Part shown: positions 1 through 64,000 of the stretch, piece by piece
Layout: each line of letters opens with the position of its first letter
Numbering within the stretch: the first letter of the stretch is position 1
NCBI RefSeq assembly: GCF_008065115.1
Contig: NZ_CP042913.1
Span: 1,090,338-1,154,337, forward strand
Direction: 5' to 3'
Source of the DNA: Bythopirellula goksoeyrii
GTDB taxonomy: Bacteria > Planctomycetota > Planctomycetia > Pirellulales > Lacipirellulaceae
Length of the DNA stretch: 64,000 nt
Position numbers and translations under genes: made by a program
Notes under the pieces: generated by a model
What the model saw: only the letters and a program-made list of their open reading frames with translations
Told to the model about the DNA's origin: nothing
The model's database searches: none

Positions 1-2
1 GC

Positions 3-545
3 AACAATACCTTTACTGGCAACGTGACGCTTTCGTCCCTCGGTTCGCTGGGGCTCGATCTGGGTGGCACGCTTCCCGGAGAATTTGATGTACTGCACAC
101 GAACGAGTTTCTCTCGCTCGATGGTACTCTAAAGGTGTCGCTTGACAGCGGGTTCCAGCCGCAATTGGGTGATTCGTTCGGAATCTTGCGCGGCGACACG
201 GGCTTTGCGGGCACCTTCGACACGCTCAATCTGCCTGCTCTCAGTCCTGGGCTCGCGTGGCAGTTGAACCCCGGCGCAATCACGGTGTTCCTGAATGTAG
301 TATCAAGCACCGCCACCGGCGATTTCGACAACGACGGCGACATCGACGGTCGGGATTTTCTCGTCTGGCAACGGGGTGGTTCTCCCAACGGGATAAACAG
401 TGGCGACTTGGCGTTGTGGCAATCGCAGTATGGAGCAACACCGCTGGCCCCTTTGGCAACGGCCGTTCCTGAACCTCCCGCTGTCGCCTTGGCCTGTTGT
501 CTTGCGCTCATGGTATTGACTTACCGCTGCCATGGGATTGATTGA
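3..545 (+). CDS. PEP-CTERM surface protein with dockerin-like tail, C-terminal part only
   Basis: The reading frame is open to the left edge, so the first start codon (GTG at 24) is probably internal and the gene is cut by the window. The visible 180 residues are the end of an exported beta-rich protein: a strand-rich stretch with the phrase GTLPGEFDVL and a 'FGILRGDTGFAGTFDTL' segment typical of proteins with autotransporter-type repeats, then one calcium-loop motif DFDNDGDIDGRD at 321-356, the segment DFLVWQRGGSPNG and a second helix DLALWQSQYG, then VPEP at about 466-477 followed by a short hydrophobic stretch. In PEP-CTERM proteins the VPEP-helix tail is recognised by an exosortase; the tail here ends in RCHGID with only one arginine. 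It shares its tail class with the genes at 12,221, 16,477 and 26,979. The biological target of the protein is unknown. Confidence 0.85.
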   Translation, partial: NNTFTGNVTLSSLGSLGLDLGGTLPGEFDVLHTNEFLSLDGTLKVSLDSGFQPQLGDSFGILRGDTGFAGTFDTLNLPALSPGLAWQLNPGAITVFLNVVSSTATGDFDNDGDIDGRDFLVWQRGGSPNGINSGDLALWQSQYGATPLAPLATAVPEPPAVALACCLALMVLTYRCHGID

Positions 546-839
546 CTCCACTTTCTCCCCGGCGGATCGTCACAGGCACACTCTCGGCAAGCCAATTTCC
601 ATCCCGACCGATACCACTCTTATTGGCCCAATAAAATTGGTGAAACTTTCTTGACAAAAATAAACCCCCTTCCTTTCAGTGGGCTTGGTTTTCTCCAACT
701 CGTTGTTCTGTAGGAGTTTACGTCGTCGCCGGGGTCGGCAAGTTTGGCGGGTTTTTAAAACAAAACTCCGCAAAAAATGGCCATCGTGCGATGGTGCAAA
801 GGGACTAAAGAGGGGGCTGGGGACTGGGCGAAATGGGTC

Positions 840-879
840 GCACCGCTACTTGTCCGCCTAACGCGCAGAGTAGCGGTGC
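840..879. repeat. 11-bp inverted repeat, intergenic hairpin
   Basis: The arms GCACCGCTACT (840-850) and AGTAGCGGTGC (869-879) are perfectly complementary around an 18-nt loop. No T-run follows, so it is not a standard terminator; it may be a REP-type element. Confidence 0.5.
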
Positions 880-1081
880 TGCGTTGCCGGACAGGTAGTG
901 GTGACTGTCGCGGCGGACGCATTTTCGGCAGAAATCAGATTATCAAGGAACGCAGCTATTGGTTGCCGAGGTGTATTATCTGAAAGCGGGTGGCCAATTG
1001 CTACCATTATTTTTGGCCAGGGTGGAAATAATTACTCGCAAAGCCGCAGAGTGCGCGGAGGAAGAAGAGACAAAGCCAATT

Positions 1082-1116
1082 TGTAGGCCGGAACAAGCCG
1101 TGCGCAGTTCCGGCAA
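1082..1116 (+). repeat. REP-like palindrome, family A, copy 1
   Basis: The core GGCCGGAAC faces GTTCCGGC across a short GC-rich centre, giving an 8-bp stem. Near-identical copies lie at 54,685-54,716 (same strand) and 54,740-54,773 (opposite strand), so this is a dispersed element and not a chance hairpin. Confidence 0.75.
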
Positions 1117-1522
1117 AAACCTCACCACTTACCACCAACGACTCCCACTCAGACGTTACATTCCAGTGATCTGGTGATCGGGAGTTTTTGCTTAATTTAC
1201 TTCCCTTTTCAGGAATTGAGCCTTAGCGTGGGTAGCAGACTTTAGGGCAGGGTAAGTCAGGGGTGTTAACCAATTAATGCTACCAGCCCGGACTATCAAC
1301 TAATGGCTAATAGCCAACTTGTTTCAATTTCTGAATGACGACACACATGGGTGTCGCAAGAAAATAGCTACGTAACTGGCTGGCAGTTCCACCTTTGGAG
1401 TGTAGGATGCAAGTGCATGATTCACAGGTGAAACTAACAAGCCATGAAGAGCTGGCTATTGTGGGCTTTATCTAGGGTAAAGTTGGGTCTCTGCTAACAG
1501 TAACCATACCGAGGAATACCAG

Positions 1523-4500
1523 ATGCGGAGGTTAGTCACATCAAAGCGACTGCAGCGGTGGGCTGAAGAGGATCGGGACGCACGTGCTTTGCTCCCTGGT
1601 CTGGTGAGGCGTCTCGCGCACGCGACGCTCGACAGCATCCAAAGGATTGACTTTCCTGCGTATGAGTCGGTGCAGCGTCCGGATTTCGACGGCGAGATCG
1701 AATGCAGAGTTGGCAATGCCTGGATTCCCAGCGGCTACTCCGTCTGGGAACTCACTGTAGAGAAGAGATCGGCTACCAAAGCCATGGCGGACTTCGTGAA
1801 ACGGACAAATGAGATCCCGCCCGAGATTCGTGAGAATGCAACCTACATAGCGCTGACGGCCAGGCATTGGCGCGAGAAGAAAAAATGGAAAACCCAGGTA
1901 AATTCCAACGGCAATTGGAAATCCGTTCGAGCTTACGATTGTGACGACATTGAGCAATGGTTGGAGAATGCATTTGCTGTGGCCCTTGGGCTAGCAGGTA
2001 GTTGGGGAATCCCTGTTCACGATCTCCATGACCTAGAAAGCCGTTGGAGATCTATTTCAAATAGCACGACGCCTGCCCTTGCGTCCCAGGTCTATTTAAC
2101 GTCACGCGAGCGAAGCCGCCAAGCCCTCATCGATTGGCTGTCGAATGGAAAAGCCTGTCTCACAATCGTCTCTCAGTTCCCATCAGAGATCATCGACTTT
2201 GTTTGCGCATCCATTGAGGCCTTAAGTGATGATCAACGAGAAGCCGTTCGGTCACGAATGGTAATCGCTCAATCTGCAATTGCTTTAAGAAAGCTATGTA
2301 GGCTTGAGACCAACCTGGATGTGGTGGTTGATCCACGAGTCGAAGTGAGTGGCGAAGACGCCGCTTTTGCCACAGAAAGAGGCATTCGGCTCATCCGAGC
2401 TTGTGAACCGTTTGTTCCGCTACCGGGCAGTGCGATCCGACTTGAGCGCGTCCGAGAACATGAGCTCGCCCGTAGCCTGCAACAATGTGGGCTAAGTCAA
2501 TTCGTAGCGGAGAAGAAAGCCAAGGATGCGGGAGGAAGCCTTGCTTTACTTAAACAGAGCCTGGACAGGATAGGATGCCAGTCGCGCACCGACGCAATCG
2601 AGGTTTCAGCGCGGGGCTCTTTAAGAGCATGCCTGATCTTGGGCGGATGGAACGGCGCCAACCCTGCCGACCTAACTGCAGTCGAACAGTTGGCCGACAA
2701 GTCTTACTCGGAGATTGAGAGTGACTGTAAATTGTGGGCAAACTGTCGAGACCCGCTTCTTATCCATGCTGACAACAAGTGGAGGCTAGTCTCAAAAGCC
2801 GACGCCTGGGCAAAACTGAAGTCCTACATCTCGAATGAGCACTTTGCCACCTTCGCGCCGCTCGCGGTTTCAATTCTCTCTGAGCGAGACCCAGGATTCG
2901 AATTGCCTAACAAGGAGCGCTGGCTTGCGCGCATCAAAGGTTTCTCTCCCCAATACTCACAAGTTCTTAAGAAACACCTAGCCGACACTCTGGCTCTCTT
3001 AGGATCATTCGGGGAGATTATCGCCCACGAACCCACGCTTGCTACGGAAGGGTTCTCTCACCGAGTAGTCCGAGAGGTCTTGTCCCCAGACACTCCTTGG
3101 GAGCTCTGGGCCAGTCTGAATTCAATCTTGCCCCTACTTGCAGAAGCTTCGCCCGATGCCTTTCTTGTTGCCATCGAATCTGATCTCGACTTATCGGAAC
3201 CTAAACTGTCTTGGCTCTTCAAAGAAACGAAAGGACACCCTCTTCTGTCGGGATGCCTCTATTCTGGATTGCTTTGGAGCCTGGAAACGCTCGCGTGGGC
3301 TCCTGAGCACCTTTCCAGAGTTTGCTCTGCTCTACTCAAGCTTCATAGACATCATGTTCCCAACAACTACAGTAATTCACCGATGGGAAGCCTTCAACTA
3401 ATCCTGTCATGCGCACTGCCCTATACAACAGCAGACGTCGAACTTCGAATAGGGATCTTGAAACGACTTCTTGCGAGCGATGAAAGTTCTGCTTGGGGTT
3501 TATGCGTAGCACTTCTGGAACAATTCCGTGGAGGCATGTTCCCACAGACAAGCCGCCCCGCGTGGCGTGGATGGGCGTCAGACTGGGATCGGGGTGAGAC
3601 CTATGCAGATATGGGCAAGCAACTTGAGGTTGTATCGACCGCTATCGTGGAGCATGTTGGTAAAGACCTTGAACGCTGGTTGGAGCTGATCGACTTGTTG
3701 ACCTTGATGCCAAGATCAATCATGCTCCAAGCCATTGACCGTCTAGCGAAATTGCCCTCCACGGGACTCGACGATCACGCCAAGAGTGCACTCCGCGAGA
3801 AGATCCTCGACTATGTCAGCCGATATCGCAGCAGTGGCGCCACCGACCGAATCGGGGAGGACAATCTCGAACGCTTGGAGAATATTGCGAATGCTATGCA
3901 AGCCGCCTCGCTGCCGATCCACTTTGCTCCCCTGTTTGAGCAGTGGATGGATCGCTACTACATGCGTAGGGCCAAATATGAAGAAAACCAGGCCGACCTT
4001 GGAAAAGACCGACTACGGGCAATTGAGGAAGTAATTGAAGAGTGCGGCTTTGAAGGAGTGTGTGAGCTAGCCGAACTCTGTCAACAGCCCTATGCCGTTG
4101 GCCATTTGCTTTCGGTGCTCACTGGTGATCAATATCAACACAGCATCATTCCAGATTTGATACGTGAGGACAATTGGTCGCTCAAGTTTGTCTGCGGTTA
4201 TGTCGCAGCACGTTTCGAGTCGGATGGTTGGGCCTGGTTCGATGGCCAACTTGGCCGCTGCAATTCAGACTTAGCCCGAGCTTGGATGTTTGCGATGTTG
4301 CCATTTCGACCAGACGTCTGGGACCGCGTGGACGAGGAAAACACCGACGCAAAACGCCTCTATTGGTCCAACGTGAATCACTGGAGATTCGACAAGTCCG
4401 CAGGAGCTGTCCAACGGTGTGTCACGGAGTTAGTCGCGGTCGCTAGGCTCGCGAACGCGGTGGAAATCATCTGCGCGGCACTCCGCGATAAATCAGCCTT

Positions 4501-5314
4501 ACCTAGTGATACGCTTTTGCAACCACTAGAAGCCATGCTGGATTCACCTGGCGAAGTTGCAGAACCTCAGATGGAAGGTATTCATGACTATGATGTCGGA
4601 ATGATCCTCACGGCCGTCCAGGAAGCTGGCGATGTCGTTGATGCTCGCCTCATCCGATTGGAGATCAACTTTCTGAGCATGCTTGGTGACGACCGAGAAG
4701 GTGAACCGGCTACGCTGTTTCGCAAACTGGCGACCGAACCCGCATTCTTTGTTGACATACTTTCTTCCTGTTATCGATCCACTCTTAAACAATCTGATGA
4801 AGAGGTAAATGAGCTTAAGGAAGATGATGCAAAACAGAGGGCACTGGCGCACATCGGACACGAGCTGCTGTACAAATGGAAATCCCTTCCCGGTACGAAC
4901 AATGACGGCACAGTTGACGAGCAAGAATTGTGGAAGTGGGCCAATTCTGCTAGAGAAATTGCTGAGCCCTTGGGGTATCTTGATACATGTGACTTCCGCA
5001 TCGGTCAGTTGATCTCGCACGGACCAACAGATTCCGATGGCTCATGGCCGGCTCGGTCTGTTCGGAGAGTTGTTGAGAAAATCTCTACTGAACGAATCGG
5101 TGCAGGGATCTACATAGGTATCATCAACTCTCGAGGTATAGTCTGCCGCGGTGAAGGAGGGGCACAAGAACGAGACCTAGCCACGAAATACAAGACGTTT
5201 GCGGAACAAGTCCGGGCGGACGCTCCGTACACAGCCTCCGTCCTTGATCGCATCTGTGCTTACTACTTAGGGGAGGGACGTGAATGGGATAATCGTGATG
5301 AGTGGGAGCGATAG
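1523..5314 (+). CDS. Large uncharacterised protein with nuclease-like N-terminus; candidate defence protein
   Basis: I do not recognise a named family. The 1,263-residue protein has no signal peptide or membrane segment. Residues about 40-125 contain RPDFDGEIE (52-60), IPSGYSVWELT (68-78) and a KA..DF.KRT stretch (86-95), followed by YIALTARHWREKKKW. The spacing of D54/D56 and E76 resembles a PD-(D/E)xK-type restriction fold, with the usual lysine not in the classical place. Residues about 200-235 (ACLTIVSQFPSEIIDF) occupy the position where a P-loop NTPase would have Walker A but lack GxxxxGK, and about 270-350 look like the helical remainder of a STAND/AAA-type module. The last 900 residues are helix-rich without recognisable repeats. 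It stands alone, flanked by two large gaps with palindromic repeats, which fits an acquired accessory gene. Start is ATG with GAGGAATACCAG just upstream. A defence role is inference from architecture. Confidence 0.8.
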   Translation: MRRLVTSKRLQRWAEEDRDARALLPGLVRRLAHATLDSIQRIDFPAYESVQRPDFDGEIECRVGNAWIPSGYSVWELTVEKRSATKAMADFVKRTNEIPPEIRENATYIALTARHWREKKKWKTQVNSNGNWKSVRAYDCDDIEQWLENAFAVALGLAGSWGIPVHDLHDLESRWRSISNSTTPALASQVYLTSRERSRQALIDWLSNGKACLTIVSQFPSEIIDFVCASIEALSDDQREAVRSRMVIAQSAIALRKLCRLETNLDVVVDPRVEVSGEDAAFATERGIRLIRACEPFVPLPGSAIRLERVREHELARSLQQCGLSQFVAEKKAKDAGGSLALLKQSLDRIGCQSRTDAIEVSARGSLRACLILGGWNGANPADLTAVEQLADKSYSEIESDCKLWANCRDPLLIHADNKWRLVSKADAWAKLKSYISNEHFATFAPLAVSILSERDPGFELPNKERWLARIKGFSPQYSQVLKKHLADTLALLGSFGEIIAHEPTLATEGFSHRVVREVLSPDTPWELWASLNSILPLLAEASPDAFLVAIESDLDLSEPKLSWLFKETKGHPLLSGCLYSGLLWSLETLAWAPEHLSRVCSALLKLHRHHVPNNYSNSPMGSLQLILSCALPYTTADVELRIGILKRLLASDESSAWGLCVALLEQFRGGMFPQTSRPAWRGWASDWDRGETYADMGKQLEVVSTAIVEHVGKDLERWLELIDLLTLMPRSIMLQAIDRLAKLPSTGLDDHAKSALREKILDYVSRYRSSGATDRIGEDNLERLENIANAMQAASLPIHFAPLFEQWMDRYYMRRAKYEENQADLGKDRLRAIEEVIEECGFEGVCELAELCQQPYAVGHLLSVLTGDQYQHSIIPDLIREDNWSLKFVCGYVAARFESDGWAWFDGQLGRCNSDLARAWMFAMLPFRPDVWDRVDEENTDAKRLYWSNVNHWRFDKSAGAVQRCVTELVAVARLANAVEIICAALRDKSALPSDTLLQPLEAMLDSPGEVAEPQMEGIHDYDVGMILTAVQEAGDVVDARLIRLEINFLSMLGDDREGEPATLFRKLATEPAFFVDILSSCYRSTLKQSDEEVNELKEDDAKQRALAHIGHELLYKWKSLPGTNNDGTVDEQELWKWANSAREIAEPLGYLDTCDFRIGQLISHGPTDSDGSWPARSVRRVVEKISTERIGAGIYIGIINSRGIVCRGEGGAQERDLATKYKTFAEQVRADAPYTASVLDRICAYYLGEGREWDNRDEWER

Positions 5315-5978
5315 AGGTCGAACAGCAAAACCTAGCGGGTTAGCATTGGCTCAGCTGGCCAATCACAATGGCACACTGCAAGCGGTTCAGGTGCTGTCCG
5401 ATGATATACTGCGCCAGCAGTTCTAACAGAGAAGATTTAGGAAACCAAACCCCAGGCTCCGCAAAAATCCGTGTAACTATTCTTCACTCCGCCTGGAGCG
5501 TTCTTAGCGCCACCACTTTGTGGCTTGATCAGGCGATTGGGACATCCAGCCGGTTAGCGTTCTGAAATGGGCTCGGATGACTGTTCTCCGTTCTCTCATC
5601 TTTGTACAACTTGATTTTGTCCAAAAAAGTGGATTTCGATTTGTAGGATGGGCACTCCTGAGAGTCGATTCGAGAGAAAGCACTCTATGTCGGGCAAGAG
5701 TGCCCGACCTACGGCATTTTTGACTACCGCTTCGGCTCATACCGTGACGCGGCTAAAAACCTATCTATTTCTCTGCACTGCTAGCACTGAAATACGTGAG
5801 CTGTGACAGCATATTTGCGGCACTTGGATAGGCTCGAAATATGTCTGCATTATTCGTTCTTGCTGTCGGCGCTTTTGAGTAGGATGATGGTCGCTGGCCG
5901 AACATGCTAGACTCGCAGCGGGACAGAATTCAGCGAGGGAGTATCGCTGACAGACTTGCCATAGAAAGGAATCTACCC
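5315..5978. other. 664-bp gap with a palindromic repeat
   Basis: No convincing coding region is visible. The gap contains a REP-like inverted repeat at 5,643-5,712. The upstream ATG at 5,904 is in frame with the next gene but would place 25 polar residues before the signal peptide, so this part is taken as untranslated leader. Confidence 0.5.
5643..5712. repeat. REP-like inverted repeat, family C
   Basis: Arms GTAGGATGGGCACTC (5,643-5,657) and GAGTGCCCGACCTAC (5,698-5,712) pair over 15 positions with two mismatches, around a 40-nt centre that repeats GGGCA and CACTC words. It lies between two unrelated genes and has no T-run. Confidence 0.65.
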
Positions 5979-8693
5979 ATGGTTTGTAGCGATCGATTGA
6001 GCGGCGTATTGCAGGTTTTATTTATAGCTGCCCCTTTGATTGCAGCCGCGCTCTTCACGAGTTCGTTGGGCGGACCGGCTTTGGCTGCGGAGCCGATCAA
6101 GCTCAATGGTCCACTCGTTACAGATGGGAATGTGATTCCCGAAGGACTGCAGTTCAGCCCGGATTCAAGCCGCGTGCTCTATCTGGCAGACCAGCTTACC
6201 GACGACGTGAACGAGATCTTCAGCGTTCCTAGCACAGGGGGTCTTGCCATTAGGCTCAATGGTACGCTGGCGGCAGGAGGCGATGTGTTTTCCGAGGGCG
6301 CGCAGTTCAGCCCTGACTCGAGCCGCGTACTCTATCTGGCCGACCAGACGACGAACAATGTGAATGAAATTTTTAGCGTACCTAGCGCGGGTGGCATGGC
6401 CACAAAGCTCAATGGCACGCTCGTGGCCAACGGCGATGTCTCTTCCAGTGGCCTGCAGTTCAGCCCCGACTCAAGTCGCGTACTCTATTGGGCCGATCAG
6501 ACGACCGACCTGGTCAATGAAATCTTCAGTGTCCTTAGTGGGGGGGGTGTTGCCACAAAGCTTAACGGTCCGCTCGTCTCGAGTGGTGATGTATCTTCGA
6601 GTGGCCTGCAGTTCAGCCCCGACTCAAGCCGCGTGCTCTATCTGGCCGACCAGACGACCAACAATGTGAGTGAAATCTTCAGCGTTCCTAGCGAAGGGGG
6701 TTTTGCCACAAAGCTCAACGGGCCCCTCGACTTGAATGGCGATGTCTCATCGAGTGGCCTGCAGTTCAGTCCCGACTCAAGCCGTGTACTCTATCTGGCC
6801 GACCAGTTGACCAACAACGTGTTTGAAATCTTCAGCGTTCCTAGCGAAGGGGGAGTGGCTACACGGCTCAACGGACCGCTCGTCTTAAATGGTGATGTCT
6901 CTTCGGCGGGTCTACAGTTCAGCCCTGACTCAAGCCGCGTGCTCTATTTGGCAGATCAGACGACCAACGATGTTGATGAAATCTTCAGTGTTCCTGGCAC
7001 AGGGGGGACGGCCACAAAACTCAACGGCACACTCGTGGACGGCGGAAATGTGTTTCCCGACGGCCTGCAGTTTAGCCCTGACTCGAGTCGCGTGCTCTAT
7101 GTAGCAGACCAGACGACCAACGATGTGAATGAAATCTTCAGCGTCCCTAGCGCAGGGGGGACGGCCACAAGACTCAACGGCGCGCTTGTAGACGGCGGAA
7201 ATGTGTTTTCCGAAGGCCTGCAATTCAGCCCCGACTCCAACCGTGTGATTTATCTGGCCGACCAATTGTCCGACGGCGTGAATGAAATCTTCAGCGTCCC
7301 CAGTGCAGGGGGAATGGCCACAAAGCTCAACGGCACGCTCGTGGCCGGAGGCAATGTGTTATCCGACGGCCTGCAATTCAGCCCCGACTCCAGCCGCCTG
7401 ATCTATCTGGCCGATCAGACGACGGACAACGTGAATGAAATCTTCATCGTCCCCAGCGGGGGGGGAACGGCCGTAAAGCTCAACGGCCCGCTGGTGGCTG
7501 GCGGGAATGTGTCGTCGCAGCAGATCAGCCCCGATGGCAGTTTGGTCTTATATCTTGCCGACCAGAATGAGGATAACGTCAACGAAATCTTTGTCCGCAT
7601 CGTCCGCCAGCATTCCAACAGTGGGGACGTCGATTGGGACACGGGCGCGGCTTGGGACCACGGCGGCGAGCCAGACAAGGTGATGCAGATTTTCGTCGAT
7701 GCACCAGGAACGGTCACCGCGACCGGATCCACACCACGGTTGATCAACGAGTTGGTAGTGGGAAGTAGCACGGAGACTTCAACGCTCGCGTTGGCTGATG
7801 GCGCGGAGATCTCAACGCTGCACGGTGCGACGATCCAAGCGAACGGCGTACTCCATGGTGACGGCATGTTGGTGGCCGATCTTGTGGTCGCCGCCGGTGG
7901 TATAGTTCGCGCCGGCGCAGCAGAGCAACTGGTCATCAGTGGTTCGACTGTGTCGAACGAGGGCCTCATAGAAGCAACCGGCACAACCGCTGATCCGGCA
8001 ACGATTCGCTTCGAGGGCCCGGTAACCAATAATGGCACCCTCAACGTCGAGGACGGATCGACAGCCATCTTTTCCGATTCGCTCGCCGGCAACGGCAGCG
8101 AAGGGAGTGGCGAAGTTCAGATACTCGGCCAGCTTCTACCCGGCACAGGCCCTGGCATCATGAATTTTGGTGGCGATCTCATCTTGGGGTCTCCCGCAAA
8201 TCTCGAAATCGAGCTGGGCGGCCTCACGGCCGGCACTCAGTTCGACCAACTCCTCATAGCTGGAGACACAACCCTTGCAGGCACACTCGATGTCACGCTG
8301 ATCGACGGATTCACACTCGCTGCTGGCCAACAGTTTGAAATTCTCAACGTCGGCGGCTCTCTCACAGGTACTTTTGCGGGCCTCCCCGAAGGGAGCTTGG
8401 TGGGAAATTTCGGCGGCACAAACCTGTTCGTTTCCTACTCCGGTGGCGATGGCAACGACGTGACCTTGCTGACGGCCCTCCCTGGAGATTTCGATCAAGA
8501 CGGCGACGTCGATGGAAGTGATTTTCTTGTGTGGCAGCGGGATCCTGGCGTCGGCAGCCTGACCGATTGGCAGGCGCAGCATGGCAGTGTTTTACCACTA
8601 ACTGCCAATGCGAATACCGTGCCAGAACCTGATTCGCTGCTAATTCTGGCCTTTTTTGGCTCAATTTCTTGCATGTGGTGCAGGTTCCCTTAA
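5979..8693 (+). CDS. PEP-CTERM protein with ten propeller-like repeats
   Basis: The 904-residue protein starts at ATG 5,979, chosen because AAAGGA lies 8 nt upstream and a signal peptide follows directly (hydrophobic 10-37, cleavage near ALAA/EP). Residues about 40-540 hold ten 51-residue repeats with the pattern LQFSPDSSRVLYLADQ...NEIFSVPS.GG, which resembles the PD40/TolB beta-propeller blade. Residues 540-830 are strand-rich and resemble autotransporter-associated segments, closing with FVSYSGGDGNDVTLL. The tail has a single calcium-type loop DFDQDGDVDGSD (nt 8,490-8,525), FLVWQRDPGVGSLTDWQ, and VPEP at nt 8,619-8,630 before a hydrophobic stretch that contains two cysteines (SCMWC). The protein is probably exported and anchored at the surface; its ligand is not known. 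Confidence 0.85.
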   Translation: MVCSDRLSGVLQVLFIAAPLIAAALFTSSLGGPALAAEPIKLNGPLVTDGNVIPEGLQFSPDSSRVLYLADQLTDDVNEIFSVPSTGGLAIRLNGTLAAGGDVFSEGAQFSPDSSRVLYLADQTTNNVNEIFSVPSAGGMATKLNGTLVANGDVSSSGLQFSPDSSRVLYWADQTTDLVNEIFSVLSGGGVATKLNGPLVSSGDVSSSGLQFSPDSSRVLYLADQTTNNVSEIFSVPSEGGFATKLNGPLDLNGDVSSSGLQFSPDSSRVLYLADQLTNNVFEIFSVPSEGGVATRLNGPLVLNGDVSSAGLQFSPDSSRVLYLADQTTNDVDEIFSVPGTGGTATKLNGTLVDGGNVFPDGLQFSPDSSRVLYVADQTTNDVNEIFSVPSAGGTATRLNGALVDGGNVFSEGLQFSPDSNRVIYLADQLSDGVNEIFSVPSAGGMATKLNGTLVAGGNVLSDGLQFSPDSSRLIYLADQTTDNVNEIFIVPSGGGTAVKLNGPLVAGGNVSSQQISPDGSLVLYLADQNEDNVNEIFVRIVRQHSNSGDVDWDTGAAWDHGGEPDKVMQIFVDAPGTVTATGSTPRLINELVVGSSTETSTLALADGAEISTLHGATIQANGVLHGDGMLVADLVVAAGGIVRAGAAEQLVISGSTVSNEGLIEATGTTADPATIRFEGPVTNNGTLNVEDGSTAIFSDSLAGNGSEGSGEVQILGQLLPGTGPGIMNFGGDLILGSPANLEIELGGLTAGTQFDQLLIAGDTTLAGTLDVTLIDGFTLAAGQQFEILNVGGSLTGTFAGLPEGSLVGNFGGTNLFVSYSGGDGNDVTLLTALPGDFDQDGDVDGSDFLVWQRDPGVGSLTDWQAQHGSVLPLTANANTVPEPDSLLILAFFGSISCMWCRFP
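6102..7600 (+). repeat. Tandem 153-bp coding repeat, about ten copies
   Basis: The phrase CTCAAT starts at 6,102 and again at 6,255, exactly 153 nt apart, and the pattern continues through the last degenerate copy near 7,600. Copies differ mostly at third positions and in the loop between LNG and LQFSPD. The repeat is in frame and encodes the propeller-like blades; recombination between copies could change blade number. Confidence 0.9.
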
Positions 8694-8756
8694 TACTGGA
8701 GAACGGAACAGGGGGTGGTTAGCAACGATACCTTAATTTTCTAGGGGGATCTTTCC

Positions 8757-11700
8757 TTGACTCACCAATCTTTGCTCAGCTTGTGCACTTCCTGTCTCCT
8801 TGTTTCTAGTGCTGTAATTCCGTGCATTTCGCCCAACTCGGCGACAGCGCAAGGCGTCGTCCGCAATTGGACTGGCGGTGGCGCGACCGACGACTGGTTC
8901 GACGCGGCGAACTGGAGCCCGGGGGCGGTACCTGATCCTGCTGACTTGCTGCTTGTTAGCTCGAGCGACATCGCAGGACTCGATAGCAATATTGTCAATA
9001 TCTCAGACGGTGGGCGGATTGAAATCTCTAGCCTCTCCGCGACAGCGACTCTCAGTAGACTCGACGTCGGGCTCCAAGGAGAAGGGACGCTCGATATGTC
9101 TGGCGGCACGCTCACGACCGGTTTTGTGCTCATTGGCACTACGGGGAACTCATTCGGCACGGCAAACATCACAGGAAATACTTCAACTTGGAACATTACG
9201 GACGGCTCAGACAGAGACCTCTATGTCGGAGAGGATGGCGAAGGGCGGCTGAATATCACTGGGGGAGCGGATATCGATATTTCCGATGATGTATTAATTG
9301 GGAACAGAGCAAGCGGCATCGGCGTAGTCAACGTTTCAGGAAGTGGGTCGACGCTCGATCTACTCGATGCCGGTGTGATTAGCGAACTGATTGTTGGAGG
9401 GTTTGGTCGAGGCACACTGAACGTCACAAACAGTGCCGCTGTGACAAGCAGACTGGGCGCTATCGCCAACTCGTCGGGATCCAATGGCAAGGCGACTGTC
9501 GATTCCGCCGGCACTTGGAGTATCACCGAGGAAATGTACGTAGGCTCTGGAGGCACGGGGACGCTGGAGATCCTGGGGGGCGGTTCCGTTGATAATTCGA
9601 CTGGTTATATCGCAAGGGACAGCACCGGGGTCGGTCGCGTGCTGGTCGAGGGGGCTAATTCTCTGTGGGATGTGGACTCGACTCTCTACGTAGCAGATGA
9701 GGGCTACGCGGAGTTGGAAGTCCGTAACGGGGGCCGGGTAGTGAGTTCAATAGGAATCGTTGGCAACGATTCCACAGGCAATGGCTCGGTGATTGTTGAG
9801 GGGGACGATTCGATGTGGGATATCGCCAGCACTTTACGTATTGGAGAGGAAGGAACAGGTTCGCTCACTATCTCCGATGGGGCAGCGGTCGAAAACACGT
9901 TTGCCGACATCGGCAATCTGAGCGGTTCGACTGGCGTAGTCACTGTGGAAGGTGCCGGTTCGACTTGGACCAATTCCTCAGTCCTCAATATCGCTGACTC
10001 TGGAGACGGTACGTTAAATATCGCAGGAGGGGCAACAGTATCGAACACAGCCGGAAACATTGGCTTCGCCAGCGGCAGTGATGGGACTGTCAATGTTTCG
10101 GGAGGTAGTAGCCACTGGAGCAACGAAAGTTTGGTACGAGTCGGTGTGAGTGGCTCTGGAACTTTAAACATATTGGGAGGCGCCAAAGTTTCCAGTACGC
10201 ATGCTGGAATTGGTGTCATAGGCAGCGGCAATGTATCCATTGAAGGCGCTGGATCCCGATGGATTGCCACCAGCAGCGGTGGTTCCACTGTTGGTGAGGA
10301 TGGCAACGCCACGATGCAAATTACTTCTGGAGGCGCTTTTGAAACACCTGGCAACCTAGTCGTTGCGAAAAACGATGCCTCGACGAGTAGCTTAACGGTC
10401 ACCGGCAACGGATCGCGCCTTGATTTGGGATTCAGCCTCTCTCTGGGAAATGTCGGCGGAACGAGTACCGGTTCCGCGACGATCGGAACTGGTGCCCACG
10501 TCACCGTTGGAACTTCAACAGTTATCCAAAACGCCAACAGTTCGCTCACGGTCGACGGTGGTTCGCTCACGACCACTTCGCTGATTAACAACAACGGTGG
10601 CACGTTTGTATTCAACAGCGGTACCATAACCATCGACGGAGGAGGGTTCCATCCCGGCAACAGCTTCTTGCTCAATGGCAATAGCACCGCAACATTAAAC
10701 CTGCAGGGCAATGGTGTATCAGACTTTAGCCAACTGACGGTGGGCAACACAGGAGACGCCGTGCTCAGGCTCGCGGAGGGTCACAGCCTGACTTTAGACG
10801 AAGGAACCATCGGCGTGTCGGGCGAATTCATCCTCGACGGCGGACACCTCGCGGCCGAAACATTCAACAACCTCGCAGGGGGGGAATTCACTTTCCTGAG
10901 TGGACGAGTTACGGTCAATGGAGATGTACTGGGCAGTAGTGCTCCTTTTGTCATTCCAACCGGAGGCACCGTTGATGGCTCCGGCTTTGTCGAAGCAGAC
11001 GTAGTTGGCCAGCCAGGTTCGACAATCACCGTGACCAGTGGCAATTATACACTAGGAAATCCTTTCAGCTTTCTGGGCTTTGTGCACGAAGGCACGCTCA
11101 GCGTGGGTAACAGGATTGCTAAGCTCAAGTCCGCCGGCTTCGCCCAGTTGGGCGCGCTAACGACCCTTTCTGGCGGCACGATCACCGCGGACAACGGAAT
11201 CTCTCTCGGCGGTGGTGACGTAATAATGGGAAAGGGCGACGTGAACGCGAAAATTGCGGCCGGGATTGGTTCGTTTATCTATGCCCCCGGCGGCGACCTC
11301 ACCCTCGGCGACGCCAATGCCTTTGACGGCTTTGTGTCAGCCGGCAACATGACTGTCGATGCCGATAGCATCATCTTGCTCGACCGCAACCAGGCCCAAC
11401 TCGGCACGCTAACTACTGTTATCGGCGGTGGCAAAGTTGTAGCTGCAAACGGTGTAGTTCTCGACTTTGCAAGCGCCATCACTGGCGATGGCAACATCGA
11501 CACACCCAATGACCCTCTTCGTCCGACGATTATCAACGGCACGGTCGAAGGCACTAGTTCCAACCTGAGCATTGGCTTCAACGGCTATGTGAAAGGAATT
11601 GGCATGTTGAATAACGTTTATTTCACCGGCACACATGCCCCAGGCTTGAGCCCAGCGGAGCTGTTGGTCGGTAATCTAACGTATGCCAATTCTGCCACCT

Positions 11701-12173
11701 TGGAGATCGAAATCGGCGGGCTCACGGCGGGCAACTCGTTTGACAAGCTCACCAGCAACGGCATCCTCGACCTCGACGGCACACTCGATGTCACTTTTCT
11801 CAATAACTTTATGCCCAGCTTAGGCGACTCGTTTGAAATCATCACGGCAGCGAACGTGATCGATGAATTCGCATTCGAGAATCTTCCTGACATTGGTCCA
11901 CTCTTGTGGAATGTGAACTACGGAGCAACTAGTGTATTACTCGAAGTGCTCTCACCGTTCACCGCCGACTTCGACCAGGATGGCGATGTCGATGGCAATG
12001 ACTTTCTCGTTTGGCAGCGCAATCCAGGGGTGGGTAGTTTAATCGACTGGCAGGCACAATATGGAAGTGTTTTACCACTAACTGCTAACGCGAATGCTGT
12101 GCCAGAGCCTCAAGAGCTATTTATTCTAACTTGTATTGCATTATTTTCTTGCATGCAACGAGTGATTCGTTGA
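8757..12173 (+). CDS. PEP-CTERM protein with T5SS-associated repeats
   Basis: The 1,138-residue protein starts at TTG 8,757 with AGGGGG 8 nt upstream, and a signal peptide follows (residues about 5-31, ending SATAQG). An N-terminal segment WTGGGATDDWFDAANWSPG is typical for this class. Residues about 80-600 carry repeats of the form VEGAGSTW...L.IAD.GDGTLNI.GGATVSN, matching the T5SS/PEP-CTERM-associated repeat. The central and later parts are further beta-helix-like segments. The tail has loop DFDQDGDVDGND (nt 11,967-12,002), FLVWQRNPGVGSLIDWQ and VPEP at nt 12,099-12,110, ending SCMQRVIR. The tail DNA is close to that of the preceding gene, while residues just before it nearly equal those of the following gene. 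Probably a surface-anchored fibre or adhesin; no enzymatic motif is visible. Confidence 0.85.
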   Translation: MTHQSLLSLCTSCLLVSSAVIPCISPNSATAQGVVRNWTGGGATDDWFDAANWSPGAVPDPADLLLVSSSDIAGLDSNIVNISDGGRIEISSLSATATLSRLDVGLQGEGTLDMSGGTLTTGFVLIGTTGNSFGTANITGNTSTWNITDGSDRDLYVGEDGEGRLNITGGADIDISDDVLIGNRASGIGVVNVSGSGSTLDLLDAGVISELIVGGFGRGTLNVTNSAAVTSRLGAIANSSGSNGKATVDSAGTWSITEEMYVGSGGTGTLEILGGGSVDNSTGYIARDSTGVGRVLVEGANSLWDVDSTLYVADEGYAELEVRNGGRVVSSIGIVGNDSTGNGSVIVEGDDSMWDIASTLRIGEEGTGSLTISDGAAVENTFADIGNLSGSTGVVTVEGAGSTWTNSSVLNIADSGDGTLNIAGGATVSNTAGNIGFASGSDGTVNVSGGSSHWSNESLVRVGVSGSGTLNILGGAKVSSTHAGIGVIGSGNVSIEGAGSRWIATSSGGSTVGEDGNATMQITSGGAFETPGNLVVAKNDASTSSLTVTGNGSRLDLGFSLSLGNVGGTSTGSATIGTGAHVTVGTSTVIQNANSSLTVDGGSLTTTSLINNNGGTFVFNSGTITIDGGGFHPGNSFLLNGNSTATLNLQGNGVSDFSQLTVGNTGDAVLRLAEGHSLTLDEGTIGVSGEFILDGGHLAAETFNNLAGGEFTFLSGRVTVNGDVLGSSAPFVIPTGGTVDGSGFVEADVVGQPGSTITVTSGNYTLGNPFSFLGFVHEGTLSVGNRIAKLKSAGFAQLGALTTLSGGTITADNGISLGGGDVIMGKGDVNAKIAAGIGSFIYAPGGDLTLGDANAFDGFVSAGNMTVDADSIILLDRNQAQLGTLTTVIGGGKVVAANGVVLDFASAITGDGNIDTPNDPLRPTIINGTVEGTSSNLSIGFNGYVKGIGMLNNVYFTGTHAPGLSPAELLVGNLTYANSATLEIEIGGLTAGNSFDKLTSNGILDLDGTLDVTFLNNFMPSLGDSFEIITAANVIDEFAFENLPDIGPLLWNVNYGATSVLLEVLSPFTADFDQDGDVDGNDFLVWQRNPGVGSLIDWQAQYGSVLPLTANANAVPEPQELFILTCIALFSCMQRVIR

Positions 12174-12220
12174 GAATAGGAAGCGTACTTTTCAACGCTA
12201 ATTAGAGAGGGAAATTTGCT

Positions 12221-15154
12221 ATGCCTAGGATCGAGACCCTTCCTAGTCGAATCGGCAAGCTATTTTGTTTAGCGTTGGTAATCGAATTGTGTTTCGAAAC
12301 TCAATCACTCCACGCCCAAACCTGGTTCGGCCCCGATGGGGGCTCTTATCATGATTCATCCAACTGGCTGCCGACAAATGTCCCCGACACCCCAGCAGAA
12401 ACCGCACAGTTTAGTGGTGGCACTGGAGGCGTCGCATTCAACTCGGATGTGACGATCAACATCCTCAACAAGCTCGGCGGTGTCCACACGTTCTTCACTT
12501 CGGGCCCGACCAAGCCAGTAACCTTGTCCTCCGACGAAACCAGAGTGTCGAATTCCACCAGCGGCGGCATCCTCACACTCGGCAAATCTACAGGCACGGC
12601 TGCCATCAACCTCGATGTTGCAACGTTGCTCAGAGTCGGAAACGAGGGCGTCCTAAACATCATGGAAGGTTCCTCGGTCACATCGTCGGAGCTCAGTTTG
12701 GGCGCAGTCAGTACGGGCGACGGCACGATTCTTGTCGATGGACCCGGATCAAGTTTAAACATCACCGGCACCGCTCCCATTGATATCGGCGAACAGTCCA
12801 GCACAGGCAATCTGACCGTGCAGAATGATGCTACGGCGTCTTTTGCCGACACGCTCAATCTTGCAGATTCGGCGATTGCAGGTTCGAGTGCCGTGGTAAG
12901 CATACTTTCTGGTGGTTCGGTGATAGCCAATGATCATGTCAACGTTGGAACAGGCTCAACAGCCGGTCAATTTGCAAATCTTACCGTGAGCGGCACGGGA
13001 ATCGCTGCCAGCAGCTTCACACAAACTGGTGCCACCCAGCTCACCGTGGGCAGTTCCGTATCTGGCAACACGGCAGAGGTGAATGTCAACAACGGTGGCA
13101 TACTCTCTACAGGCACAGGTCCAATAACGATCAACTCTAATGGGGTGATCAATATCACGGATGGCACATTCAACGCAAATGGAAGTATAACGACTTCTGG
13201 GGGAGGGTCTCTCTCACTCAATGGAGGTGAACTCAATGCGAACAAGGGATTCGATGGAATCATCCAGCCGTCTGATTTCGCTGCCGGAACTCTCACCGTC
13301 ACCAATGGTTCGTTCGACCTTCCATCCGATTTTTATTATCATGGTGGCATTGAGGCTTTCACTCATTTCCACCTTATCTTGGGGGCTGGTGCTACATTAA
13401 ATCTCAATCATTCGTTCCTCGTTGGCTGGAATCTAGGTACTGGGGATTTTACTATCAGAGACGGTGCAAATGCCTCGACCTCCGTAGGTGCTATTTTCCC
13501 GCGAGGTCATGTCACCGTAGATGGGGACTTTTCGACCTGGACTTTGACGAGCCTGCTTCGTCCTCTGGGAGGCTCCATGAGCATCCAGAACGGTGGAGAT
13601 GTGATTTCTCCGGAAACCCTCATAGATGCTGATGATTTCGATCCTACAAACGAGGGCACTATAAGCATCGACGGTATGGGCTCCACATTGACCAGTAGCG
13701 CAACTCTCTCGGTGGGAGACGCGACGAAAGGTGACTTGATTATTACTGACCAAGGAGAGGCCTCAAATGTTACAGGTATCATTGGAAATCAGGTTGGTGC
13801 GATAGGCTCTGCAACGGTCGATGGCTTCGGATCCCTGTGGGCGAATACAACAAGCCTCACTGTCGGACAGCAGGGCTATGGCACGCTGCAAGTCACGGGA
13901 GGAGGAGTTGTCTCTAGCAGAAACGGATTCATTGGCAGTGAAGCCGACTCGAATGGCACGGCGACGATCGCCGGGAGCGGTTCTATCTGGACGAATGCAG
14001 ATCTCTATGTCGGGGGGAACTCCAGTACAATCGGTGGCAATGCACAACTTCGGATTCTCGACAATGGCCTTGTGGAAGTAGGAGATACACTAACGATTTG
14101 GGATCAAGGCACGATCATCCTTAACGGTGGCATCTTGAAACTCGACTCCACAGCCACCGTAGGTAGCGGAACAGTTAACTACTTCAAAGGCACGTTTCAC
14201 CTCACGGATGCCGGAGGTTACACAGTTGGTGCCAACTCTGGTTTGATTGATGAAGCACTCGGCTTTGACAATGCAATCATCCCTGCAGGGGGCGGACTGA
14301 TCGTCGATGAGCAACTTTTAGTACCGGCGGGAACTTCGCTTACTGTGGTGGCAAGCGATGTGAATGTGGATGAGCTGACTAACAACGAGTTGGTCAACAT
14401 GACCGGCGGGAAGATTACAACGGCGACGGGACTGATAAACAATGCCGACATGATTCTTGTGAACACAACGATAGACGGCCCGGTCACAAACACCAGCGGT
14501 TCGACAGTCACGGTACTCGGCACAGTCGACTTCAACGACATGGTAAGCGGACCCGGCAATTTTTTCGGTCCCGGCACGGCCAATTTCAACGGAGGAATGG
14601 CTCCCGGCGCTAGCCCGGCACAGGTAGCCTTCGAGGGCAACGCGTCGCTGGCAACCACCAACACACTGTTCATCGAGTTAGGAGGGACATCGGCCGGCAG
14701 TGAATTCGATACCCTCGCCATCGCTGGCATCGCCGATCTTCGCGGTACCCTTGATGTCAGCCTACTGACTGGCTTTACGCCCTCGCTTGGCGATAGTTTT
14801 GAAATCATCACTGCGGCAAATGTGCTGGATTCGTTCGAAGTCGAAAACCTCCCAAACATTGGTCCACTCTTGTGGAATGTGAACTACGGAGCAACGAGTG
14901 TGGTACTCGAAGTGCTGTCACCTTTCACCGCCGACTTTGACCTCGACGGCGACGTCGATGGCCGTGACTTTCTGGTCTGGCAGCGGGGTGGATCACCTAA
15001 TGGTGTGAACAGCGGAGACTTGGCGCTGTGGCAGGGGCAGTATGGCAGTGTGATTCCGCTGACACCAGCCGCAACCGCCGTACCGGAACCAAGTGCCTTG
15101 ACGCTACTAATGCTATCTACCCATCTGATCGGGTGGCGAGGCAGAGATTACTGA
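12221..15154 (+). CDS. PEP-CTERM protein with T5SS-associated repeats
   Basis: The 977-residue protein starts at ATG 12,221 with GAGAGGGA 7-8 nt upstream and a signal peptide (cleavage near LHAQ/TW, residue 33). It begins with the segment TWFGPDGGSYHDSSNWLP, then strand-rich repeats of the T5SS/PEP-CTERM-associated kind (for example VDGFGSLWANTTSLTVGQQG and the following GTLQVTGGGVVSS). The tail carries loop DFDLDGDVDGRD (nt 14,933-14,968), the GGSPNGVNSGDLALWQ form of the second half, and VPEP at about 15,080-15,091. It lies 47 bp after the previous gene in the same direction, so co-transcription is possible. The last 7 bp overlap the end of the convergent regulator gene. Function is inferred to be structural or adhesive at the cell surface. 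Confidence 0.85.
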   Translation: MPRIETLPSRIGKLFCLALVIELCFETQSLHAQTWFGPDGGSYHDSSNWLPTNVPDTPAETAQFSGGTGGVAFNSDVTINILNKLGGVHTFFTSGPTKPVTLSSDETRVSNSTSGGILTLGKSTGTAAINLDVATLLRVGNEGVLNIMEGSSVTSSELSLGAVSTGDGTILVDGPGSSLNITGTAPIDIGEQSSTGNLTVQNDATASFADTLNLADSAIAGSSAVVSILSGGSVIANDHVNVGTGSTAGQFANLTVSGTGIAASSFTQTGATQLTVGSSVSGNTAEVNVNNGGILSTGTGPITINSNGVINITDGTFNANGSITTSGGGSLSLNGGELNANKGFDGIIQPSDFAAGTLTVTNGSFDLPSDFYYHGGIEAFTHFHLILGAGATLNLNHSFLVGWNLGTGDFTIRDGANASTSVGAIFPRGHVTVDGDFSTWTLTSLLRPLGGSMSIQNGGDVISPETLIDADDFDPTNEGTISIDGMGSTLTSSATLSVGDATKGDLIITDQGEASNVTGIIGNQVGAIGSATVDGFGSLWANTTSLTVGQQGYGTLQVTGGGVVSSRNGFIGSEADSNGTATIAGSGSIWTNADLYVGGNSSTIGGNAQLRILDNGLVEVGDTLTIWDQGTIILNGGILKLDSTATVGSGTVNYFKGTFHLTDAGGYTVGANSGLIDEALGFDNAIIPAGGGLIVDEQLLVPAGTSLTVVASDVNVDELTNNELVNMTGGKITTATGLINNADMILVNTTIDGPVTNTSGSTVTVLGTVDFNDMVSGPGNFFGPGTANFNGGMAPGASPAQVAFEGNASLATTNTLFIELGGTSAGSEFDTLAIAGIADLRGTLDVSLLTGFTPSLGDSFEIITAANVLDSFEVENLPNIGPLLWNVNYGATSVVLEVLSPFTADFDLDGDVDGRDFLVWQRGGSPNGVNSGDLALWQGQYGSVIPLTPAATAVPEPSALTLLMLSTHLIGWRGRDY

Positions 15155-15942
15155 TCGCCATGCATTCCACGGTGGAAGCGGAGCCAGTGGGCCAGAAGTT
15201 CGGCGCGGCTGCTTACGCTGTAGTGTCGGTAAATCACCTTGACGTACTGGTGGACTGTCTCGGGGCTGATTCCCAGTCGGCTGGCTACCTGTCGCTCGCC
15301 ATCACCCTCCAACAAACAATGGAGTGTCTGTTGCACGCGAGGGGGCAACTGAAATTCGGAGGGCTCATCCGGTCCGGCGAGCGACACCCCGATCAGCCGA
15401 CCGATTTCACTTTGTGCGAACTCCAGCAGCTTGCGCTCGCGATGGCCGAATTGTGCTTCGCCAATCGGACGGTGAATTGTCACGGCAGACGCGATATTCC
15501 ACGGCTGCGGACGGTAGAAGGAAGCTAAGGATGCGTCCACCCCGGCAAGTCGCATGTAGTTTTGATACTCAGGCGAACGATACCATTCGCGGTCGGTAGC
15601 GACTTCTTTTCGAGTACAGGTGATCAGGCGGCCGGGGCGAGAAGCAAATTGACGAAACGAGTTGGCACTGACCATCCCATCGTTCATGAAGGTCCGCCAT
15701 ATGGCATGCTGTTCTTCGCTGGCGAATCCGAGTTCAAGATTGTCGTGCAGTTCCGGAGGACCGTCTGAGCTGGTCATTCTCCAAGTCCCTCCAACTGCCA
15801 CCTGCGCACCGATAATCTTTGTTAGCCCTTCCAGATAGTGGCGTCGCCACGCAATCGGATTCGGGCCTAGTTCGCGACACTCGCCAATGAGACGGGATAT
15901 GTCACGGATCTCGGATAGTCGCAGTCTCTCAGATCGGGCCAT
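15148..15942 (-). CDS. LuxR-type transcriptional regulator
   Basis: The 264-residue protein ends in a LuxR/GerE-type helix-turn-helix (residues about 197-255), seen in LPPRVQQTLHCLLEGDGERQ followed by VASRLGISPETVHQYVKVIY and a Y.V.SR.ELLAHWLR end. The N-terminal 190 residues are not a response-regulator receiver: no phosphoacceptor aspartate pattern is visible; they look like a GAF/PAS-sized sensory region (EWYRSPEYQNYMRLAGVDAS, HRPIGEAQFGHRERKLLEFA). The start is ATG 15,942, which has GGAGAG 7 nt upstream; a TTG six bases earlier is the alternative. The gene is convergent with the PEP-CTERM gene to its left and divergent from the giant gene at 16,477, so it may control the island. That link is inference. 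Confidence 0.85.
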   Translation of the reverse strand: MARSERLRLSEIRDISRLIGECRELGPNPIAWRRHYLEGLTKIIGAQVAVGGTWRMTSSDGPPELHDNLELGFASEEQHAIWRTFMNDGMVSANSFRQFASRPGRLITCTRKEVATDREWYRSPEYQNYMRLAGVDASLASFYRPQPWNIASAVTIHRPIGEAQFGHRERKLLEFAQSEIGRLIGVSLAGPDEPSEFQLPPRVQQTLHCLLEGDGERQVASRLGISPETVHQYVKVIYRHYSVSSRAELLAHWLRFHRGMHGDQ

Positions 15943-16476
15943 GGCCAATCTCTCCAGCTGTGATTTATCGAGGAGGAATCCGATCTCAAGTATCGGGCTA
16001 TTTCCACATTATTTATCTTGGCAGTCTAGCACGATCCATTCAGTGAAAACAGCTTTTTTTGAGGATTTCTGGAGACCTAATCCCCGATTCCGGGGAGTTG
16101 CATTGTGAGAGTGGATAATAGACTCTAGATGCCCTGACAAGGCTTTGGTCGCAGAATCTGCGCAAATCTCTAGATCGAAGTTTCGGCCCAGAATGTCGCT
16201 CAGATAGTTGACAAGTCCTTAAGAACTAGTTTTGATATAGCACTTGCCTGCAAAAATCAGCGGACGATTCCGCCAGTTTCAACCGACCACCGGAAGAAAT
16301 CTGAAGAGATTTCGCATGAGCAATTCTGTTCTGATGCCAGTTGAGGTAACATCCGCGTCCAGAATGGGTTTATCCCTTTTGGACCTTTTCGCGGTGTTTT
16401 CGCTGTACACCAAGTTTCGACTCACTTTGTGGCCGCTTGCCTGCTGCGCCACGACTTCTTTGGGGAGATTAGAAAG
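15943..16476. other. 534-bp divergent intergenic region
   Basis: This region separates the LuxR-type gene (minus) from the giant surface-protein gene (plus) and must hold both promoters. Apart from the candidate promoter at 16,208-16,236 I see no gene and no strong repeat. Confidence 0.5.
16208..16236 (+). promoter_or_regulatory. Candidate sigma-70-type promoter for the giant gene
   Basis: TTGACA (16,208-16,213), a 17-nt spacer and TTTGAT (16,231-16,236, four of six matches) fit a vegetative promoter. It would give a leader of about 230 nt before the start at 16,477. Position and fit are suggestive only. Confidence 0.35.
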
Positions 16477-19400
16477 ATGACATGCTACCTGAATTCATTG
16501 CGCCGTTTGCCAGTTGTGCTCTTCATACTACTTGTCTGTTGTCTCGTGGCAGTACCGACTCGAGCGACCACCTTTACCTGGACCGGTACAGGAACGAATG
16601 GCAATTGGGCAGATCCCTTCCAGTGGAGCGGATTTTCAAGCCCACCCACCAACGGCAGTAACACCGACATCGTCATGCAAGGGAGCGATACATCGCCGGA
16701 TATTCAGGATATCTTCAACAACAACCTCGATTACGACATCGATTCGATCACCTTGTCCTCTTCCTACACGGGTGCTTCAGCGATGATACTTACTGGAGGT
16801 GAGTTAACGGTCGATAACGAAATCGTCAACAATGACCCTCAGGAATTTGAATTCAACTCTGTCATCCACATGGGAGATCAGTTTCTCGGCATTCGTCCGA
16901 ATAATGGCACTATCGATTTCGATTCTGCCGTGGAGGTCAATTTTACAGGCTCTACGATCGCTGCAACTGGCGGGGGAGACGTCTTCTTCGACGGAGGGAT
17001 CTCAAGGGCCTTCATCCTCAATGACACCAGCTTGACCATCTTCGACGGTACTTTTGTGCGCATCGGCGGCAGCAGTAGTCCCATCGGCACGGTCAATATC
17101 TTTGATGGAACTTTACAGATTAACTCCAGTTCGAACTTGCCAACCACAGCCGATGTCTCAGTCTCCAGTGGAAGTCTATTCGATCTGAACAACTTTAGCG
17201 AAAGCATCGACCGACTAACCGGATCGGGCTCGGTCGATTTGGGAACCGCGACACTGACGACTGGCGATACAGCAAATTTTAGCTTCTTCGGTACGATTTT
17301 CGGTACCGGCGGTATAACTAAAGACCAATCCGGTATTATGACCATTGAAGGGAGTAACACCTATTCCGGCGCCACCTCGATTACCGGTGGTACACTGAGG
17401 CTTAATGGCTCGGGGCAACTTTCTAGCTCGACTGACGTGAGTGTTTCCTCAGGTGCCACCTTTGACCTCAACGGCATCAGCAATCAAGTCGATTCGATCT
17501 CTGGCGCAGGCACGATCCTTCTGGGAGGTGCCGTTCTCACGGTCGATGAAACCGCCGGAACACGGAACTTCACCGGCAACATCCTCGAATCTGGCGAAAT
17601 GCAGAAAAACGGTGCCGGTACGCTTTCGTTAGGTGGCAACAACACCTTTACGCTGTTAGATATTAACGCTGGCACCCTACAGGTTAGCAGTGCAGGAAAT
17701 CTTGGCAGTGGCAATATTGAGTTGGGCAGCGGCACTCTCCAAGCCACCGCGTCATTTACCAATGCCAGACCGATCCTAATCAATTCATCAACGGCAGTCA
17801 TCAACGTGGACACCAGCGACACACTCACCCAGTCGGGAGTGATTTCAGGGAGTAGTAATTTCACCAAACTAGGCAACGGCACACTGAGCTTGAACGCTAG
17901 TAATTCACATACTGGTGACATCAACATTAACGACGGGATTCTCGCCATTAGTAGTAGTAACCGCATCAACGATGCCTCGGATATTACCCTTCTGGCGGGT
18001 GCTACTTTTGATCTCAATGGGTTTTCCGAAACCGTCGATACTCTCTCGGGAACCGGTGGGACTGTTGCCACCGATGGAGGCATCATAACGGTCGATGAGA
18101 ATTCCGTATCCACCTACACATACAATGGAGCAATCACCGGCTCAGGGGGGCGATTGACTAAGTCCGGCACTCACACGATGGTCCTCGGTGGGAGTAATAC
18201 GTACACAGGCGTGACGACGATCAACGGCGGCACGTTGCGGCTTGGCAGTGCAAATCGCATCAGCAATTCTTCCGACTTGGTGGTGAATGGGTCGGGTACT
18301 TTCGATCTCAATAATTTCACTGAGGCTGTTGATTCGATCACCGGTAGTGGCTTGATTACCTTGGGAAGCGGCACGCTCACCGTCGTTGAGAACAGCGCCT
18401 CAACCCGTACGTTCAGCGGTTCGATCACCGGTACGGGCAGTCTGGCGAAAAACGGTTCTCACACTTTGGTACTCACTGGAAATAACACCTTCAGTGGGGA
18501 ACTCTCACTTTCGGGTGGAACTCTTTCGGTTGGCGCGAGTAATAATCTTGGCAACACAGGAGCAAACATCGTTTTCTTTGGGGGAACACTCCAAACCACT
18601 GGTTCGTTTGACAATGTTCGTGAGGTGTTCATTGGGCCTTTCAATTCCGCAACATTCGAGGTAGATACGTCTACCACCCTTACCCAATCGGACTTTATCA
18701 CTGGGGATTCGACCACGACCCTGAATAAAACTGGTGGGGGCACTTTTGTACTCAGCAGTGCCAGCTCGGGCTTTGGAGGCCTGATCAACATTACAGGTGG
18801 TACTTTTCAATTTGGTTCGGGCGATACCGTTGCTAACTCAACGGATGTGACTGTTGCTGGGGGTGCGACCTTCTCCCTCACGCAGACTGAAGGAATAGAC
18901 GCTTTGAACGGTGTTGGAAACGTGACGATCGCCAGTGGCCAACTTCTTGAAGTCGGACTGGACAATTCCAGTTCATCGTTTAGCGGCATCATTTCCGGTG
19001 CCAATGGCCAGTTCAGTAAGGCGGGCAACGGCGTGCTTACTTTATCCGGCAGCAACACCTATACGGGATCTACCTCCATCAACGGTGGAACCATTATGCT
19101 CTCTGGAGCAGGTCGTCTCGCTGATGCGACCGATGTCAACGTTACTTCTGGCGCAACTTTTGACCTGAATAATGTCTCCGATGCGATCGATGCCTTGACC
19201 GGTGCGGGGGCTGTCACCTTGGGCGCAGGTAGCTCCAATACGCTCACCATTGGCAGCAATAACGGCAGCGGCACGTTCAGCGGAAATATTTCGGAGACGG
19301 GTGCTTTGACCAAGGTAGGGAGCGGCACTCAGACACTTTCGGGGAATAATACCTATTCTGGCACTACTTCATTCGATGGGGGTGTCCTCAGAACCGCCAG

Positions 19401-22400
19401 CACAGCCAATCTGGGCAGCGGCAATATCAGCTTTGGTGGTGGAACCTGGGAAGTGACTGGGTCGTTTACCAATTCACGGCAGATTTTATTCGATATCGGT
19501 GTCTCAGGCACAATTAACGTCGATCCTGGTGTCACACTCACCCAGTCGGGGACCGTCTTCGGCGGGCTATCGACGCTTAATAAGACCGACTCCGGCACGC
19601 TTTTGCTCACGGCTTCGGCGTCGCCCCAAAATATGAACGTCAATGGCGGTCTCCTCCAATTCTCCGGCAGTGGAAGCTTAGCCACGGGAACTAATGTTAC
19701 AGTCGACAGCGGCGCTACCTGGAACCTCAACGGCCTTGACGACAGTGTGGCGACGATCGCAGGTGCGGGCTCAATCCAGTTGAATGGTTTTGCCGAGTTG
19801 ACTGTTGGCGCGAACTCTCCGGACACCACTTTTTCGGGTGTCATCAGCGGTAATGGGCTCTTTATTAAAGATGGAAATCATCGTCTGACTTTGAGCGGAA
19901 CCAATACCTATTCTGCTGGCACCCGTATTGACGGCGGCACTCTGGCGATCTCTAGCGATGCAAATCTTGGAAATCTCGGTTCGCCTTTGATTATCAATAA
20001 CGGAATCTTAGAAACAGCAAACACCGTAGCAATTAATCGCAATGTGTATTTATTTGCAGACGAAGGTACGATCGCCACAGAAGGAGGCCTTAACCTCACG
20101 ACAATTGCAGGTCTTGTAGAAGGAGACGGTACACTCATCAAGAGTGGAAATGCTGGGCTCGGTGCCTTAGTACTCACGAACAACAACACTTACACCGGGG
20201 GGACCATCGTCGAAACTGGCACTCTTACGGTCTCGTCCAATTTGAACCTTGGTGCCAACGCCGGCGGAGTCACCTTAATGAATGGTTCCGTGCTCAATTC
20301 GACAGGCACTTTTACCAACTTGCACTCAGTCACATTGGATGGAGGTGGGGGAATTACTGTGGCAGGCTCTCAGACTCTCACGCAAGCTATTGGAATCGGT
20401 GGGACGGGGACACTGACCAAGAGTGGGACAGGAACGCTCCTGTTGACAGCCCCAGCCACCCATGCAGGGAATACGATCATCAATGCTGGTACACTTCAAT
20501 TTGGTTCGGGAGAACTCCCCGATGCCTTCGACGTGACTGTAGATGGTGCGGGAGACGTCTGGGACCTTAACGGGGTGAGTGACGCGATCGACGGCTTATT
20601 CGGGGGTGGTACGGTCCTGTTAGGTGGGGGCACACTCACCGTCGGCAGCAACGATGGTGATGGCGACTTCAGTGGTTCGATTCAAGAGACGGGGTCTTTT
20701 GTGAAGATCGGTCCTGGTACGCAAATTCTCAGTGGAGCCAATACTTATGTTGGGAGCACACAGGTATTAGAAGGGAAGCTTGAAATCACAAACGATGCTA
20801 GCCTTGGTGACCCTTCCTCTACTCTATTGCTTAGTGACGGGACACTTCGCACGAACACGACGTTTTCCACTGGACGTACTACGACCATCGTTTCTGGTTC
20901 CTTTGAAACCGCGCCGGGGACGACTCTTACATTTACGAGTCCAATTGCTGGTGCGGGCCCACTATTTAAAAGAGAAACGGGCACTCTCGAACTTACTCAA
21001 TCAAACACTTACTCTGGTGCAACAAATATCTTTGCGGGAACGCTACAGCTTTCGGGTGCCGGTCAACTTGCTGATACTACCGATGTCTTGCTCGCGGCTC
21101 AGGGCACCTTCGACCTGACCGATCTCGTCGACACGATCGATTCGCTCAGCGGAAGCGGCTCTGTCGCTTTGGGCAACGGCACACTCACGATTGGTGCCGA
21201 CAATGGCGCCGGCAACTTTAGTGGTATCATCAGCGGCACTGGCATCGGGGGTGAGATTGTCAAGGAAGGAGCCGGCACGCAGGTCTTCTCAGGCGCAAAC
21301 ACTTATGCCGGCGGTACCGAGATCAACGACGGAACGCTGGAGATTTCTCAAGACGCCAACCTCGGCGAACTCGGCGGTCAGGTTACCTTCGATGGCGGTA
21401 CCCTTCACACCACCGCCAACATCCCCAACATGGTCCGCGAAATGACGGTGAACTCGGGTGATGGCACTATTGAAGTCGACGCTGCTACGACTCTCGGCAT
21501 TGGCGGCAATATCGCCGGTGTAGGCGAGCTGACAAAAACGGGCGACGGCACGCTCACTCTCAGTGGTATCTCTTCCTACGATGGAACTAACCTTCTCGGG
21601 GGCGTGTTGAGCGTCGGCTTCAATTTCAATTTAGGCACCGCCAGCGGACAACTCACGATCGATGGAGCGACGTTGCACACCAGCAACAACTTCACCACCT
21701 CGCGAGTCACTACTATCGGACCTAGTGGCGCAACTTTCGATGTCGATGAGGTACTGCCCGGTGCCGACCATACGCACAACGGCACCATTCAGGGCAATGC
21801 CGGCGCCAATCCTTTCGTCAAGACCGGACTTGGCGAAATGCGGCTTGGCAGCGCGAATACGTTCATCGCGCCAATTCATATCAACCAGGGCAAACTCTCG
21901 GTCAATGCTTCCAACCAGCTTGGAAGTAGCTCGAACGCGATCGCTTTCGGCGGCGGAACTTGGTTTGTTGACGGCACGTTTAGTAATTCTCGAGTCGTCC
22001 AACTCAATCAAAATGGTGGAACCATCGAAGTTGCGGGAGGTTTCTCGCTCACACAAAATGGCGTGATCGAAGATGGCGTGAACGGACCCGCCGGATCCTT
22101 GAACAAGACAGGTAGCGGCAACCTCCTGCTCGGAACCGCTAACACGTATTCCAGCGGCACGAACATTCAAAGTGGACTGCTACGACTCAACAGTGGCGGC
22201 AGATTGCCGGATACAACGGATGTCGATGTGGCTGCTAGCGCCACCTGGGATCTCAACAATGTTAGCGATGCGATCGACGGACTCAGCGGTAGCGGTGATG
22301 TCACCCTCGGCTCTGGTGAACTCACCGTAGGCAGTGACGACGGCGGTGGGACGTTTAGCGGTACGATCAGCGAAACCGGCTCGCTCGTTAAGGTTGGAAT

Positions 22401-24546
22401 TGGCACACAGTTTTTACGACTCAATGAGGTCGGCGAGGACACCTTCCCCAACACGTATACTGGAGGAACACAGATCAACGGCGGCACGCTGGATATTGAG
22501 GAAGACGACAATCTTGGTGATCCTGGTGGACCGCTGAGCTTCGACGGAGGCACCTTGCAGGTTGCCGGCAACAATGGCGTTTCAACCTCCCGGTTGGTTA
22601 CCCTCAACGCTGGTGGCGGCACGGTCAACACTGTTGGAGATAATTCCCTCGTGACGTTCTCCGGCGTCATCGATGGTGCCGGCTTCTTACGCAAGAATGG
22701 CCAGGGCACACTCACTCTTGCCGCAGACAATACCTACACGGGGGACACGATCGTTAATAGTGGCATTCTCAGACTCGACGGTGCGGGTCGTATTCCTGAC
22801 GCGTCATACGTCACGGTCGAGGCCAGTGGATCGATGGGCGAGGGACTCGACTTGAACGACATCAGCGATACGATCGGGGGACTCGAAGGGAGCGGCGACA
22901 TCCATTTGGGAACTGCCACTCTGACCGTAGGTGCTGCCGGTGGTGATTTCGATGGAACCATCGACGGGACAGGTGGCGTGGCCAAAATCGGCGCCGGGAA
23001 TCTGATCTTGGCCGGCGTCAACACCTACATGGGAGGTACGGCCATCAACGGCGGCTCCATCGAGATTGGCTTCAACGCCAACCTTGGCAACGCGGCCGGA
23101 CCACTGAGTTTCGACGGTGGCACGTTGACGACGTTAGGGAACTTTAGCACCGCCCGCGCGACGACCATGAATGCAGGCGGCGGTACCTTTAATGTGCCGG
23201 GTTCCAATACCTTCACCCACAATGCCAACATTGCCGGCGTGGGGGGGCTCGGCAAGGCGGGAACCGGCACACTCGTATTGAACGCCGTCAGTAGCTACGG
23301 TGGCCCCACATCCGTCACGGGCGGCACGCTTCAACTGGGCGGTTCCGAGCGTTTGCCAAACTCGACTAGCCTAAGCGTAAGCGCGCCAGGTGTGTTCGAC
23401 CTGAATAACTTTAACGAAACTATCGACGGATTGTCGGGCAATGGGTCGGTCGATCTTACCAATGCTCAGTTGACCGTTGGCATCTCTGGCGGTGGCGGCA
23501 GCTTTAGTGGTGTCGTCAGCGGAACAGGCGACCTTCAGAAAGAAGGAGCCGGTACACAAACTCTCGCCGGCGGGACGCACACATTTTCTGGCGCCACCGT
23601 CGTCAACGGCGGCGAGCTAATCCTCAACGGCGGAGGCAGCATCGACCAGACTACGCTCTCGGTCGGATTCAACAACGGTAGCGACGGCACGACCACGGTC
23701 ACCGATTCCGGAACCATGTGGGATGTCAGCGGAAATCTTACGGTCGGAGCACAGGGAATCGGACGTCTCAACATCAACAATAGTGCCAACATGACCGTCG
23801 GCGGCCAGGTGCTGATCGGCGCCGGCATCGGTACTGGTACCCTCTTGGTCGATGGCGGGACACTCGACAACTCCGCCGGCACGGGCATCCTGGTGCAGGA
23901 CGGCACACTCGGCGGCAGTGGCGACGTTCTTGGCAACATCATCAATCAGGACACTGTCTCACCAGGCACCTCTGCGGGCATCTTGGATCTCACAGGTACC
24001 TATGTACAAGAAATCACCGGCTTATTCTCCGCCGAAATTGGTGGAACCGGTGCAGGGCAGTTTGATGTGCTCAACGTCTCTAGCACCGCCTCGCTGGCGG
24101 GCAACTTGGAACTGGGAATCTTGGGATTCCAGCCCGCTCCGAGTGACACCTTTTCGATCCTTACCGCCGGTACGTTGGTCGGCGAGTTCGGCAATGTCGC
24201 CGACGGAGCGCGGCTTAATATCACCAGCGGCGGAACTGGTTCGTTCCAGGTCGACTACAATGCCACAAGTGTTATTCTAAGCGACTTCCAGGGAACCGCC
24301 GTGACCACCGGCGACTTTGATTTTGACGGCGACGTCGATGGTCGGGATTTTCTGGTTTGGCAACGGGGTGGTTCACCCAACGGGATCAATAGCGGCGACC
24401 TGGCGTTGTGGCAGGCAGAGTATGGAAACACATTGCCGCTGACGGCAACAAATACCACGGTGCCGGAACCTACTGGCCTGTTTTGTGCAATTGCATTGGT
24501 CGTAGCCCTCGTGGCGTCTCCCGCCGCCAGATTGCGGCAGCTATGA
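16477..24546 (+). CDS. Giant PEP-CTERM protein with autotransporter-type beta-strand repeats
   Basis: The 2,689-residue protein starts at ATG 16,477: GGGGAG lies 9 nt upstream and a signal peptide follows (residues 9-30, ending TRA/TTFTW). Residues about 285-2,380 contain roughly 23 copies of the autotransporter-associated beta-strand repeat (core NTYSG.T.I.GGTL.L). They come in two flavours that largely alternate: one continuing TDV.V..GATFDLN..SD.ID.L.G.G, the other continuing NLG..GG.L...GGTL.T.....R. A short T5SS/PEP-CTERM-type stretch follows (about 2,385-2,470). The tail has loop DFDFDGDVDGRD (nt 24,313-24,348), FLVWQRGGSPNGINSGDLALWQ and VPEP at nt 24,460-24,471, then a clear hydrophobic helix ending in RLRQL. 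Such repeats form beta-helices; no beta-barrel translocator is present, so anchoring should be by the PEP-CTERM route. Likely a long surface fibre. Confidence 0.88.
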   Translation: MTCYLNSLRRLPVVLFILLVCCLVAVPTRATTFTWTGTGTNGNWADPFQWSGFSSPPTNGSNTDIVMQGSDTSPDIQDIFNNNLDYDIDSITLSSSYTGASAMILTGGELTVDNEIVNNDPQEFEFNSVIHMGDQFLGIRPNNGTIDFDSAVEVNFTGSTIAATGGGDVFFDGGISRAFILNDTSLTIFDGTFVRIGGSSSPIGTVNIFDGTLQINSSSNLPTTADVSVSSGSLFDLNNFSESIDRLTGSGSVDLGTATLTTGDTANFSFFGTIFGTGGITKDQSGIMTIEGSNTYSGATSITGGTLRLNGSGQLSSSTDVSVSSGATFDLNGISNQVDSISGAGTILLGGAVLTVDETAGTRNFTGNILESGEMQKNGAGTLSLGGNNTFTLLDINAGTLQVSSAGNLGSGNIELGSGTLQATASFTNARPILINSSTAVINVDTSDTLTQSGVISGSSNFTKLGNGTLSLNASNSHTGDININDGILAISSSNRINDASDITLLAGATFDLNGFSETVDTLSGTGGTVATDGGIITVDENSVSTYTYNGAITGSGGRLTKSGTHTMVLGGSNTYTGVTTINGGTLRLGSANRISNSSDLVVNGSGTFDLNNFTEAVDSITGSGLITLGSGTLTVVENSASTRTFSGSITGTGSLAKNGSHTLVLTGNNTFSGELSLSGGTLSVGASNNLGNTGANIVFFGGTLQTTGSFDNVREVFIGPFNSATFEVDTSTTLTQSDFITGDSTTTLNKTGGGTFVLSSASSGFGGLINITGGTFQFGSGDTVANSTDVTVAGGATFSLTQTEGIDALNGVGNVTIASGQLLEVGLDNSSSSFSGIISGANGQFSKAGNGVLTLSGSNTYTGSTSINGGTIMLSGAGRLADATDVNVTSGATFDLNNVSDAIDALTGAGAVTLGAGSSNTLTIGSNNGSGTFSGNISETGALTKVGSGTQTLSGNNTYSGTTSFDGGVLRTASTANLGSGNISFGGGTWEVTGSFTNSRQILFDIGVSGTINVDPGVTLTQSGTVFGGLSTLNKTDSGTLLLTASASPQNMNVNGGLLQFSGSGSLATGTNVTVDSGATWNLNGLDDSVATIAGAGSIQLNGFAELTVGANSPDTTFSGVISGNGLFIKDGNHRLTLSGTNTYSAGTRIDGGTLAISSDANLGNLGSPLIINNGILETANTVAINRNVYLFADEGTIATEGGLNLTTIAGLVEGDGTLIKSGNAGLGALVLTNNNTYTGGTIVETGTLTVSSNLNLGANAGGVTLMNGSVLNSTGTFTNLHSVTLDGGGGITVAGSQTLTQAIGIGGTGTLTKSGTGTLLLTAPATHAGNTIINAGTLQFGSGELPDAFDVTVDGAGDVWDLNGVSDAIDGLFGGGTVLLGGGTLTVGSNDGDGDFSGSIQETGSFVKIGPGTQILSGANTYVGSTQVLEGKLEITNDASLGDPSSTLLLSDGTLRTNTTFSTGRTTTIVSGSFETAPGTTLTFTSPIAGAGPLFKRETGTLELTQSNTYSGATNIFAGTLQLSGAGQLADTTDVLLAAQGTFDLTDLVDTIDSLSGSGSVALGNGTLTIGADNGAGNFSGIISGTGIGGEIVKEGAGTQVFSGANTYAGGTEINDGTLEISQDANLGELGGQVTFDGGTLHTTANIPNMVREMTVNSGDGTIEVDAATTLGIGGNIAGVGELTKTGDGTLTLSGISSYDGTNLLGGVLSVGFNFNLGTASGQLTIDGATLHTSNNFTTSRVTTIGPSGATFDVDEVLPGADHTHNGTIQGNAGANPFVKTGLGEMRLGSANTFIAPIHINQGKLSVNASNQLGSSSNAIAFGGGTWFVDGTFSNSRVVQLNQNGGTIEVAGGFSLTQNGVIEDGVNGPAGSLNKTGSGNLLLGTANTYSSGTNIQSGLLRLNSGGRLPDTTDVDVAASATWDLNNVSDAIDGLSGSGDVTLGSGELTVGSDDGGGTFSGTISETGSLVKVGIGTQFLRLNEVGEDTFPNTYTGGTQINGGTLDIEEDDNLGDPGGPLSFDGGTLQVAGNNGVSTSRLVTLNAGGGTVNTVGDNSLVTFSGVIDGAGFLRKNGQGTLTLAADNTYTGDTIVNSGILRLDGAGRIPDASYVTVEASGSMGEGLDLNDISDTIGGLEGSGDIHLGTATLTVGAAGGDFDGTIDGTGGVAKIGAGNLILAGVNTYMGGTAINGGSIEIGFNANLGNAAGPLSFDGGTLTTLGNFSTARATTMNAGGGTFNVPGSNTFTHNANIAGVGGLGKAGTGTLVLNAVSSYGGPTSVTGGTLQLGGSERLPNSTSLSVSAPGVFDLNNFNETIDGLSGNGSVDLTNAQLTVGISGGGGSFSGVVSGTGDLQKEGAGTQTLAGGTHTFSGATVVNGGELILNGGGSIDQTTLSVGFNNGSDGTTTVTDSGTMWDVSGNLTVGAQGIGRLNINNSANMTVGGQVLIGAGIGTGTLLVDGGTLDNSAGTGILVQDGTLGGSGDVLGNIINQDTVSPGTSAGILDLTGTYVQEITGLFSAEIGGTGAGQFDVLNVSSTASLAGNLELGILGFQPAPSDTFSILTAGTLVGEFGNVADGARLNITSGGTGSFQVDYNATSVILSDFQGTAVTTGDFDFDGDVDGRDFLVWQRGGSPNGINSGDLALWQAEYGNTLPLTATNTTVPEPTGLFCAIALVVALVASPAARLRQL

Positions 24547-24796
24547 ACTTCGCTGCGGGAAGCCACATTGCTTGAGGGACTTCTTATCACTGCCCGTGTC
24601 AAATATTAGAGCCGTGGGAGATAGCAAACAAAGTTGCAATAATTACCAGGACTGATTAAGATGCTTCGTGGAGCAGGCTAGAGCGATCGCCTTAGTGCGT
24701 TTTAATTGGAGAGGCCAGTGGAAGGTCTTTCGAATGTGTGGGCAGGAACAGCCCGTTCCGCATCACATTCCTCAAGCATCTGAGAAAGGTTACCTG

Positions 24797-26929
24797 ATGA
24801 ATCTGCTTCTTCTGCGCGCGACTCGTGTACTTTTCTGCCTTCCTCTCTTGCAAGTGACCCTGTCTGTCGCTCCTACGAGCCTCTGGGCACAATCAGTTTT
24901 CTACTCATTCACTTCTGGTCCTGGGGGCGACGGATTCGATTGGCCAGCGTCCCCCACGGGACTGCTGGATGGAGATTATTTCTACACTCCCGATGGTGTG
25001 GAGTTTGACAACTATATCAGCAACAATCTTTTCTTCGATGACAACTACCTGGTCTCTGGAAACTCTTCCGACATTGATGGCGATGCCATGTGGGGCAACC
25101 CCAACAGCGGGACAGTCGATTTCTACTTGTCGGGGCTGAGTGTGCAGAGCGTTGCGTTCAACTTTGCGCAGTCTGTGGGAGGGGCACCGTTCTTGACGGA
25201 TGACTACATTTACATCTACATCGAAGATTCTGAAGGTCGGGCAACTGACTTCGTGCCTTCGCTGAACAACTCGTTTACTGGCCTCGGGGGATTCGACGGA
25301 TATTCCGATTTGGTGCAGTTCGACACTTCGTTTCTGATTGATGACTATGATTCCGTCGATGGAGGACCCTTGGTCGACATCGACTACTTCTATATCGAAC
25401 TGTATTCGCTCGATAACACGAGTGAACCGGCAGAGTTCGCTATCGACAACTTCTCACTCAACGGTGGCGGTGGAAACGGCTCAGATCTACTCTATCCCTC
25501 GGTCAACGGAGGCCAAACCAACGTGACCGATTCAACGCTCGGCAGTAATTCGCTGCGAGGCACAGGCACTTTTGGTAGGGGAGTCGAGGTCACCAACGAT
25601 GCAGCCAGTGCGACAACTTACACCGTCGAGCTCTTACCTGGTGGCGATCTAGCTCCAGGAACTCTTCCCAGCGCCGCGCCGATCAATCCAGGCGAGACCA
25701 TCTTTAGCTCCGACATTGCCACCATCGATCGCTCCCTTCCCAGCGGTACGTACGAAAGCGACCTCAATATTGTCAACAACGGCGTACCGTTAGATCCAGA
25801 CAATGTGGTGACTCTCAGCGTTGACCTCTACGAATCGGAGTCGCTCTCGGGGAATTTCTCGGGTGTGGACGTCAAAGCCTTCGAGGACGTAAGCCTCAGC
25901 AATGCTGAGGCTCCAGCGGGCGGATTCCGGGCTGCGGTAAAAGTCACTGGATCACAGACTACCGGGCCGTTCGAAGTCGACGACTTCCCGGTCGATCAGC
26001 GTGTCTTGGACGGTGAGACGATTCAAGCGAATGTCGTCTTCAGACGATTCGGACAACTCTCGGGACTTCGCGAGGGAACCTACACGGTCTCGCTTGAGCA
26101 GGCCGCTTTCGTTGTGAATCAATTCGTCGACTTCGAGGTCTTCCTGGCGAACAAAGAACCGGTTCCTGATAAAACCTGGGACCTTGACTACTTGCTCACC
26201 AACAGCAACAACGATAACGCCAATTTCACGGCTGGCTTTAGCTATGCCAATCGCCTGGGAGTAAACCGCTTCGAGGTTGCTGCAACACTAATCGACGGCA
26301 CTAGCTCGAAGAATCAAGGCGTTTCTATGCAGTTCATGACTGACCCCGACCCTGCCAGTGCCGACATCATTGGAGAGCCGGTCGATCTAGTCTTCGGCGG
26401 CGGAGCAGGTGACTTGTACGTTTTGCAATTCACTTACGACGAGTCGTTGGTTCCCTCAGGTTTCGCTGAGTCACAACTCCAAGTGCTCTGGTACGACACG
26501 ATCGCCGGAGAATGGGATTTTGCGATCGATGGCAACTCCTCTACGAGCACTAGCACATTCTTTGCCGGATCCTATTCCGACTATCTTGCCGGCCCTGGCG
26601 GCGGAGTGCTCGACGCTGGAGATCTCAGTGCGTTCGGCGTGGATGAAACCAACAATCACGCTTGGGCTGTGCTCGATCACGCCTCACTGTTCGCAGTGGG
26701 TGTCCTTACGAGCACACCAATGTCTGCCGACTTTGACTTCGACGGCGACGTGGATGGCAATGACTTTCTCGTCTGGCAGCGCAATCCGAGCGTGGGTAAT
26801 TTGTCGGATTGGCAAGCCAATTATGGCCAGCCGCTCACGGCAGTTTCCACTGTCGTACCGGAACCTGCTGTGCTCATTTTGCTTCTTAGTGCGATGGTAT
26901 TCTTGCCGTCATTGAGACAAGCAATCTAG
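24797..26929 (+). CDS. PEP-CTERM exported protein of unknown function
   Basis: The 710-residue protein starts at ATG 24,797, preceded by AAAGG at a 7-nt spacing and followed by a signal peptide (about 33 residues, ending SLWAQS). Residues about 34-230 are aspartate- and tyrosine-rich and look like a 'choice-of-anchor' type lectin-like beta-sandwich (DDYIYIYIEDSEGRATDF, IDNFSLNGG). The middle part has immunoglobulin-like features such as LSGNFSGVDVKAFEDVSLSN. The tail carries loop DFDFDGDVDGND (nt 26,729-26,764), FLVWQRNPSVGNLSDWQANYG and VPEP with a short hydrophobic end. It has no autotransporter-type repeats, unlike its neighbours. The longer frame beginning at 24,668 adds polar sequence before the signal peptide and was not chosen. 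Confidence 0.8.
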   Translation: MNLLLLRATRVLFCLPLLQVTLSVAPTSLWAQSVFYSFTSGPGGDGFDWPASPTGLLDGDYFYTPDGVEFDNYISNNLFFDDNYLVSGNSSDIDGDAMWGNPNSGTVDFYLSGLSVQSVAFNFAQSVGGAPFLTDDYIYIYIEDSEGRATDFVPSLNNSFTGLGGFDGYSDLVQFDTSFLIDDYDSVDGGPLVDIDYFYIELYSLDNTSEPAEFAIDNFSLNGGGGNGSDLLYPSVNGGQTNVTDSTLGSNSLRGTGTFGRGVEVTNDAASATTYTVELLPGGDLAPGTLPSAAPINPGETIFSSDIATIDRSLPSGTYESDLNIVNNGVPLDPDNVVTLSVDLYESESLSGNFSGVDVKAFEDVSLSNAEAPAGGFRAAVKVTGSQTTGPFEVDDFPVDQRVLDGETIQANVVFRRFGQLSGLREGTYTVSLEQAAFVVNQFVDFEVFLANKEPVPDKTWDLDYLLTNSNNDNANFTAGFSYANRLGVNRFEVAATLIDGTSSKNQGVSMQFMTDPDPASADIIGEPVDLVFGGGAGDLYVLQFTYDESLVPSGFAESQLQVLWYDTIAGEWDFAIDGNSSTSTSTFFAGSYSDYLAGPGGGVLDAGDLSAFGVDETNNHAWAVLDHASLFAVGVLTSTPMSADFDFDGDVDGNDFLVWQRNPSVGNLSDWQANYGQPLTAVSTVVPEPAVLILLLSAMVFLPSLRQAI

Positions 26930-26978
26930 TGAGTATTTCATCGATGTCGGAGTGATCAGCTTATCGCAATCAAGTATC

Positions 26979-27954
26979 ATGAAACACCTGCTACAGAATT
27001 CCAATGCGTCTATAACGATTCAATTATCTTTGGCCTTTTTCTGTCTCAACGATTCAAGAGCCTGGGCTGCGCCAGTGCAGGTGGTGAATGCTGGATTTGA
27101 AGACATCTCCGAAGAAACTCCGTTCAACGAATTTACTTTTGGCGCACTCAACGGCTGGGATTTGTACGATCCCGACACGATTACCGACAGCGGCGACGGG
27201 CCCACCTATTTCATCGGGACGCTCACGCCATTTGAACCTGACCCGATTGGCAATCCGGGTGTCTTTGCCAATTTCCCTGCGGGAGCGGCTGAAGGCCAGC
27301 GTGTGGGCATCGCCTTCAATTTCGAAGGGAGCGACGGACAGGGGGAATACGGTTTCTTTCAAGAGTTGGACGCAACACTCCAAGCACACACGACCTATAC
27401 ACTGGAGGTCGAAATCGGCAACATCGATTCCGCCACGGCGATGAATGGAGAGTTTTTCCCGTTGGAAGGTTTTCCTGGCTATCGCGTTGAGCTACAAGCA
27501 GGCGGCATGATGCTGGAGGAAGACGACAATCTACTCGCAGGCACGATTCCTGATGGGTAGTTTGCTACAAGCACAGTAACTTTCACGACCGGTGCATCTC
27601 ATGACATGTTGGGAGAACAATTGGGGATCTTGTTGGTCAACTTGAATCAATTAGACCCTGCCCACCCGAACTCTGATCTCGAAGTTGATTTTGACGATGT
27701 GCGGCTTGACGCTTCTCCCGCACTGACGGCCGACTTCGACAACGATGGCGACGTCGATGGCAATGACTTTCTCGTATGGCAACGGGGCGGATCACCTAAT
27801 GGGCTTAACAGCGGCGACTTGGCGTTGTGGCAAGTTAATTACGGTGCTCCTCTCACGGCGACCGCAGCTACTGTGCCGGAGCCCAATTCACTTGTACTTG
27901 TGTTTGTCTGTGCTACTTTCCCTTGCTCGCGAAGTTCTCAAAGGCGATCGTTGA
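26979..27954 (+). pseudogene. PEP-CTERM protein gene broken by a stop codon and a frameshift
   Basis: A signal peptide (MKHLLQNSN...SRAWAA) and a lectin-like exported domain (VQVVNAGFEDIS, QGEYGFFQELDATLQAHTTY) run in one frame to a TAG at 27,558-27,560. The same frame continues directly after it with FATSTVTFTTGASHDMLG, then GILLVNLN, loop DFDNDGDVDGND, GGSPNGLNSGDLALWQ and VPEP, so the stop interrupts one protein. After VPEPNSLVLV the frame turns into a basic, non-hydrophobic tail, while the +1 frame gives CLSVLLSLAREVLKGDR and a stop at 27,954, the expected kind of anchor. One amber codon and a one-base insertion-like shift near 27,905 therefore explain the locus. ATG 26,979 is taken as the start; a GTG at 26,952 is possible. 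Confidence 0.8.
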
Positions 27955-28154
27955 GAGAAGAGGCTGTTGGGAAAACCCACAATGTGTTTTTGGCCAGTTG
28001 TCAATTTGGGGAATGAATTCTTTAACTCCCAAGTGTGCGATTCCGCACTCTCGATTGCCTTGCTCTTTGTGACATTGCCCCAACTTTCTATGGCTTCCAG
28101 AGGTTGTACTCACAGAATCGAGGTATCACTCGAGGGACTTGTCAAATTACAGCT

Positions 28155-28169
28155 TGGCACTAGAGTTGC
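28155..28169 (+). promoter_or_regulatory. Sigma-54-type -24/-12 motif
   Basis: The sequence TTGGCACTAGAGTTGC carries GG (28,156-28,157) and GC (28,168-28,169) exactly 12 nt apart, matching the TGGCAC-N5-TTGC consensus. The predicted transcription start is about 65 nt upstream of the stress-protein gene. The site at 57,734-57,749 is nearly identical. Confidence 0.6.
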
Positions 28170-28246
28170 GGTAATAGGCCAGATACCGAACTGGAAGACT
28201 TTATTGTTCCTGGCGGATGTCCCTTTTCAGCATAAGGAGCAGGGAG

Positions 28247-29173
28247 ATGAAGCAATTCAAGAACATCTTGGTGGGTGTTGACCTCTCGCAGGGAGATCGA
28301 CTTGTTTCCGATGAATTGCCACCACCCACATTAGAAGCCATTGAGCGCGCTTTATGGCTGGCAAAGCTAAACTCGGCGCGACTTCTATTTTTCAACGCAA
28401 TCGATATTTCTGCAGCGGCTCAGCGAATGATTGACGAATCTGAGGGAGAAAAGAACTCCGTTCAAGAAGAGTCTAAGAGTGTTCTTCTGGGTTTGGTGGC
28501 GCGGGCTGCTGAATACGGAGTGACTGCCGACTCTGAAGTCACGTTCGGCAAGAGCTGGGTGGAAATCATTCGCCGGGTTCTCATCAGGGATCATGATCTC
28601 GTTGTGGTCGGCACTCGCCACCTAAGTGCGACATGGAGTGTCATCATAGGAAGTACGGGAATCAAGTTGCTGAGAAAATGCCCTTGCCCCGTTTGGATCA
28701 CTCAGCCTCAGGAGAACAAACAGATCGAGTCCATTCTTGTGGCCCACGATCTCAAACCGGTTGGCGATTTGGCAATGGAGCTGGGTTGCTCGATGGCAAG
28801 GCTTCATGATGCTCAACTGCACGTACTTCATTCAGTCGAATTTCCTGAATTCGACAATGCGTTTGAGCAGCACGTTGCCGATGACAAAATGGCATTCTAC
28901 CGATCCAATGCGAAAGGTCATATTGAAGCACAATTGGCGAATTGCAACTTAACTAAGACTCCACGCATACACCTGGTCACGGGATCGGCTGATCTCGCGG
29001 TGCTGGAACACATCGCCAAATACAACATTCAATTGCTCACCATGGGGACAATTGCGCGCTCAGGGATTCCGGGTTTTATAACCGGGAATACTGCCGAACG
29101 ATTGCTGCCAGGCATTCCATGTTCGGTTCTTGCTGTAAAGCCAGCGGATTTTGTCTCACCGGTGACATTGTAG
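28247..29173 (+). CDS. Tandem universal stress protein (UspE-like)
   Basis: The 308-residue cytoplasmic protein has two Usp domains. The first (about 3-155) starts KNILVGVDLSQGD and holds VVGTRHLSATWSVIIGSTG and CPCPVW. The second (about 160-305) holds VAHDLKPVGDLAMELG and MGTIARSGIPGFITGNTAE, the nucleotide-loop form typical of the second domain of UspE. Usp proteins bind ATP or AMP and help survival under starvation, redox or metal stress. The start is ATG 28,247 with AAGGAG at a 7-nt spacing; an upstream ATG at 28,217 has no such site. The gene is followed 98 bp later by a P-type ATPase in the same direction, so the two may form an operon behind the sigma-54-type motif. Confidence 0.9.
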   Translation: MKQFKNILVGVDLSQGDRLVSDELPPPTLEAIERALWLAKLNSARLLFFNAIDISAAAQRMIDESEGEKNSVQEESKSVLLGLVARAAEYGVTADSEVTFGKSWVEIIRRVLIRDHDLVVVGTRHLSATWSVIIGSTGIKLLRKCPCPVWITQPQENKQIESILVAHDLKPVGDLAMELGCSMARLHDAQLHVLHSVEFPEFDNAFEQHVADDKMAFYRSNAKGHIEAQLANCNLTKTPRIHLVTGSADLAVLEHIAKYNIQLLTMGTIARSGIPGFITGNTAERLLPGIPCSVLAVKPADFVSPVTL

Positions 29174-29271
29174 ACGTGCTGCGAACACTCGAATGATCCC
29201 GCGGCACCAAGCCCGTATCCAACAATAGCTTGGATTCTGGCTAGGCATTCTACTACGGAGATCTTTCAAAA

Positions 29272-32010
29272 ATGACCTACCGCAAACAAGCGCGGGCACC
29301 CTGGCACTACTTGGCGTTGAATGACTTGAAGCACCAATTGAATGCTCCCGACAACGGATTGAGTGCAGTCGAAGCTGCGAGCAGGCTAGCTGAATATGGA
29401 CCGAATCAACTTCCTCAGCAACCTTCTGTACCTCTTTACACTATCGTGCTGCGGCAGTTTCAGAGCCCCTTGATTTATGTGCTTGCACTGGCAGCCATTG
29501 TGTCCTTTGCGACAGGTGATGTGAAAGATGCCGCATTCATTGCGGGTGTTCTTGTGCTAAATGCTGTCATAGGTACTTATCAGGAGTGGAAGGCCGAACA
29601 GAGCAGCGGGGCTCTGCGGAAGCTGCTCCAGATTCGCGCGTCGGTTCGTCGCAATGGAGAGGTGTGTGAGATAGGGGCCGAGGAACTCGTGCCGGGCGAC
29701 TTGGTCTTGTTGGAATCTGGTAATCGAGTTCCTGCGGACATTCGTCTATTAACCGCACATGCCTTGGAACTCGACGAGTCTCTGTTGACGGGAGAATCTG
29801 TGCCCGTACTCAAAGATCCTGCTTGGTGGGGAACCGAAACTACTCAAGCCACGGATCAACTAAACATGGCATATGCAGGCTCCGTCGTCGCTCGGGGACG
29901 GGGAAAGGGAATCGTGGTGGCTACCGGCATGTCCACGAGCGTTGGTTTATTGGCGTTGGATGTAATAAAAGAGGTAGGTGGAAAACCGCCTCTATTGATG
30001 CGGATGGAGCGGTTTACTCGCGTGATCGCAGCTTCGGTACTGATGGCCGCCATGGCAATTGGCGTTCTCGGTACGATCCTAGGTGGCTACTCACTTGCAG
30101 AAATGTTTATGTTTTCTGTCGCTATGGCCGTCTCAGCGATTCCAGAGGGCCTCCCCGTAGCCATGACTGTAGCACTGGCAATCGCGACGACACGTATGGC
30201 TCGACGAGGTCTAATCGTGCGAAGATTGACCGCGGTCGAAGGACTTGGAAGTTGCACTTTAATTGCAACGGACAAGACGGGGACCTTAACGTGCAATGAA
30301 TTGACGTTGCGGGAGGTTCTCTTGCCCAATGGCGACACCTTCCAGGTATCTGGCGAAGGATATGTTCCAAACGGCGATGTGCGGAGTAATAACCCTTCAA
30401 TCGATGCCCGTAACTACGAACCTCTGGAGTGGCTCGCTCGGGCAGGCCTACTTTGCAATGAAGCAGATCTTCATCGTCGCGAAAGTAGTTGGGCTTGGCG
30501 TGGTGACGCTGTGGATATCGCCTTCTTGTCTTTTGGTCATAAACTTGGGATCGAGCACGACTCTTGGCGAGCTCAGTATCCCCAAGTCAATCAGCTCCCT
30601 TTCGAGCCAGAGCAACAATTTGCCGCTTCTTTCAACATGATCAATGGCAGCCTCGCAGTGTTCGTCAAAGGAGCTCCCGAGCGCGTGCTTGCCATGTGCA
30701 GCGAATCGACTTGCGTTGAGTTTGACAGACAGAAACAAGAAGTTGCTGCGATACGAATGGCTGAACGAGGTTTTCGGGTACTCGCACTAGCTGATGGCGC
30801 ACTCGCAGAACCAATATCGCCCGACACAGTTCCCTCGGCCCCCAAAGAACTACGGTTTCTCGGTCTCGTTGGCATGATCGATCCATTGCGGCCTGGGGCA
30901 AAAGAGGCCGTGCATAACTGCGCTCGGGCAGGCATCTCGGTAACGATGGTCACCGGAGACCATCGTCTAACAGCCCTTTCCATCGCACGTGATCTAGGGT
31001 TAGCCGAAGACACAAGCCAGGTAATGACGGGCGCGGAACTTCTAGAAACCACCTCAGAGGAATTAAGTGCGATCGTGAACCATATTCGTGTTTTCGCCCG
31101 GGTTGCGCCGCATCAAAAGCTGCAAATCGTCGAAGCCGCAAAGAAAGCCGGTCATTTTGTGGCTGTGACTGGCGACGGCGTGAACGACGCACCTGCGTTG
31201 CGAGCGGCAAACATCGGGGTAGCGATGGGCCAGAGCGGTACCGATGTTGCGCGCGAGGCTGCGGAACTCGTGATCAGTGATGACAATTTCGCCACAATCG
31301 TTAGCGGCATTGAGGAGGGACGCGTCGCCTATGGCAATATTCGAAAGGTGATCTACCTCCTGATTTCTACGGGTGCTGCAGAGTTAGTGCTGATGGCATT
31401 GGCAATCTCCACGGGAACACCCTATCTTCCCCTCTTGCCGGTACAAATCCTGTGGTTGAATCTCGTTACCAACGGAATCCAAGACGTCGCTCTGGCTTTC
31501 GAGCCAAACGAAGGTGGAGTACTGAATCGTAAACCACGCTCGCCGAATGAGAGGATATTCGATCAGTTAATGATCGAGCGCACAATCATCGCAGCCCTAG
31601 TGATGGGTATCGTCGGATTTCTCACTTTCCGCTGGTTTTTGGCGGAAGATGCGAGTCAAACCGAAGTTACCTCCGCGCGCAATGTACTACTGCTCTTAAT
31701 GGTGTTGTTCGAGAATATCCACATTGGCAACTGCCGCTCGGAAACAAAGTCTGCTCTAGTATTGTCCCCGTTACGAAGCCCTATTCTGCTGACAGGTACG
31801 ATTATAGCCTTTCTCGTTCATCTAGCAGCGATGTATTCACCATTTGGCCAAGTGGTGCTTGGGACAGAGCCAATAGATCTTAAAATCTGGGGCATATTGT
31901 TTCTCTTGGCACTGTCGATTTTCCCTGCGATGGAGTTGCACAAATGGAGTTGGGCAATCAGAAAAAGAAAACGGACTGCCGATTCATCATTTCAAGCAGA
32001 ACATCATTGA
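29272..32010 (+). CDS. P-type cation-transporting ATPase (P2-type)
   Basis: The 912-residue membrane pump has all core motifs: an N-terminal cation-ATPase domain (GLSAVEAASRLAEYGPNQLP), TGES at residue 173 (actuator domain), PEGLP in membrane helix 4 (residues 291-295), DKTGTLT with the phosphorylated aspartate at 334, and TGDGVNDAPA at 633. About ten membrane helices are expected. PEGLP in helix 4 fits Ca2+-type P2A pumps, but helix 6 reads NLVTNGIQDVALAFE, with asparagine where SERCA has the calcium-binding aspartate (NLVTDG), so the ion is uncertain (Ca2+, or Na+/K+-like). The start ATG has GGAGAT 10 nt upstream. It probably shares a promoter with the preceding stress protein. Confidence 0.93.
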   Translation: MTYRKQARAPWHYLALNDLKHQLNAPDNGLSAVEAASRLAEYGPNQLPQQPSVPLYTIVLRQFQSPLIYVLALAAIVSFATGDVKDAAFIAGVLVLNAVIGTYQEWKAEQSSGALRKLLQIRASVRRNGEVCEIGAEELVPGDLVLLESGNRVPADIRLLTAHALELDESLLTGESVPVLKDPAWWGTETTQATDQLNMAYAGSVVARGRGKGIVVATGMSTSVGLLALDVIKEVGGKPPLLMRMERFTRVIAASVLMAAMAIGVLGTILGGYSLAEMFMFSVAMAVSAIPEGLPVAMTVALAIATTRMARRGLIVRRLTAVEGLGSCTLIATDKTGTLTCNELTLREVLLPNGDTFQVSGEGYVPNGDVRSNNPSIDARNYEPLEWLARAGLLCNEADLHRRESSWAWRGDAVDIAFLSFGHKLGIEHDSWRAQYPQVNQLPFEPEQQFAASFNMINGSLAVFVKGAPERVLAMCSESTCVEFDRQKQEVAAIRMAERGFRVLALADGALAEPISPDTVPSAPKELRFLGLVGMIDPLRPGAKEAVHNCARAGISVTMVTGDHRLTALSIARDLGLAEDTSQVMTGAELLETTSEELSAIVNHIRVFARVAPHQKLQIVEAAKKAGHFVAVTGDGVNDAPALRAANIGVAMGQSGTDVAREAAELVISDDNFATIVSGIEEGRVAYGNIRKVIYLLISTGAAELVLMALAISTGTPYLPLLPVQILWLNLVTNGIQDVALAFEPNEGGVLNRKPRSPNERIFDQLMIERTIIAALVMGIVGFLTFRWFLAEDASQTEVTSARNVLLLLMVLFENIHIGNCRSETKSALVLSPLRSPILLTGTIIAFLVHLAAMYSPFGQVVLGTEPIDLKIWGILFLLALSIFPAMELHKWSWAIRKRKRTADSSFQAEHH

Positions 32011-32057
32011 CGAAGACAATAAGCTCATCCTGAAATCTTGAGTTGAGAGCTTGTCGA

Positions 32058-32348
32058 TCAAATCTTCTCCAAGATAGCCTTCATCTCGTCGGCTCGGTAA
32101 GCACGTATCGTTTGAGTATGCACAAAACCATCGGAACAGACATGCACCATCAGCGCGGTGGCGCTCAGATCATCGGGCGCTTCAAGCACGAGGAGGCCAT
32201 CATAGGGACCTTGAGTCCAGAAAATGTCGCTCACTTTGACGCCCATTTTCTTTGCCTGTTTCTTGAAGTTCTCGGCCCTTTGACAGGTGTCTTTGATTTC
32301 TGAGATTCCTTTTTCGGTAAACTTGATCGTTGAAATAAAAGTGGCCAT
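32058..32348 (-). CDS. GYD domain protein
   Basis: This 96-residue protein matches the GYD family by FTEKGISEIKDT and the signature GPYDGLLVLEAPDD, followed by ALMVHVCSDGFVHTQTIRAY. GYD proteins are small, widespread and biochemically undefined. The ATG has GGGAGGA 7 nt upstream. It is convergent with the P-type ATPase (48-bp gap) and has no co-directional neighbour on its 5' side for 600 bp. Confidence 0.88.
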   Translation of the reverse strand: MATFISTIKFTEKGISEIKDTCQRAENFKKQAKKMGVKVSDIFWTQGPYDGLLVLEAPDDLSATALMVHVCSDGFVHTQTIRAYRADEMKAILEKI

Positions 32349-32972
32349 GCTTGATCCTCCCTTGTAACTTGGTTAATGCTCAGTAAGAGCAATTCCCTCC
32401 CGCAATTTGAATGCCGGAATCTGTGAAAGAGAGGTTTTCGCCAACTTTCCGTCTTGTACCAGTAGTTCCAGGAGCTGAGATATCTGTTTAAGGGATTTCT
32501 CAAGGCTAATGAGCACAATAGTGTGCCAAATCGACACAGAAATGTTCAGTAGAACCAATGGCGTGCTATTTATCCGCTGGCCTGCTGACTTGGCTCACGG
32601 TTCAAGTAACGGCCATTGGGAAAAGGAAATTCGATAGGAGAGCAGCCTATCAAATCCGGACGGCGCGAGGGCGAGCCGATCAACCAGCTCGATGCCGACG
32701 AGCATTTTTCTTTTTATCTTGCCGACTTCAACAGCCAGCGACTTGATCCCTGAAAATGACTCGAGTGGAGCAGAGCTTGTCCGACTAGTTCTACCAGGAA
32801 TCTCTCGCGGGATCATTAATCCAGAGTTTGATAACTTAGAGACAACAGATACGACTCGTGGGATGGGAAAAAGTGGGAATCAACTTTCATCACCGCCAAA
32901 TCCTCGAATACCTCATTGAGCAATCCTAGCATTGTTTGGCTATTCCTCTCCAGCCGTACTTTGTAGATAGAG
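32349..32972. other. 624-bp gap without a clear gene
   Basis: The longest plausible minus-strand frame (32,373-32,558, TTG start) would encode 61 residues with a helical stretch SLEKSLKQISQLLELLVQDG, but it has no recognised domain and no good ribosome binding site. Other short frames overlap each other. The promoter of the GYD gene should lie at the left end. Confidence 0.45.
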
Positions 32973-35924
32973 TCAGGGGTACAAGATCGTTTTAGTCGCT
33001 TCCCACTCATCGAAATACAAATTGCGACCATCGATTTCAATCTCACCCCGCTGGAAGTCGTTCGGCTCGCTGCGGAAGCTTTGTTTTGGTGGAACGAGCG
33101 GGCCCGCGTAGTTGAGGTTGACGATCATGCGATAGGGGTCCATGTGGCCGCAGAAGAAGTCTTGCACTCTTGGGTCCTCATGCTGCTTCACTCCGTAAGA
33201 GGCATCGGCGGGGAGCCAGCCCCAGGGTTCGAGATAGAATTCTGACCAGTCGTGGATGTTGGAGTCGTTGGGTTTGGTTTGCCAGCCGGACTGCCAACGC
33301 GCGGGGATTCCGGCCGCGCGACACAAGGTGATGAAGGTCATTCCTTGCACACCACAGTCTCCTCGACGCGCGGCGAGACCTTTCGCCGAGAGATTCGGGA
33401 TGATGCTGTACTCTATCTCAGCACACCAGGGGATGTTTGCCGACACCCAGCGGAAGATTCGGCGCGTCTGTTCAAGCGGGTTCGTTTCGTCGCCAACGAT
33501 TTCCTTGGCGAGCGCCGCCACTTCTGGGGTGATGACAATATGTGGCGGGCGCTGGGAGGTGTACTCGCGGTAGAGTGAACCTGTGGTGTCGTAGGGCTCG
33601 ACGTCCTTGGCATCTAGTGTGGGAACATAAGCACTGGTGACGAATTCGAACTCCTCCCAAAAAGTGAGTTGCGCCTCAGCATCATCGACAACATGTTCCA
33701 AATATACAGTGCGGTGCGCCTTGCCGTTGGGGGATATTTGCCCCTCGCCCGGGCCGCAACCCAGTAGTTTTACTTCTCCCTGCTGCCGATACTCTTGAGG
33801 AAATGGTAACCAGCAAGCGACTTTCGCACCCTTGCGCAATCTCGGATGATCCGCTGGCACGGTGAGTTCGTAGCGAATTCGATGCTTGACGGGGTGAATT
33901 TCTGGTCCATCGGCTTGCTCCGATTCCTCAACAAGATCCGCGACATGGTCTACGATGGGAAACTTCTTCGAAGCTTCCGGCTCCGTGGTCCGGCGGTCGC
34001 GGGCTTCTTTACTCAAGCGGAACAGATTGGAAACTGCGCGGGCGAAATAACGCATTTCACCGTCGATCTCTCGATAGTCCAATGTTTCTGCTTCGCGCCA
34101 GCGATCAAGGTCAGCGGAGGAGACATCGGGAATTGATTCGCGAATTTCTTTCAGAATTTGGTCTTCATTCAGATTGAAGTCGATGGCAACTCGTCGCTGA
34201 ATCTCTGCTTGCTGCGTATTCATTGCTGTCGGCTTGAACTTGGGCGACTCATACGTTGTCTCCCCATCGACAACTGTCGCCAACACCTGCCCCGCGCGCA
34301 GCGCTGTCGGTGGGACTTGTGTGAGGTCACGGTCGACAACGACGAAGTCGGCAAGCTTTCCTGGTTCCAAGGATCCAAGCTCTTTTTCTTGGAAACCAGC
34401 GTAGGCCGCATCGAGCGTATAGGCTCGCAGTGCTTCTTCAACGGTGATCCGCTCGGCAGGAGTCCAGCCGCCGCGCTGCTTGCCGTCGAGCGTGCTGCGG
34501 GTGACGGCAGCATAGATCCCTTCGATCGGTGTCGGCGGTGCGACATGCCAGTCGCTGCCAAAGGCCAGACGGGCACCGCTATCCAAAAGAGACCGGCAGG
34601 GGTAGGAGTTCTTGCCCCGTTTGACACCTATCACACCGGCGGCCCAGCGGCCGTCGTCGATGATATGATAGGGCTGCATACTCGCAATGACTTCCAACTG
34701 AGCGAAGCGAGGGACGTCGTTCGAATCGATGTGCTGGGCATGCTCGATACGGAAGCGACGATCGCGTGGACCGTTTTCCTTAGCAACTTGTTCATAGATG
34801 TCGAGTTGCATCCGGTTGGCCCGATCGCCGATGGCATGGACCATCACCTGCAGACCGGCTTTGTCTGCATCGCGAGTCCACTTGAGTAGATCGGATTTCG
34901 GATTGACCAGTAAACCTCGCGAGTTGGGGTCGTCGGAAAAAGGTTCAAGAAACGCCGCTGTGTGAGAACCGAGTGACCCGTCGACAAACCCTTTCAATCC
35001 GCCGATTCGCAGCCGATCGTTCCCTCGGCCACTCTGTTCGATTCGCTCGGCCAATTTTTGCCATTCATTCAATGGCGTGCAAGCATAGACACGTACCTTG
35101 AGTTGTCCTTGCTGTAATGCATTTTGAAATGCTTCGACATCTGCCCAAGTGCCCATATGGTGGACTGCGGTTACGCCTCGTTCCACCAGGTGGGCGACTG
35201 CCGCCTGGATAGCCTCAAGTTGCTCCTTGGCAGTCGGAGCAGGAATCTCGCGGGTCATGACATCCATCGCGTTGTCTTTGAAGACACCCGTGAGTCGCCC
35301 TTGAGAGTCTCGCACAGCCTCTCCACCGGAGACGTCCTCAAAAGTATCATCGATACCTACCTCACGCAACGCTGCCGAATTGGCCAGCGCCATGTGTCCA
35401 TCAAGTCGCGAAATCCACACCGGATGGTTTGGGGTGACCGCATCGATCCACGCGCGATCGGGCAACGGGCGACTGGCCGAAGAGTCGCCCCACAGGGTGT
35501 GATCCCAGTCGCCGCCAGTAATCCAAGTACCCCGCGGTACCTTCTCCGCAAACGCTGCGATTCGCTCCACAAACTCATCACGAGTCTTAGCATTGCGAAG
35601 TTGAACCGAAGTCAAATTACGTCCCGCACCGACAAGATGGATGTGCGAATCGATCCAACCGGGCGTGATCAATCCAGGACTCACATCCAGCACCTGTGCA
35701 TCCTGGCCGACTTTCTCTTGGACTTCTTCGAGCGATCCGACAGCAACGATCTTGTTTTCTTTCACCGCGATTGCTTCAGCCCAAGGTTGCTCGCTATTGG
35801 CTGTCCATACTTTGCCTTGCCAAATCGTGGTATGTGGTTCCTCTGCTGACCATGCCGGAATCGCAAGCTGGATTGACATCAAGCAGAGTGTGATTCGGTA
35901 TAGAAATCGTCGCAGGTAAACCAT
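32973..35924 (-). CDS. Exported amidohydrolase fused to a transglutaminase-like domain
   Basis: The 983-residue protein has a signal peptide (about 1-27, ending PAWSA), then an amidohydrolase of the YtcJ type to about residue 570: the metal motif HIH at 94-96, GGDWDHTLW, IEHAQHID and LAFGSDWHVAPPTPIEG. A linker follows (about 570-690), then a transglutaminase-like C-terminal domain with the triad Cys857 (RRGDCGVQG), His891 (SNIHDWSEF) and Asp907 (WGWLPADASYG). YtcJ-type enzymes act on amide, formamide or related bonds; papain-fold transglutaminase-like domains often act as proteases or amidases. Joining the two in one exported chain suggests a two-step degradation of an extracellular amide or peptide. 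Substrate unknown. The gene stands alone; the start is ATG 35,924. Confidence 0.88.
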   Translation of the reverse strand: MVYLRRFLYRITLCLMSIQLAIPAWSAEEPHTTIWQGKVWTANSEQPWAEAIAVKENKIVAVGSLEEVQEKVGQDAQVLDVSPGLITPGWIDSHIHLVGAGRNLTSVQLRNAKTRDEFVERIAAFAEKVPRGTWITGGDWDHTLWGDSSASRPLPDRAWIDAVTPNHPVWISRLDGHMALANSAALREVGIDDTFEDVSGGEAVRDSQGRLTGVFKDNAMDVMTREIPAPTAKEQLEAIQAAVAHLVERGVTAVHHMGTWADVEAFQNALQQGQLKVRVYACTPLNEWQKLAERIEQSGRGNDRLRIGGLKGFVDGSLGSHTAAFLEPFSDDPNSRGLLVNPKSDLLKWTRDADKAGLQVMVHAIGDRANRMQLDIYEQVAKENGPRDRRFRIEHAQHIDSNDVPRFAQLEVIASMQPYHIIDDGRWAAGVIGVKRGKNSYPCRSLLDSGARLAFGSDWHVAPPTPIEGIYAAVTRSTLDGKQRGGWTPAERITVEEALRAYTLDAAYAGFQEKELGSLEPGKLADFVVVDRDLTQVPPTALRAGQVLATVVDGETTYESPKFKPTAMNTQQAEIQRRVAIDFNLNEDQILKEIRESIPDVSSADLDRWREAETLDYREIDGEMRYFARAVSNLFRLSKEARDRRTTEPEASKKFPIVDHVADLVEESEQADGPEIHPVKHRIRYELTVPADHPRLRKGAKVACWLPFPQEYRQQGEVKLLGCGPGEGQISPNGKAHRTVYLEHVVDDAEAQLTFWEEFEFVTSAYVPTLDAKDVEPYDTTGSLYREYTSQRPPHIVITPEVAALAKEIVGDETNPLEQTRRIFRWVSANIPWCAEIEYSIIPNLSAKGLAARRGDCGVQGMTFITLCRAAGIPARWQSGWQTKPNDSNIHDWSEFYLEPWGWLPADASYGVKQHEDPRVQDFFCGHMDPYRMIVNLNYAGPLVPPKQSFRSEPNDFQRGEIEIDGRNLYFDEWEATKTILYP

Positions 35925-36112
35925 GGCTTGACTCTCATTCTCTGCTAATACGGATTAGTTGTTTCTCAAGTGCCTCGATACTAATCACGATTTTGCAAAA
36001 AAAGTCCGTCTTGCACCAGTTGCACTCGTTTAATTGCGAAAATGACTGAGGCAAGTTATGCTAGGCAAGTGGCTCAGAACGCTCTTTTTCTCACTCTGTT
36101 CCAAGCAATGCT

Positions 36113-39100
36113 ATGTGGTTTTCCGATGGATTTTGGCGTGCTATTTCTTGCTGGCTCGCATTGATTTTTTCAATTTCTTTTTTCAATCAAGTCGCGGCTA
36201 TCGAAGTCCACTGGATTGGTGGAACAACCGGCGATTGGTCCGAACCGTCGAATTGGTCCTTGGGTTTCGTCCCCTTTCACCCCGAAACCAATGTCACTAT
36301 CGATCTCGATCCTCTTCAAGACAGCACGGTGGAACTGACGGAGATCTCTACCATTCCTAGCCTTGGCTTCCTGAACATTGCAGAGGGCGATGGACTCCAC
36401 ATACTCAACACCAGGAGAATCAGAGCGGGAGGAATCACCCTGGCGGGCGAATTGCTACTCGACGTAGGTACTGGACTCGAACCTAGCAGCTTTCTCTGGG
36501 TTCAACCCCAGGGATCGATTTTCATGAATCCCGGCTCACTGGTCCGCAATTTTAGTTCCTCAGAAGCCCCTAGTATTTGGAACCAAGGACGCATCGAAGG
36601 CGCCGGGGCTGTTTCTGGCCCCAGCATTTTTAGAAATGAAGGATCGATCGTCTCCAATTTGGAGGGAGAAACACTTCACTTGATACTCTCCTTTGTGGGA
36701 GGTCCTCCTGCCATTCACGTAAACACAGGCGAAATAGTCGCTGAGAACGGGGGGCAACTCGTACTATCGGGTCAGCTTCAAAACCTTTTATCCAATGCTG
36801 AGGGTGGAGTCGACGGCCTGATCGAGGCGCGTGGCGATTCCCACATTCTCGTCGGCCATTCCATTCTCGGGGGAGTCATTTCCACCAGTTCCGCTGGAGG
36901 AACTGAAGAAGGAATGGTCACACTCAACCAGGCATGGCTCGAAGATGTTCGCCTGGAAGGCAATATCTTTTTTGAATCCGTCACGCTGCAAGGAGTGATT
37001 GAAAACAATTCTATACCCGCTCAAAATCAGACGCCTCATCAATTAGCTATCGGCATCTCCGGAGCCACAACTCTCGCCGGCAATGGGCGATTGGAACTCT
37101 TGAATGGCTCGATCCGGGGCATCCAGAGTCCTTTCAATTCTGCTGCTGTACTTGTCAACGAAACAAACCATACGATAGCAGGCCCGGGCCGGATTCTTAC
37201 TGAATCCTTTCCTATGGATGTGGTCAATCGGGGTATCATCGAAAGCGACGAGAATCTCTTACTCATTGAACTCCGTGATGAGGGTCTTTCTGCCAACTCC
37301 GGCACGATCCGGGCATTCAATGGTGGCACTGTTGAGCTTAGAGGCGGCAACGAGGACCTGGTCTTCAAGAATTCGATTGATAACATTCCCGGTGTCATCG
37401 AGGCAGATGTCAATTCAGAAGTAATCCTTCGAGCAGGGATCATTGAGGGAGGTATCCTACGTGCGATTGAGCCTGTGCTGGCGAGCGGGAACTCACCTGG
37501 TACGATAACTACCCATCGCATTCCTGGAACCACGCTCAAGAACGTTCGTCTGGAGGGACCCATCGGGAACCTCTACGATCACTGGAACATTTCAGGTTCC
37601 ATCGAAAACACAGGAACACTCTCAGCAGAAAGACTCCAGATACAAGACGAAGTGACACTCACCGGGGGAGGCGAAATACAACTGGATGGCGATATCCAAG
37701 CCAATCAGGCGAACTATCAGAGCTATAAACACTTGATTAACGAAGACAACACCATCAAAGGACGCGGCCGGATCGAACTGAGTGAATTCACACTCACCAA
37801 TCGAGGAACGATTCTTGCCGACGAGTTAGGTTCGCAGCTTTCGATCGATTACGCTTCACAGAGTCCGATTGTCAACAGTGGAGAACTGGTTGCCTCGGGT
37901 GGCAGCGAACTCGAGGTAAACAGTTTCATTACTAACTACGAAGGGACAACTCCTGGAGTTATCCGTGCGGAAGACGAGTCCACGGTGAGAATACAATCTG
38001 TTGAAGGTGGCATTCTTACCACTCAAGGCACGGGAGAAGTCGTTGTTGCGCAGGGAGGCACCATGCGAAACATCCACAATCAGGGGTTGTTACGCCTGCA
38101 GGGCTATACCGCTTTCTACGGTACACTTCAGAACGAGGGGACTACCAATGCCCAGGCCAATGTAGGCAATCCCGTCGAATTCTTAGGCCCCGTTGCTCAT
38201 CTATCCGGCAATGGCATCTGGACGGGTACGGGACCATTTGCGATCAATGTGGGAAGCGACAACAACTCGTCGACTATCATGTTCCACGGAGCGGACCACA
38301 CCATTCAAGGCTATGGGACGATTCGCGTGGTCCGTGGGCAGTTCTTCAATCAGGGGACGATAGAGGCTTCAGGGCCCGGTATTCTGAACATCGAGATGGA
38401 ACCAGGCACCAGATTCTTCCAGCAAGGCACACTCATGGTTCCCAGCCAAAGATCGATGGAGATTGAGACCTACCAGCAACGATTTGAGAATGAAGGCGTC
38501 ATCGAGGTAGATGGCCACCTACAGATTTTCCGACGCAACCAAGGACCTCTGGAATTCATCAACACGCCCGGAAGCGAATTGCACGTCGACTTGCAGTTCG
38601 GCATGGCAACCCAAAGAGACCCTGGCAGTCCCATTTTGGTATGGAATCAGGAAAACGCCCTGATTGCCGGAAGAGGGGGTTTCAATCTTATCGAAGACAG
38701 TTCTATGCATACCGCCCTAGTGCGTAATTCCGGAGTGATTCGTCCCGAGGGGGGGCACAGCTCGACGGGCCACATCTTCCTCAACGCCTCATTTCAACAA
38801 GATGATACAGGGCTTCTTGAATTCGAAGTAGGAGGACATCCGGGTTCCGGTTGGTTTGATGCATTAAATACAAACTTTGATGCTGATTTGTCAGGCGCGC
38901 TTGATATTACGCTGGTCGACAGTTTCGAACCGAGCGTGGGCCATGCCTATGAACTTGTCACCTCCTTCGGGGGAACCGTCACGGGAAGATTCGACATTTT
39001 CACTGCACCCGCCCTGGAGGGTCGTTGGTGGTCACTCGACTATCTCACCGACAAGGTTGTGCTCAACGTCAATGCCATTACTGCCGACTTCAATCTCGAC

Positions 39101-39331
39101 GGCTATGTCGATGGCAGCGACCTCACAGAGTGGCAAGTCGCCCATCAGGCAGGTACCGACATGGCCGACGCCGATGGAGATGGCGACAGCGACGGACAAG
39201 ACTTTCTTGCCTGGCAACGCCAGTTCGGTAGCGGCATTCCTTTAATCGGCAACAATGCTGTACCAGAACCAGCGACTGCACTTCTGCTGGTCATGGGGAT
39301 TCTGCTACCCCTCAGAAAGCACCATTGCTGA
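36113..39331 (+). CDS. PEP-CTERM exported protein with complete two-loop dockerin
   Basis: The 1,072-residue protein starts at ATG 36,113 and has a hydrophobic signal segment ending FNQVAA/IEVHW. The opening WIGGTTGDWSEPSNWSLGFVP is the familiar start of planctomycete beta-helix proteins. The body is strand-rich with loose repeats such as IENTGTLSAERLQIQDEVTL and LVNETNHTIAGPGRI but fewer exact repeats than the proteins in the first 28 kb. The tail holds two calcium loops, DFNLDGYVDGSD (nt 39,086-39,121) and DADGDGDSDGQD (nt 39,167-39,202), each followed by a helix (LTEWQ; FLAWQRQFG), then VPEP and a hydrophobic end with RKHHC. This is a standard type I dockerin layout. No strong ribosome binding site is visible at the start. 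Confidence 0.82.
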   Translation: MWFSDGFWRAISCWLALIFSISFFNQVAAIEVHWIGGTTGDWSEPSNWSLGFVPFHPETNVTIDLDPLQDSTVELTEISTIPSLGFLNIAEGDGLHILNTRRIRAGGITLAGELLLDVGTGLEPSSFLWVQPQGSIFMNPGSLVRNFSSSEAPSIWNQGRIEGAGAVSGPSIFRNEGSIVSNLEGETLHLILSFVGGPPAIHVNTGEIVAENGGQLVLSGQLQNLLSNAEGGVDGLIEARGDSHILVGHSILGGVISTSSAGGTEEGMVTLNQAWLEDVRLEGNIFFESVTLQGVIENNSIPAQNQTPHQLAIGISGATTLAGNGRLELLNGSIRGIQSPFNSAAVLVNETNHTIAGPGRILTESFPMDVVNRGIIESDENLLLIELRDEGLSANSGTIRAFNGGTVELRGGNEDLVFKNSIDNIPGVIEADVNSEVILRAGIIEGGILRAIEPVLASGNSPGTITTHRIPGTTLKNVRLEGPIGNLYDHWNISGSIENTGTLSAERLQIQDEVTLTGGGEIQLDGDIQANQANYQSYKHLINEDNTIKGRGRIELSEFTLTNRGTILADELGSQLSIDYASQSPIVNSGELVASGGSELEVNSFITNYEGTTPGVIRAEDESTVRIQSVEGGILTTQGTGEVVVAQGGTMRNIHNQGLLRLQGYTAFYGTLQNEGTTNAQANVGNPVEFLGPVAHLSGNGIWTGTGPFAINVGSDNNSSTIMFHGADHTIQGYGTIRVVRGQFFNQGTIEASGPGILNIEMEPGTRFFQQGTLMVPSQRSMEIETYQQRFENEGVIEVDGHLQIFRRNQGPLEFINTPGSELHVDLQFGMATQRDPGSPILVWNQENALIAGRGGFNLIEDSSMHTALVRNSGVIRPEGGHSSTGHIFLNASFQQDDTGLLEFEVGGHPGSGWFDALNTNFDADLSGALDITLVDSFEPSVGHAYELVTSFGGTVTGRFDIFTAPALEGRWWSLDYLTDKVVLNVNAITADFNLDGYVDGSDLTEWQVAHQAGTDMADADGDGDSDGQDFLAWQRQFGSGIPLIGNNAVPEPATALLLVMGILLPLRKHHC

Positions 39332-39351
39332 GAGCCGGATTGAAGTACTGC

Positions 39352-40032
39352 TTAGCCGTTCAGATGGGGATCGCCGATTTCTTTAAGATACTCGGCCAGT
39401 TGTGATTGCAGATCTAAGAATTCTTGCCATTGCTCAAGAGAGAGGATTACGTTCTGATCCTTGTCTTCGACCGTGGCCCCTCGAACGATACCTCGTGCAC
39501 GTAAGTGCAAGTATTCCAAGAGTTCCGAGAGCTGGGCGGCCTGGCCGGCAGTCATCGAGTCGGGTAGTTCTGGGGGCTCGGGAATATGCAGCGTTCCCTG
39601 CATTTCTTCGGAGGACCCCAGCCGCAGTTCGAAGCTGAGTGACTCGGACCCCGAAGAGGCGACCAGGTCGCTGGTGGGGAATTTTTCCTTGCCGCAAAGC
39701 CCGTCACTACGAAGTTCCGTAAGTCGACCAGCGATTTCGTCGCGTGTTCCGTAAAGGAGAACCGAGCGACCAACCGCGATGACGTCTCCGTAGCGTAGGA
39801 TTCGCAAATGGGTATCTTCGCCGTTGACTCGCGTGCCGTTGGTACTTTCGAGATCAGTCAGAACGAGCTTCGTTTGATCCTCTTGGATCTTGATATGGAA
39901 TCGGCTGATTCGCTCGTCGTTGAGTTGGACCGAATTGCCCTCCTCACGACCAATAGTGATGGGAGGCTCCAGATTTCCGAAAACCTGGCCGCGGTCGGCA
40001 CCGTCTAGAACTCGCAATGTCACGGTGGGCAT
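39352..40032 (-). CDS. FHA domain protein
   Basis: The 226-residue cytoplasmic protein has an N-terminal forkhead-associated domain (residues about 3-95) with GREEGNSVQLND, the phosphopeptide-binding serine-histidine pair in ERISRFHIKI, and ESTNGTRVNGEDTHLRILRYGD. FHA domains bind phosphothreonine, usually on targets of Ser/Thr kinases such as the one at 56,495. The remaining 130 residues are helix-prone and of unknown role. The ATG at 40,032 is chosen because GGAAGA lies about 7 nt upstream; a second ATG at 40,053 lacks a site. It is convergent with the preceding PEP-CTERM gene (20-bp gap). Confidence 0.9.
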   Translation of the reverse strand: MPTVTLRVLDGADRGQVFGNLEPPITIGREEGNSVQLNDERISRFHIKIQEDQTKLVLTDLESTNGTRVNGEDTHLRILRYGDVIAVGRSVLLYGTRDEIAGRLTELRSDGLCGKEKFPTSDLVASSGSESLSFELRLGSSEEMQGTLHIPEPPELPDSMTAGQAAQLSELLEYLHLRARGIVRGATVEDKDQNVILSLEQWQEFLDLQSQLAEYLKEIGDPHLNG

Positions 40033-40402
40033 GACCGATCTTCCGCCTCTCATGTTCTGTCGATTTACTAAGAAACTCGCCTGATATAGCGATTTTCTTC
40101 ACTTTTCCTTATAACACGCCGCTGGTCTGGGAGCAAGCGAATTCCCAATCCTCCTTTCTGTCTTTCCCATGCCAGCGGGAATCTAAAGCGCGATCTATCC
40201 CGCAATTCCTGGATTACCGCTTGAACGGCAAAGACGGGGAAGCTGTCTATCCAGCCTGTTTTCTCCCCTTCGTGTTCAGCCAACCGTCTGACGCCAGCGG
40301 CTATCCAACTGCCCTGGCTTTGCTCAGACTTGGACAGCTCTCTAAAATGAAGCCTCCCCCAAATCTGATATTTGAGTAAACCCTTAGTGGAAGTTAGAAG
40401 TC
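40033..40402. other. 370-bp divergent intergenic region
   Basis: It separates the FHA gene (minus) from larC (plus) and should hold both promoters. No gene, repeat or clear motif was found in it. Confidence 0.5.
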
Positions 40403-41584
40403 ATGCGGATCGCATATCTTGATTGTGCCAGTGGAATCAGCGGCGATATGATGCTCGGTGCGCTGGTGGATGCTGGCATCGATCTAATCAGAGTGCAAGC
40501 GGGAATCGACTCCCTGGGCCTGCCGAGTTGTCGACTAGTGGTAGACGAGGTGAAGAAGTGTGGCTTTCGTGCCCTACAACTCCGCGTCGACCACGAGCCT
40601 GAGCATGCCCATCGACATCTGCACCACATCGATGACATGATCGAGAGTAGCTCGCTCTCAGATTCTCAGCGTGCACTGGCGCGAAAAATTTTCATGCGAT
40701 TGGCCGAGGCCGAAGCAAAGGTCCATGGCACGACGATTCAAAAAGTGCATTTCCACGAAGTGGGAGCGGTCGATTCGATTGCAGACATCGTCGGTTCGGC
40801 CATCGCCTGGGACTTGTTGGGGGTCGATCGTATCGTATGTTCGCCGATTCCCACGGGTACAGGTTTTGTCGAGATCGCCCATGGACGATGTGCGATCCCT
40901 GCACCTGCAACAGGAGAACTGCTCCGAGGCATCCCCTTAGCTGTCAGTTCGGTCGAGGGGGAGCTCACGACTCCCACGGGTGCAGCTATCGTGGCCAGTT
41001 TGGTCGACGAGTTCGGTTCGCTGCCTGCCATGGCTGTGCAATCGATTGGCTACGGTGCAGGACAAAAAGATTTTCAGCACCCCAATCTGCTACGCTTGAT
41101 CGTTGGTGAATCCACTGAAGATAAGTCCTCGTATTCCACGGACAAGATCACGCTACTCGAAACCAATTTGGACGACACGACGGGCGAAGCGGTTGGTCAT
41201 TGCGCGGATCTCTTGTGGCAGGCAGGTGCGCTGGATGTGACGCTAATACCGAACCAGATGAAAAAAGGTCGGCCGGGCATCTTGTTGCAAGTGCAATGCC
41301 GGCAAAGCGAGGCTGAGAAACTTGCCGAGATTATATTCCGCGAGACGACAACTCTGGGGCTAAGACGGTCGAACATTGAACGACTGGTACTGCCGCGCGA
41401 AGTGGTGCGGGTACTGACGACTTGGGGCGAAGTCGCCGGCATTGTGGCCCAATTACCCGACGGATCGAGGCGTTTTTCTCCAGAGTACGGCTCTTGCTGC
41501 CAAATTGCCGATAAGAACAAGGTGGCCCTGGCTACAGTAGACACTGCTGCGCGTCAGGCCTTCGCAGCAACCCACAACAAGTGA
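40403..41584 (+). CDS. larC: LarC, nickel insertion protein for nickel-pincer cofactor
   Basis: The 393-residue protein begins with MRIAYLDCASGISGDMMLGA, the LarC hallmark, and continues with the expected VHFHEVGAVDSIADIVG, GELTTPTGAAI and LETNLDDTTGE blocks. LarC inserts nickel into the pincer nucleotide made by LarB and LarE; the cofactor serves lactate racemase LarA and relatives. The gene is a single uninterrupted frame, in contrast to the split larC1/larC2 form in some lactobacilli. No larA, larB or larE lies nearby. Its TGA overlaps the GTG start of the next gene by 4 bp, implying coupled translation. Confidence 0.93.
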   Translation: MRIAYLDCASGISGDMMLGALVDAGIDLIRVQAGIDSLGLPSCRLVVDEVKKCGFRALQLRVDHEPEHAHRHLHHIDDMIESSSLSDSQRALARKIFMRLAEAEAKVHGTTIQKVHFHEVGAVDSIADIVGSAIAWDLLGVDRIVCSPIPTGTGFVEIAHGRCAIPAPATGELLRGIPLAVSSVEGELTTPTGAAIVASLVDEFGSLPAMAVQSIGYGAGQKDFQHPNLLRLIVGESTEDKSSYSTDKITLLETNLDDTTGEAVGHCADLLWQAGALDVTLIPNQMKKGRPGILLQVQCRQSEAEKLAEIIFRETTTLGLRRSNIERLVLPREVVRVLTTWGEVAGIVAQLPDGSRRFSPEYGSCCQIADKNKVALATVDTAARQAFAATHNK

Positions 41585-41970
41585 GCCCCTCAGAAACTCG
41601 AATGCTAATCTTCTCGGCAGGCACACCGGTGGCAATCTTCATGTTCCTGGTGGGGTGTGCGCTGTTGGTTTCGATTTTGCTCAAGCGTTCTTACCGCTAT
41701 TTTGGCAAAGCCAAAGGCTCGACCGTCATCACCGGGCTGGAGCATCTTCCACGCCCCAAGTCGAGTTGGGATGGAACATATCGTGATGCCGGGGCAATCG
41801 TCGACCGAAAAGAAGTAGAAATGGCCGAGTTGGCTCGTGACCTTTCGGGGCAACTTACCACCAAGATGATTGTGTTAGAACAATTGATTTCAGAAAGTCA
41901 AAAGCAAATCGACCGGATGGAGGAACTATTAAAGGAAATGGAAACGATCGGCAAAGAAAAGGTGTCATAA
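41581..41970 (+). CDS. Small membrane protein with coiled coil
   Basis: The 129-residue protein has one membrane helix (about residues 15-37, VAIFMFLVGCALLVSILLKR) and a cytoplasmic coiled-coil-like C-terminus (about 75-125, VEMAELARDLSGQLTTKMIV with heptad spacing). I know no named family. The GTG start overlaps the larC stop by 4 bp; an ATG at 41,602 is an alternative start. The overlap suggests co-expression with LarC, but a functional link is unproven. Confidence 0.75.
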   Translation: MSPSETRMLIFSAGTPVAIFMFLVGCALLVSILLKRSYRYFGKAKGSTVITGLEHLPRPKSSWDGTYRDAGAIVDRKEVEMAELARDLSGQLTTKMIVLEQLISESQKQIDRMEELLKEMETIGKEKVS

Positions 41971-41975
41971 ACATC

Positions 41976-42395
41976 TCAGCACCCTTGATGCTTTCTTACG
42001 TGCCGAGCCGATTTGGTAATCAATTGCTTGAGCACTTTTCGATCGATATCGTCTAGTTGGTTGACGTATAGGCAGCATTTGCCGGTCTTGAACTTGCCAA
42101 GCTTTTCTAAAATCGATCCCAAGGGCTCAAACCCAGACATCAGGTAGATCGAGAGACTACGCTTCCGAGGCGATAATCCTACGAGAAACCAATTTCCTTC
42201 TCTTCCACTAGCGTACTTGTAATGGTAGGTGCCGAAGCCAACAATCGCGTCGCCCCACATTTTGGGTTTCTCGCCGGTGACATCTTGCATTATTGCTACC
42301 AGTTCCCGGCAGTCGGCTCGCTGCTGCACATCGTCGAGGGATTTAAGGAATCGCGGCACGCTTGCGTTATTCTGTTTCGTCTTGAGCTCTGACAT
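41976..42395 (-). CDS. DUF1801 domain protein
   Basis: The 139-residue protein fits DUF1801, seen from LVAIMQDVTGEKPKMWGDAI and VGFGTYHYKYASGREGNWFL to SIYLMSGFEPLGSILEKLGK. Members are small cytoplasmic proteins of unknown biochemical role. It ends 5 bp from the convergent membrane/coiled-coil gene, and no operon partner is seen. The family assignment is confident, the role is not. Confidence 0.88.
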   Translation of the reverse strand: MSELKTKQNNASVPRFLKSLDDVQQRADCRELVAIMQDVTGEKPKMWGDAIVGFGTYHYKYASGREGNWFLVGLSPRKRSLSIYLMSGFEPLGSILEKLGKFKTGKCCLYVNQLDDIDRKVLKQLITKSARHVRKHQGC

Positions 42396-42536
42396 AGTTC
42401 AATCCCGGGGGAAATGGGGATGCCAAGGAATAAGTAGAATGGAACCCTCAATATAACGCGAATTCAAGTATGTAGCGATCACCACTCTCGTGTTAGACTG
42501 ACTCTATCGATTTTCAATACTTTTGGACAAATTCCT

Positions 42537-43436
42537 ATGAACTACTCGACCAATCGCCGCCAATTCCTCTCCACATCAATTGCTGCTGCGGGTGCTTTGG
42601 CCGCACAACCAGTCGGTGCTATCGAGCCGATCAATCGCGTTCCGGGACACCAATTCAAACTGAGCCTGGCGGCTTACAGCTATCGTGATCTGTTGACAGG
42701 GAATCCGCCGAAGCTCACTTTGAGCGATTTTATTCAAGACTGTGCTCGGTTTGGAATCGAAGCCGCGGAATTAACCTCTTATTACTTTCCCGAGTCACCC
42801 GACGCCGAATACCTTCGAAGACTAAAAGGAGAATGCTTCCTGCAAGGATTGGACATTTCTGGCACGGCGATTCGGAACGACTTCTGTCTGCCCGCTGGCG
42901 AGCAGCGAGAGGCGGATATCGCTCATGTCAAACGCTGGATTGAATATGCCGACATGCTCGACGCCCCCGTCATTCGCATTTTTGCAGGCAAGGTGCAACC
43001 TGGCCAATCCATGGCCGACGCTGAAAAGCTAGTGATCGATGGCATCGAACAATGCTGCCAGTACGCGGCAAAGTACGGAGTGTTTCTTGCACTGGAAAAT
43101 CATGGCGGGATCACCACCAAGGTGGACGACATGCTGAGGATAGTCCACGGCGTCGAAAGCCCCTGGTTCGGCGTGAACCTAGACACCGGAAACTTCCGCA
43201 CAGCCGATCCTTATGGTGACTTGGCGAAACTTGCCCCGTACACAATCAACGCCCAGGTGAAGGTCGTCATGCACCCCGACGGAAGACCCGGCGAGGCAAG
43301 CGATTACAACCGGCTAGCCGACATCCTCATGACCACCGGATATCGTGGATACGTGGTATTAGAATACGAGGAAGGTGGTGATCCTCGCCAAGAATGCCCC
43401 AAAGCTCTAGAAGAGCTGCGAAAGGCATTTACTTAA
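42537..43436 (+). CDS. Tat-exported sugar phosphate isomerase/epimerase-like protein
   Basis: The 299-residue protein starts with a twin-arginine type leader (NRRQFLSTSIAAAGALAAQP, then VGAIEP) and continues as a xylose-isomerase-like TIM barrel (AP endonuclease 2 superfamily): FGIEAAELTSYYFP, VIRIFAGKVQPG, FLALENHGGITTK, WFGVNLDTGNFRTADPYGD and YVVLEYEEGGDPRQE. The conserved Glu, Asp and His residues fit metal binding (E186-region ALENHGG, D in LDTGN). Planctomycetes have many such enzymes, thought to work on sugars in the periplasm or paryphoplasm; substrate unknown. It stands alone. Confidence 0.9.
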   Translation: MNYSTNRRQFLSTSIAAAGALAAQPVGAIEPINRVPGHQFKLSLAAYSYRDLLTGNPPKLTLSDFIQDCARFGIEAAELTSYYFPESPDAEYLRRLKGECFLQGLDISGTAIRNDFCLPAGEQREADIAHVKRWIEYADMLDAPVIRIFAGKVQPGQSMADAEKLVIDGIEQCCQYAAKYGVFLALENHGGITTKVDDMLRIVHGVESPWFGVNLDTGNFRTADPYGDLAKLAPYTINAQVKVVMHPDGRPGEASDYNRLADILMTTGYRGYVVLEYEEGGDPRQECPKALEELRKAFT

Positions 43437-43475
43437 GACGGCCTGACTGAATTTCATAAGCCACGAAGCGATCAC

Positions 43476-43691
43476 TCAATCCGGTTCCTCGGCATCCTTG
43501 AGAATCTTCGAGGCCTTTTCTACGTCCTCTTCCAGGACCTGAAGTTGCACGCCGCCGGAAGTCATGAGCGGAAGGCCGGCGTAGTCGTCGGCGTTGATCA
43601 GGGCGTGGATGCCATAAGTTTCCAGCATAGACTTGAAGAACTCGGCCTCTTCTTCGGAGGCACAAGATTTGACGGTGACGGCTGCTGACAT
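43476..43691 (-). CDS. DUF2007 protein
   Basis: The 71-residue protein shows the DUF2007 layout: VKSCASEEEAEFFKSMLETY, GIHALINADDYAG and VQLQVLEEDVEKASKILKDA. Family members are short and occur widely in bacteria, and are annotated as putative signal-transducing proteins on weak grounds. It lies 31 bp downstream of the TPR-protein gene in the same direction, so the two may be co-transcribed. Confidence 0.87.
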   Translation of the reverse strand: MSAAVTVKSCASEEEAEFFKSMLETYGIHALINADDYAGLPLMTSGGVQLQVLEEDVEKASKILKDAEEPD

Positions 43692-43722
43692 TTCTATCTC
43701 TCCAGGGAGTTCATTAGTAAAT

Positions 43723-45405
43723 CTAGAAATCGATCGACTGCGCGCCGCTTTCTACTGGCACGGCTTTGGAATCAGTTTGGTCGCCGTTGTCGGCGATGTT
43801 CTGTCGCTCTCGCCAGGGTTGCTTCTTTTGGTAGCTGGCCAATTCCTTTTGAAGCTGTTCATCGTTTTCGGGGTCGTCCATGTTGACCGCCTTTTGTGAC
43901 CACTCGATGGCCGTATCAAAATTGCCGGATTCAGCAAACGAGGCGGCCAGGGTACTCAGGATATGCGGCATTTTATAATCAGTCAGCTCGCAGGCCTTGG
44001 TGGCCAACTCCACCGCTCGCTCACCATTGCGGACTTCTGCATCTGGCGATGTTGCCAGGACCCAGGCAAGATTGTTGAGTAGCGCTGCATCCTCGGGCTC
44101 AACCAATATCGCCTTTTCAAAATCCTCGATGGCCTCGGCATGGTTTCCCATGTTCAAATTGGCGTCCCCCCGACTCCGCAGTGCCAGGAAGTTTTCTGGA
44201 TCCATCAGTAACACGTCGTCATAAGCCGAGATCGCTTCCTTAGGGTTTTTATTCACGAGGTAGTACAGGGCCAGTTGCATCTTGAGTTCGGGCTGATTAG
44301 GCACAGTGCGAGAGAGTTGTTCGATCTCTTCGATGGCTTCATCGAGCCGGTTGAGCTGGGCCAGGATCTCACCGCGCAATCGATGCGCTGCAACACGTTG
44401 AGGGGCAGCGACCTGATCGTTGGCCAGCACGGCTTCGGCGTCGGCGAGTGCTTCCTCTAGTTGACCATTATTGAGGTAGGCCTCGGCACGATGCACCAGT
44501 GGCAACACGACTCCCGGCTGAAGCTCAAGTACTTTGGAAAACTCCACGATCGCTTTGGCATACTCTTTCTGCTCGCGGTAGATTTCTCCACGATTTTGAA
44601 ATGGACCCGGTGCTTGGGGGGCTAGTTTGGTTGCTTCGTCAAAACTCTCGAGTGCTTGCTCCTGTTTGTCCAACTGCCGAAAGAGTTCCCCTTGAAGAAT
44701 AAAGGCATTCGCATCCTCAGGAGATTCGCTGAGCATTTCGTCTACGGCGGCCAGCGCCTCGTCGAACTTCTCACGATTTCGCAAAAACACCGCACGCAGC
44801 AAAGGGTACGTTTCGTTGTCCGGATCAAGTTTGATCGCTTCGTCGAAGTCCGCCAGAGCCTTTTCTTCGTCGGTCTGAACCTGACCTCGCAACATGTAGG
44901 CCTCGGCTCGCTGGGAATCCTGAATCTCCGCAGCTTCTAGATACTTACCCAATAGTCGGCGCGCTTCGTGAGGATCGCCGCCGGGCAGCGCCATCAAGCG
45001 GCCCAACATCAGATTGGCCTCGGGGGGGGGATTATCATAGGCCAGAACCCGCCGCAAATCAGAAACGATCAGCCGCAGGATCTGCTTCACGCGATCATCC
45101 TGAATCGAATTCGAATTGACTACCTGCATCAAGGCTGAGGCACGCTCCATGAGGGCATCGGAGACCATCTGCTCTGCCAGTTCCGCTTCCTCAACCTCAA
45201 GCCCTTTGTCGAGAGATAATTGCAGGCGATCGATCACCTGACTCAGATCGGGAAGCCCTTCGGCAGTGACTCGCAAACGCAGGGCCTCATCGAGATCAGC
45301 CTGCCCGGCACTCTCAGCCTGTGCCACGTCCGGACCAAAGACTCCAGAAAGTGCCAATACGCAAGATCCAATTACCGCCAACCAAGGGACGCGCCGAAGA
45401 TTCAT
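43723..45405 (-). CDS. Exported TPR-repeat protein
   Basis: The 560-residue protein has a signal peptide (residues about 1-30, ending VAQAES) and about ten tetratricopeptide repeats between residues 130 and 500, for example AYMLRGQVQTDEEKALADFD, LKLDPDNETYPLLRAVFLRN-like blocks, and ALLNNLAWVLATSPDAEVRN near the end. The C-terminus is charged and ends AQSIDF. TPR arrays bind partner proteins; with a signal peptide this one acts outside the cytoplasm. The start ATG at 45,405 is followed directly by the leader. It faces the divergent ychF gene across 274 bp. Confidence 0.9.
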   Translation of the reverse strand: MNLRRVPWLAVIGSCVLALSGVFGPDVAQAESAGQADLDEALRLRVTAEGLPDLSQVIDRLQLSLDKGLEVEEAELAEQMVSDALMERASALMQVVNSNSIQDDRVKQILRLIVSDLRRVLAYDNPPPEANLMLGRLMALPGGDPHEARRLLGKYLEAAEIQDSQRAEAYMLRGQVQTDEEKALADFDEAIKLDPDNETYPLLRAVFLRNREKFDEALAAVDEMLSESPEDANAFILQGELFRQLDKQEQALESFDEATKLAPQAPGPFQNRGEIYREQKEYAKAIVEFSKVLELQPGVVLPLVHRAEAYLNNGQLEEALADAEAVLANDQVAAPQRVAAHRLRGEILAQLNRLDEAIEEIEQLSRTVPNQPELKMQLALYYLVNKNPKEAISAYDDVLLMDPENFLALRSRGDANLNMGNHAEAIEDFEKAILVEPEDAALLNNLAWVLATSPDAEVRNGERAVELATKACELTDYKMPHILSTLAASFAESGNFDTAIEWSQKAVNMDDPENDEQLQKELASYQKKQPWRERQNIADNGDQTDSKAVPVESGAQSIDF

Positions 45406-45679
45406 CTTATCTACCTTAAATTCGCAAACTTATTACAGGGGGAACGAAGGGGGTTCTCAAGAATCCTTCCCCACGTCCCATTATTACCATTTCAAGCAAT
45501 TCTGGCCACGCAGGAAGTTTTGGAGGGCTTAAACCTGCGATTCTAGAGCTCTTTTTCAAAACCCCAATGCCTGATGCTAGTGTGCCTGTTGTGTGGGGGC
45601 AATGTGGATTAAAATCCGTCCCTTTGACATCAAACTACCTACAACCGCAAACCCCTATTTACTACGAGAGAATTTGGCC

Positions 45680-46771
45680 ATGGAAGCTGGAATTGTCGGT
45701 CTGCCGAACGTCGGGAAATCGACCTTGTTCAATGCGTTGACAGCGGCGGGGATCGCTAGCGAGAACTATCCCTTCTGCACGATCGAACCCAATGTAGGGG
45801 CCGTCGCGGTGCCCGACTCGCGATTGGCTCGCATCGAGAGCCACATCCCCACGGAAAAAATCGTACCCGCCGTACTCAAACTGGTGGACATTGCGGGAAT
45901 CGTCCGCGGGGCCTCCGAGGGGGAAGGACTCGGCAACCAGTTTCTCTCTCACATACGAGCCGTTGATGCAATTCTGCATGTGGTTCGCTGCTTCGAAGAA
46001 GCCGACGTGATCCATGTCGAAGGGAGTGTCGACCCGATTCGAGACGTAGAAACCATCGATACCGAGTTAATGCTGGCCGATCTTCAGTCGGTTGAGTCGA
46101 TGACCGATCGAGCTACCCGTACGGCACGCACCGGGGACAAGGATGCCAAGCTGCGGCTGGAAGTACTCGCCGAATGCCAGAAACTCCTGGCCGAAGGAAA
46201 GCCCGTGCGGGGACTTGTGTATGAAGAAGCGAACCTGGCCAAGGCATTTAAGGAACTGCAACTTCTCACCGCCAAGCAAGTGCTGTATGTGGCCAATGTC
46301 GATGAAGACGACGTTGCCGGCACGGGTAAACATGTTCAAGCCCTCCGCGAGCGGTCCGCAGCCGAAGGGGGAGCGGTGGTGCCGGTTTGTGCAAGATTGG
46401 AAGCGGAACTCAGCGAGTTAGACGAAGCGGAACGCACCGAGATGCTCGACAGCCTGGGACTGTCCGAACCGGCCCTGGCATCCCTAGCACGAGCTGCCTA
46501 CGAATTGCTTGGTTTGCAAAGCTTCTTCACTGCCGGAGAAAAAGAAATCCGTGCCTGGACCATCCCCGCCGGAGCCACGGCCCCGCAGGCCGCTGGCGTA
46601 ATCCACACCGATTTCGAGCGGGGATTCATTCGCTGTGAAACATACTCCGTAGACGACCTCGATCAATTCAAGAGCGAAAAGGCAATCCGCGACGCCGGCA
46701 AGATGCGCGTCGAAGGGAAGGGATATGTCATGCGAGATAGCGATGTGTGTCATTTCTTGTTTAATGTATGA
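45680..46771 (+). CDS. ychF: Redox-regulated ATPase YchF
   Basis: The 363-residue protein has G1 GLPNVGKS (residues about 7-14), [29 protein letters not shown] and, in place of the usual NKxD, the NVDE form that switches preference from GTP to ATP. A C-terminal TGS domain ends the protein ([20 protein letters not shown], then [10 protein letters not shown]). YchF binds ribosomes and negatively affects the oxidative stress response. The ATG at 45,680 matches the family length; a longer frame from 45,593 adds 29 unconserved residues. It lies 12 bp before the LD-carboxypeptidase gene. Confidence 0.95.
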
Positions 46772-46783
46772 TGGGAAACAGCT

Positions 46784-47818
46784 ATGAATCATGTTCTCTG
46801 TATTTGGACGTTTATCTATTTTATTGTCACTTCTGCATGTTCTGCCCAAGAACGGCAGACACCTTCGTGGCCTAAACTCTTACAGCCGGGGGACACGATC
46901 ATGTTCGTCGCACCTGCTGGAGTAGTAGATCGAGATCAGCTGATGCTAGCCAAGAAACGCCTTGAGGAGCGTGGCTACCATGTAATAATGCGAGATGATC
47001 TTTTTTCCGTTGAAGGCTATCTTGCTGGCAGTGACGAACGTCGTGCGGAAGAATTGATGCAAGCCTTCCGTGATCCTGAGGTGGATGCCATTTTTCCTGC
47101 CAGAGGTGGATATGGAGTGATGAGGATTCTGGAACTCCTCGATTTCGACGTGATCCGCCAGAATCCTAAACTGGTAACCGGCTTTAGCGACATCACGGCA
47201 TTGCACTCCGCATTGAATAAACAGGCGGGCTTGATTTCCTTTCACAGCCCGAATCCAACTTGGGGGCTGGGGAGCGAAGAGAATCTGCCTCCCTTCGCCG
47301 CCAAGTATTTCTTTCGTGCGGTTGAAGAGAACCCAGAGGGCCCGCAGGATTACGTCATCGAGATCCCTGCTGACGTTCCTCAACCCGTCTCGCTGGGAAC
47401 AGGCACGACGCGAGGTCGTCTCACGGGGGGAAATCTATCCTTAATCGCGGCACTGGAAGGGACTCCCTATGGCATAGACACACAGGATGCCATTCTGCTG
47501 ATCGAGGACATAGGCGAAGCGCCCTACCGCATCGATCGCATGTTGCAGCAATTGAAGCTAACCGGCAAATTGAACCAGATCCGAGGAGCCATTCTTGGGC
47601 AATTTACCAAGACAGAAGAGCGTGAAGAAAACGAGATCGAAGACCCTCGCTTCTCAGCGGAAGGTGTCTTACGGCAGTACTTCGAACCGTTGGGAATTCC
47701 GGTGCTGATGAATTTTCCCATCGGACATCATGAGATGAATTGCACGCTGCCTCTGGGAGGAGAAGTGGAGATCGACGCGAACAAGGGCACGCTGACAGTA
47801 ATGGGCGCCAAGCCGTAA
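46784..47818 (+). CDS. LD-carboxypeptidase (peptidase S66), likely exported
   Basis: The 344-residue protein carries a hydrophobic leader (residues 4-20, ending TSACSAQ) and then the S66 fold: PGDTIMFVAPAG, ARGGYG(V/M), the nucleophile Ser135 in GFSDITAL, LTGGNLSLIAALEGTPYGID, LLIEDIGEAPYRIDRM and FPIGHHEMNCTLPLG with the catalytic histidine. Such enzymes cut the terminal D-alanine from murein tetrapeptides. LdcA of E. coli is cytoplasmic, so an N-terminal leader (possibly a lipoprotein-like or cleavable signal) is unusual. The gene follows ychF by 12 bp and may be co-transcribed. Confidence 0.9.
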   Translation: MNHVLCIWTFIYFIVTSACSAQERQTPSWPKLLQPGDTIMFVAPAGVVDRDQLMLAKKRLEERGYHVIMRDDLFSVEGYLAGSDERRAEELMQAFRDPEVDAIFPARGGYGVMRILELLDFDVIRQNPKLVTGFSDITALHSALNKQAGLISFHSPNPTWGLGSEENLPPFAAKYFFRAVEENPEGPQDYVIEIPADVPQPVSLGTGTTRGRLTGGNLSLIAALEGTPYGIDTQDAILLIEDIGEAPYRIDRMLQQLKLTGKLNQIRGAILGQFTKTEEREENEIEDPRFSAEGVLRQYFEPLGIPVLMNFPIGHHEMNCTLPLGGEVEIDANKGTLTVMGAKP

Positions 47819-47822
47819 GCTC

Positions 47823-49127
47823 TTAGCTAAACAGTTCCGTCACCACCTCACCACCGTCGACAAGCTTGATCGGGCGGCCGATACGGCTGATGTTTTCTTC
47901 GTCGGCATCGATGCCAAGCGAGTGATAAATCGAGCGGAAGAAGTCGGTGATTGCCACGGGGCGGTCGGTCACTTCGGTGCCGGCATCGTTGGTGGCACCT
48001 ATGACTTGCCCGCCGCGTACGCCACCCCCTGCGAGTACGGCGTTGAATGCCCGGGGGAAATGGTCTCTTCCTGCACGGGGGTTTACTTTGGGAGTGCGGC
48101 CGAATTCGCCAAGCCAGACAACCAAAGTCTTGTCCAACATGCCACGTTGCTTGAGGTCGCTAATGAGAGCGGACATCGGTTGGTCGATTTGGCCGGTCAA
48201 TTCACGGGTGCGGTTGAAACCATCGAGATGCGTATCCCAGCCGTTAGAAACCACTTCGACGAAAGTCACACCTTGTTCCACCAATCGGCGGGCCATCATA
48301 CAACCGGCAGCGAATTCACTCTTTCCATAATGCTCACGAAGCGAGGTGGGTTCTTTCTCCAGATCAAACGCATCCATGCGAGGGCTCATAATCATGTCTG
48401 AGGCGCTCTCGACTAATTTACGATGATCGGAAACGATATCTGCCCCACCACTTTGGGCAAAACTATTGTCCATCGATCCCAGAAGTCTCAGTCGTCGATG
48501 ATAGCGACCTGTATCGGTAAGAGGCACAGTGTTGTCCGGGGGACGATTGGCAGACCGCAACACGAACGGGTCGTAGTCGACTCCCAAGAAACCTCCGCCG
48601 CCGGAATTGGCCAATCGGCCTCCGATGCGGACGAAGTTGGGGAGCTGATTGGCAGCGTTGCCGATCTGATGGGACACATTCGACCCCAGCGAGGGAAAGT
48701 TCACGCCCCCCATTGGCAGGTACCCATGGTGCAATAGGTAAGTTGCTCGTTGATGGTTGCCCTCTTTGCTAGACATGGATCGAATGATCGCCAGTTCGTC
48801 CATGACTTCGGCACAGAACGGCAAGTTTTCAGCGATCTGTATCCCCGAAACACTCGTGCCTATCGCTTTCGTTTCTCCACCGTTGGGATGGTTTGGCTTG
48901 GGACTAAAGGTCTCAAATTGCGAAGGCCCCCCTTGCATCCAGAGTAGGATACAAGCCATCCCTTGCGAGCGCATTTGGTCGGCGGAAGCAGCGATTGCAT
49001 CGGTCCAACTCCAAGAACTTGCTGCCAAACTTGCCGCGGTGATATTGCGCAAGAAATCACGCCGGCGGATCACCCGCCCCTGTCGGGTAGCAACATTGGT
49101 CAAATGCTGGATCGTGGAATCTTTCAT
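47823..49127 (-). CDS. DUF1501 domain protein, Tat-exported
   Basis: The 434-residue protein starts at ATG 49,127 with a twin-arginine leader (RRRDFLRNITAASLAASSWS). Its DUF1501 features include CILLWMQGGPSQFETFSPKP, HDHFPRAF-type residues (GRDHFPRAFNAVLAGGGVRG), WLGEFGRTPKVNPRAG and FVEVVSNGWDTHLDGF. The domain is related to alkaline phosphatase/sulfatase folds; the role in planctomycetes is unknown. It sits 11 bp downstream of the DUF1549/DUF1553 gene, the usual planctomycete pairing, and the two probably work as one exported unit. An earlier in-frame codon at 49,181 would overlap that gene. Confidence 0.93.
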   Translation of the reverse strand: MKDSTIQHLTNVATRQGRVIRRRDFLRNITAASLAASSWSWTDAIAASADQMRSQGMACILLWMQGGPSQFETFSPKPNHPNGGETKAIGTSVSGIQIAENLPFCAEVMDELAIIRSMSSKEGNHQRATYLLHHGYLPMGGVNFPSLGSNVSHQIGNAANQLPNFVRIGGRLANSGGGGFLGVDYDPFVLRSANRPPDNTVPLTDTGRYHRRLRLLGSMDNSFAQSGGADIVSDHRKLVESASDMIMSPRMDAFDLEKEPTSLREHYGKSEFAAGCMMARRLVEQGVTFVEVVSNGWDTHLDGFNRTRELTGQIDQPMSALISDLKQRGMLDKTLVVWLGEFGRTPKVNPRAGRDHFPRAFNAVLAGGGVRGGQVIGATNDAGTEVTDRPVAITDFFRSIYHSLGIDADEENISRIGRPIKLVDGGEVVTELFS

Positions 49128-49138
49128 GGCAATGCTTT

Positions 49139-50728
49139 CTATCTTCGATGCTGAAATTCGGCGGAATTCACAAGCGACCAAGCCAGGTCTTCAAATACCA
49201 CTTGTCGATCTACCCCTTCTTCACGGTAGGCCTTCACGGCCTCAAACTCTGCTGCAGTGGGTTTTCTGCCCAGACATCTCAAAAACAGCTCGACTGTGAG
49301 ATCCTCATCCTGCTCGATCTCACCGATCAAACTTGGCAAGACGCTCAACCGTTTGTCTCGAAAAACCTGATTCACTCTCGGGGAATTCATGAGCGCCAAT
49401 ACTTGTGGAATCGAGGTTACTGCTTCCTCGCGGTTGATACTGGGATCATAAGCAAAAGTCTCAGCAAATTGTCCCCGTTGCTTATCCTTGATTCCTTGCC
49501 GGCCACGGCGCTCAGTTGGAAGACTCTCCTTCACGTCAAACGCTGAAAGCAGTGCATTATAAAGCTGATCGCTGCGCAGCCGTTGCGGCACGTTGGCTAC
49601 GAACGGAGTACCATCGGTCCCTCGCCGGGGACGCGATTCTCGTTGGTAGGCCTCGGTCTCACAAATTGTTTTGATGAGCCACTTCACATCATAGCCACTT
49701 TCCTTGAATTTTCGGCTCAGCAGTTTGATTGCTGTCGGAGCAATCGGGGTGCGGTCTGGCCCTATGTCTTCCACGCTGGCGTAAAAGCCTTCGCCCACGA
49801 GTTCCGCCCACATGCGGTTCACCAGGGCTGTGGCAAACCATTCGTTCTCGGTCAACCATTGCGCCAACTGCTTCCGACGAGCCTCGTCGGTCGTTCCCCA
49901 GGGGACCTTGGCACTGGTCAAGAAAAACTTTGGTTCCATCTGGGTGCCGGGGGCTTGGGGATCTTCTAGATCGGGCATCTTATGTTCGGCAGTGGGGGCG
50001 CGCTCATTCTTGGGCGGCTTCCGACCAAAGCGGTCGTTGCCCACCACTTCAAAACTCCGTCGCGTGAGGTCCCTAACTGGACGCACAGCAATACGCGGAA
50101 AAAAAGCTGCCAGCTCGTGAAACTGTTCACGTTTCCAGCGGTCGTAAGGATGGTCGTGACACTGAGCACATTGAATCTGGATACCCAAGAAGATCCGAGA
50201 GACCTCGGCGGTCGTCTCTTCGGTCATACCATCTTGAGCCATCATGATGGCTGTCGCACCTTGTTCACGCACGTCGCCGTGAGCGGTAATAAACTCAGTA
50301 GCAATCTCGCTCCAGGGGCGATCGTCATTGAGCCACTTGGTGAGATCCGCCTCCATGGCATCGGTCGCAATGTCAGACCGTTGGTCGACAGCACGGAAAA
50401 AGACCACATCCCGCCAATAGCGAGCCCAGTTTTGGCCATAGTGGGGATTGGCAAGTAAACGTTCTACTAACTTCGAACGTTTGTCCTTGGCTGGATCGAG
50501 TACGAATGACGTCACCTCCTCGGGAGAGGGAATATCACCCAACACATCGAGCCAGACTCGTCGAACGAAGGTCAAGTCGTCGGCGATGGGCGCAAGCTTA
50601 GTATTCTCGTCGAAGACTTCATTTTGGAGTGCTTGATCTATGCGATCGGCAAGCCGTGCGGGGGACTCGGCTTGAGCGTGAGATGGAATAAGAACCAGTA
50701 GAAAGAGGAGGGTTGTAATTCGCACCAT
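49139..50728 (-). CDS. DUF1549/DUF1553 domain protein
   Basis: The 529-residue protein has a signal peptide (ending SHAQA/ES) followed by DUF1549 (LAPIADDLTFVRRVWLDVLG, HYGQNWARYWRDVVFFRAVD, GIQIQCAQCHDHPYDRW with a CxxCH-type heme-like motif) and DUF1553 (FATALVNRMWAELVGEGFYA, ESRPRRGTDGTPFVANVPQR and a following LRSDQLYNALL block). The QCAQCHDHP motif is standard in this planctomycete family. This copy lacks the N-terminal cytochrome c domain that longer members have. It is followed by the DUF1501 gene in the same direction. Confidence 0.92.
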   Translation of the reverse strand: MVRITTLLFLLVLIPSHAQAESPARLADRIDQALQNEVFDENTKLAPIADDLTFVRRVWLDVLGDIPSPEEVTSFVLDPAKDKRSKLVERLLANPHYGQNWARYWRDVVFFRAVDQRSDIATDAMEADLTKWLNDDRPWSEIATEFITAHGDVREQGATAIMMAQDGMTEETTAEVSRIFLGIQIQCAQCHDHPYDRWKREQFHELAAFFPRIAVRPVRDLTRRSFEVVGNDRFGRKPPKNERAPTAEHKMPDLEDPQAPGTQMEPKFFLTSAKVPWGTTDEARRKQLAQWLTENEWFATALVNRMWAELVGEGFYASVEDIGPDRTPIAPTAIKLLSRKFKESGYDVKWLIKTICETEAYQRESRPRRGTDGTPFVANVPQRLRSDQLYNALLSAFDVKESLPTERRGRQGIKDKQRGQFAETFAYDPSINREEAVTSIPQVLALMNSPRVNQVFRDKRLSVLPSLIGEIEQDEDLTVELFLRCLGRKPTAAEFEAVKAYREEGVDRQVVFEDLAWSLVNSAEFQHRR

Positions 50729-50749
50729 AGGAAACTATCCATCAAACTA

Positions 50750-50813
50750 ATAACCGCTGGCGGAAGCCCGCGGTCTGCACAGGGTACAACCGCGGGCTTC
50801 CGCCAGCGGTTAT
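50750..50813. repeat. Perfect 25-bp inverted repeat, family B
   Basis: Arm ATAACCGCTGGCGGAAGCCC plus GCGGT (50,750-50,774) pairs perfectly with its partner at 50,789-50,813 around a 14-nt loop. It lies between the rpsI terminator and the DUF1549 gene on the minus strand. The symmetry and GC-rich core suggest a dispersed REP element, and the structure could also stop transcription. Confidence 0.8.
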
Positions 50814-50903
50814 CAAAGGTTTTGCTTCTTGCATTGTTAACCCCGGCCGCTCAATTGAGTATCGCATTGTGGCTTTAGAAGCGATAAATTCGGCAAAAAA
50901 CCG

Positions 50904-50936
50904 AAAAAAGCCAGTCCCACGTGCGTGAGACTGGCT
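50904..50936 (-). terminator. Intrinsic terminator of rplM-rpsI
   Basis: Read on the minus strand, AGCCAGTCTCACG pairs with CGTGGGACTGGCT (13 pairs, one G-T) and is followed by TTTTTT. It begins 28 bp after the rpsI stop codon. Confidence 0.85.
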
Positions 50937-50963
50937 CGTTGTATTCTGGAGTATTGTGCAGAA

Positions 50964-51362
50964 TTAACGCTTGGAGAACTGGGTTCCGCGACGGGCACCG
51001 TGCAGACCTGGCTTCTTGCGTTCCTTCATACGAGAATCACGGGAGAGGAAGTTTCTCTCGCGAAGCTTCGGTTCGAGGTCACTATCATGCTTCATCAGGG
51101 CACGAGCAATACCTTGCATGCAGGCACCAGCCTGGCCGGTTGTACCGCCACCGTGGACGCGGATGATGACATCGACATTCTCGCGAACTTCGCAGTGATC
51201 GAGCGGAGCAAGAACCGCATTGCGATCTTGCGGTACGCGAAAAAATTCGTCCAATTCACGACTGTTGATAGTAATCTTGCCGCTACCAGCACGAACACGA
51301 ACCCGTGCGACCGAGGTCTTGCGACGACCAGTACCTAGGGCTTCTTCGACAACTGCTGCCAT
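50964..51362 (-). CDS. rpsI: 30S ribosomal protein S9
   Basis: The 132-residue protein has the S9 core: GTGRRKTSVARVRVRAGSG, ITINSRELDEFF, HGGGTTGQAGACMQGIARAL and the basic end KERKKPGLHGARRGTQFSKR. It is a small-subunit protein whose C-terminal tail reaches the decoding site. The start ATG has AAGGAA 8 nt upstream. It follows rplM by 49 bp in the same direction, the usual L13-S9 operon, and ends at a clear terminator. Confidence 0.97.
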   Translation of the reverse strand: MAAVVEEALGTGRRKTSVARVRVRAGSGKITINSRELDEFFRVPQDRNAVLAPLDHCEVRENVDVIIRVHGGGTTGQAGACMQGIARALMKHDSDLEPKLRERNFLSRDSRMKERKKPGLHGARRGTQFSKR

Positions 51363-51411
51363 AAATAATTTCCTTGAATTCGTTCAAACGTTCCGAGCAT
51401 TCTCGGAAACT

Positions 51412-51849
51412 CTAAGCTTTGATTGCTAATTCGGTTGGTTCGGGTTGTTGAGCTGTGTGGGGGTGCTCGGTACCCGCGTAGATCTTTAATTTGCTCAGCA
51501 TGTTGCGAGCAAGCTTATTCTTAGGGAGCATCCGGCGAACAGCTTCTTCAAGAATTAGTTCCGGTTTCTTTTCGAGTCGAACACCCGCAGTAACCGTTCG
51601 CTGGCGCGTGTAGCCGGTGTACCAAGCGTATTTCTTGTTCTCCCACTTCTTGCCAGTGAAAGCAATCTTTTCCGCGTTCACGACGACGACGTAATCACCC
51701 GTATCAACATGCGGTGTGTAGGTGGGGCGATGCTTGCCCATGAGAATCATGGCAATCTCGCTAGCTAAGCGACCGACAATCTTATCGGTGGCATCCACTA
51801 GCAACCATTTCTGTTCGACCTCACCTGCCTTGGCCATATACGTTTTCAT
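51412..51849 (-). CDS. rplM: 50S ribosomal protein L13
   Basis: The 145-residue protein fits L13 from [20 protein letters not shown] through DKIVGRLAS and [20 protein letters not shown] to [11 protein letters not shown]13 is an early assembly protein of the large subunit. ATG 51,849 is preferred over the GTG two codons upstream because the family normally begins MKTY. No strong Shine-Dalgarno sequence is visible. It is the first gene of the rplM-rpsI pair. Confidence 0.96.
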
Positions 51850-52019
51850 CTGCACTCGAATCCCAAATAGTTCGTTTCGCTTCGGTCACACCGGTCTACC
51901 AGCGCAAAACCGCCGCCGGTGGAGAATCCACCAATTTACCGGGGAATCGGCGTGCCGACAAGGGTGAGAAACCTATTCTTAGCGAGCCGGGCGCGAATAC
52001 TCCAGGCCCGCCAGATAGG

Positions 52020-52244
52020 CTATTTTTTCCGCCTTCTGCGCCACCCCATCCACACGGCCAAGCCCCAGAGACAGAGAAATCCTCCCGTAGTGGCGGCCAC
52101 CACCCACAGCTTGCGGCGGTCGTGACCTGGGTTTCCTCCTGCGGGAGCCAGATAGGCCCCCCATGCCAGCAGCAGTCCCCAGATGGCCAACGCACCGGCA
52201 ATCAATAGCAGTGGCAACCAGCGGCGATTGGAATTCTCAGCCAT
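52020..52244 (-). CDS. Small double-pass membrane protein
   Basis: The 74-residue protein has two hydrophobic helices (about residues 8-32 and 46-66), separated by a short charged loop (GGNPGHDRRK) and ended by a basic tail WRRRRKK. No family is recognised. It lies 165 bp upstream of rplM on the same strand and ends in a lysine-rich stretch typical of inner-face anchoring. The coding call rests on the clean two-helix design. Confidence 0.65.
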   Translation of the reverse strand: MAENSNRRWLPLLLIAGALAIWGLLLAWGAYLAPAGGNPGHDRRKLWVVAATTGGFLCLWGLAVWMGWRRRRKK

Positions 52245-52398
52245 AGCGATTCTCAGGTGTCTGTGTGTTTAGCGCAAAATCTTCTCTCACTTGCGCAGTG
52301 TGCTAGGCACAATTCTGCCAGCGCCGTATCGTAGGAGGAAATTTGACCAGCCGTCCATTCTCTCGCAGCAACTGCACTTCGGCCAGGAGTAATCTCCC

Positions 52399-53511
52399 AT
52401 GATCATTGGCGTCCCCAAAGAAATCAAACTCGACGAATATCGCGTGGCGATGCTCCCCGTCGGCGTGGAAGAACTGACTCGGCGCGGACATCAGGTGCTC
52501 ATCGAACAGGGGGCTGGCCTGGGGTCGGGACTGGCTGATCACGACTACCTGGAGAACGGCTGCGAGATGGTGGCCGAAGCAAGCGAGATTTTTGCCCGTG
52601 CCGATATGATCGTGAAGGTCAAGGAACCGATGCCAGCCGAATGGTCCCTGATCCGCCCGGGACAGATCGTATTCACGTATTTCCATTTTGCGGCAGATCG
52701 CGAACTAACCGAAGCCATCTTGGCAACCAACTGTACGGCCGTGGCCTATGAAACTTTGGCCGACGATCAGGGGCGACTTCCCTTGCTGACGCCGATGAGC
52801 GAAGTCGCCGGCCGCATGAGCATTCAGGAAGGGGCCAAGTATTTGGAGCGTCCACAGATGGGTCGAGGCATCCTGCTGGGTGGCGTGCCCGGTGTGGCAC
52901 CCGCGTGGATCACGGTCCTCGGAGGTGGTGTCGTCGGGGCAAACGCTGCAAAGATCGCCGCCGGGTTCCATGCGAATGTATCCATTCTCGACATCAACAT
53001 GGATCGCTTGCGTTACCTGGACGACGTAATGCCCCCCAACGTGGATGTGCTCTTCAGCGACCGCCACACCATTCGCCGTCAATTGGAACGGGCCGACTTG
53101 GTGGTGGGTGCCGTCCTGATCCCTGGCGCAAAAGCCCCACGTCTCGTCGAGCGGGAAGACCTTAAGCGGATGCAACCCGGCAGCGTGATTATCGATGTCG
53201 CGATCGATCAAGGAGGTTGCATCGAAACCTCAAAACCAACTTCCCATAGCAGCCCCACCTACATCGTCGACGATGTGTTGCATTATTGCGTAACCAATAT
53301 GCCGGGGGCCGTCGGCCGCACCAGCACCTACGCTCTTTGCAATGTGACTCTGCCATATGTGATCCAAATCGCCCAACAAGGCATCGAAGCTGCCGCCCAT
53401 GTCTCGAAGCCAATCGCACGAGCAATTAACATGCACGCGGGTAAGGTGACGAACGAGGCCGTCGCCGAGACATTTGAACTGCCTTGTGCGAACTTGTTCT
53501 CGAAGAAGTAA
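52399..53511 (+). CDS. ald: Alanine dehydrogenase
   Basis: The 370-residue protein has the family layout: IIGVPKEIKLDEYRVAMLP, the substrate-binding lysine region VKVKEPMPAEW, the proton donor histidine in TYFHFAAD, PMSEVAGRMSIQEGAKYLE, the NAD fold VLGGGVVGANAAKIAAG and GRTSTYALCNVTLPYV. It converts L-alanine and NAD+ to pyruvate and ammonia, reversibly, so it links carbon and nitrogen metabolism. AGGAG lies about 9 nt before the ATG. It stands alone in the direction of mtnA, 120 bp upstream. Confidence 0.95.
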   Translation: MIIGVPKEIKLDEYRVAMLPVGVEELTRRGHQVLIEQGAGLGSGLADHDYLENGCEMVAEASEIFARADMIVKVKEPMPAEWSLIRPGQIVFTYFHFAADRELTEAILATNCTAVAYETLADDQGRLPLLTPMSEVAGRMSIQEGAKYLERPQMGRGILLGGVPGVAPAWITVLGGGVVGANAAKIAAGFHANVSILDINMDRLRYLDDVMPPNVDVLFSDRHTIRRQLERADLVVGAVLIPGAKAPRLVEREDLKRMQPGSVIIDVAIDQGGCIETSKPTSHSSPTYIVDDVLHYCVTNMPGAVGRTSTYALCNVTLPYVIQIAQQGIEAAAHVSKPIARAINMHAGKVTNEAVAETFELPCANLFSKK

Positions 53512-53631
53512 CTTTGCTGAATTCACCAAGTTAACTCCGTTTGCACTTTCAACGCGCACGGATAGAATGCATCCGCGTTCAACTGCCGATAAACTGATTT
53601 CTTCTGCACTGCATTTCTTTTCAGACAATTC

Positions 53632-54702
53632 ATGACTCAACAAATACCAACCCTCCAATGGCAAGGCGACATCGAAGGCGTGCTGGTCCTACTGGATCAG
53701 AAGCTACTCCCTGCCAAGACGGAGCTCATCGTCTGCAACGATGTCGATCAGGTTTGGATTGCCATCCAGGAACTCAGCGTGCGAGGCGCCCCGGCGATTG
53801 GCATCGCTGCGGCCTATGCCGTTTGCTTGGGGGCTCAGGTGGCCCTCGACACAGAGCTGCAACCGATGCAACAGCGCGTTGGGCAAGTATGTGACTACCT
53901 GGCTGAAAGCCGTCCCACGGCAGTCAATCTCACCTGGGCGCTTGCCAGAATGCGCCAAGTTGCTGATCAAGCCACCGATTGTGGTCCGCGCGAGTTGGCA
54001 CAGGCATTGTTGTCCGAGGCACAGGCAATTCATGCCGAAGACGCAGAAATGTGTAAGTCCATCGGACGACACGGCGCCGACCTGCTTGCGGAATTTCCCG
54101 TTGGCGCTGGCGTTCTCACGCACTGCAATGCAGGCGCACTGGCAACAGGAGGTCAGGGGACTGCCCTTTCGGTCATCTTCGAACTTGCAGAGCGTGGCAA
54201 GCAGCCGCGAGTTTGGGTCGACGAAACCCGACCCTTGTTGCAAGGTGCACGTCTCACCACCTGGGAACTTATGCAGCGTGAAATCGAGTGTACCCTGATC
54301 TGCGATTCCGCGGCGGCCCACGTCATGGCAGCGGGACAGATTCAAGCGGTGATCACAGGTGCTGACCGCATCGCGGTTAACGGCGATGCTGCCAACAAGA
54401 TTGGCACGTATGGAGTGGCCCTGCTCGCTCGGTCCCACGGCATCCCCTTCTACATCGCTGCGCCTACCAGCACCTTCGACATGGCAATCGCCACTGGAAA
54501 TGAAATTCCTATCGAACAACGAAGTGGCCAAGAAGTCGTGCAAGGATTTGGCAGCACAACAGCCCCCGCAGGCGTGGCTGTTTACAATCCCGCCTTCGAC
54601 GTAACCCCCGCCGAGTTGATCACGGGTATTATTACTGAACGGGGAATCGTTGCGACTCCCACACGGGATCGAATCGAAGCACTCGTAGGCCGGAACGAAT
54701 AA
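53632..54702 (+). CDS. mtnA: S-methyl-5-thioribose-1-phosphate isomerase
   Basis: The 356-residue protein matches MtnA: RGAPAIGIAAAYAV, VLTHCNAGALATGGQGTALS with the catalytic cysteine, DETRPLLQGARLTTWEL and GADRIAVNGDAANKIGTYG with the catalytic aspartate. It isomerises methylthioribose-1-phosphate to methylthioribulose-1-phosphate in methionine salvage. Other salvage genes are not nearby. The last codons (VGRNE and TAA, 54,685-54,702) come from a palindromic repeat element, so the extreme C-terminus appears to have been replaced. No strong ribosome binding site is visible. Confidence 0.95.
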   Translation: MTQQIPTLQWQGDIEGVLVLLDQKLLPAKTELIVCNDVDQVWIAIQELSVRGAPAIGIAAAYAVCLGAQVALDTELQPMQQRVGQVCDYLAESRPTAVNLTWALARMRQVADQATDCGPRELAQALLSEAQAIHAEDAEMCKSIGRHGADLLAEFPVGAGVLTHCNAGALATGGQGTALSVIFELAERGKQPRVWVDETRPLLQGARLTTWELMQREIECTLICDSAAAHVMAAGQIQAVITGADRIAVNGDAANKIGTYGVALLARSHGIPFYIAAPTSTFDMAIATGNEIPIEQRSGQEVVQGFGSTTAPAGVAVYNPAFDVTPAELITGIITERGIVATPTRDRIEALVGRNE

Positions 54703-54773
54703 CACGAGTTCCGGCACAATTGACGGTAAACAATCGCGATTGCCGGAACTCGCGCTGCTCGTTCCGGCCTACA
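54685..54773. repeat. Two facing REP-like elements, family A
   Basis: A forward copy (54,685-54,716, GTAGGCCGGAACG to GAGTTCCGGCA) and a reverse copy (54,740-54,773) flank a 23-nt spacer. Both resemble the element at 1,082-1,116. Together they form a large nested inverted repeat between mtnA and the decarboxylase gene that could act as a bidirectional terminator. The forward copy contains the mtnA stop codon. Confidence 0.8.
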
Positions 54774-54786
54774 GCTAGAGGTTAAC

Positions 54787-56451
54787 TTGAGCGAAACCAA
54801 AGCGAAACCATCCGATAATCCCTCCATCGGCGAGTATCTCATTCGCCGATTGCAAGACTACGGTGTTGCTGACGTGTTCGGCATCCCCGGCGACTATGTT
54901 TTGTCGTTCTACACGATGCTCGAAGAAAGCTCGCTCAACACGGTGGGCTGTACCCGAGAGGATTGCGCGGGATTTGCTGCCGATGCTTATGCACGCGTGC
55001 GGGGTATGGGGGCGCTCTGCGTCACGTATTGCGTGGGTGGGCTAAGCGTGTGCAACTCGATTGCAGGGGCGTATGCCGAAAAGTCTCCCGTGGTGATGAT
55101 CACCGGCTCACCCGGCATGCGAGAACGCATTCACAACCCTCTGCTGCACCACATGGTGCGAAACTTTCGCACACAGTTTGACGTGTTCGAGAAGCTCTGC
55201 GTTGCCGGAACTGAACTAAACGATCCGCAGACCGCCTTTCGCGAGATCGATCGTGTGCTGGCCGCTTGCCAGCGGTTCAAGCGACCGGTTTACATTGAAA
55301 TCCCACGTGACATGGTACATGTCCGTCCCGAAATTCAATTGAAAATCGAAGTAAAGCCACCTCAGAGTGATAGCCGGGCCTTGGCCGAAGCAGTCGAGGA
55401 AGCCGCTCAACAAATTGAGGCAGCCCGGCAACCCGTGTTCCTCTTGGGTGTAGAGATCCATCGCTTCGGCCTGCAAGGCGAGGTGTTGCAATTGGCCGAA
55501 GCATCCGGGATTCCCATGACGGCCACGATGCTCGGCAAAGGCGTTGTTGCCGAAACACATCCACTCTACATGGGGCTCTACGAAGGTGCCCTCGGCCAAG
55601 AGGAGGTCACCAAGTATGTCGAGTCGAGCGATTGCGTAGTGATGCTAGGCACCTTCATGACCGACATCAATCTGGGAATCTATACGGCCGAACTTAGTAT
55701 CTCGGACTGCATTTACGCCACCAGCGAGCAACTCCGCATTCGCCACCACCATTACCACGATGTGCGGTTGGAAGATTTCTTACGCGAACTCGCTGAACGT
55801 GGGCTGAATGTACGACAGCCGCTGCCTCCCGCGCCAACCGACTGGAATAAAGCACCTTTCTCACTCAAAGCCGAAGCACCAATTAAGATCACCCGCCTAA
55901 TCGATCGACTCGACGAACAACTCGAGGACAAGACGATTGTGATCGCCGATATCGGCGATGCGCTGTTTGCTTCAACCGAGCTGACGACTCACGGCCACAC
56001 GGAGTTTCTCAGCCCGGCGTACTATACCTCGATGGGATTTGCCGTCCCCGCATCGCTGGGAGCCCAAGTCGCTAGGCCCGATGCACGTGTCGTAGCCATC
56101 GTTGGCGATGGCGCTTTCCAAATGACGGGCTTGGAGTTTTCCAGTCTGGTGAGCCGGCACATGCCAGTGATCGTGATCGTCCTGAACAACGGCGGCTATG
56201 GCACCGAACGCCTACTCCATCCCGGCGAATATGAATTCAATAACATCCCGAACTGGCAATACGACAAACTGCCTGCACTCTTGGGAGGCGGCACCGGCTA
56301 TCAGATTCGCACTGAAGGAGAATTCGACACGGCCCTCAATGCTGCTTGGCAGGACATGGCGGGACCGAGCATTCTCAATGTGCATCTCGACCGCGAGGAT
56401 TGCAGTCAAGCACTTAAGCGACTTGCGGAGAGGATGAGCAAAACGGTGTGA
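54787..56451 (+). CDS. Thiamine-diphosphate 2-oxoacid decarboxylase
   Basis: The 554-residue protein belongs to the pyruvate/indolepyruvate decarboxylase group: VADVFGIPGDYVLSFYTMLE, the cofactor-activating glutamate in CTREDCAGFAADAYAR, the paired histidines in NPLLHHMVRNF, the thiamine-diphosphate motif GDGAFQMTGLEFSSL ending in NNGGYGTER. It should decarboxylate a 2-keto acid to an aldehyde; the exact acid (pyruvate, indolepyruvate, branched-chain) cannot be read from sequence. The TTG start has AGAGG 6 nt upstream. It directly follows the repeat cluster after mtnA, so it may be transcribed separately. Confidence 0.92.
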   Translation: MSETKAKPSDNPSIGEYLIRRLQDYGVADVFGIPGDYVLSFYTMLEESSLNTVGCTREDCAGFAADAYARVRGMGALCVTYCVGGLSVCNSIAGAYAEKSPVVMITGSPGMRERIHNPLLHHMVRNFRTQFDVFEKLCVAGTELNDPQTAFREIDRVLAACQRFKRPVYIEIPRDMVHVRPEIQLKIEVKPPQSDSRALAEAVEEAAQQIEAARQPVFLLGVEIHRFGLQGEVLQLAEASGIPMTATMLGKGVVAETHPLYMGLYEGALGQEEVTKYVESSDCVVMLGTFMTDINLGIYTAELSISDCIYATSEQLRIRHHHYHDVRLEDFLRELAERGLNVRQPLPPAPTDWNKAPFSLKAEAPIKITRLIDRLDEQLEDKTIVIADIGDALFASTELTTHGHTEFLSPAYYTSMGFAVPASLGAQVARPDARVVAIVGDGAFQMTGLEFSSLVSRHMPVIVIVLNNGGYGTERLLHPGEYEFNNIPNWQYDKLPALLGGGTGYQIRTEGEFDTALNAAWQDMAGPSILNVHLDREDCSQALKRLAERMSKTV

Positions 56452-56494
56452 AGCACGGTTGCCACATCAGATCGCCCAACTCGCCTGGGAATTC

Positions 56495-57496
56495 TCACTT
56501 TCCTAGCACAACCGCCGCCGCCACCAACGCTGCCAGCAACAAAAGCATGAAAGCAATTCGCTGCTTCGACGGACCCTCATTCGGCTGATCGTCTTCCAAC
56601 ACGGGGAGGTCCTGCGTGAGATGCGACAGGTCGGGACCGAATTCTTCGATGAGGTGGTCCTTCAAAATGCCCTGCACGGCTCGGGCGTTGAAGGGGCGGC
56701 GCTCGGGGTCCTTTTCTAGAAGTTGGAAAATCAACTTCTCCAACCATTCGGGGCAGTCGATGTCGCGCTCGCGGATTCCCGGGGGTTTGTCGTTGAGGTG
56801 CTGGCCCCAAACCTGGGCAAAGTTGGCTCCCATGAAAGGGGGTTTGCCGGTGAGCATCTCCATCATCACACAGCCCAGGGAATACAGATCGGCCTTGCCG
56901 GTAATTTCCTTGTCGCCACAGATCTGCTCGGGTGACATGTAGGCATAGGTGCCGACAGTAATTCCAGCGCCCGTGATGTCTGCCTCGTGGGTATCGCGAG
57001 CGATGCCGAAATCGCCCAACAAGAGCTTGCCCCCTTTGTCGAAAAACAGATTGCTGGTCTTGAGATCACGGTGGATGATGCCGTGGTTGTGGGCATGTTG
57101 GAGAGCTGAAGCAATTTGTGCAGCAAAGGCCGCCGTTTGTTCCCAGGTGAGGGGGCCGAACTTCTTGATGCGGTCTTTCAGTGTGCCGCTATCCAAGAGT
57201 TGCATCGCATAGAAATACTGGCCATCCATCATACCGCCGCCGTAATTGCGGACGATGTGAGGATGGTTGAGCCGTTCCATGATGACGATTTCTCGCTGGA
57301 AACGGTCAACGATATTCTCGTCGTGGGCAATCGTCGGGTGCAGTAGTTTGACAGCTACCGGCTCGCTGATATCAGGACTCTCGGCACGGTAGACGACACC
57401 TACAGTTCCGACACCCAAGGGTTCCAAGAGTTTGAAATTGGCCGAGGTCGGCAAGAACTTCAATTTGCGTTGCGGAGGAGTCGGAGTATCAGTCAT
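56495..57496 (-). CDS. Tail-anchored Ser/Thr protein kinase (PknB type)
   Basis: The 333-residue protein has a Gly-rich loop (LGVGTVGVVYRA), the ATP lysine in VAVKLLHP, catalytic HRDLKTSNL, DFG in LLGDFGIARD, and GTYAYMSPEQICG in the activation segment, so it should be active. A single hydrophobic helix at the very end (about 312-331, AFMLLLLAALVAAAVVL) anchors it in the membrane with the kinase domain inside. No PASTA or other external sensor domain is present. ATG 57,496 was chosen: the 57 residues encoded upstream look non-coding in style. It is convergent with the decarboxylase gene. Confidence 0.9.
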   Translation of the reverse strand: MTDTPTPPQRKLKFLPTSANFKLLEPLGVGTVGVVYRAESPDISEPVAVKLLHPTIAHDENIVDRFQREIVIMERLNHPHIVRNYGGGMMDGQYFYAMQLLDSGTLKDRIKKFGPLTWEQTAAFAAQIASALQHAHNHGIIHRDLKTSNLFFDKGGKLLLGDFGIARDTHEADITGAGITVGTYAYMSPEQICGDKEITGKADLYSLGCVMMEMLTGKPPFMGANFAQVWGQHLNDKPPGIRERDIDCPEWLEKLIFQLLEKDPERRPFNARAVQGILKDHLIEEFGPDLSHLTQDLPVLEDDQPNEGPSKQRIAFMLLLLAALVAAAVVLGK

Positions 57497-57733
57497 CTGG
57501 CTTGGAGCGGAATGGTTCGTTGGAGATGACAATCTTACTAGAGGACGATCCTGGGAAACAGAAAGGACTATACAGTGCTTGCCGTCCCGTTCGTAGTGCC
57601 TAGTGATAAGGCAGTCGATGCATTCTCGCCGTGCAAACAATGGCATCGCAAGATAATGCCACGTCATTCGCAGGAGATTTAAGTATAGGCCATATAACTG
57701 CTTAGGGAAAACACCAACTCCTTACATCGCGTT

Positions 57734-57749
57734 TGGCACTAGGGTTGCT
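57734..57749 (+). promoter_or_regulatory. Sigma-54-type -24/-12 motif upstream of GSII
   Basis: TTGGCACTAGGGTTGCT has GG at 57,735-57,736 and GC at 57,747-57,748, the correct 12-nt spacing. Nitrogen genes are often sigma-54 dependent. A start about 57,760 would give a leader of about 400 nt before ATG 58,166. Confidence 0.6.
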
Positions 57750-57877
57750 ATGGCTAAAACTGTCGCCGCTTCTGCGTAGAAATCCAGGAGTTGGCGGGAA
57801 TTAAAAGGCGGATTTCTAGGTTTCGTGGCAAACACTCCTATCCGAAGGGTGCTGAGCCGTCGCTTGTCTCCAAAAAA

Positions 57878-57959
57878 ACGGTTCAAAACCGTGGTTGTCG
57901 GAGTCTAGCGGCCAAGCACCATATTTTCTACGATATGGGCTTGTCCATAGGCCGCTAGA
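57878..57959 (+). promoter_or_regulatory. Structured leader of the GSII gene
   Basis: A short hairpin (ACGGTT/AACCGT, 57,878-57,892) precedes a longer one: TCTAGCGGCC (57,904-57,913) pairs perfectly with GGCCGCTAGA (57,950-57,959), and CATAT/ATATG plus AAGC/GCTT extend it inwards. It may be a regulatory RNA element or a REP-like palindrome; no known riboswitch is recognised. Confidence 0.45.
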
Positions 57960-58165
57960 GCGGTCAGGAACCGGCATATCCCATTTGACGGCCACAGTGG
58001 ATGAATTCACTGTTTGTCGAAGCGATATTAGGCTGTTGTCGGCTAAACGGAGGCGCACTCAGGTGTACGTTTGGCGAGGGGCGACCAAGGAGCGACAACA
58101 CACTTCTGCAAGGAAGCGAGTCATAACGGTTGTGTCCAATACATTTTCAGGAGTGTTACAGAAAA

Positions 58166-59155
58166 ATGAGTTACAAGTTAGAGTACATCTGGCTCGATGG
58201 TTACAAGCCTGAGCCCAGCATTCGTAGCAAGACCAAAATTGTCGACAGCAAACCCAACTCACCAGAGGAATGCCCAGGGTGGTCGTTTGACGGGAGCAGC
58301 ACCCAGCAAGCTGAGGGGCACAGTTCCGATTGCTTGTTGAAGCCGGTTCGCATTATCGACGACCCTGTTCGCAAGAATGCCTCTCTGGTTATGTGCGAAG
58401 TGCTGAATGCCGACGGTTCGGTCCATCCCTCCAATGGTCGTGGTACTTTTGAGGATGACCCCGATTTGTGGCTCGGCTTCGAGCAGGAATACACCATCAT
58501 GAAGAATGGCAAGCCACTTGGCTTCCCTGTGGATGGCTATCCTGGGCCGCAGGGTCCCTACTATTGCTCCGTTGGCATCATGAACTGCGTTGGTCGTGAC
58601 ATCGTTGAGGAGCACTTGGATGCTTGCCTCGAAGCCGGTCTCTCCGTCACGGGCATCAATGCCGAAGTAATGAAAGGCCAGTGGGAATACCAACTCTTTG
58701 GCAAGGGTGCCAAGCAGGCCTGTGATGATCTCTGGTTGAGCCGCTTCCTGTTGCATCGGGCTGGTGAAAAGCACCATGTCAACATCGAGCTCCATCCCAA
58801 GCCGATCAAGGGCGACTGGAACGGCAGTGGTATGCATACCAATTTCTCTACCACGCCAATCCGTGATAAAGGTGGCGAGGATATGATCAAAGGTATCTGT
58901 GAGAAGTTTAGTGCACGCCACAAGCAGCACATCGCTTCTTATGGCTCAGACAATGACCAGCGTCTGACCGGCTTGCACGAAACCCAGTCGATCGAGAAAT
59001 TCTCCTACGGAGTAAGCGATCGTGGTTCGTCGATCCGCATTCCAATCGGCACCGTCCAGAATGGCTGGAAAGGTTACTTGGAAGACCGCCGTCCAGCATC
59101 TAACGCAGATCCCTATAAAGTGGTTCGCGAGATCCTGGCAACCCTACGATCCTAA
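58166..59155 (+). CDS. glnII: Glutamine synthetase type II (GSII)
   Basis: The 329-residue protein matches the eukaryote-like GSII family: LEYIWLDGYKPEPSIRSKTK, PGWSFDGSSTQQAEGHSSDC, WLGFEQEYTIMKNGKPLGFP, AGLSVTGINAEVMKGQWEYQ, GDWNGSGMHTNFSTTPIR and GVSDRGSSIRIP, covering the glutamate, ammonium and ATP sites. It makes glutamine from glutamate, ammonia and ATP. GSII lacks the adenylylation site of GSI, so control is probably transcriptional. ATG 58,166 fits the family; AGGAG lies about 12 nt upstream, a rather long spacing. The gene ends at an intrinsic terminator before the GSI gene. Confidence 0.93.
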   Translation: MSYKLEYIWLDGYKPEPSIRSKTKIVDSKPNSPEECPGWSFDGSSTQQAEGHSSDCLLKPVRIIDDPVRKNASLVMCEVLNADGSVHPSNGRGTFEDDPDLWLGFEQEYTIMKNGKPLGFPVDGYPGPQGPYYCSVGIMNCVGRDIVEEHLDACLEAGLSVTGINAEVMKGQWEYQLFGKGAKQACDDLWLSRFLLHRAGEKHHVNIELHPKPIKGDWNGSGMHTNFSTTPIRDKGGEDMIKGICEKFSARHKQHIASYGSDNDQRLTGLHETQSIEKFSYGVSDRGSSIRIPIGTVQNGWKGYLEDRRPASNADPYKVVREILATLRS

Positions 59156-59186
59156 GCGGCCTTACTTGGCCCGCTTGAGTTCTAAG

Positions 59187-59224
59187 AAAACCCCTCTTGG
59201 CCACCGCTGGCCAGGAGGGGTTTT
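59187..59224 (+). terminator. Intrinsic terminator after glnII
   Basis: AAAACCCCTCTTGGCCA pairs with TGGCCAGGAGGGGTTTT around CCGC with one internal mismatch, and the 3' arm ends in TTTT. It begins 31 bp after the GSII stop. Confidence 0.85.
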
Positions 59225-59307
59225 CTATTGTATCGTGGCTCTCAATTGGATGGTTCCTTCGTTAGAACCAATCGTATTTCTTCTCTCTTTGAGCAAAGGG
59301 GATTCTC

Positions 59308-60738
59308 GTGTTGACGCCTCAAGATGTTTTGGCTCTCTGCCGCGAACGTGGTGTGCGCGCAGTCGACCTGCGGTTCATGGATTTTCCGGGTCTCTGGCAA
59401 CACTTCACAATTCCCATTCAGAAGCTTGAAGAAGAAATATTTGACGACGGACTGGGCTTCGACGGTTCCAGCATCCGGGGTTGGCAGGCCATCAACGAAA
59501 GCGACATGCTTCTGGTGCCGCAAGCCGAGACCGCCTTCATTGATCCATTCACCGAGATCACAACCCTTTGCATGATCTGCAATATCCAGGACCCCATCAC
59601 TCGCGAGGACTACACCCGTGATCCCCGCAACGTGGCCCGCAAGGCAGTGAATTACCTCAAAAGTACGGGCATCGCCGATACTTGCTACATCGGTCCCGAG
59701 GCCGAGTTTTTTGTGTTCGACGACATTCGATTTGATCAGGCACCACAGCACAGCTATTTCTTCATCGACAGTAGCGAAGCCCAATGGAATCGAGGAACGA
59801 ATACCAAAGCGTTGGGCGAGGGGCCCAATCTGGGCTACAAGCTGCGACACAAAGAGGGCTACTTTCCCGTGCCTCCTGCGGATCAACTGATGGATCTCCG
59901 CAACGAGATGATGATGGCAATGATCGAGTGTGGCTTGGACGTTGAAGCCCAGCATCATGAGGTTGCCACCGCAGGGCAATCAGAAATCGATCTCAAGTAT
60001 ACTGACCTGGTACAAATGGCCGACGACATGTGCCTCTTCAAGTACATCATCAAAAACGTGGCCTGGAAGCACAACAAGTCGGCCACCTTCATGCCCAAGC
60101 CACTCTACGGCGACAATGGTTCAGGCATGCACACGCACATCTCGCTGTGGAAAGGGGATCAGCCCCTCTTCGCTGGCGGAGGTTATGCCGGCTTGAGCGA
60201 CGAAGCTCTTTATGCCATCGGCGGCATCCTCACCCACGCCCCAGCCATCCTCGCGTTCACCAATCCTACCACGAACAGCTACAAGCGACTGGTCCCTGGC
60301 TACGAAGCACCAGTCAATCTAGCCTATTCTCAACGCAATCGCTCGGCTGCCTGTCGAATCCCCATGTACAGCCCCAGTCCAAAGGCGAAGCGGATCGAGT
60401 TCCGTTGCCCCGATCCGAGTTCCAATCCTTACCTGGCATTTTCCGCCTTGATGATGGCCGTGGTGGATGGAATCCAAAACAAGATCCATCCCGGCGAACC
60501 GCTCGATAAGGACATTTACGACATGGAACCTGAGGAACTGGCCAAAGTCCCCAGCACTCCTGGTTCCCTAGGCGAAGCCTTGGCCGCGCTATCCAAGGAT
60601 CACGAATTCCTCCTCCGCGGCGACGTGTTCACCCAGGACGTGATCAACACCTGGATCACCTACAAACAGAAAAACGAAGTCGAGGCCCTCGCTCTGCGTC
60701 CGCATCCGTATGAATTCTGCTTGTACTACGATATGTAG
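59308..60738 (+). CDS. glnA: Glutamine synthetase type I (GSI)
   Basis: The 476-residue protein is a full-length dodecameric [93 protein letters not shown] and [10 protein letters not shown]. The adenylylation loop is conserved ([11 protein letters not shown] with the tyrosine equivalent to Tyr397 of E. coli), so GlnE-type control is possible. The start is GTG at 59,308 with AAAGGGGA about 6 nt upstream. It makes glutamine, as does its GSII neighbour 150 bp upstream. No glnB, amtB or glnE gene lies in the window. Confidence 0.96.
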
Positions 60739-60885
60739 CGCAGGGTGTCCTGGTATTCGTTTTCTGTTTCTGTCATTTCGAAGTACTCCGAGAAATCTGG
60801 TTAGATCCCTCGGAATATCTCGGGATGACTATTTGCTTAGCCCTTGAATTAAGTGGATGCAATTCCCGGACACCTTCAAAGATTT

Positions 60886-61002
60886 ACCACAGAGGATAAC
60901 GAGGAATAGTGGGAAGCAAATGAATCTATGAAGGAGAATTCACCTGTTCGATGGACGACACTTTAATGCTCTTGTCCCCGTGCCCTCCGCGTCCTCTGTG
61001 GT
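60886..61002. repeat. REP-like inverted repeat, family E
   Basis: ACCACAGAGGA (60,886-60,896) pairs perfectly with TCCTCTGTGGT (60,992-61,002) and GAGG/CCTC words extend the match. It occupies the gap after glnA (60,739-61,066), where no gene is visible. Confidence 0.65.
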
Positions 61003-61066
61003 TCAATCTCTTTACTTTGGAGTAAGAACCAACAGACGAATACTCTCATCGCACGTGGCGATTTAC

Positions 61067-61339
61067 TCATTCAAATTCGCTCTGCTCCACGGTCACTACG
61101 AGACCACCAACCCAATTGGCAGAAATATTGTAGAACACTGCCAAGAGCATCCCGCCGATAAATCCCATGATCGGATACAGCACGACCATGATCAACATGG
61201 GGAGAACGGACTCCACCTTGCCGGAAAGCAATACTGCAATCAGCACGAAGGGAAGCATGATCAGCGACAACAAACCATAGAAGGCGGCAAGGACCTTTCC
61301 AGTTTGGGCAACACTGAGACTCGTGATTATTCGTTCCAT
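61067..61339 (-). CDS. Small integral membrane protein (DUF3566-like)
   Basis: The 90-residue protein has two long hydrophobic helices (about 17-38 and 45-68) and ends VGGLVVTVEQSEFE. The layout is like DUF3566-type proteins, but I cannot confirm the family. The start ATG is preceded by GGAAAGGAAACTAGA, a good ribosome binding site. It stands alone; role unknown. Confidence 0.75.
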   Translation of the reverse strand: MERIITSLSVAQTGKVLAAFYGLLSLIMLPFVLIAVLLSGKVESVLPMLIMVVLYPIMGFIGGMLLAVFYNISANWVGGLVVTVEQSEFE

Positions 61340-61578
61340 TCTAGTTTCCTTTCCTGTGGTTTCTGCCCCAGCAAGCTTAGGGGTGATGCTGGCAAAGTAA
61401 GGTTGTTAAGAGCAGTTTCGCTCGTAAAGCATAGCTCCAATTTGGTGTGCTCGTTTTGTTGCAAGTGTAACCCACTGACAAATAACAACTTACGCCGACA
61501 AGGCCCAGCAGATGGGGAAGTCCACCTAGTGGAGGCTAAGTAGCAGCGGTCGAAATAACCGAAGCAGGTTAGTCAAGT

Positions 61579-62046
61579 ATGTCATATCGCCCCATTCCCG
61601 ATATACTGAGAGCTATGGAGACTTCCACTTTAGAATCTGGAACCATCCCGCCTCCGCTGAGTCTACGGTTCTATCTGTGGTTCGTTATTGCCATTACGGT
61701 CTTTGAGCTGTGCCGCGTGGCCACGATGGGTTCGCTTTCGTTCACAATTCCCTTTACCGGATGGATGATTGCATTCCCGTATATGTTTTCGATTTTCTTC
61801 GTCTTTGCAGCATTGCGAGGTAGCAAGTTTGGCCCGGCAATTAAAAGCGTGCGAAGCTTCTTGGTATTCGCAATTATACTGGGAGTGCTAGAGTTTGCTT
61901 TTTCCTACGGTCGTGAGGACTTCGACAATCCATATCTTCGTGTCAGTCTATGGCGACCTGTTTTCACAGTCATGATTCCATGCCTTTGGCTAATAGTATT
62001 GAATAGCAAAGCTGTTTCTACCTACTGTTCAGGAGAGCCTGTATGA
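61579..62046 (+). CDS. Four-helix membrane protein of unknown function
   Basis: The 155-residue protein has four predicted membrane helices (about 28-47, 55-78, 88-110 and 125-145). No family or catalytic motif is visible. ATG 61,579 is used; a second ATG at 61,615 is nearly as good and neither has a strong ribosome binding site. The downstream 62,090-62,142 palindrome can form a terminator-like hairpin with a T-run. Confidence 0.7.
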   Translation: MSYRPIPDILRAMETSTLESGTIPPPLSLRFYLWFVIAITVFELCRVATMGSLSFTIPFTGWMIAFPYMFSIFFVFAALRGSKFGPAIKSVRSFLVFAIILGVLEFAFSYGREDFDNPYLRVSLWRPVFTVMIPCLWLIVLNSKAVSTYCSGEPV

Positions 62047-62089
62047 GTTTGGAGCTATTCTCTTCACTTCAGACTGAGCGCGGATTTTC

Positions 62090-62142
62090 TAAGGGGTCGG
62101 GAGTCATTCTTAATCAAAGAATCCCGAACCTTTTTCTTCGCC
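62090..62142 (+). repeat. 53-bp palindromic repeat, family D, copy 1
   Basis: CGGGAGTC and GAATCCCG-type arms flank TAATCAAAGA, followed by CTTTTTC. Copy 2 at 63,130-63,182 is identical at 48 of 53 positions. On the + strand it has terminator character. Confidence 0.8.
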
Positions 62143-62190
62143 ATGCTTTTCGTCGTGACCCTTTTTCTTCGTCTGACTTGCGAGGCGTCG

Positions 62191-62640
62191 TTACCACCAG
62201 GTTCGTTCCAGGATCATGGTCCTATTGTTGGCGTTAATCCAGAGATTCGAGACGTATCCCTCTTTAAGACCAGCCGGGAACACATAGATTTCCGTCGCCA
62301 ATTCTGGGGAAAACCATTCCGGCGTTCGGTCTCCCAGTGTGTTCGTGAAGGTAGATACCCTGTTCCCTTCGTCTTGGGGAACCAATCCAAATGTCTCGAT
62401 CACAAGGCGGAGCGCGTCATGATCCTCGTAGGACATCATCGCCAGATACATGGGGTCGATGCCTGCCCCCTCGTATTTTTCTAGGTACGAGACACCGTTG
62501 CCCGCAGATAGCTTCTCCCAAGGCGCAAAGTTCTTCCGGTTCGGCGATATCACAGGAATCTTGCCTGAGATTTGGCTCCAGAAGATGACGCCCAAGAGCA
62601 AAAGTAAAAACAGTAATGGAAGTTGGGGTCGTTTCGACAT
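62191..62640 (-). CDS. Exported or anchored small protein of unknown function
   Basis: The 149-residue protein has an N-terminal hydrophobic helix (residues 6-22, LPLLFLLLLLGVIFW) that is a signal or anchor, then a soluble domain of about 120 residues (LSAGNGVSYLEKYEGAGIDP, MMSYEDHDALRLVIETFG, LATEIYVFPAGLKEGYVSNL). I do not recognise the family. The start ATG 62,640 follows directly after a non-coding stretch; a weak GGAC is near. It points the same way as the next two genes. Confidence 0.65.
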   Translation of the reverse strand: MSKRPQLPLLFLLLLLGVIFWSQISGKIPVISPNRKNFAPWEKLSAGNGVSYLEKYEGAGIDPMYLAMMSYEDHDALRLVIETFGLVPQDEGNRVSTFTNTLGDRTPEWFSPELATEIYVFPAGLKEGYVSNLWINANNRTMILERTWW

Positions 62641-62724
62641 CTTGTCCAGTTTAGGAGATGGGCACCATTCAGAGCAAGGAAGCCGGGGCGGTTGTGGGTG
62701 CGAGAGCGGAGTGACCTCCGAGCA

Positions 62725-63069
62725 TTACGGGCCAGCAGTAAATCGCGTCTGAATCACTGAGAAAAATACCATCGCCAGCGCAGTTGCTATGACCATGGCT
62801 GCACCCGTCCACCACAACGACAGGTTCCACCACCCCCGCTCGTCAGCGTAAAAGAGAATCGCAAACACGCCCAAAGCCGCAAGCACCCCAATTACGATCG
62901 CTGCAACGCGAACCCGTGCGTTCTTTGAGATACTTCGCGCGCCTATGGTCGCTATGAGAACTGTGGGCAATATCCACATAAGAAATACGACAGGAGCCTG
63001 AGACGCAGCAACAATAAACATGAACGGTGTTCTCCAAATGCTTAGCCCGTTTACGTATTGTAACAGCAT
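62725..63069 (-). CDS. Membrane protein of unknown function
   Basis: The 114-residue protein has three hydrophobic helices (about 18-38, 50-72 and 85-107) around an aromatic loop ADERGWWNLSLWW. ATG 63,069 is preferred because the earlier ATG at 63,147 lies inside the palindromic repeat and would add a polar, low-complexity start. No family is recognised. Confidence 0.6.
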   Translation of the reverse strand: MLLQYVNGLSIWRTPFMFIVAASQAPVVFLMWILPTVLIATIGARSISKNARVRVAAIVIGVLAALGVFAILFYADERGWWNLSLWWTGAAMVIATALAMVFFSVIQTRFTAGP

Positions 63070-63129
63070 GGCTGGCCACGGGTCTTGTCCTACAATCCGG
63101 TCGATCCGACAGCCAGGTGCCGAGAGATT

Positions 63130-63182
63130 TAAGGGAGCGGGAGTCATTCTTAATTAAAGACTCCCGACCCTTTTTCTTCGCC
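63130..63182 (+). repeat. 53-bp palindromic repeat, family D, copy 2
   Basis: Same element as 62,090-62,142, with arms CGGGAGTC and GACTCCCG and a following CTTTTTC. It lies 20 bp beyond the stop of the LRR-like membrane gene and covers an alternative start codon of the preceding membrane gene. Confidence 0.8.
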
Positions 63183-63202
63183 GTAGGATAATCAGTAAGA
63201 GG

Positions 63203-63988
63203 CTAGCGATAGACATTGCAGTCTTGATTAAACTCTTTGAACCTCCGAATGCCATTATCTGTGATTTGTGTTCCGCTAACCAGAATGAATTCCAACTCAG
63301 TGAGTGCATATAGATGAACCAGTCCCGCATCGGTGATTCCGGTACCTCGCATATCGAGAACTTTTAGGTTGTTAAACGATGCAATATCGACCATGCAATC
63401 GTCCTTAATCTTGTTGTTTTTCTTTCCTTGACGAAGAAATTGCAAGTTTAGAATAACGTAATTCACACTTGACCCTTCAATTCCAACCAGTCGTTTGACA
63501 AGGCTTGGAGTTCTGGCTTCGTCATCACGCGTTATGGCGTTACTCTCGCAAATATATTTAACGTCATAAACAACCTCGGCACCTAGCTTTTCGAGCCTCT
63601 TTGCGGCCGAGAGTTCATTATAGGCTCGCCTAACTTCTCTTCCGACGATTGCAGAAACTACCGCAAGAATTGTAACAACCAGCAGAAGAGTCCTGACGCT
63701 GAATTGTGGTCGGCCACTCAGAGTAACTTTCACCGCTATCCATGCACTGATTCGACCAACGAAGACACATAAATACGGCCAAATAAAGTAAATCGCGAGC
63801 ACTCCGCCAACTACACTGAATGTCCACCTGATTCCGATGCCGTTTCGCAACATACCGACCGCTATAACCTGAGCAAGCACTACCGCCACAAGAAAGGTCC
63901 CGATAGATTTTTGCCATTGCCCAGTTGCGATCTTTACCATCACTGAGCTGGCTATCTCGGTGAGTCCAAGAATTTGCCTTGAGAACAC
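63203..63988 (-). CDS. Membrane protein with leucine-rich-repeat-like end, possibly cut by the window
   Basis: The frame is open to the right edge of the window; the first start in view is GTG 63,988, giving 261 residues, but the true start may lie outside. There are three hydrophobic helices (about 28-50, 55-78 and 100-118), the last beginning QFSVRTLLLVVTILAVVSAI, a motif seen in many planctomycete membrane proteins. The C-terminal 60 residues form a short leucine-rich-repeat-like pattern (FNNLKVLDMRGTGITDAGLV, LTELEFILVSGTQITDNGI). Such proteins are common in planctomycetes and have no defined role. Confidence 0.75.
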   Translation of the reverse strand: MFSRQILGLTEIASSVMVKIATGQWQKSIGTFLVAVVLAQVIAVGMLRNGIGIRWTFSVVGGVLAIYFIWPYLCVFVGRISAWIAVKVTLSGRPQFSVRTLLLVVTILAVVSAIVGREVRRAYNELSAAKRLEKLGAEVVYDVKYICESNAITRDDEARTPSLVKRLVGIEGSSVNYVILNLQFLRQGKKNNKIKDDCMVDIASFNNLKVLDMRGTGITDAGLVHLYALTELEFILVSGTQITDNGIRRFKEFNQDCNVYR

Positions 63989-64000
63989 ACCTACAGCAAC

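Follow-up and report, generated by a model that had tools for sequence, protein, structure and literature searches.

The glnAp1/glnAp2 region of Escherichia coli carries NtrC sites upstream of a sigma-54 promoter, together with a sigma-70-type promoter. Patriarca 1992 and Martin 1988 reportedly treat the control of rhizobial glnII by NtrC and sigma-54, and Studholme and Dixon 2004 is said to deal with Pirellula. In the available portion of PMC10746234, rhizobial glnII is described as activated by NtrC. The E. coli NtrC consensus, TGCACCAnnnTGGTGCA, as given in the accessible part of PMC8743547, has the outer frame TGC-N11-GCA that is also seen in the dyads described below. The glnA RNA motif, RF01739, is a leader of nitrogen genes, including those of glutamine synthetase, found in cyanobacteria and marine samples (PMC2864571, portion available). 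The accessible sections of a 2025 survey of sigma-54 regulons (PMC12316311) place glutamine synthetase control primarily in Pseudomonadota, report limited conservation of NtrB/NtrC in Planctomycetota, and count glutamine synthetase-like proteins with the groups that are poorly characterised. For planctomycetes, literature on the promoters of glutamine synthetase, on sigma-54, and on riboswitches or leaders contained no title naming the present region among the matches listed, which were mostly outside subscription journals.

The DNA upstream of glnII in the planctomycete Bythopirellula goksoeyrii is reminiscent of the promoter systems described above. It occupies the 669 bp that separate a divergent Ser/Thr protein kinase gene from a glutamine synthetase gene (ATG at 58166) in the window, that is, the whole stretch of 64,000 nucleotides that was analysed. 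Judged from its conserved sites, this gap probably contains a dual-promoter control region for glnII, composed of an NtrC-class enhancer, a sigma-54 promoter, and a second promoter, P2. The features of the region are:

56498-57496, minus strand: Ser/Thr protein kinase gene, divergent, start taken as 57496
57597..57613, no strand assigned: enhancer dyad 1, TGCCTAGTGATAAGGCA (TGC-N11-GCA), in 19 of 19 leaders with a sigma-54 site
57619..57635, no strand assigned: enhancer dyad 2, TGCATTCTCGCCGTGCA, exactly 22 bp from dyad 1, in 19 of 19 leaders
57733..57749, plus strand: sigma-54 (-24/-12) promoter, TTGGCACTAGGGTTGCT, TTGGCAC-N5-TTGCT with no mismatch, predicted start ~57760 by convention
57806..57812, plus strand: AGGCGGA block, ~47 nt into the predicted sigma-54 transcript
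57905..57938, plus strand: putative second promoter P2, CTAGCG-N18-TACGAT-ATGG, predicted start ~57941 by convention
57904-57913 and 57950-57959, plus strand: arms of a 10-bp perfect inverted repeat, TCTAGCGGCC / GGCCGCTAGA, which spans P2 and is probably incidental
58035..58099, plus strand: hairpin GTTGTCG...CGACAAC, with a 7-bp outer stem (58035-58041/58093-58099)
58166..59155, plus strand: glnII, type II glutamine synthetase, 329 aa, with Pfam PF03951 and PF00120 over cut-off

The best family by far for the protein encoded at 58166 is NCBIfam NF041605 (GlnII), which it matches over residues 1-327 of 329 with 415 bits, under the 500 bits needed for that family. Its two nearest named relatives among the best 80 of 591 are a Pirellulaceae and a Planctomycetota MAG and are 77% identical. 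The gene that follows, at 59308, encodes a type I glutamine synthetase (GSI). For comparison, 43 genomes of the family were searched, 24 of which contain a glnII match at E<=1e-100. The 22 leaders that were kept all come from one family and are not independent; L126, in which the match begins at a contig edge, and L024, which is 63% identical, were left out. A kinase homologue is located upstream of glnII at all 22 loci and a GSI gene downstream at 21, with the contig of L008 stopping 339 nt past the match. The nearest relative of the window locus is L004, whose glnII is 97% identical.

The sequence-only reading had pointed to a sigma-54-type motif before a nitrogen gene, and this is confirmed, with its start corrected by one base: the open reading frame at 58166 is of the GlnII type, and a sigma-54-type site is present in 19 of the 22 family leaders, 173-643 nt before the start codon. 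TGG and TTGC are invariant across these 19 sites, which have the GG-N10-GC pattern of a -24/-12 element. Sites with at most one mismatch are found in 15 of the 22 leaders, compared with 13 of 2,200 first-order random sequences, and four of the 19 (L017, L019, L021, and L023) have two mismatches. The leaders L012, L013, and L016 have no site with fewer than three mismatches. RpoN is encoded in the genome (TIGR02395, 398.3 bits against a cut-off of 277).

The decisive part of the region is the pair of dyads upstream of this site, which the sequence-only reading overlooked. The pair, TGC-N11-GCA-N5-TGC-N11-GCA, lies upstream of the sigma-54 site in each of the 19 site-bearing leaders, and the distance from the start of dyad 1 to that site is 135-139 nt in 17 of them, 125 nt in L022, and 150 nt in L023. 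Such a pair occurs in 3 of 38,000 first-order random sequences of 400 nt and is unique in the 6.47-Mb genome. In the 43 family genomes it is found 52 times (one strand counted), 19 times at glnII and 33 times elsewhere, versus 16 occurrences of the reversed pattern. No pair is observed near glnII in G013, G017, and G029 (leaders L013, L016, and L012, respectively), although the L013 leader has one single dyad; the sigma-54 site and the pair are jointly missing near these three genes, and P2 is kept there. The 22-bp pair is likewise absent from all 81 further GlnII loci scanned in many phyla, among them L024, of the same family, and L046, 77% identical and of the same phylum. A sigma-54-like site with up to two mismatches is present in 19 of these 81 loci; L045, with 66 nt upstream only, was left out of the scan, and a few loci had less than 800 nt. 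Relative to the NtrC consensus, the outer TGC/GCA of the dyads is invariant, being also the search pattern itself, and the inner letters of dyad 1 favour TGCC...GGCA, not TGCAC...GTGCA. By eye, most of the 19 leaders show a further block of approximately ACTTAcGnnAAtC (CTGCTTAGGGAAAAC in the window, 57698-57712), located between dyads and promoter, some 30-35 nt before the sigma-54 site. The dyads are placed between the kinase gene and glnII and might serve both genes.

As read from their sequences, the dyads and the sigma-54 site share their anatomy, an NtrC-type enhancer plus a sigma-54 promoter, with glnA and glnII of proteobacteria. That they match by chance, in a long stretch between genes, is exceedingly improbable. 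The genome does contain ten perfect TTGGCACN5TTGC sites (three for the reversed pattern), several of them inside long open reading frames, but chance would have to account for a site in 19 of 22 leaders, the fixed 22-bp spacing of the dyads, and their near-constant distance from the promoter. Similar to glnAp1/glnAp2 of E. coli, two TGC-N11-GCA sites precede a -24/-12 promoter, and a promoter apparently of the sigma-70 type is also present. The main differences are that the gene encodes GlnII rather than GlnA, that the dyads are 22 bp apart, that the sigma-70-type promoter is downstream of the sigma-54 promoter, and that no protein exceeds the NtrC cut-off. With rhizobial glnII, as far as it is described in the available text of PMC10746234, the locus shares the gene type, an NtrC-type motif, and the sigma-54 signature; it differs in its planctomycete host, in the TGCC/GGCA tendency of dyad 1, in the extra CTAG promoter, and again in the missing NtrC match. 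There is strong reason to regard a sigma-54 promoter with NtrC-type tandem enhancers before glnII as an ordinary, known kind of control, and what is unusual is the CTAG promoter, along with the NtrC that is missing by cut-off. The classic control of glutamine synthetase by sigma-54 and tandem enhancers is hereby extended to a planctomycete lineage, with exact coordinates for a reporter test, and attention turns to two concrete points, the activator that would bind the dyads and the factor that would read CTAG.

The DNA itself shows conserved sites in a fixed arrangement and a gene for sigma-54, and from these features we infer the following course of events. An NtrC-class enhancer-binding protein would bind the tandem dyads, centred at about -155 and -133 relative to the predicted start, and the bound activator would open the RNA polymerase-sigma54 complex at the -24/-12 site through DNA looping and ATP hydrolysis. 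Nitrogen shortage would then lead to a sigma-54 transcript with a leader of ~406 nt. P2, presumably a sigma-70-type promoter located inside that leader, would give basal expression from a leader of ~225 nt.

The identity of the activator was approached through the NtrC equivalog, TIGR01818. No protein of the genome is over the cut-off (best 496.4 versus 558.6 bits), although there are 37 matches, 15 of them at E<=1e-55, and the cut-off is exceeded in none of ten family genomes. Enhancer-binding proteins of these ten genomes, 119 in all, were compared by reciprocal best hits; seven of the genomes have the module, and G013, G017, and G029 lack it. In this comparison, which includes genomes that are 76-83% complete, no group combines presence in all of the seven with absence from all of the three. 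The protein with the best NtrC score, L130 (496 bits), has no reciprocal best hit in the module-bearing genomes G001, G003, G008, and G012 but has one in G017 and G029, both of which lack the module; it was dropped as a candidate, its orthologs not tracking the module (in one of the comparisons at most 36 candidates per genome were scored). For L204, each of the seven genomes with the module gives a reciprocal best hit and G013 gives none, but G017 and G029 give one as well, and its group is mixed, in that the proteins of G003, G012, and G029 start with a receiver domain by eye. In L204 itself (C1:1259000-1260900 of the genome that holds the window, its start cut off in the stretch examined) and in the G001 protein, the N-terminal part appears by eye to be globin-like. 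For four proteins, L134, L135, L202, and L208, a reciprocal best hit was obtained in every one of the nine other genomes, so that they occur in all ten. Because loss of a cis site need not mean loss of the activator, these four are kept as activator candidates.

P2 was picked by score as CTAG-N20-TAnnAT plus nnGG, the permitted spacers being 16-20; a tie between two candidates in L016 was settled by eye in favour of the one at -400. The spacing is constant (18 after CTAGCG) in 21 of the 22 leaders, including the three that lack the sigma-54 site and the dyad pair, from which it follows that the two modules are separable. The exception is L008, which has only a weak candidate at -502, and L046 has no P2-type element with this spacing. 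The strict form CTAG-N20-TAnnAT is present in 19 of 22 leaders versus 22 of 6,600 random sequences, and with nnGG in 15 of 22 versus none of 6,600. In the -10 element, TAnnAT, the T, the A, and the final T are found in 21 of 21 chosen leaders and the second A in 20. A -35 hexamer of the TTGACA type is absent from P2, which has a CTAGCG-type element instead, and a sigma-70 scan does not report it. The narrower form CTAGCG-N17-19-TACGAT-NNGGG has a single match in the genome, at P2. On these sequence features, P2 resembles a basal promoter of the sigma-70 type whose -35 element is unusual.

The element could alternatively be the site of a dedicated regulator, or of an unrecognised sigma factor that reads CTAG, and not a basal promoter, a reading that we consider unlikely but worth keeping in view. 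It would fit the near-invariance of CTAG (C, T, and G invariant and A in 20 among the 21 leaders, which were chosen for the motif) and the conservation that continues beyond the -10 element to GG and TTG. CTAG-N20-TAnnAT has a single match in the window, P2, which would suit an uncommon promoter type there, but one match is also within chance, given 0.43 expected and 34 of 100 shuffles having one. The distance of 17 bp between TAG and the -10 hexamer, TAnnAT, agrees with ordinary sigma-70 spacing. A broader proposal, to which we give a rather low probability, joins such a reader to the activator question: an NtrC-like activator other than NtrC, near-dedicated to glnII, would recognise tandem TGCC-N9-GGCA-like dyads, and P2 (CTAG-N20-TAnnAT-nnGGnTTG) would be the target of a class-II activator or of a sigma factor not yet recognised.

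The leader downstream of the sigma-54 site is rich in hairpins. The 10-bp perfect stem named in the sequence-only reading is exact, and what that reading says of the sequence holds: in addition to the stems listed above, there is a 9-bp stem at 57777-57785/57810-57818, a 6-bp stem at 57994-57999/58008-58013, and an inner 8-bp stem of the 58035-58099 hairpin at 58042-58049/58068-58075. The proposal made from them, an undescribed regulatory RNA controlling GSII, is not supported as a family-wide RNA. That the leader is a structured regulatory RNA acting on glnII, riboswitch-like or through translational control, is in our judgement improbable. The segment 57762-58190 folds at -146.2 kcal/mol, better than 100 of 100 dinucleotide shuffles (mean -129.5, z -3.41), as such an RNA might, but single-leader folds do not amount to a common structure, every leader folding in its own way, and leaders of other subgroups vary in fold and in length (111-363 nt after P2). 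Rfam has no match at gathering score in the window, and at E<=10 only rox1 (E 7.9) appears in 57500-58250; the glnA RNA motif has no match here. RNAalifold yields no consensus structure for 21 gapless sequences around P2, where pairing in the ten best candidate helices is 46-61% versus 34-45% expected, a small raw excess. For the part after P2, nine sets of related leaders were scored by consensus energy (RNAalifold, column-shuffled controls), with z between -2.78 and +1.44; in four of these sets the reverse complement has the lower score, and the z of -2.78, for the pair L001/L004, has a reverse-complement counterpart of -2.23. Between the sigma-54 site and P2, four sets give z of -3.62 to -0.87, with the reverse complement lower in two. 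The alignment scores are thus mostly weak and strand-unspecific, and a terminator-like site was not found on the forward strand.

The stems were also searched for covariation, which turned up single double changes only, in one close pair. In L004, 7 of the 10 pairs of the 10-bp stem are kept (three unchanged, three wobble, and one changed on both sides), and three of the outer four pairs are broken. The left arm of this stem is the conserved CTAGCG element, so that conservation there needs no RNA. The 58035-58099 hairpin retains its outer 7 bp unchanged and 6 of its 8 inner pairs, with one double change, and is possibly the best candidate for a lineage-specific leader structure. Parts of the leader are also conserved more strongly than the gene's silent positions, which speaks for an RNA: between the window and L004, fourfold-degenerate sites are identical at 72 of 141 (51%), compared with 85%, 88%, and 93% identity in the 40-nt leader blocks at -200, -160, and -80 (55-80% in the other 40-nt blocks of the 680 nt compared). 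Similarly, the last 80 nt of L006 are 90-97% identical to those of L125 and L011, with fourfold sites at 77% and 79%, respectively. For L014/L015 the values are 65-80% over the last 240 nt and 53% at fourfold sites; L010/L020 and L012/L016 have no excess over fourfold sites near the gene. This excess may reflect further protein sites, translation signals, or lineage-specific RNA, and the hairpins look mostly incidental, as by-products of the leader and promoter sequence. In L006, L011, and L125, a CGCCC/GGGCG hairpin is seen just upstream of and in the conserved last ~80 nt.

The AGGCGGA block starts 55-90 nt downstream of the -24 element in 11 of the 19 leaders that have a sigma-54 site, versus 30 of 9,500 random sequences, the interval having been picked post hoc. 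Leaders judged by eye offer neither a common hairpin that would make it a loop motif nor a consistent start codon that would make it the ribosome site of a leader peptide. It was also rejected as a general element of sigma-54 leaders, GGCGGA being present within 250 nt downstream at two of the ten perfect genome sites, those of glnII and UspA; it starts at 28212, 58 nt after the start of the UspA site, compared with 74 nt in the glnII leader.

That second site had been noted earlier, near 28,155, as almost the same as the glnII site. It exists, at 28154-28170 (TTGGCACTAGAGTTGCG), with the second-best sigma-54 score in the window, but it precedes a universal stress protein (UspA-type) gene, and no TGC-N11-GCA dyad is present within 300 nt upstream. 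Its position fits the enrichment of UspA among Planctomycetia sigma-54 targets given in the accessible part of PMC12316311. Elsewhere in the genome, a perfect sigma-54 site, L292 (near C1:1608685), lies 172 nt before an open reading frame that is groEL-like by eye, in line with the chaperone enrichment that the same portion of the survey reports for Planctomycetota (PMC12316311).
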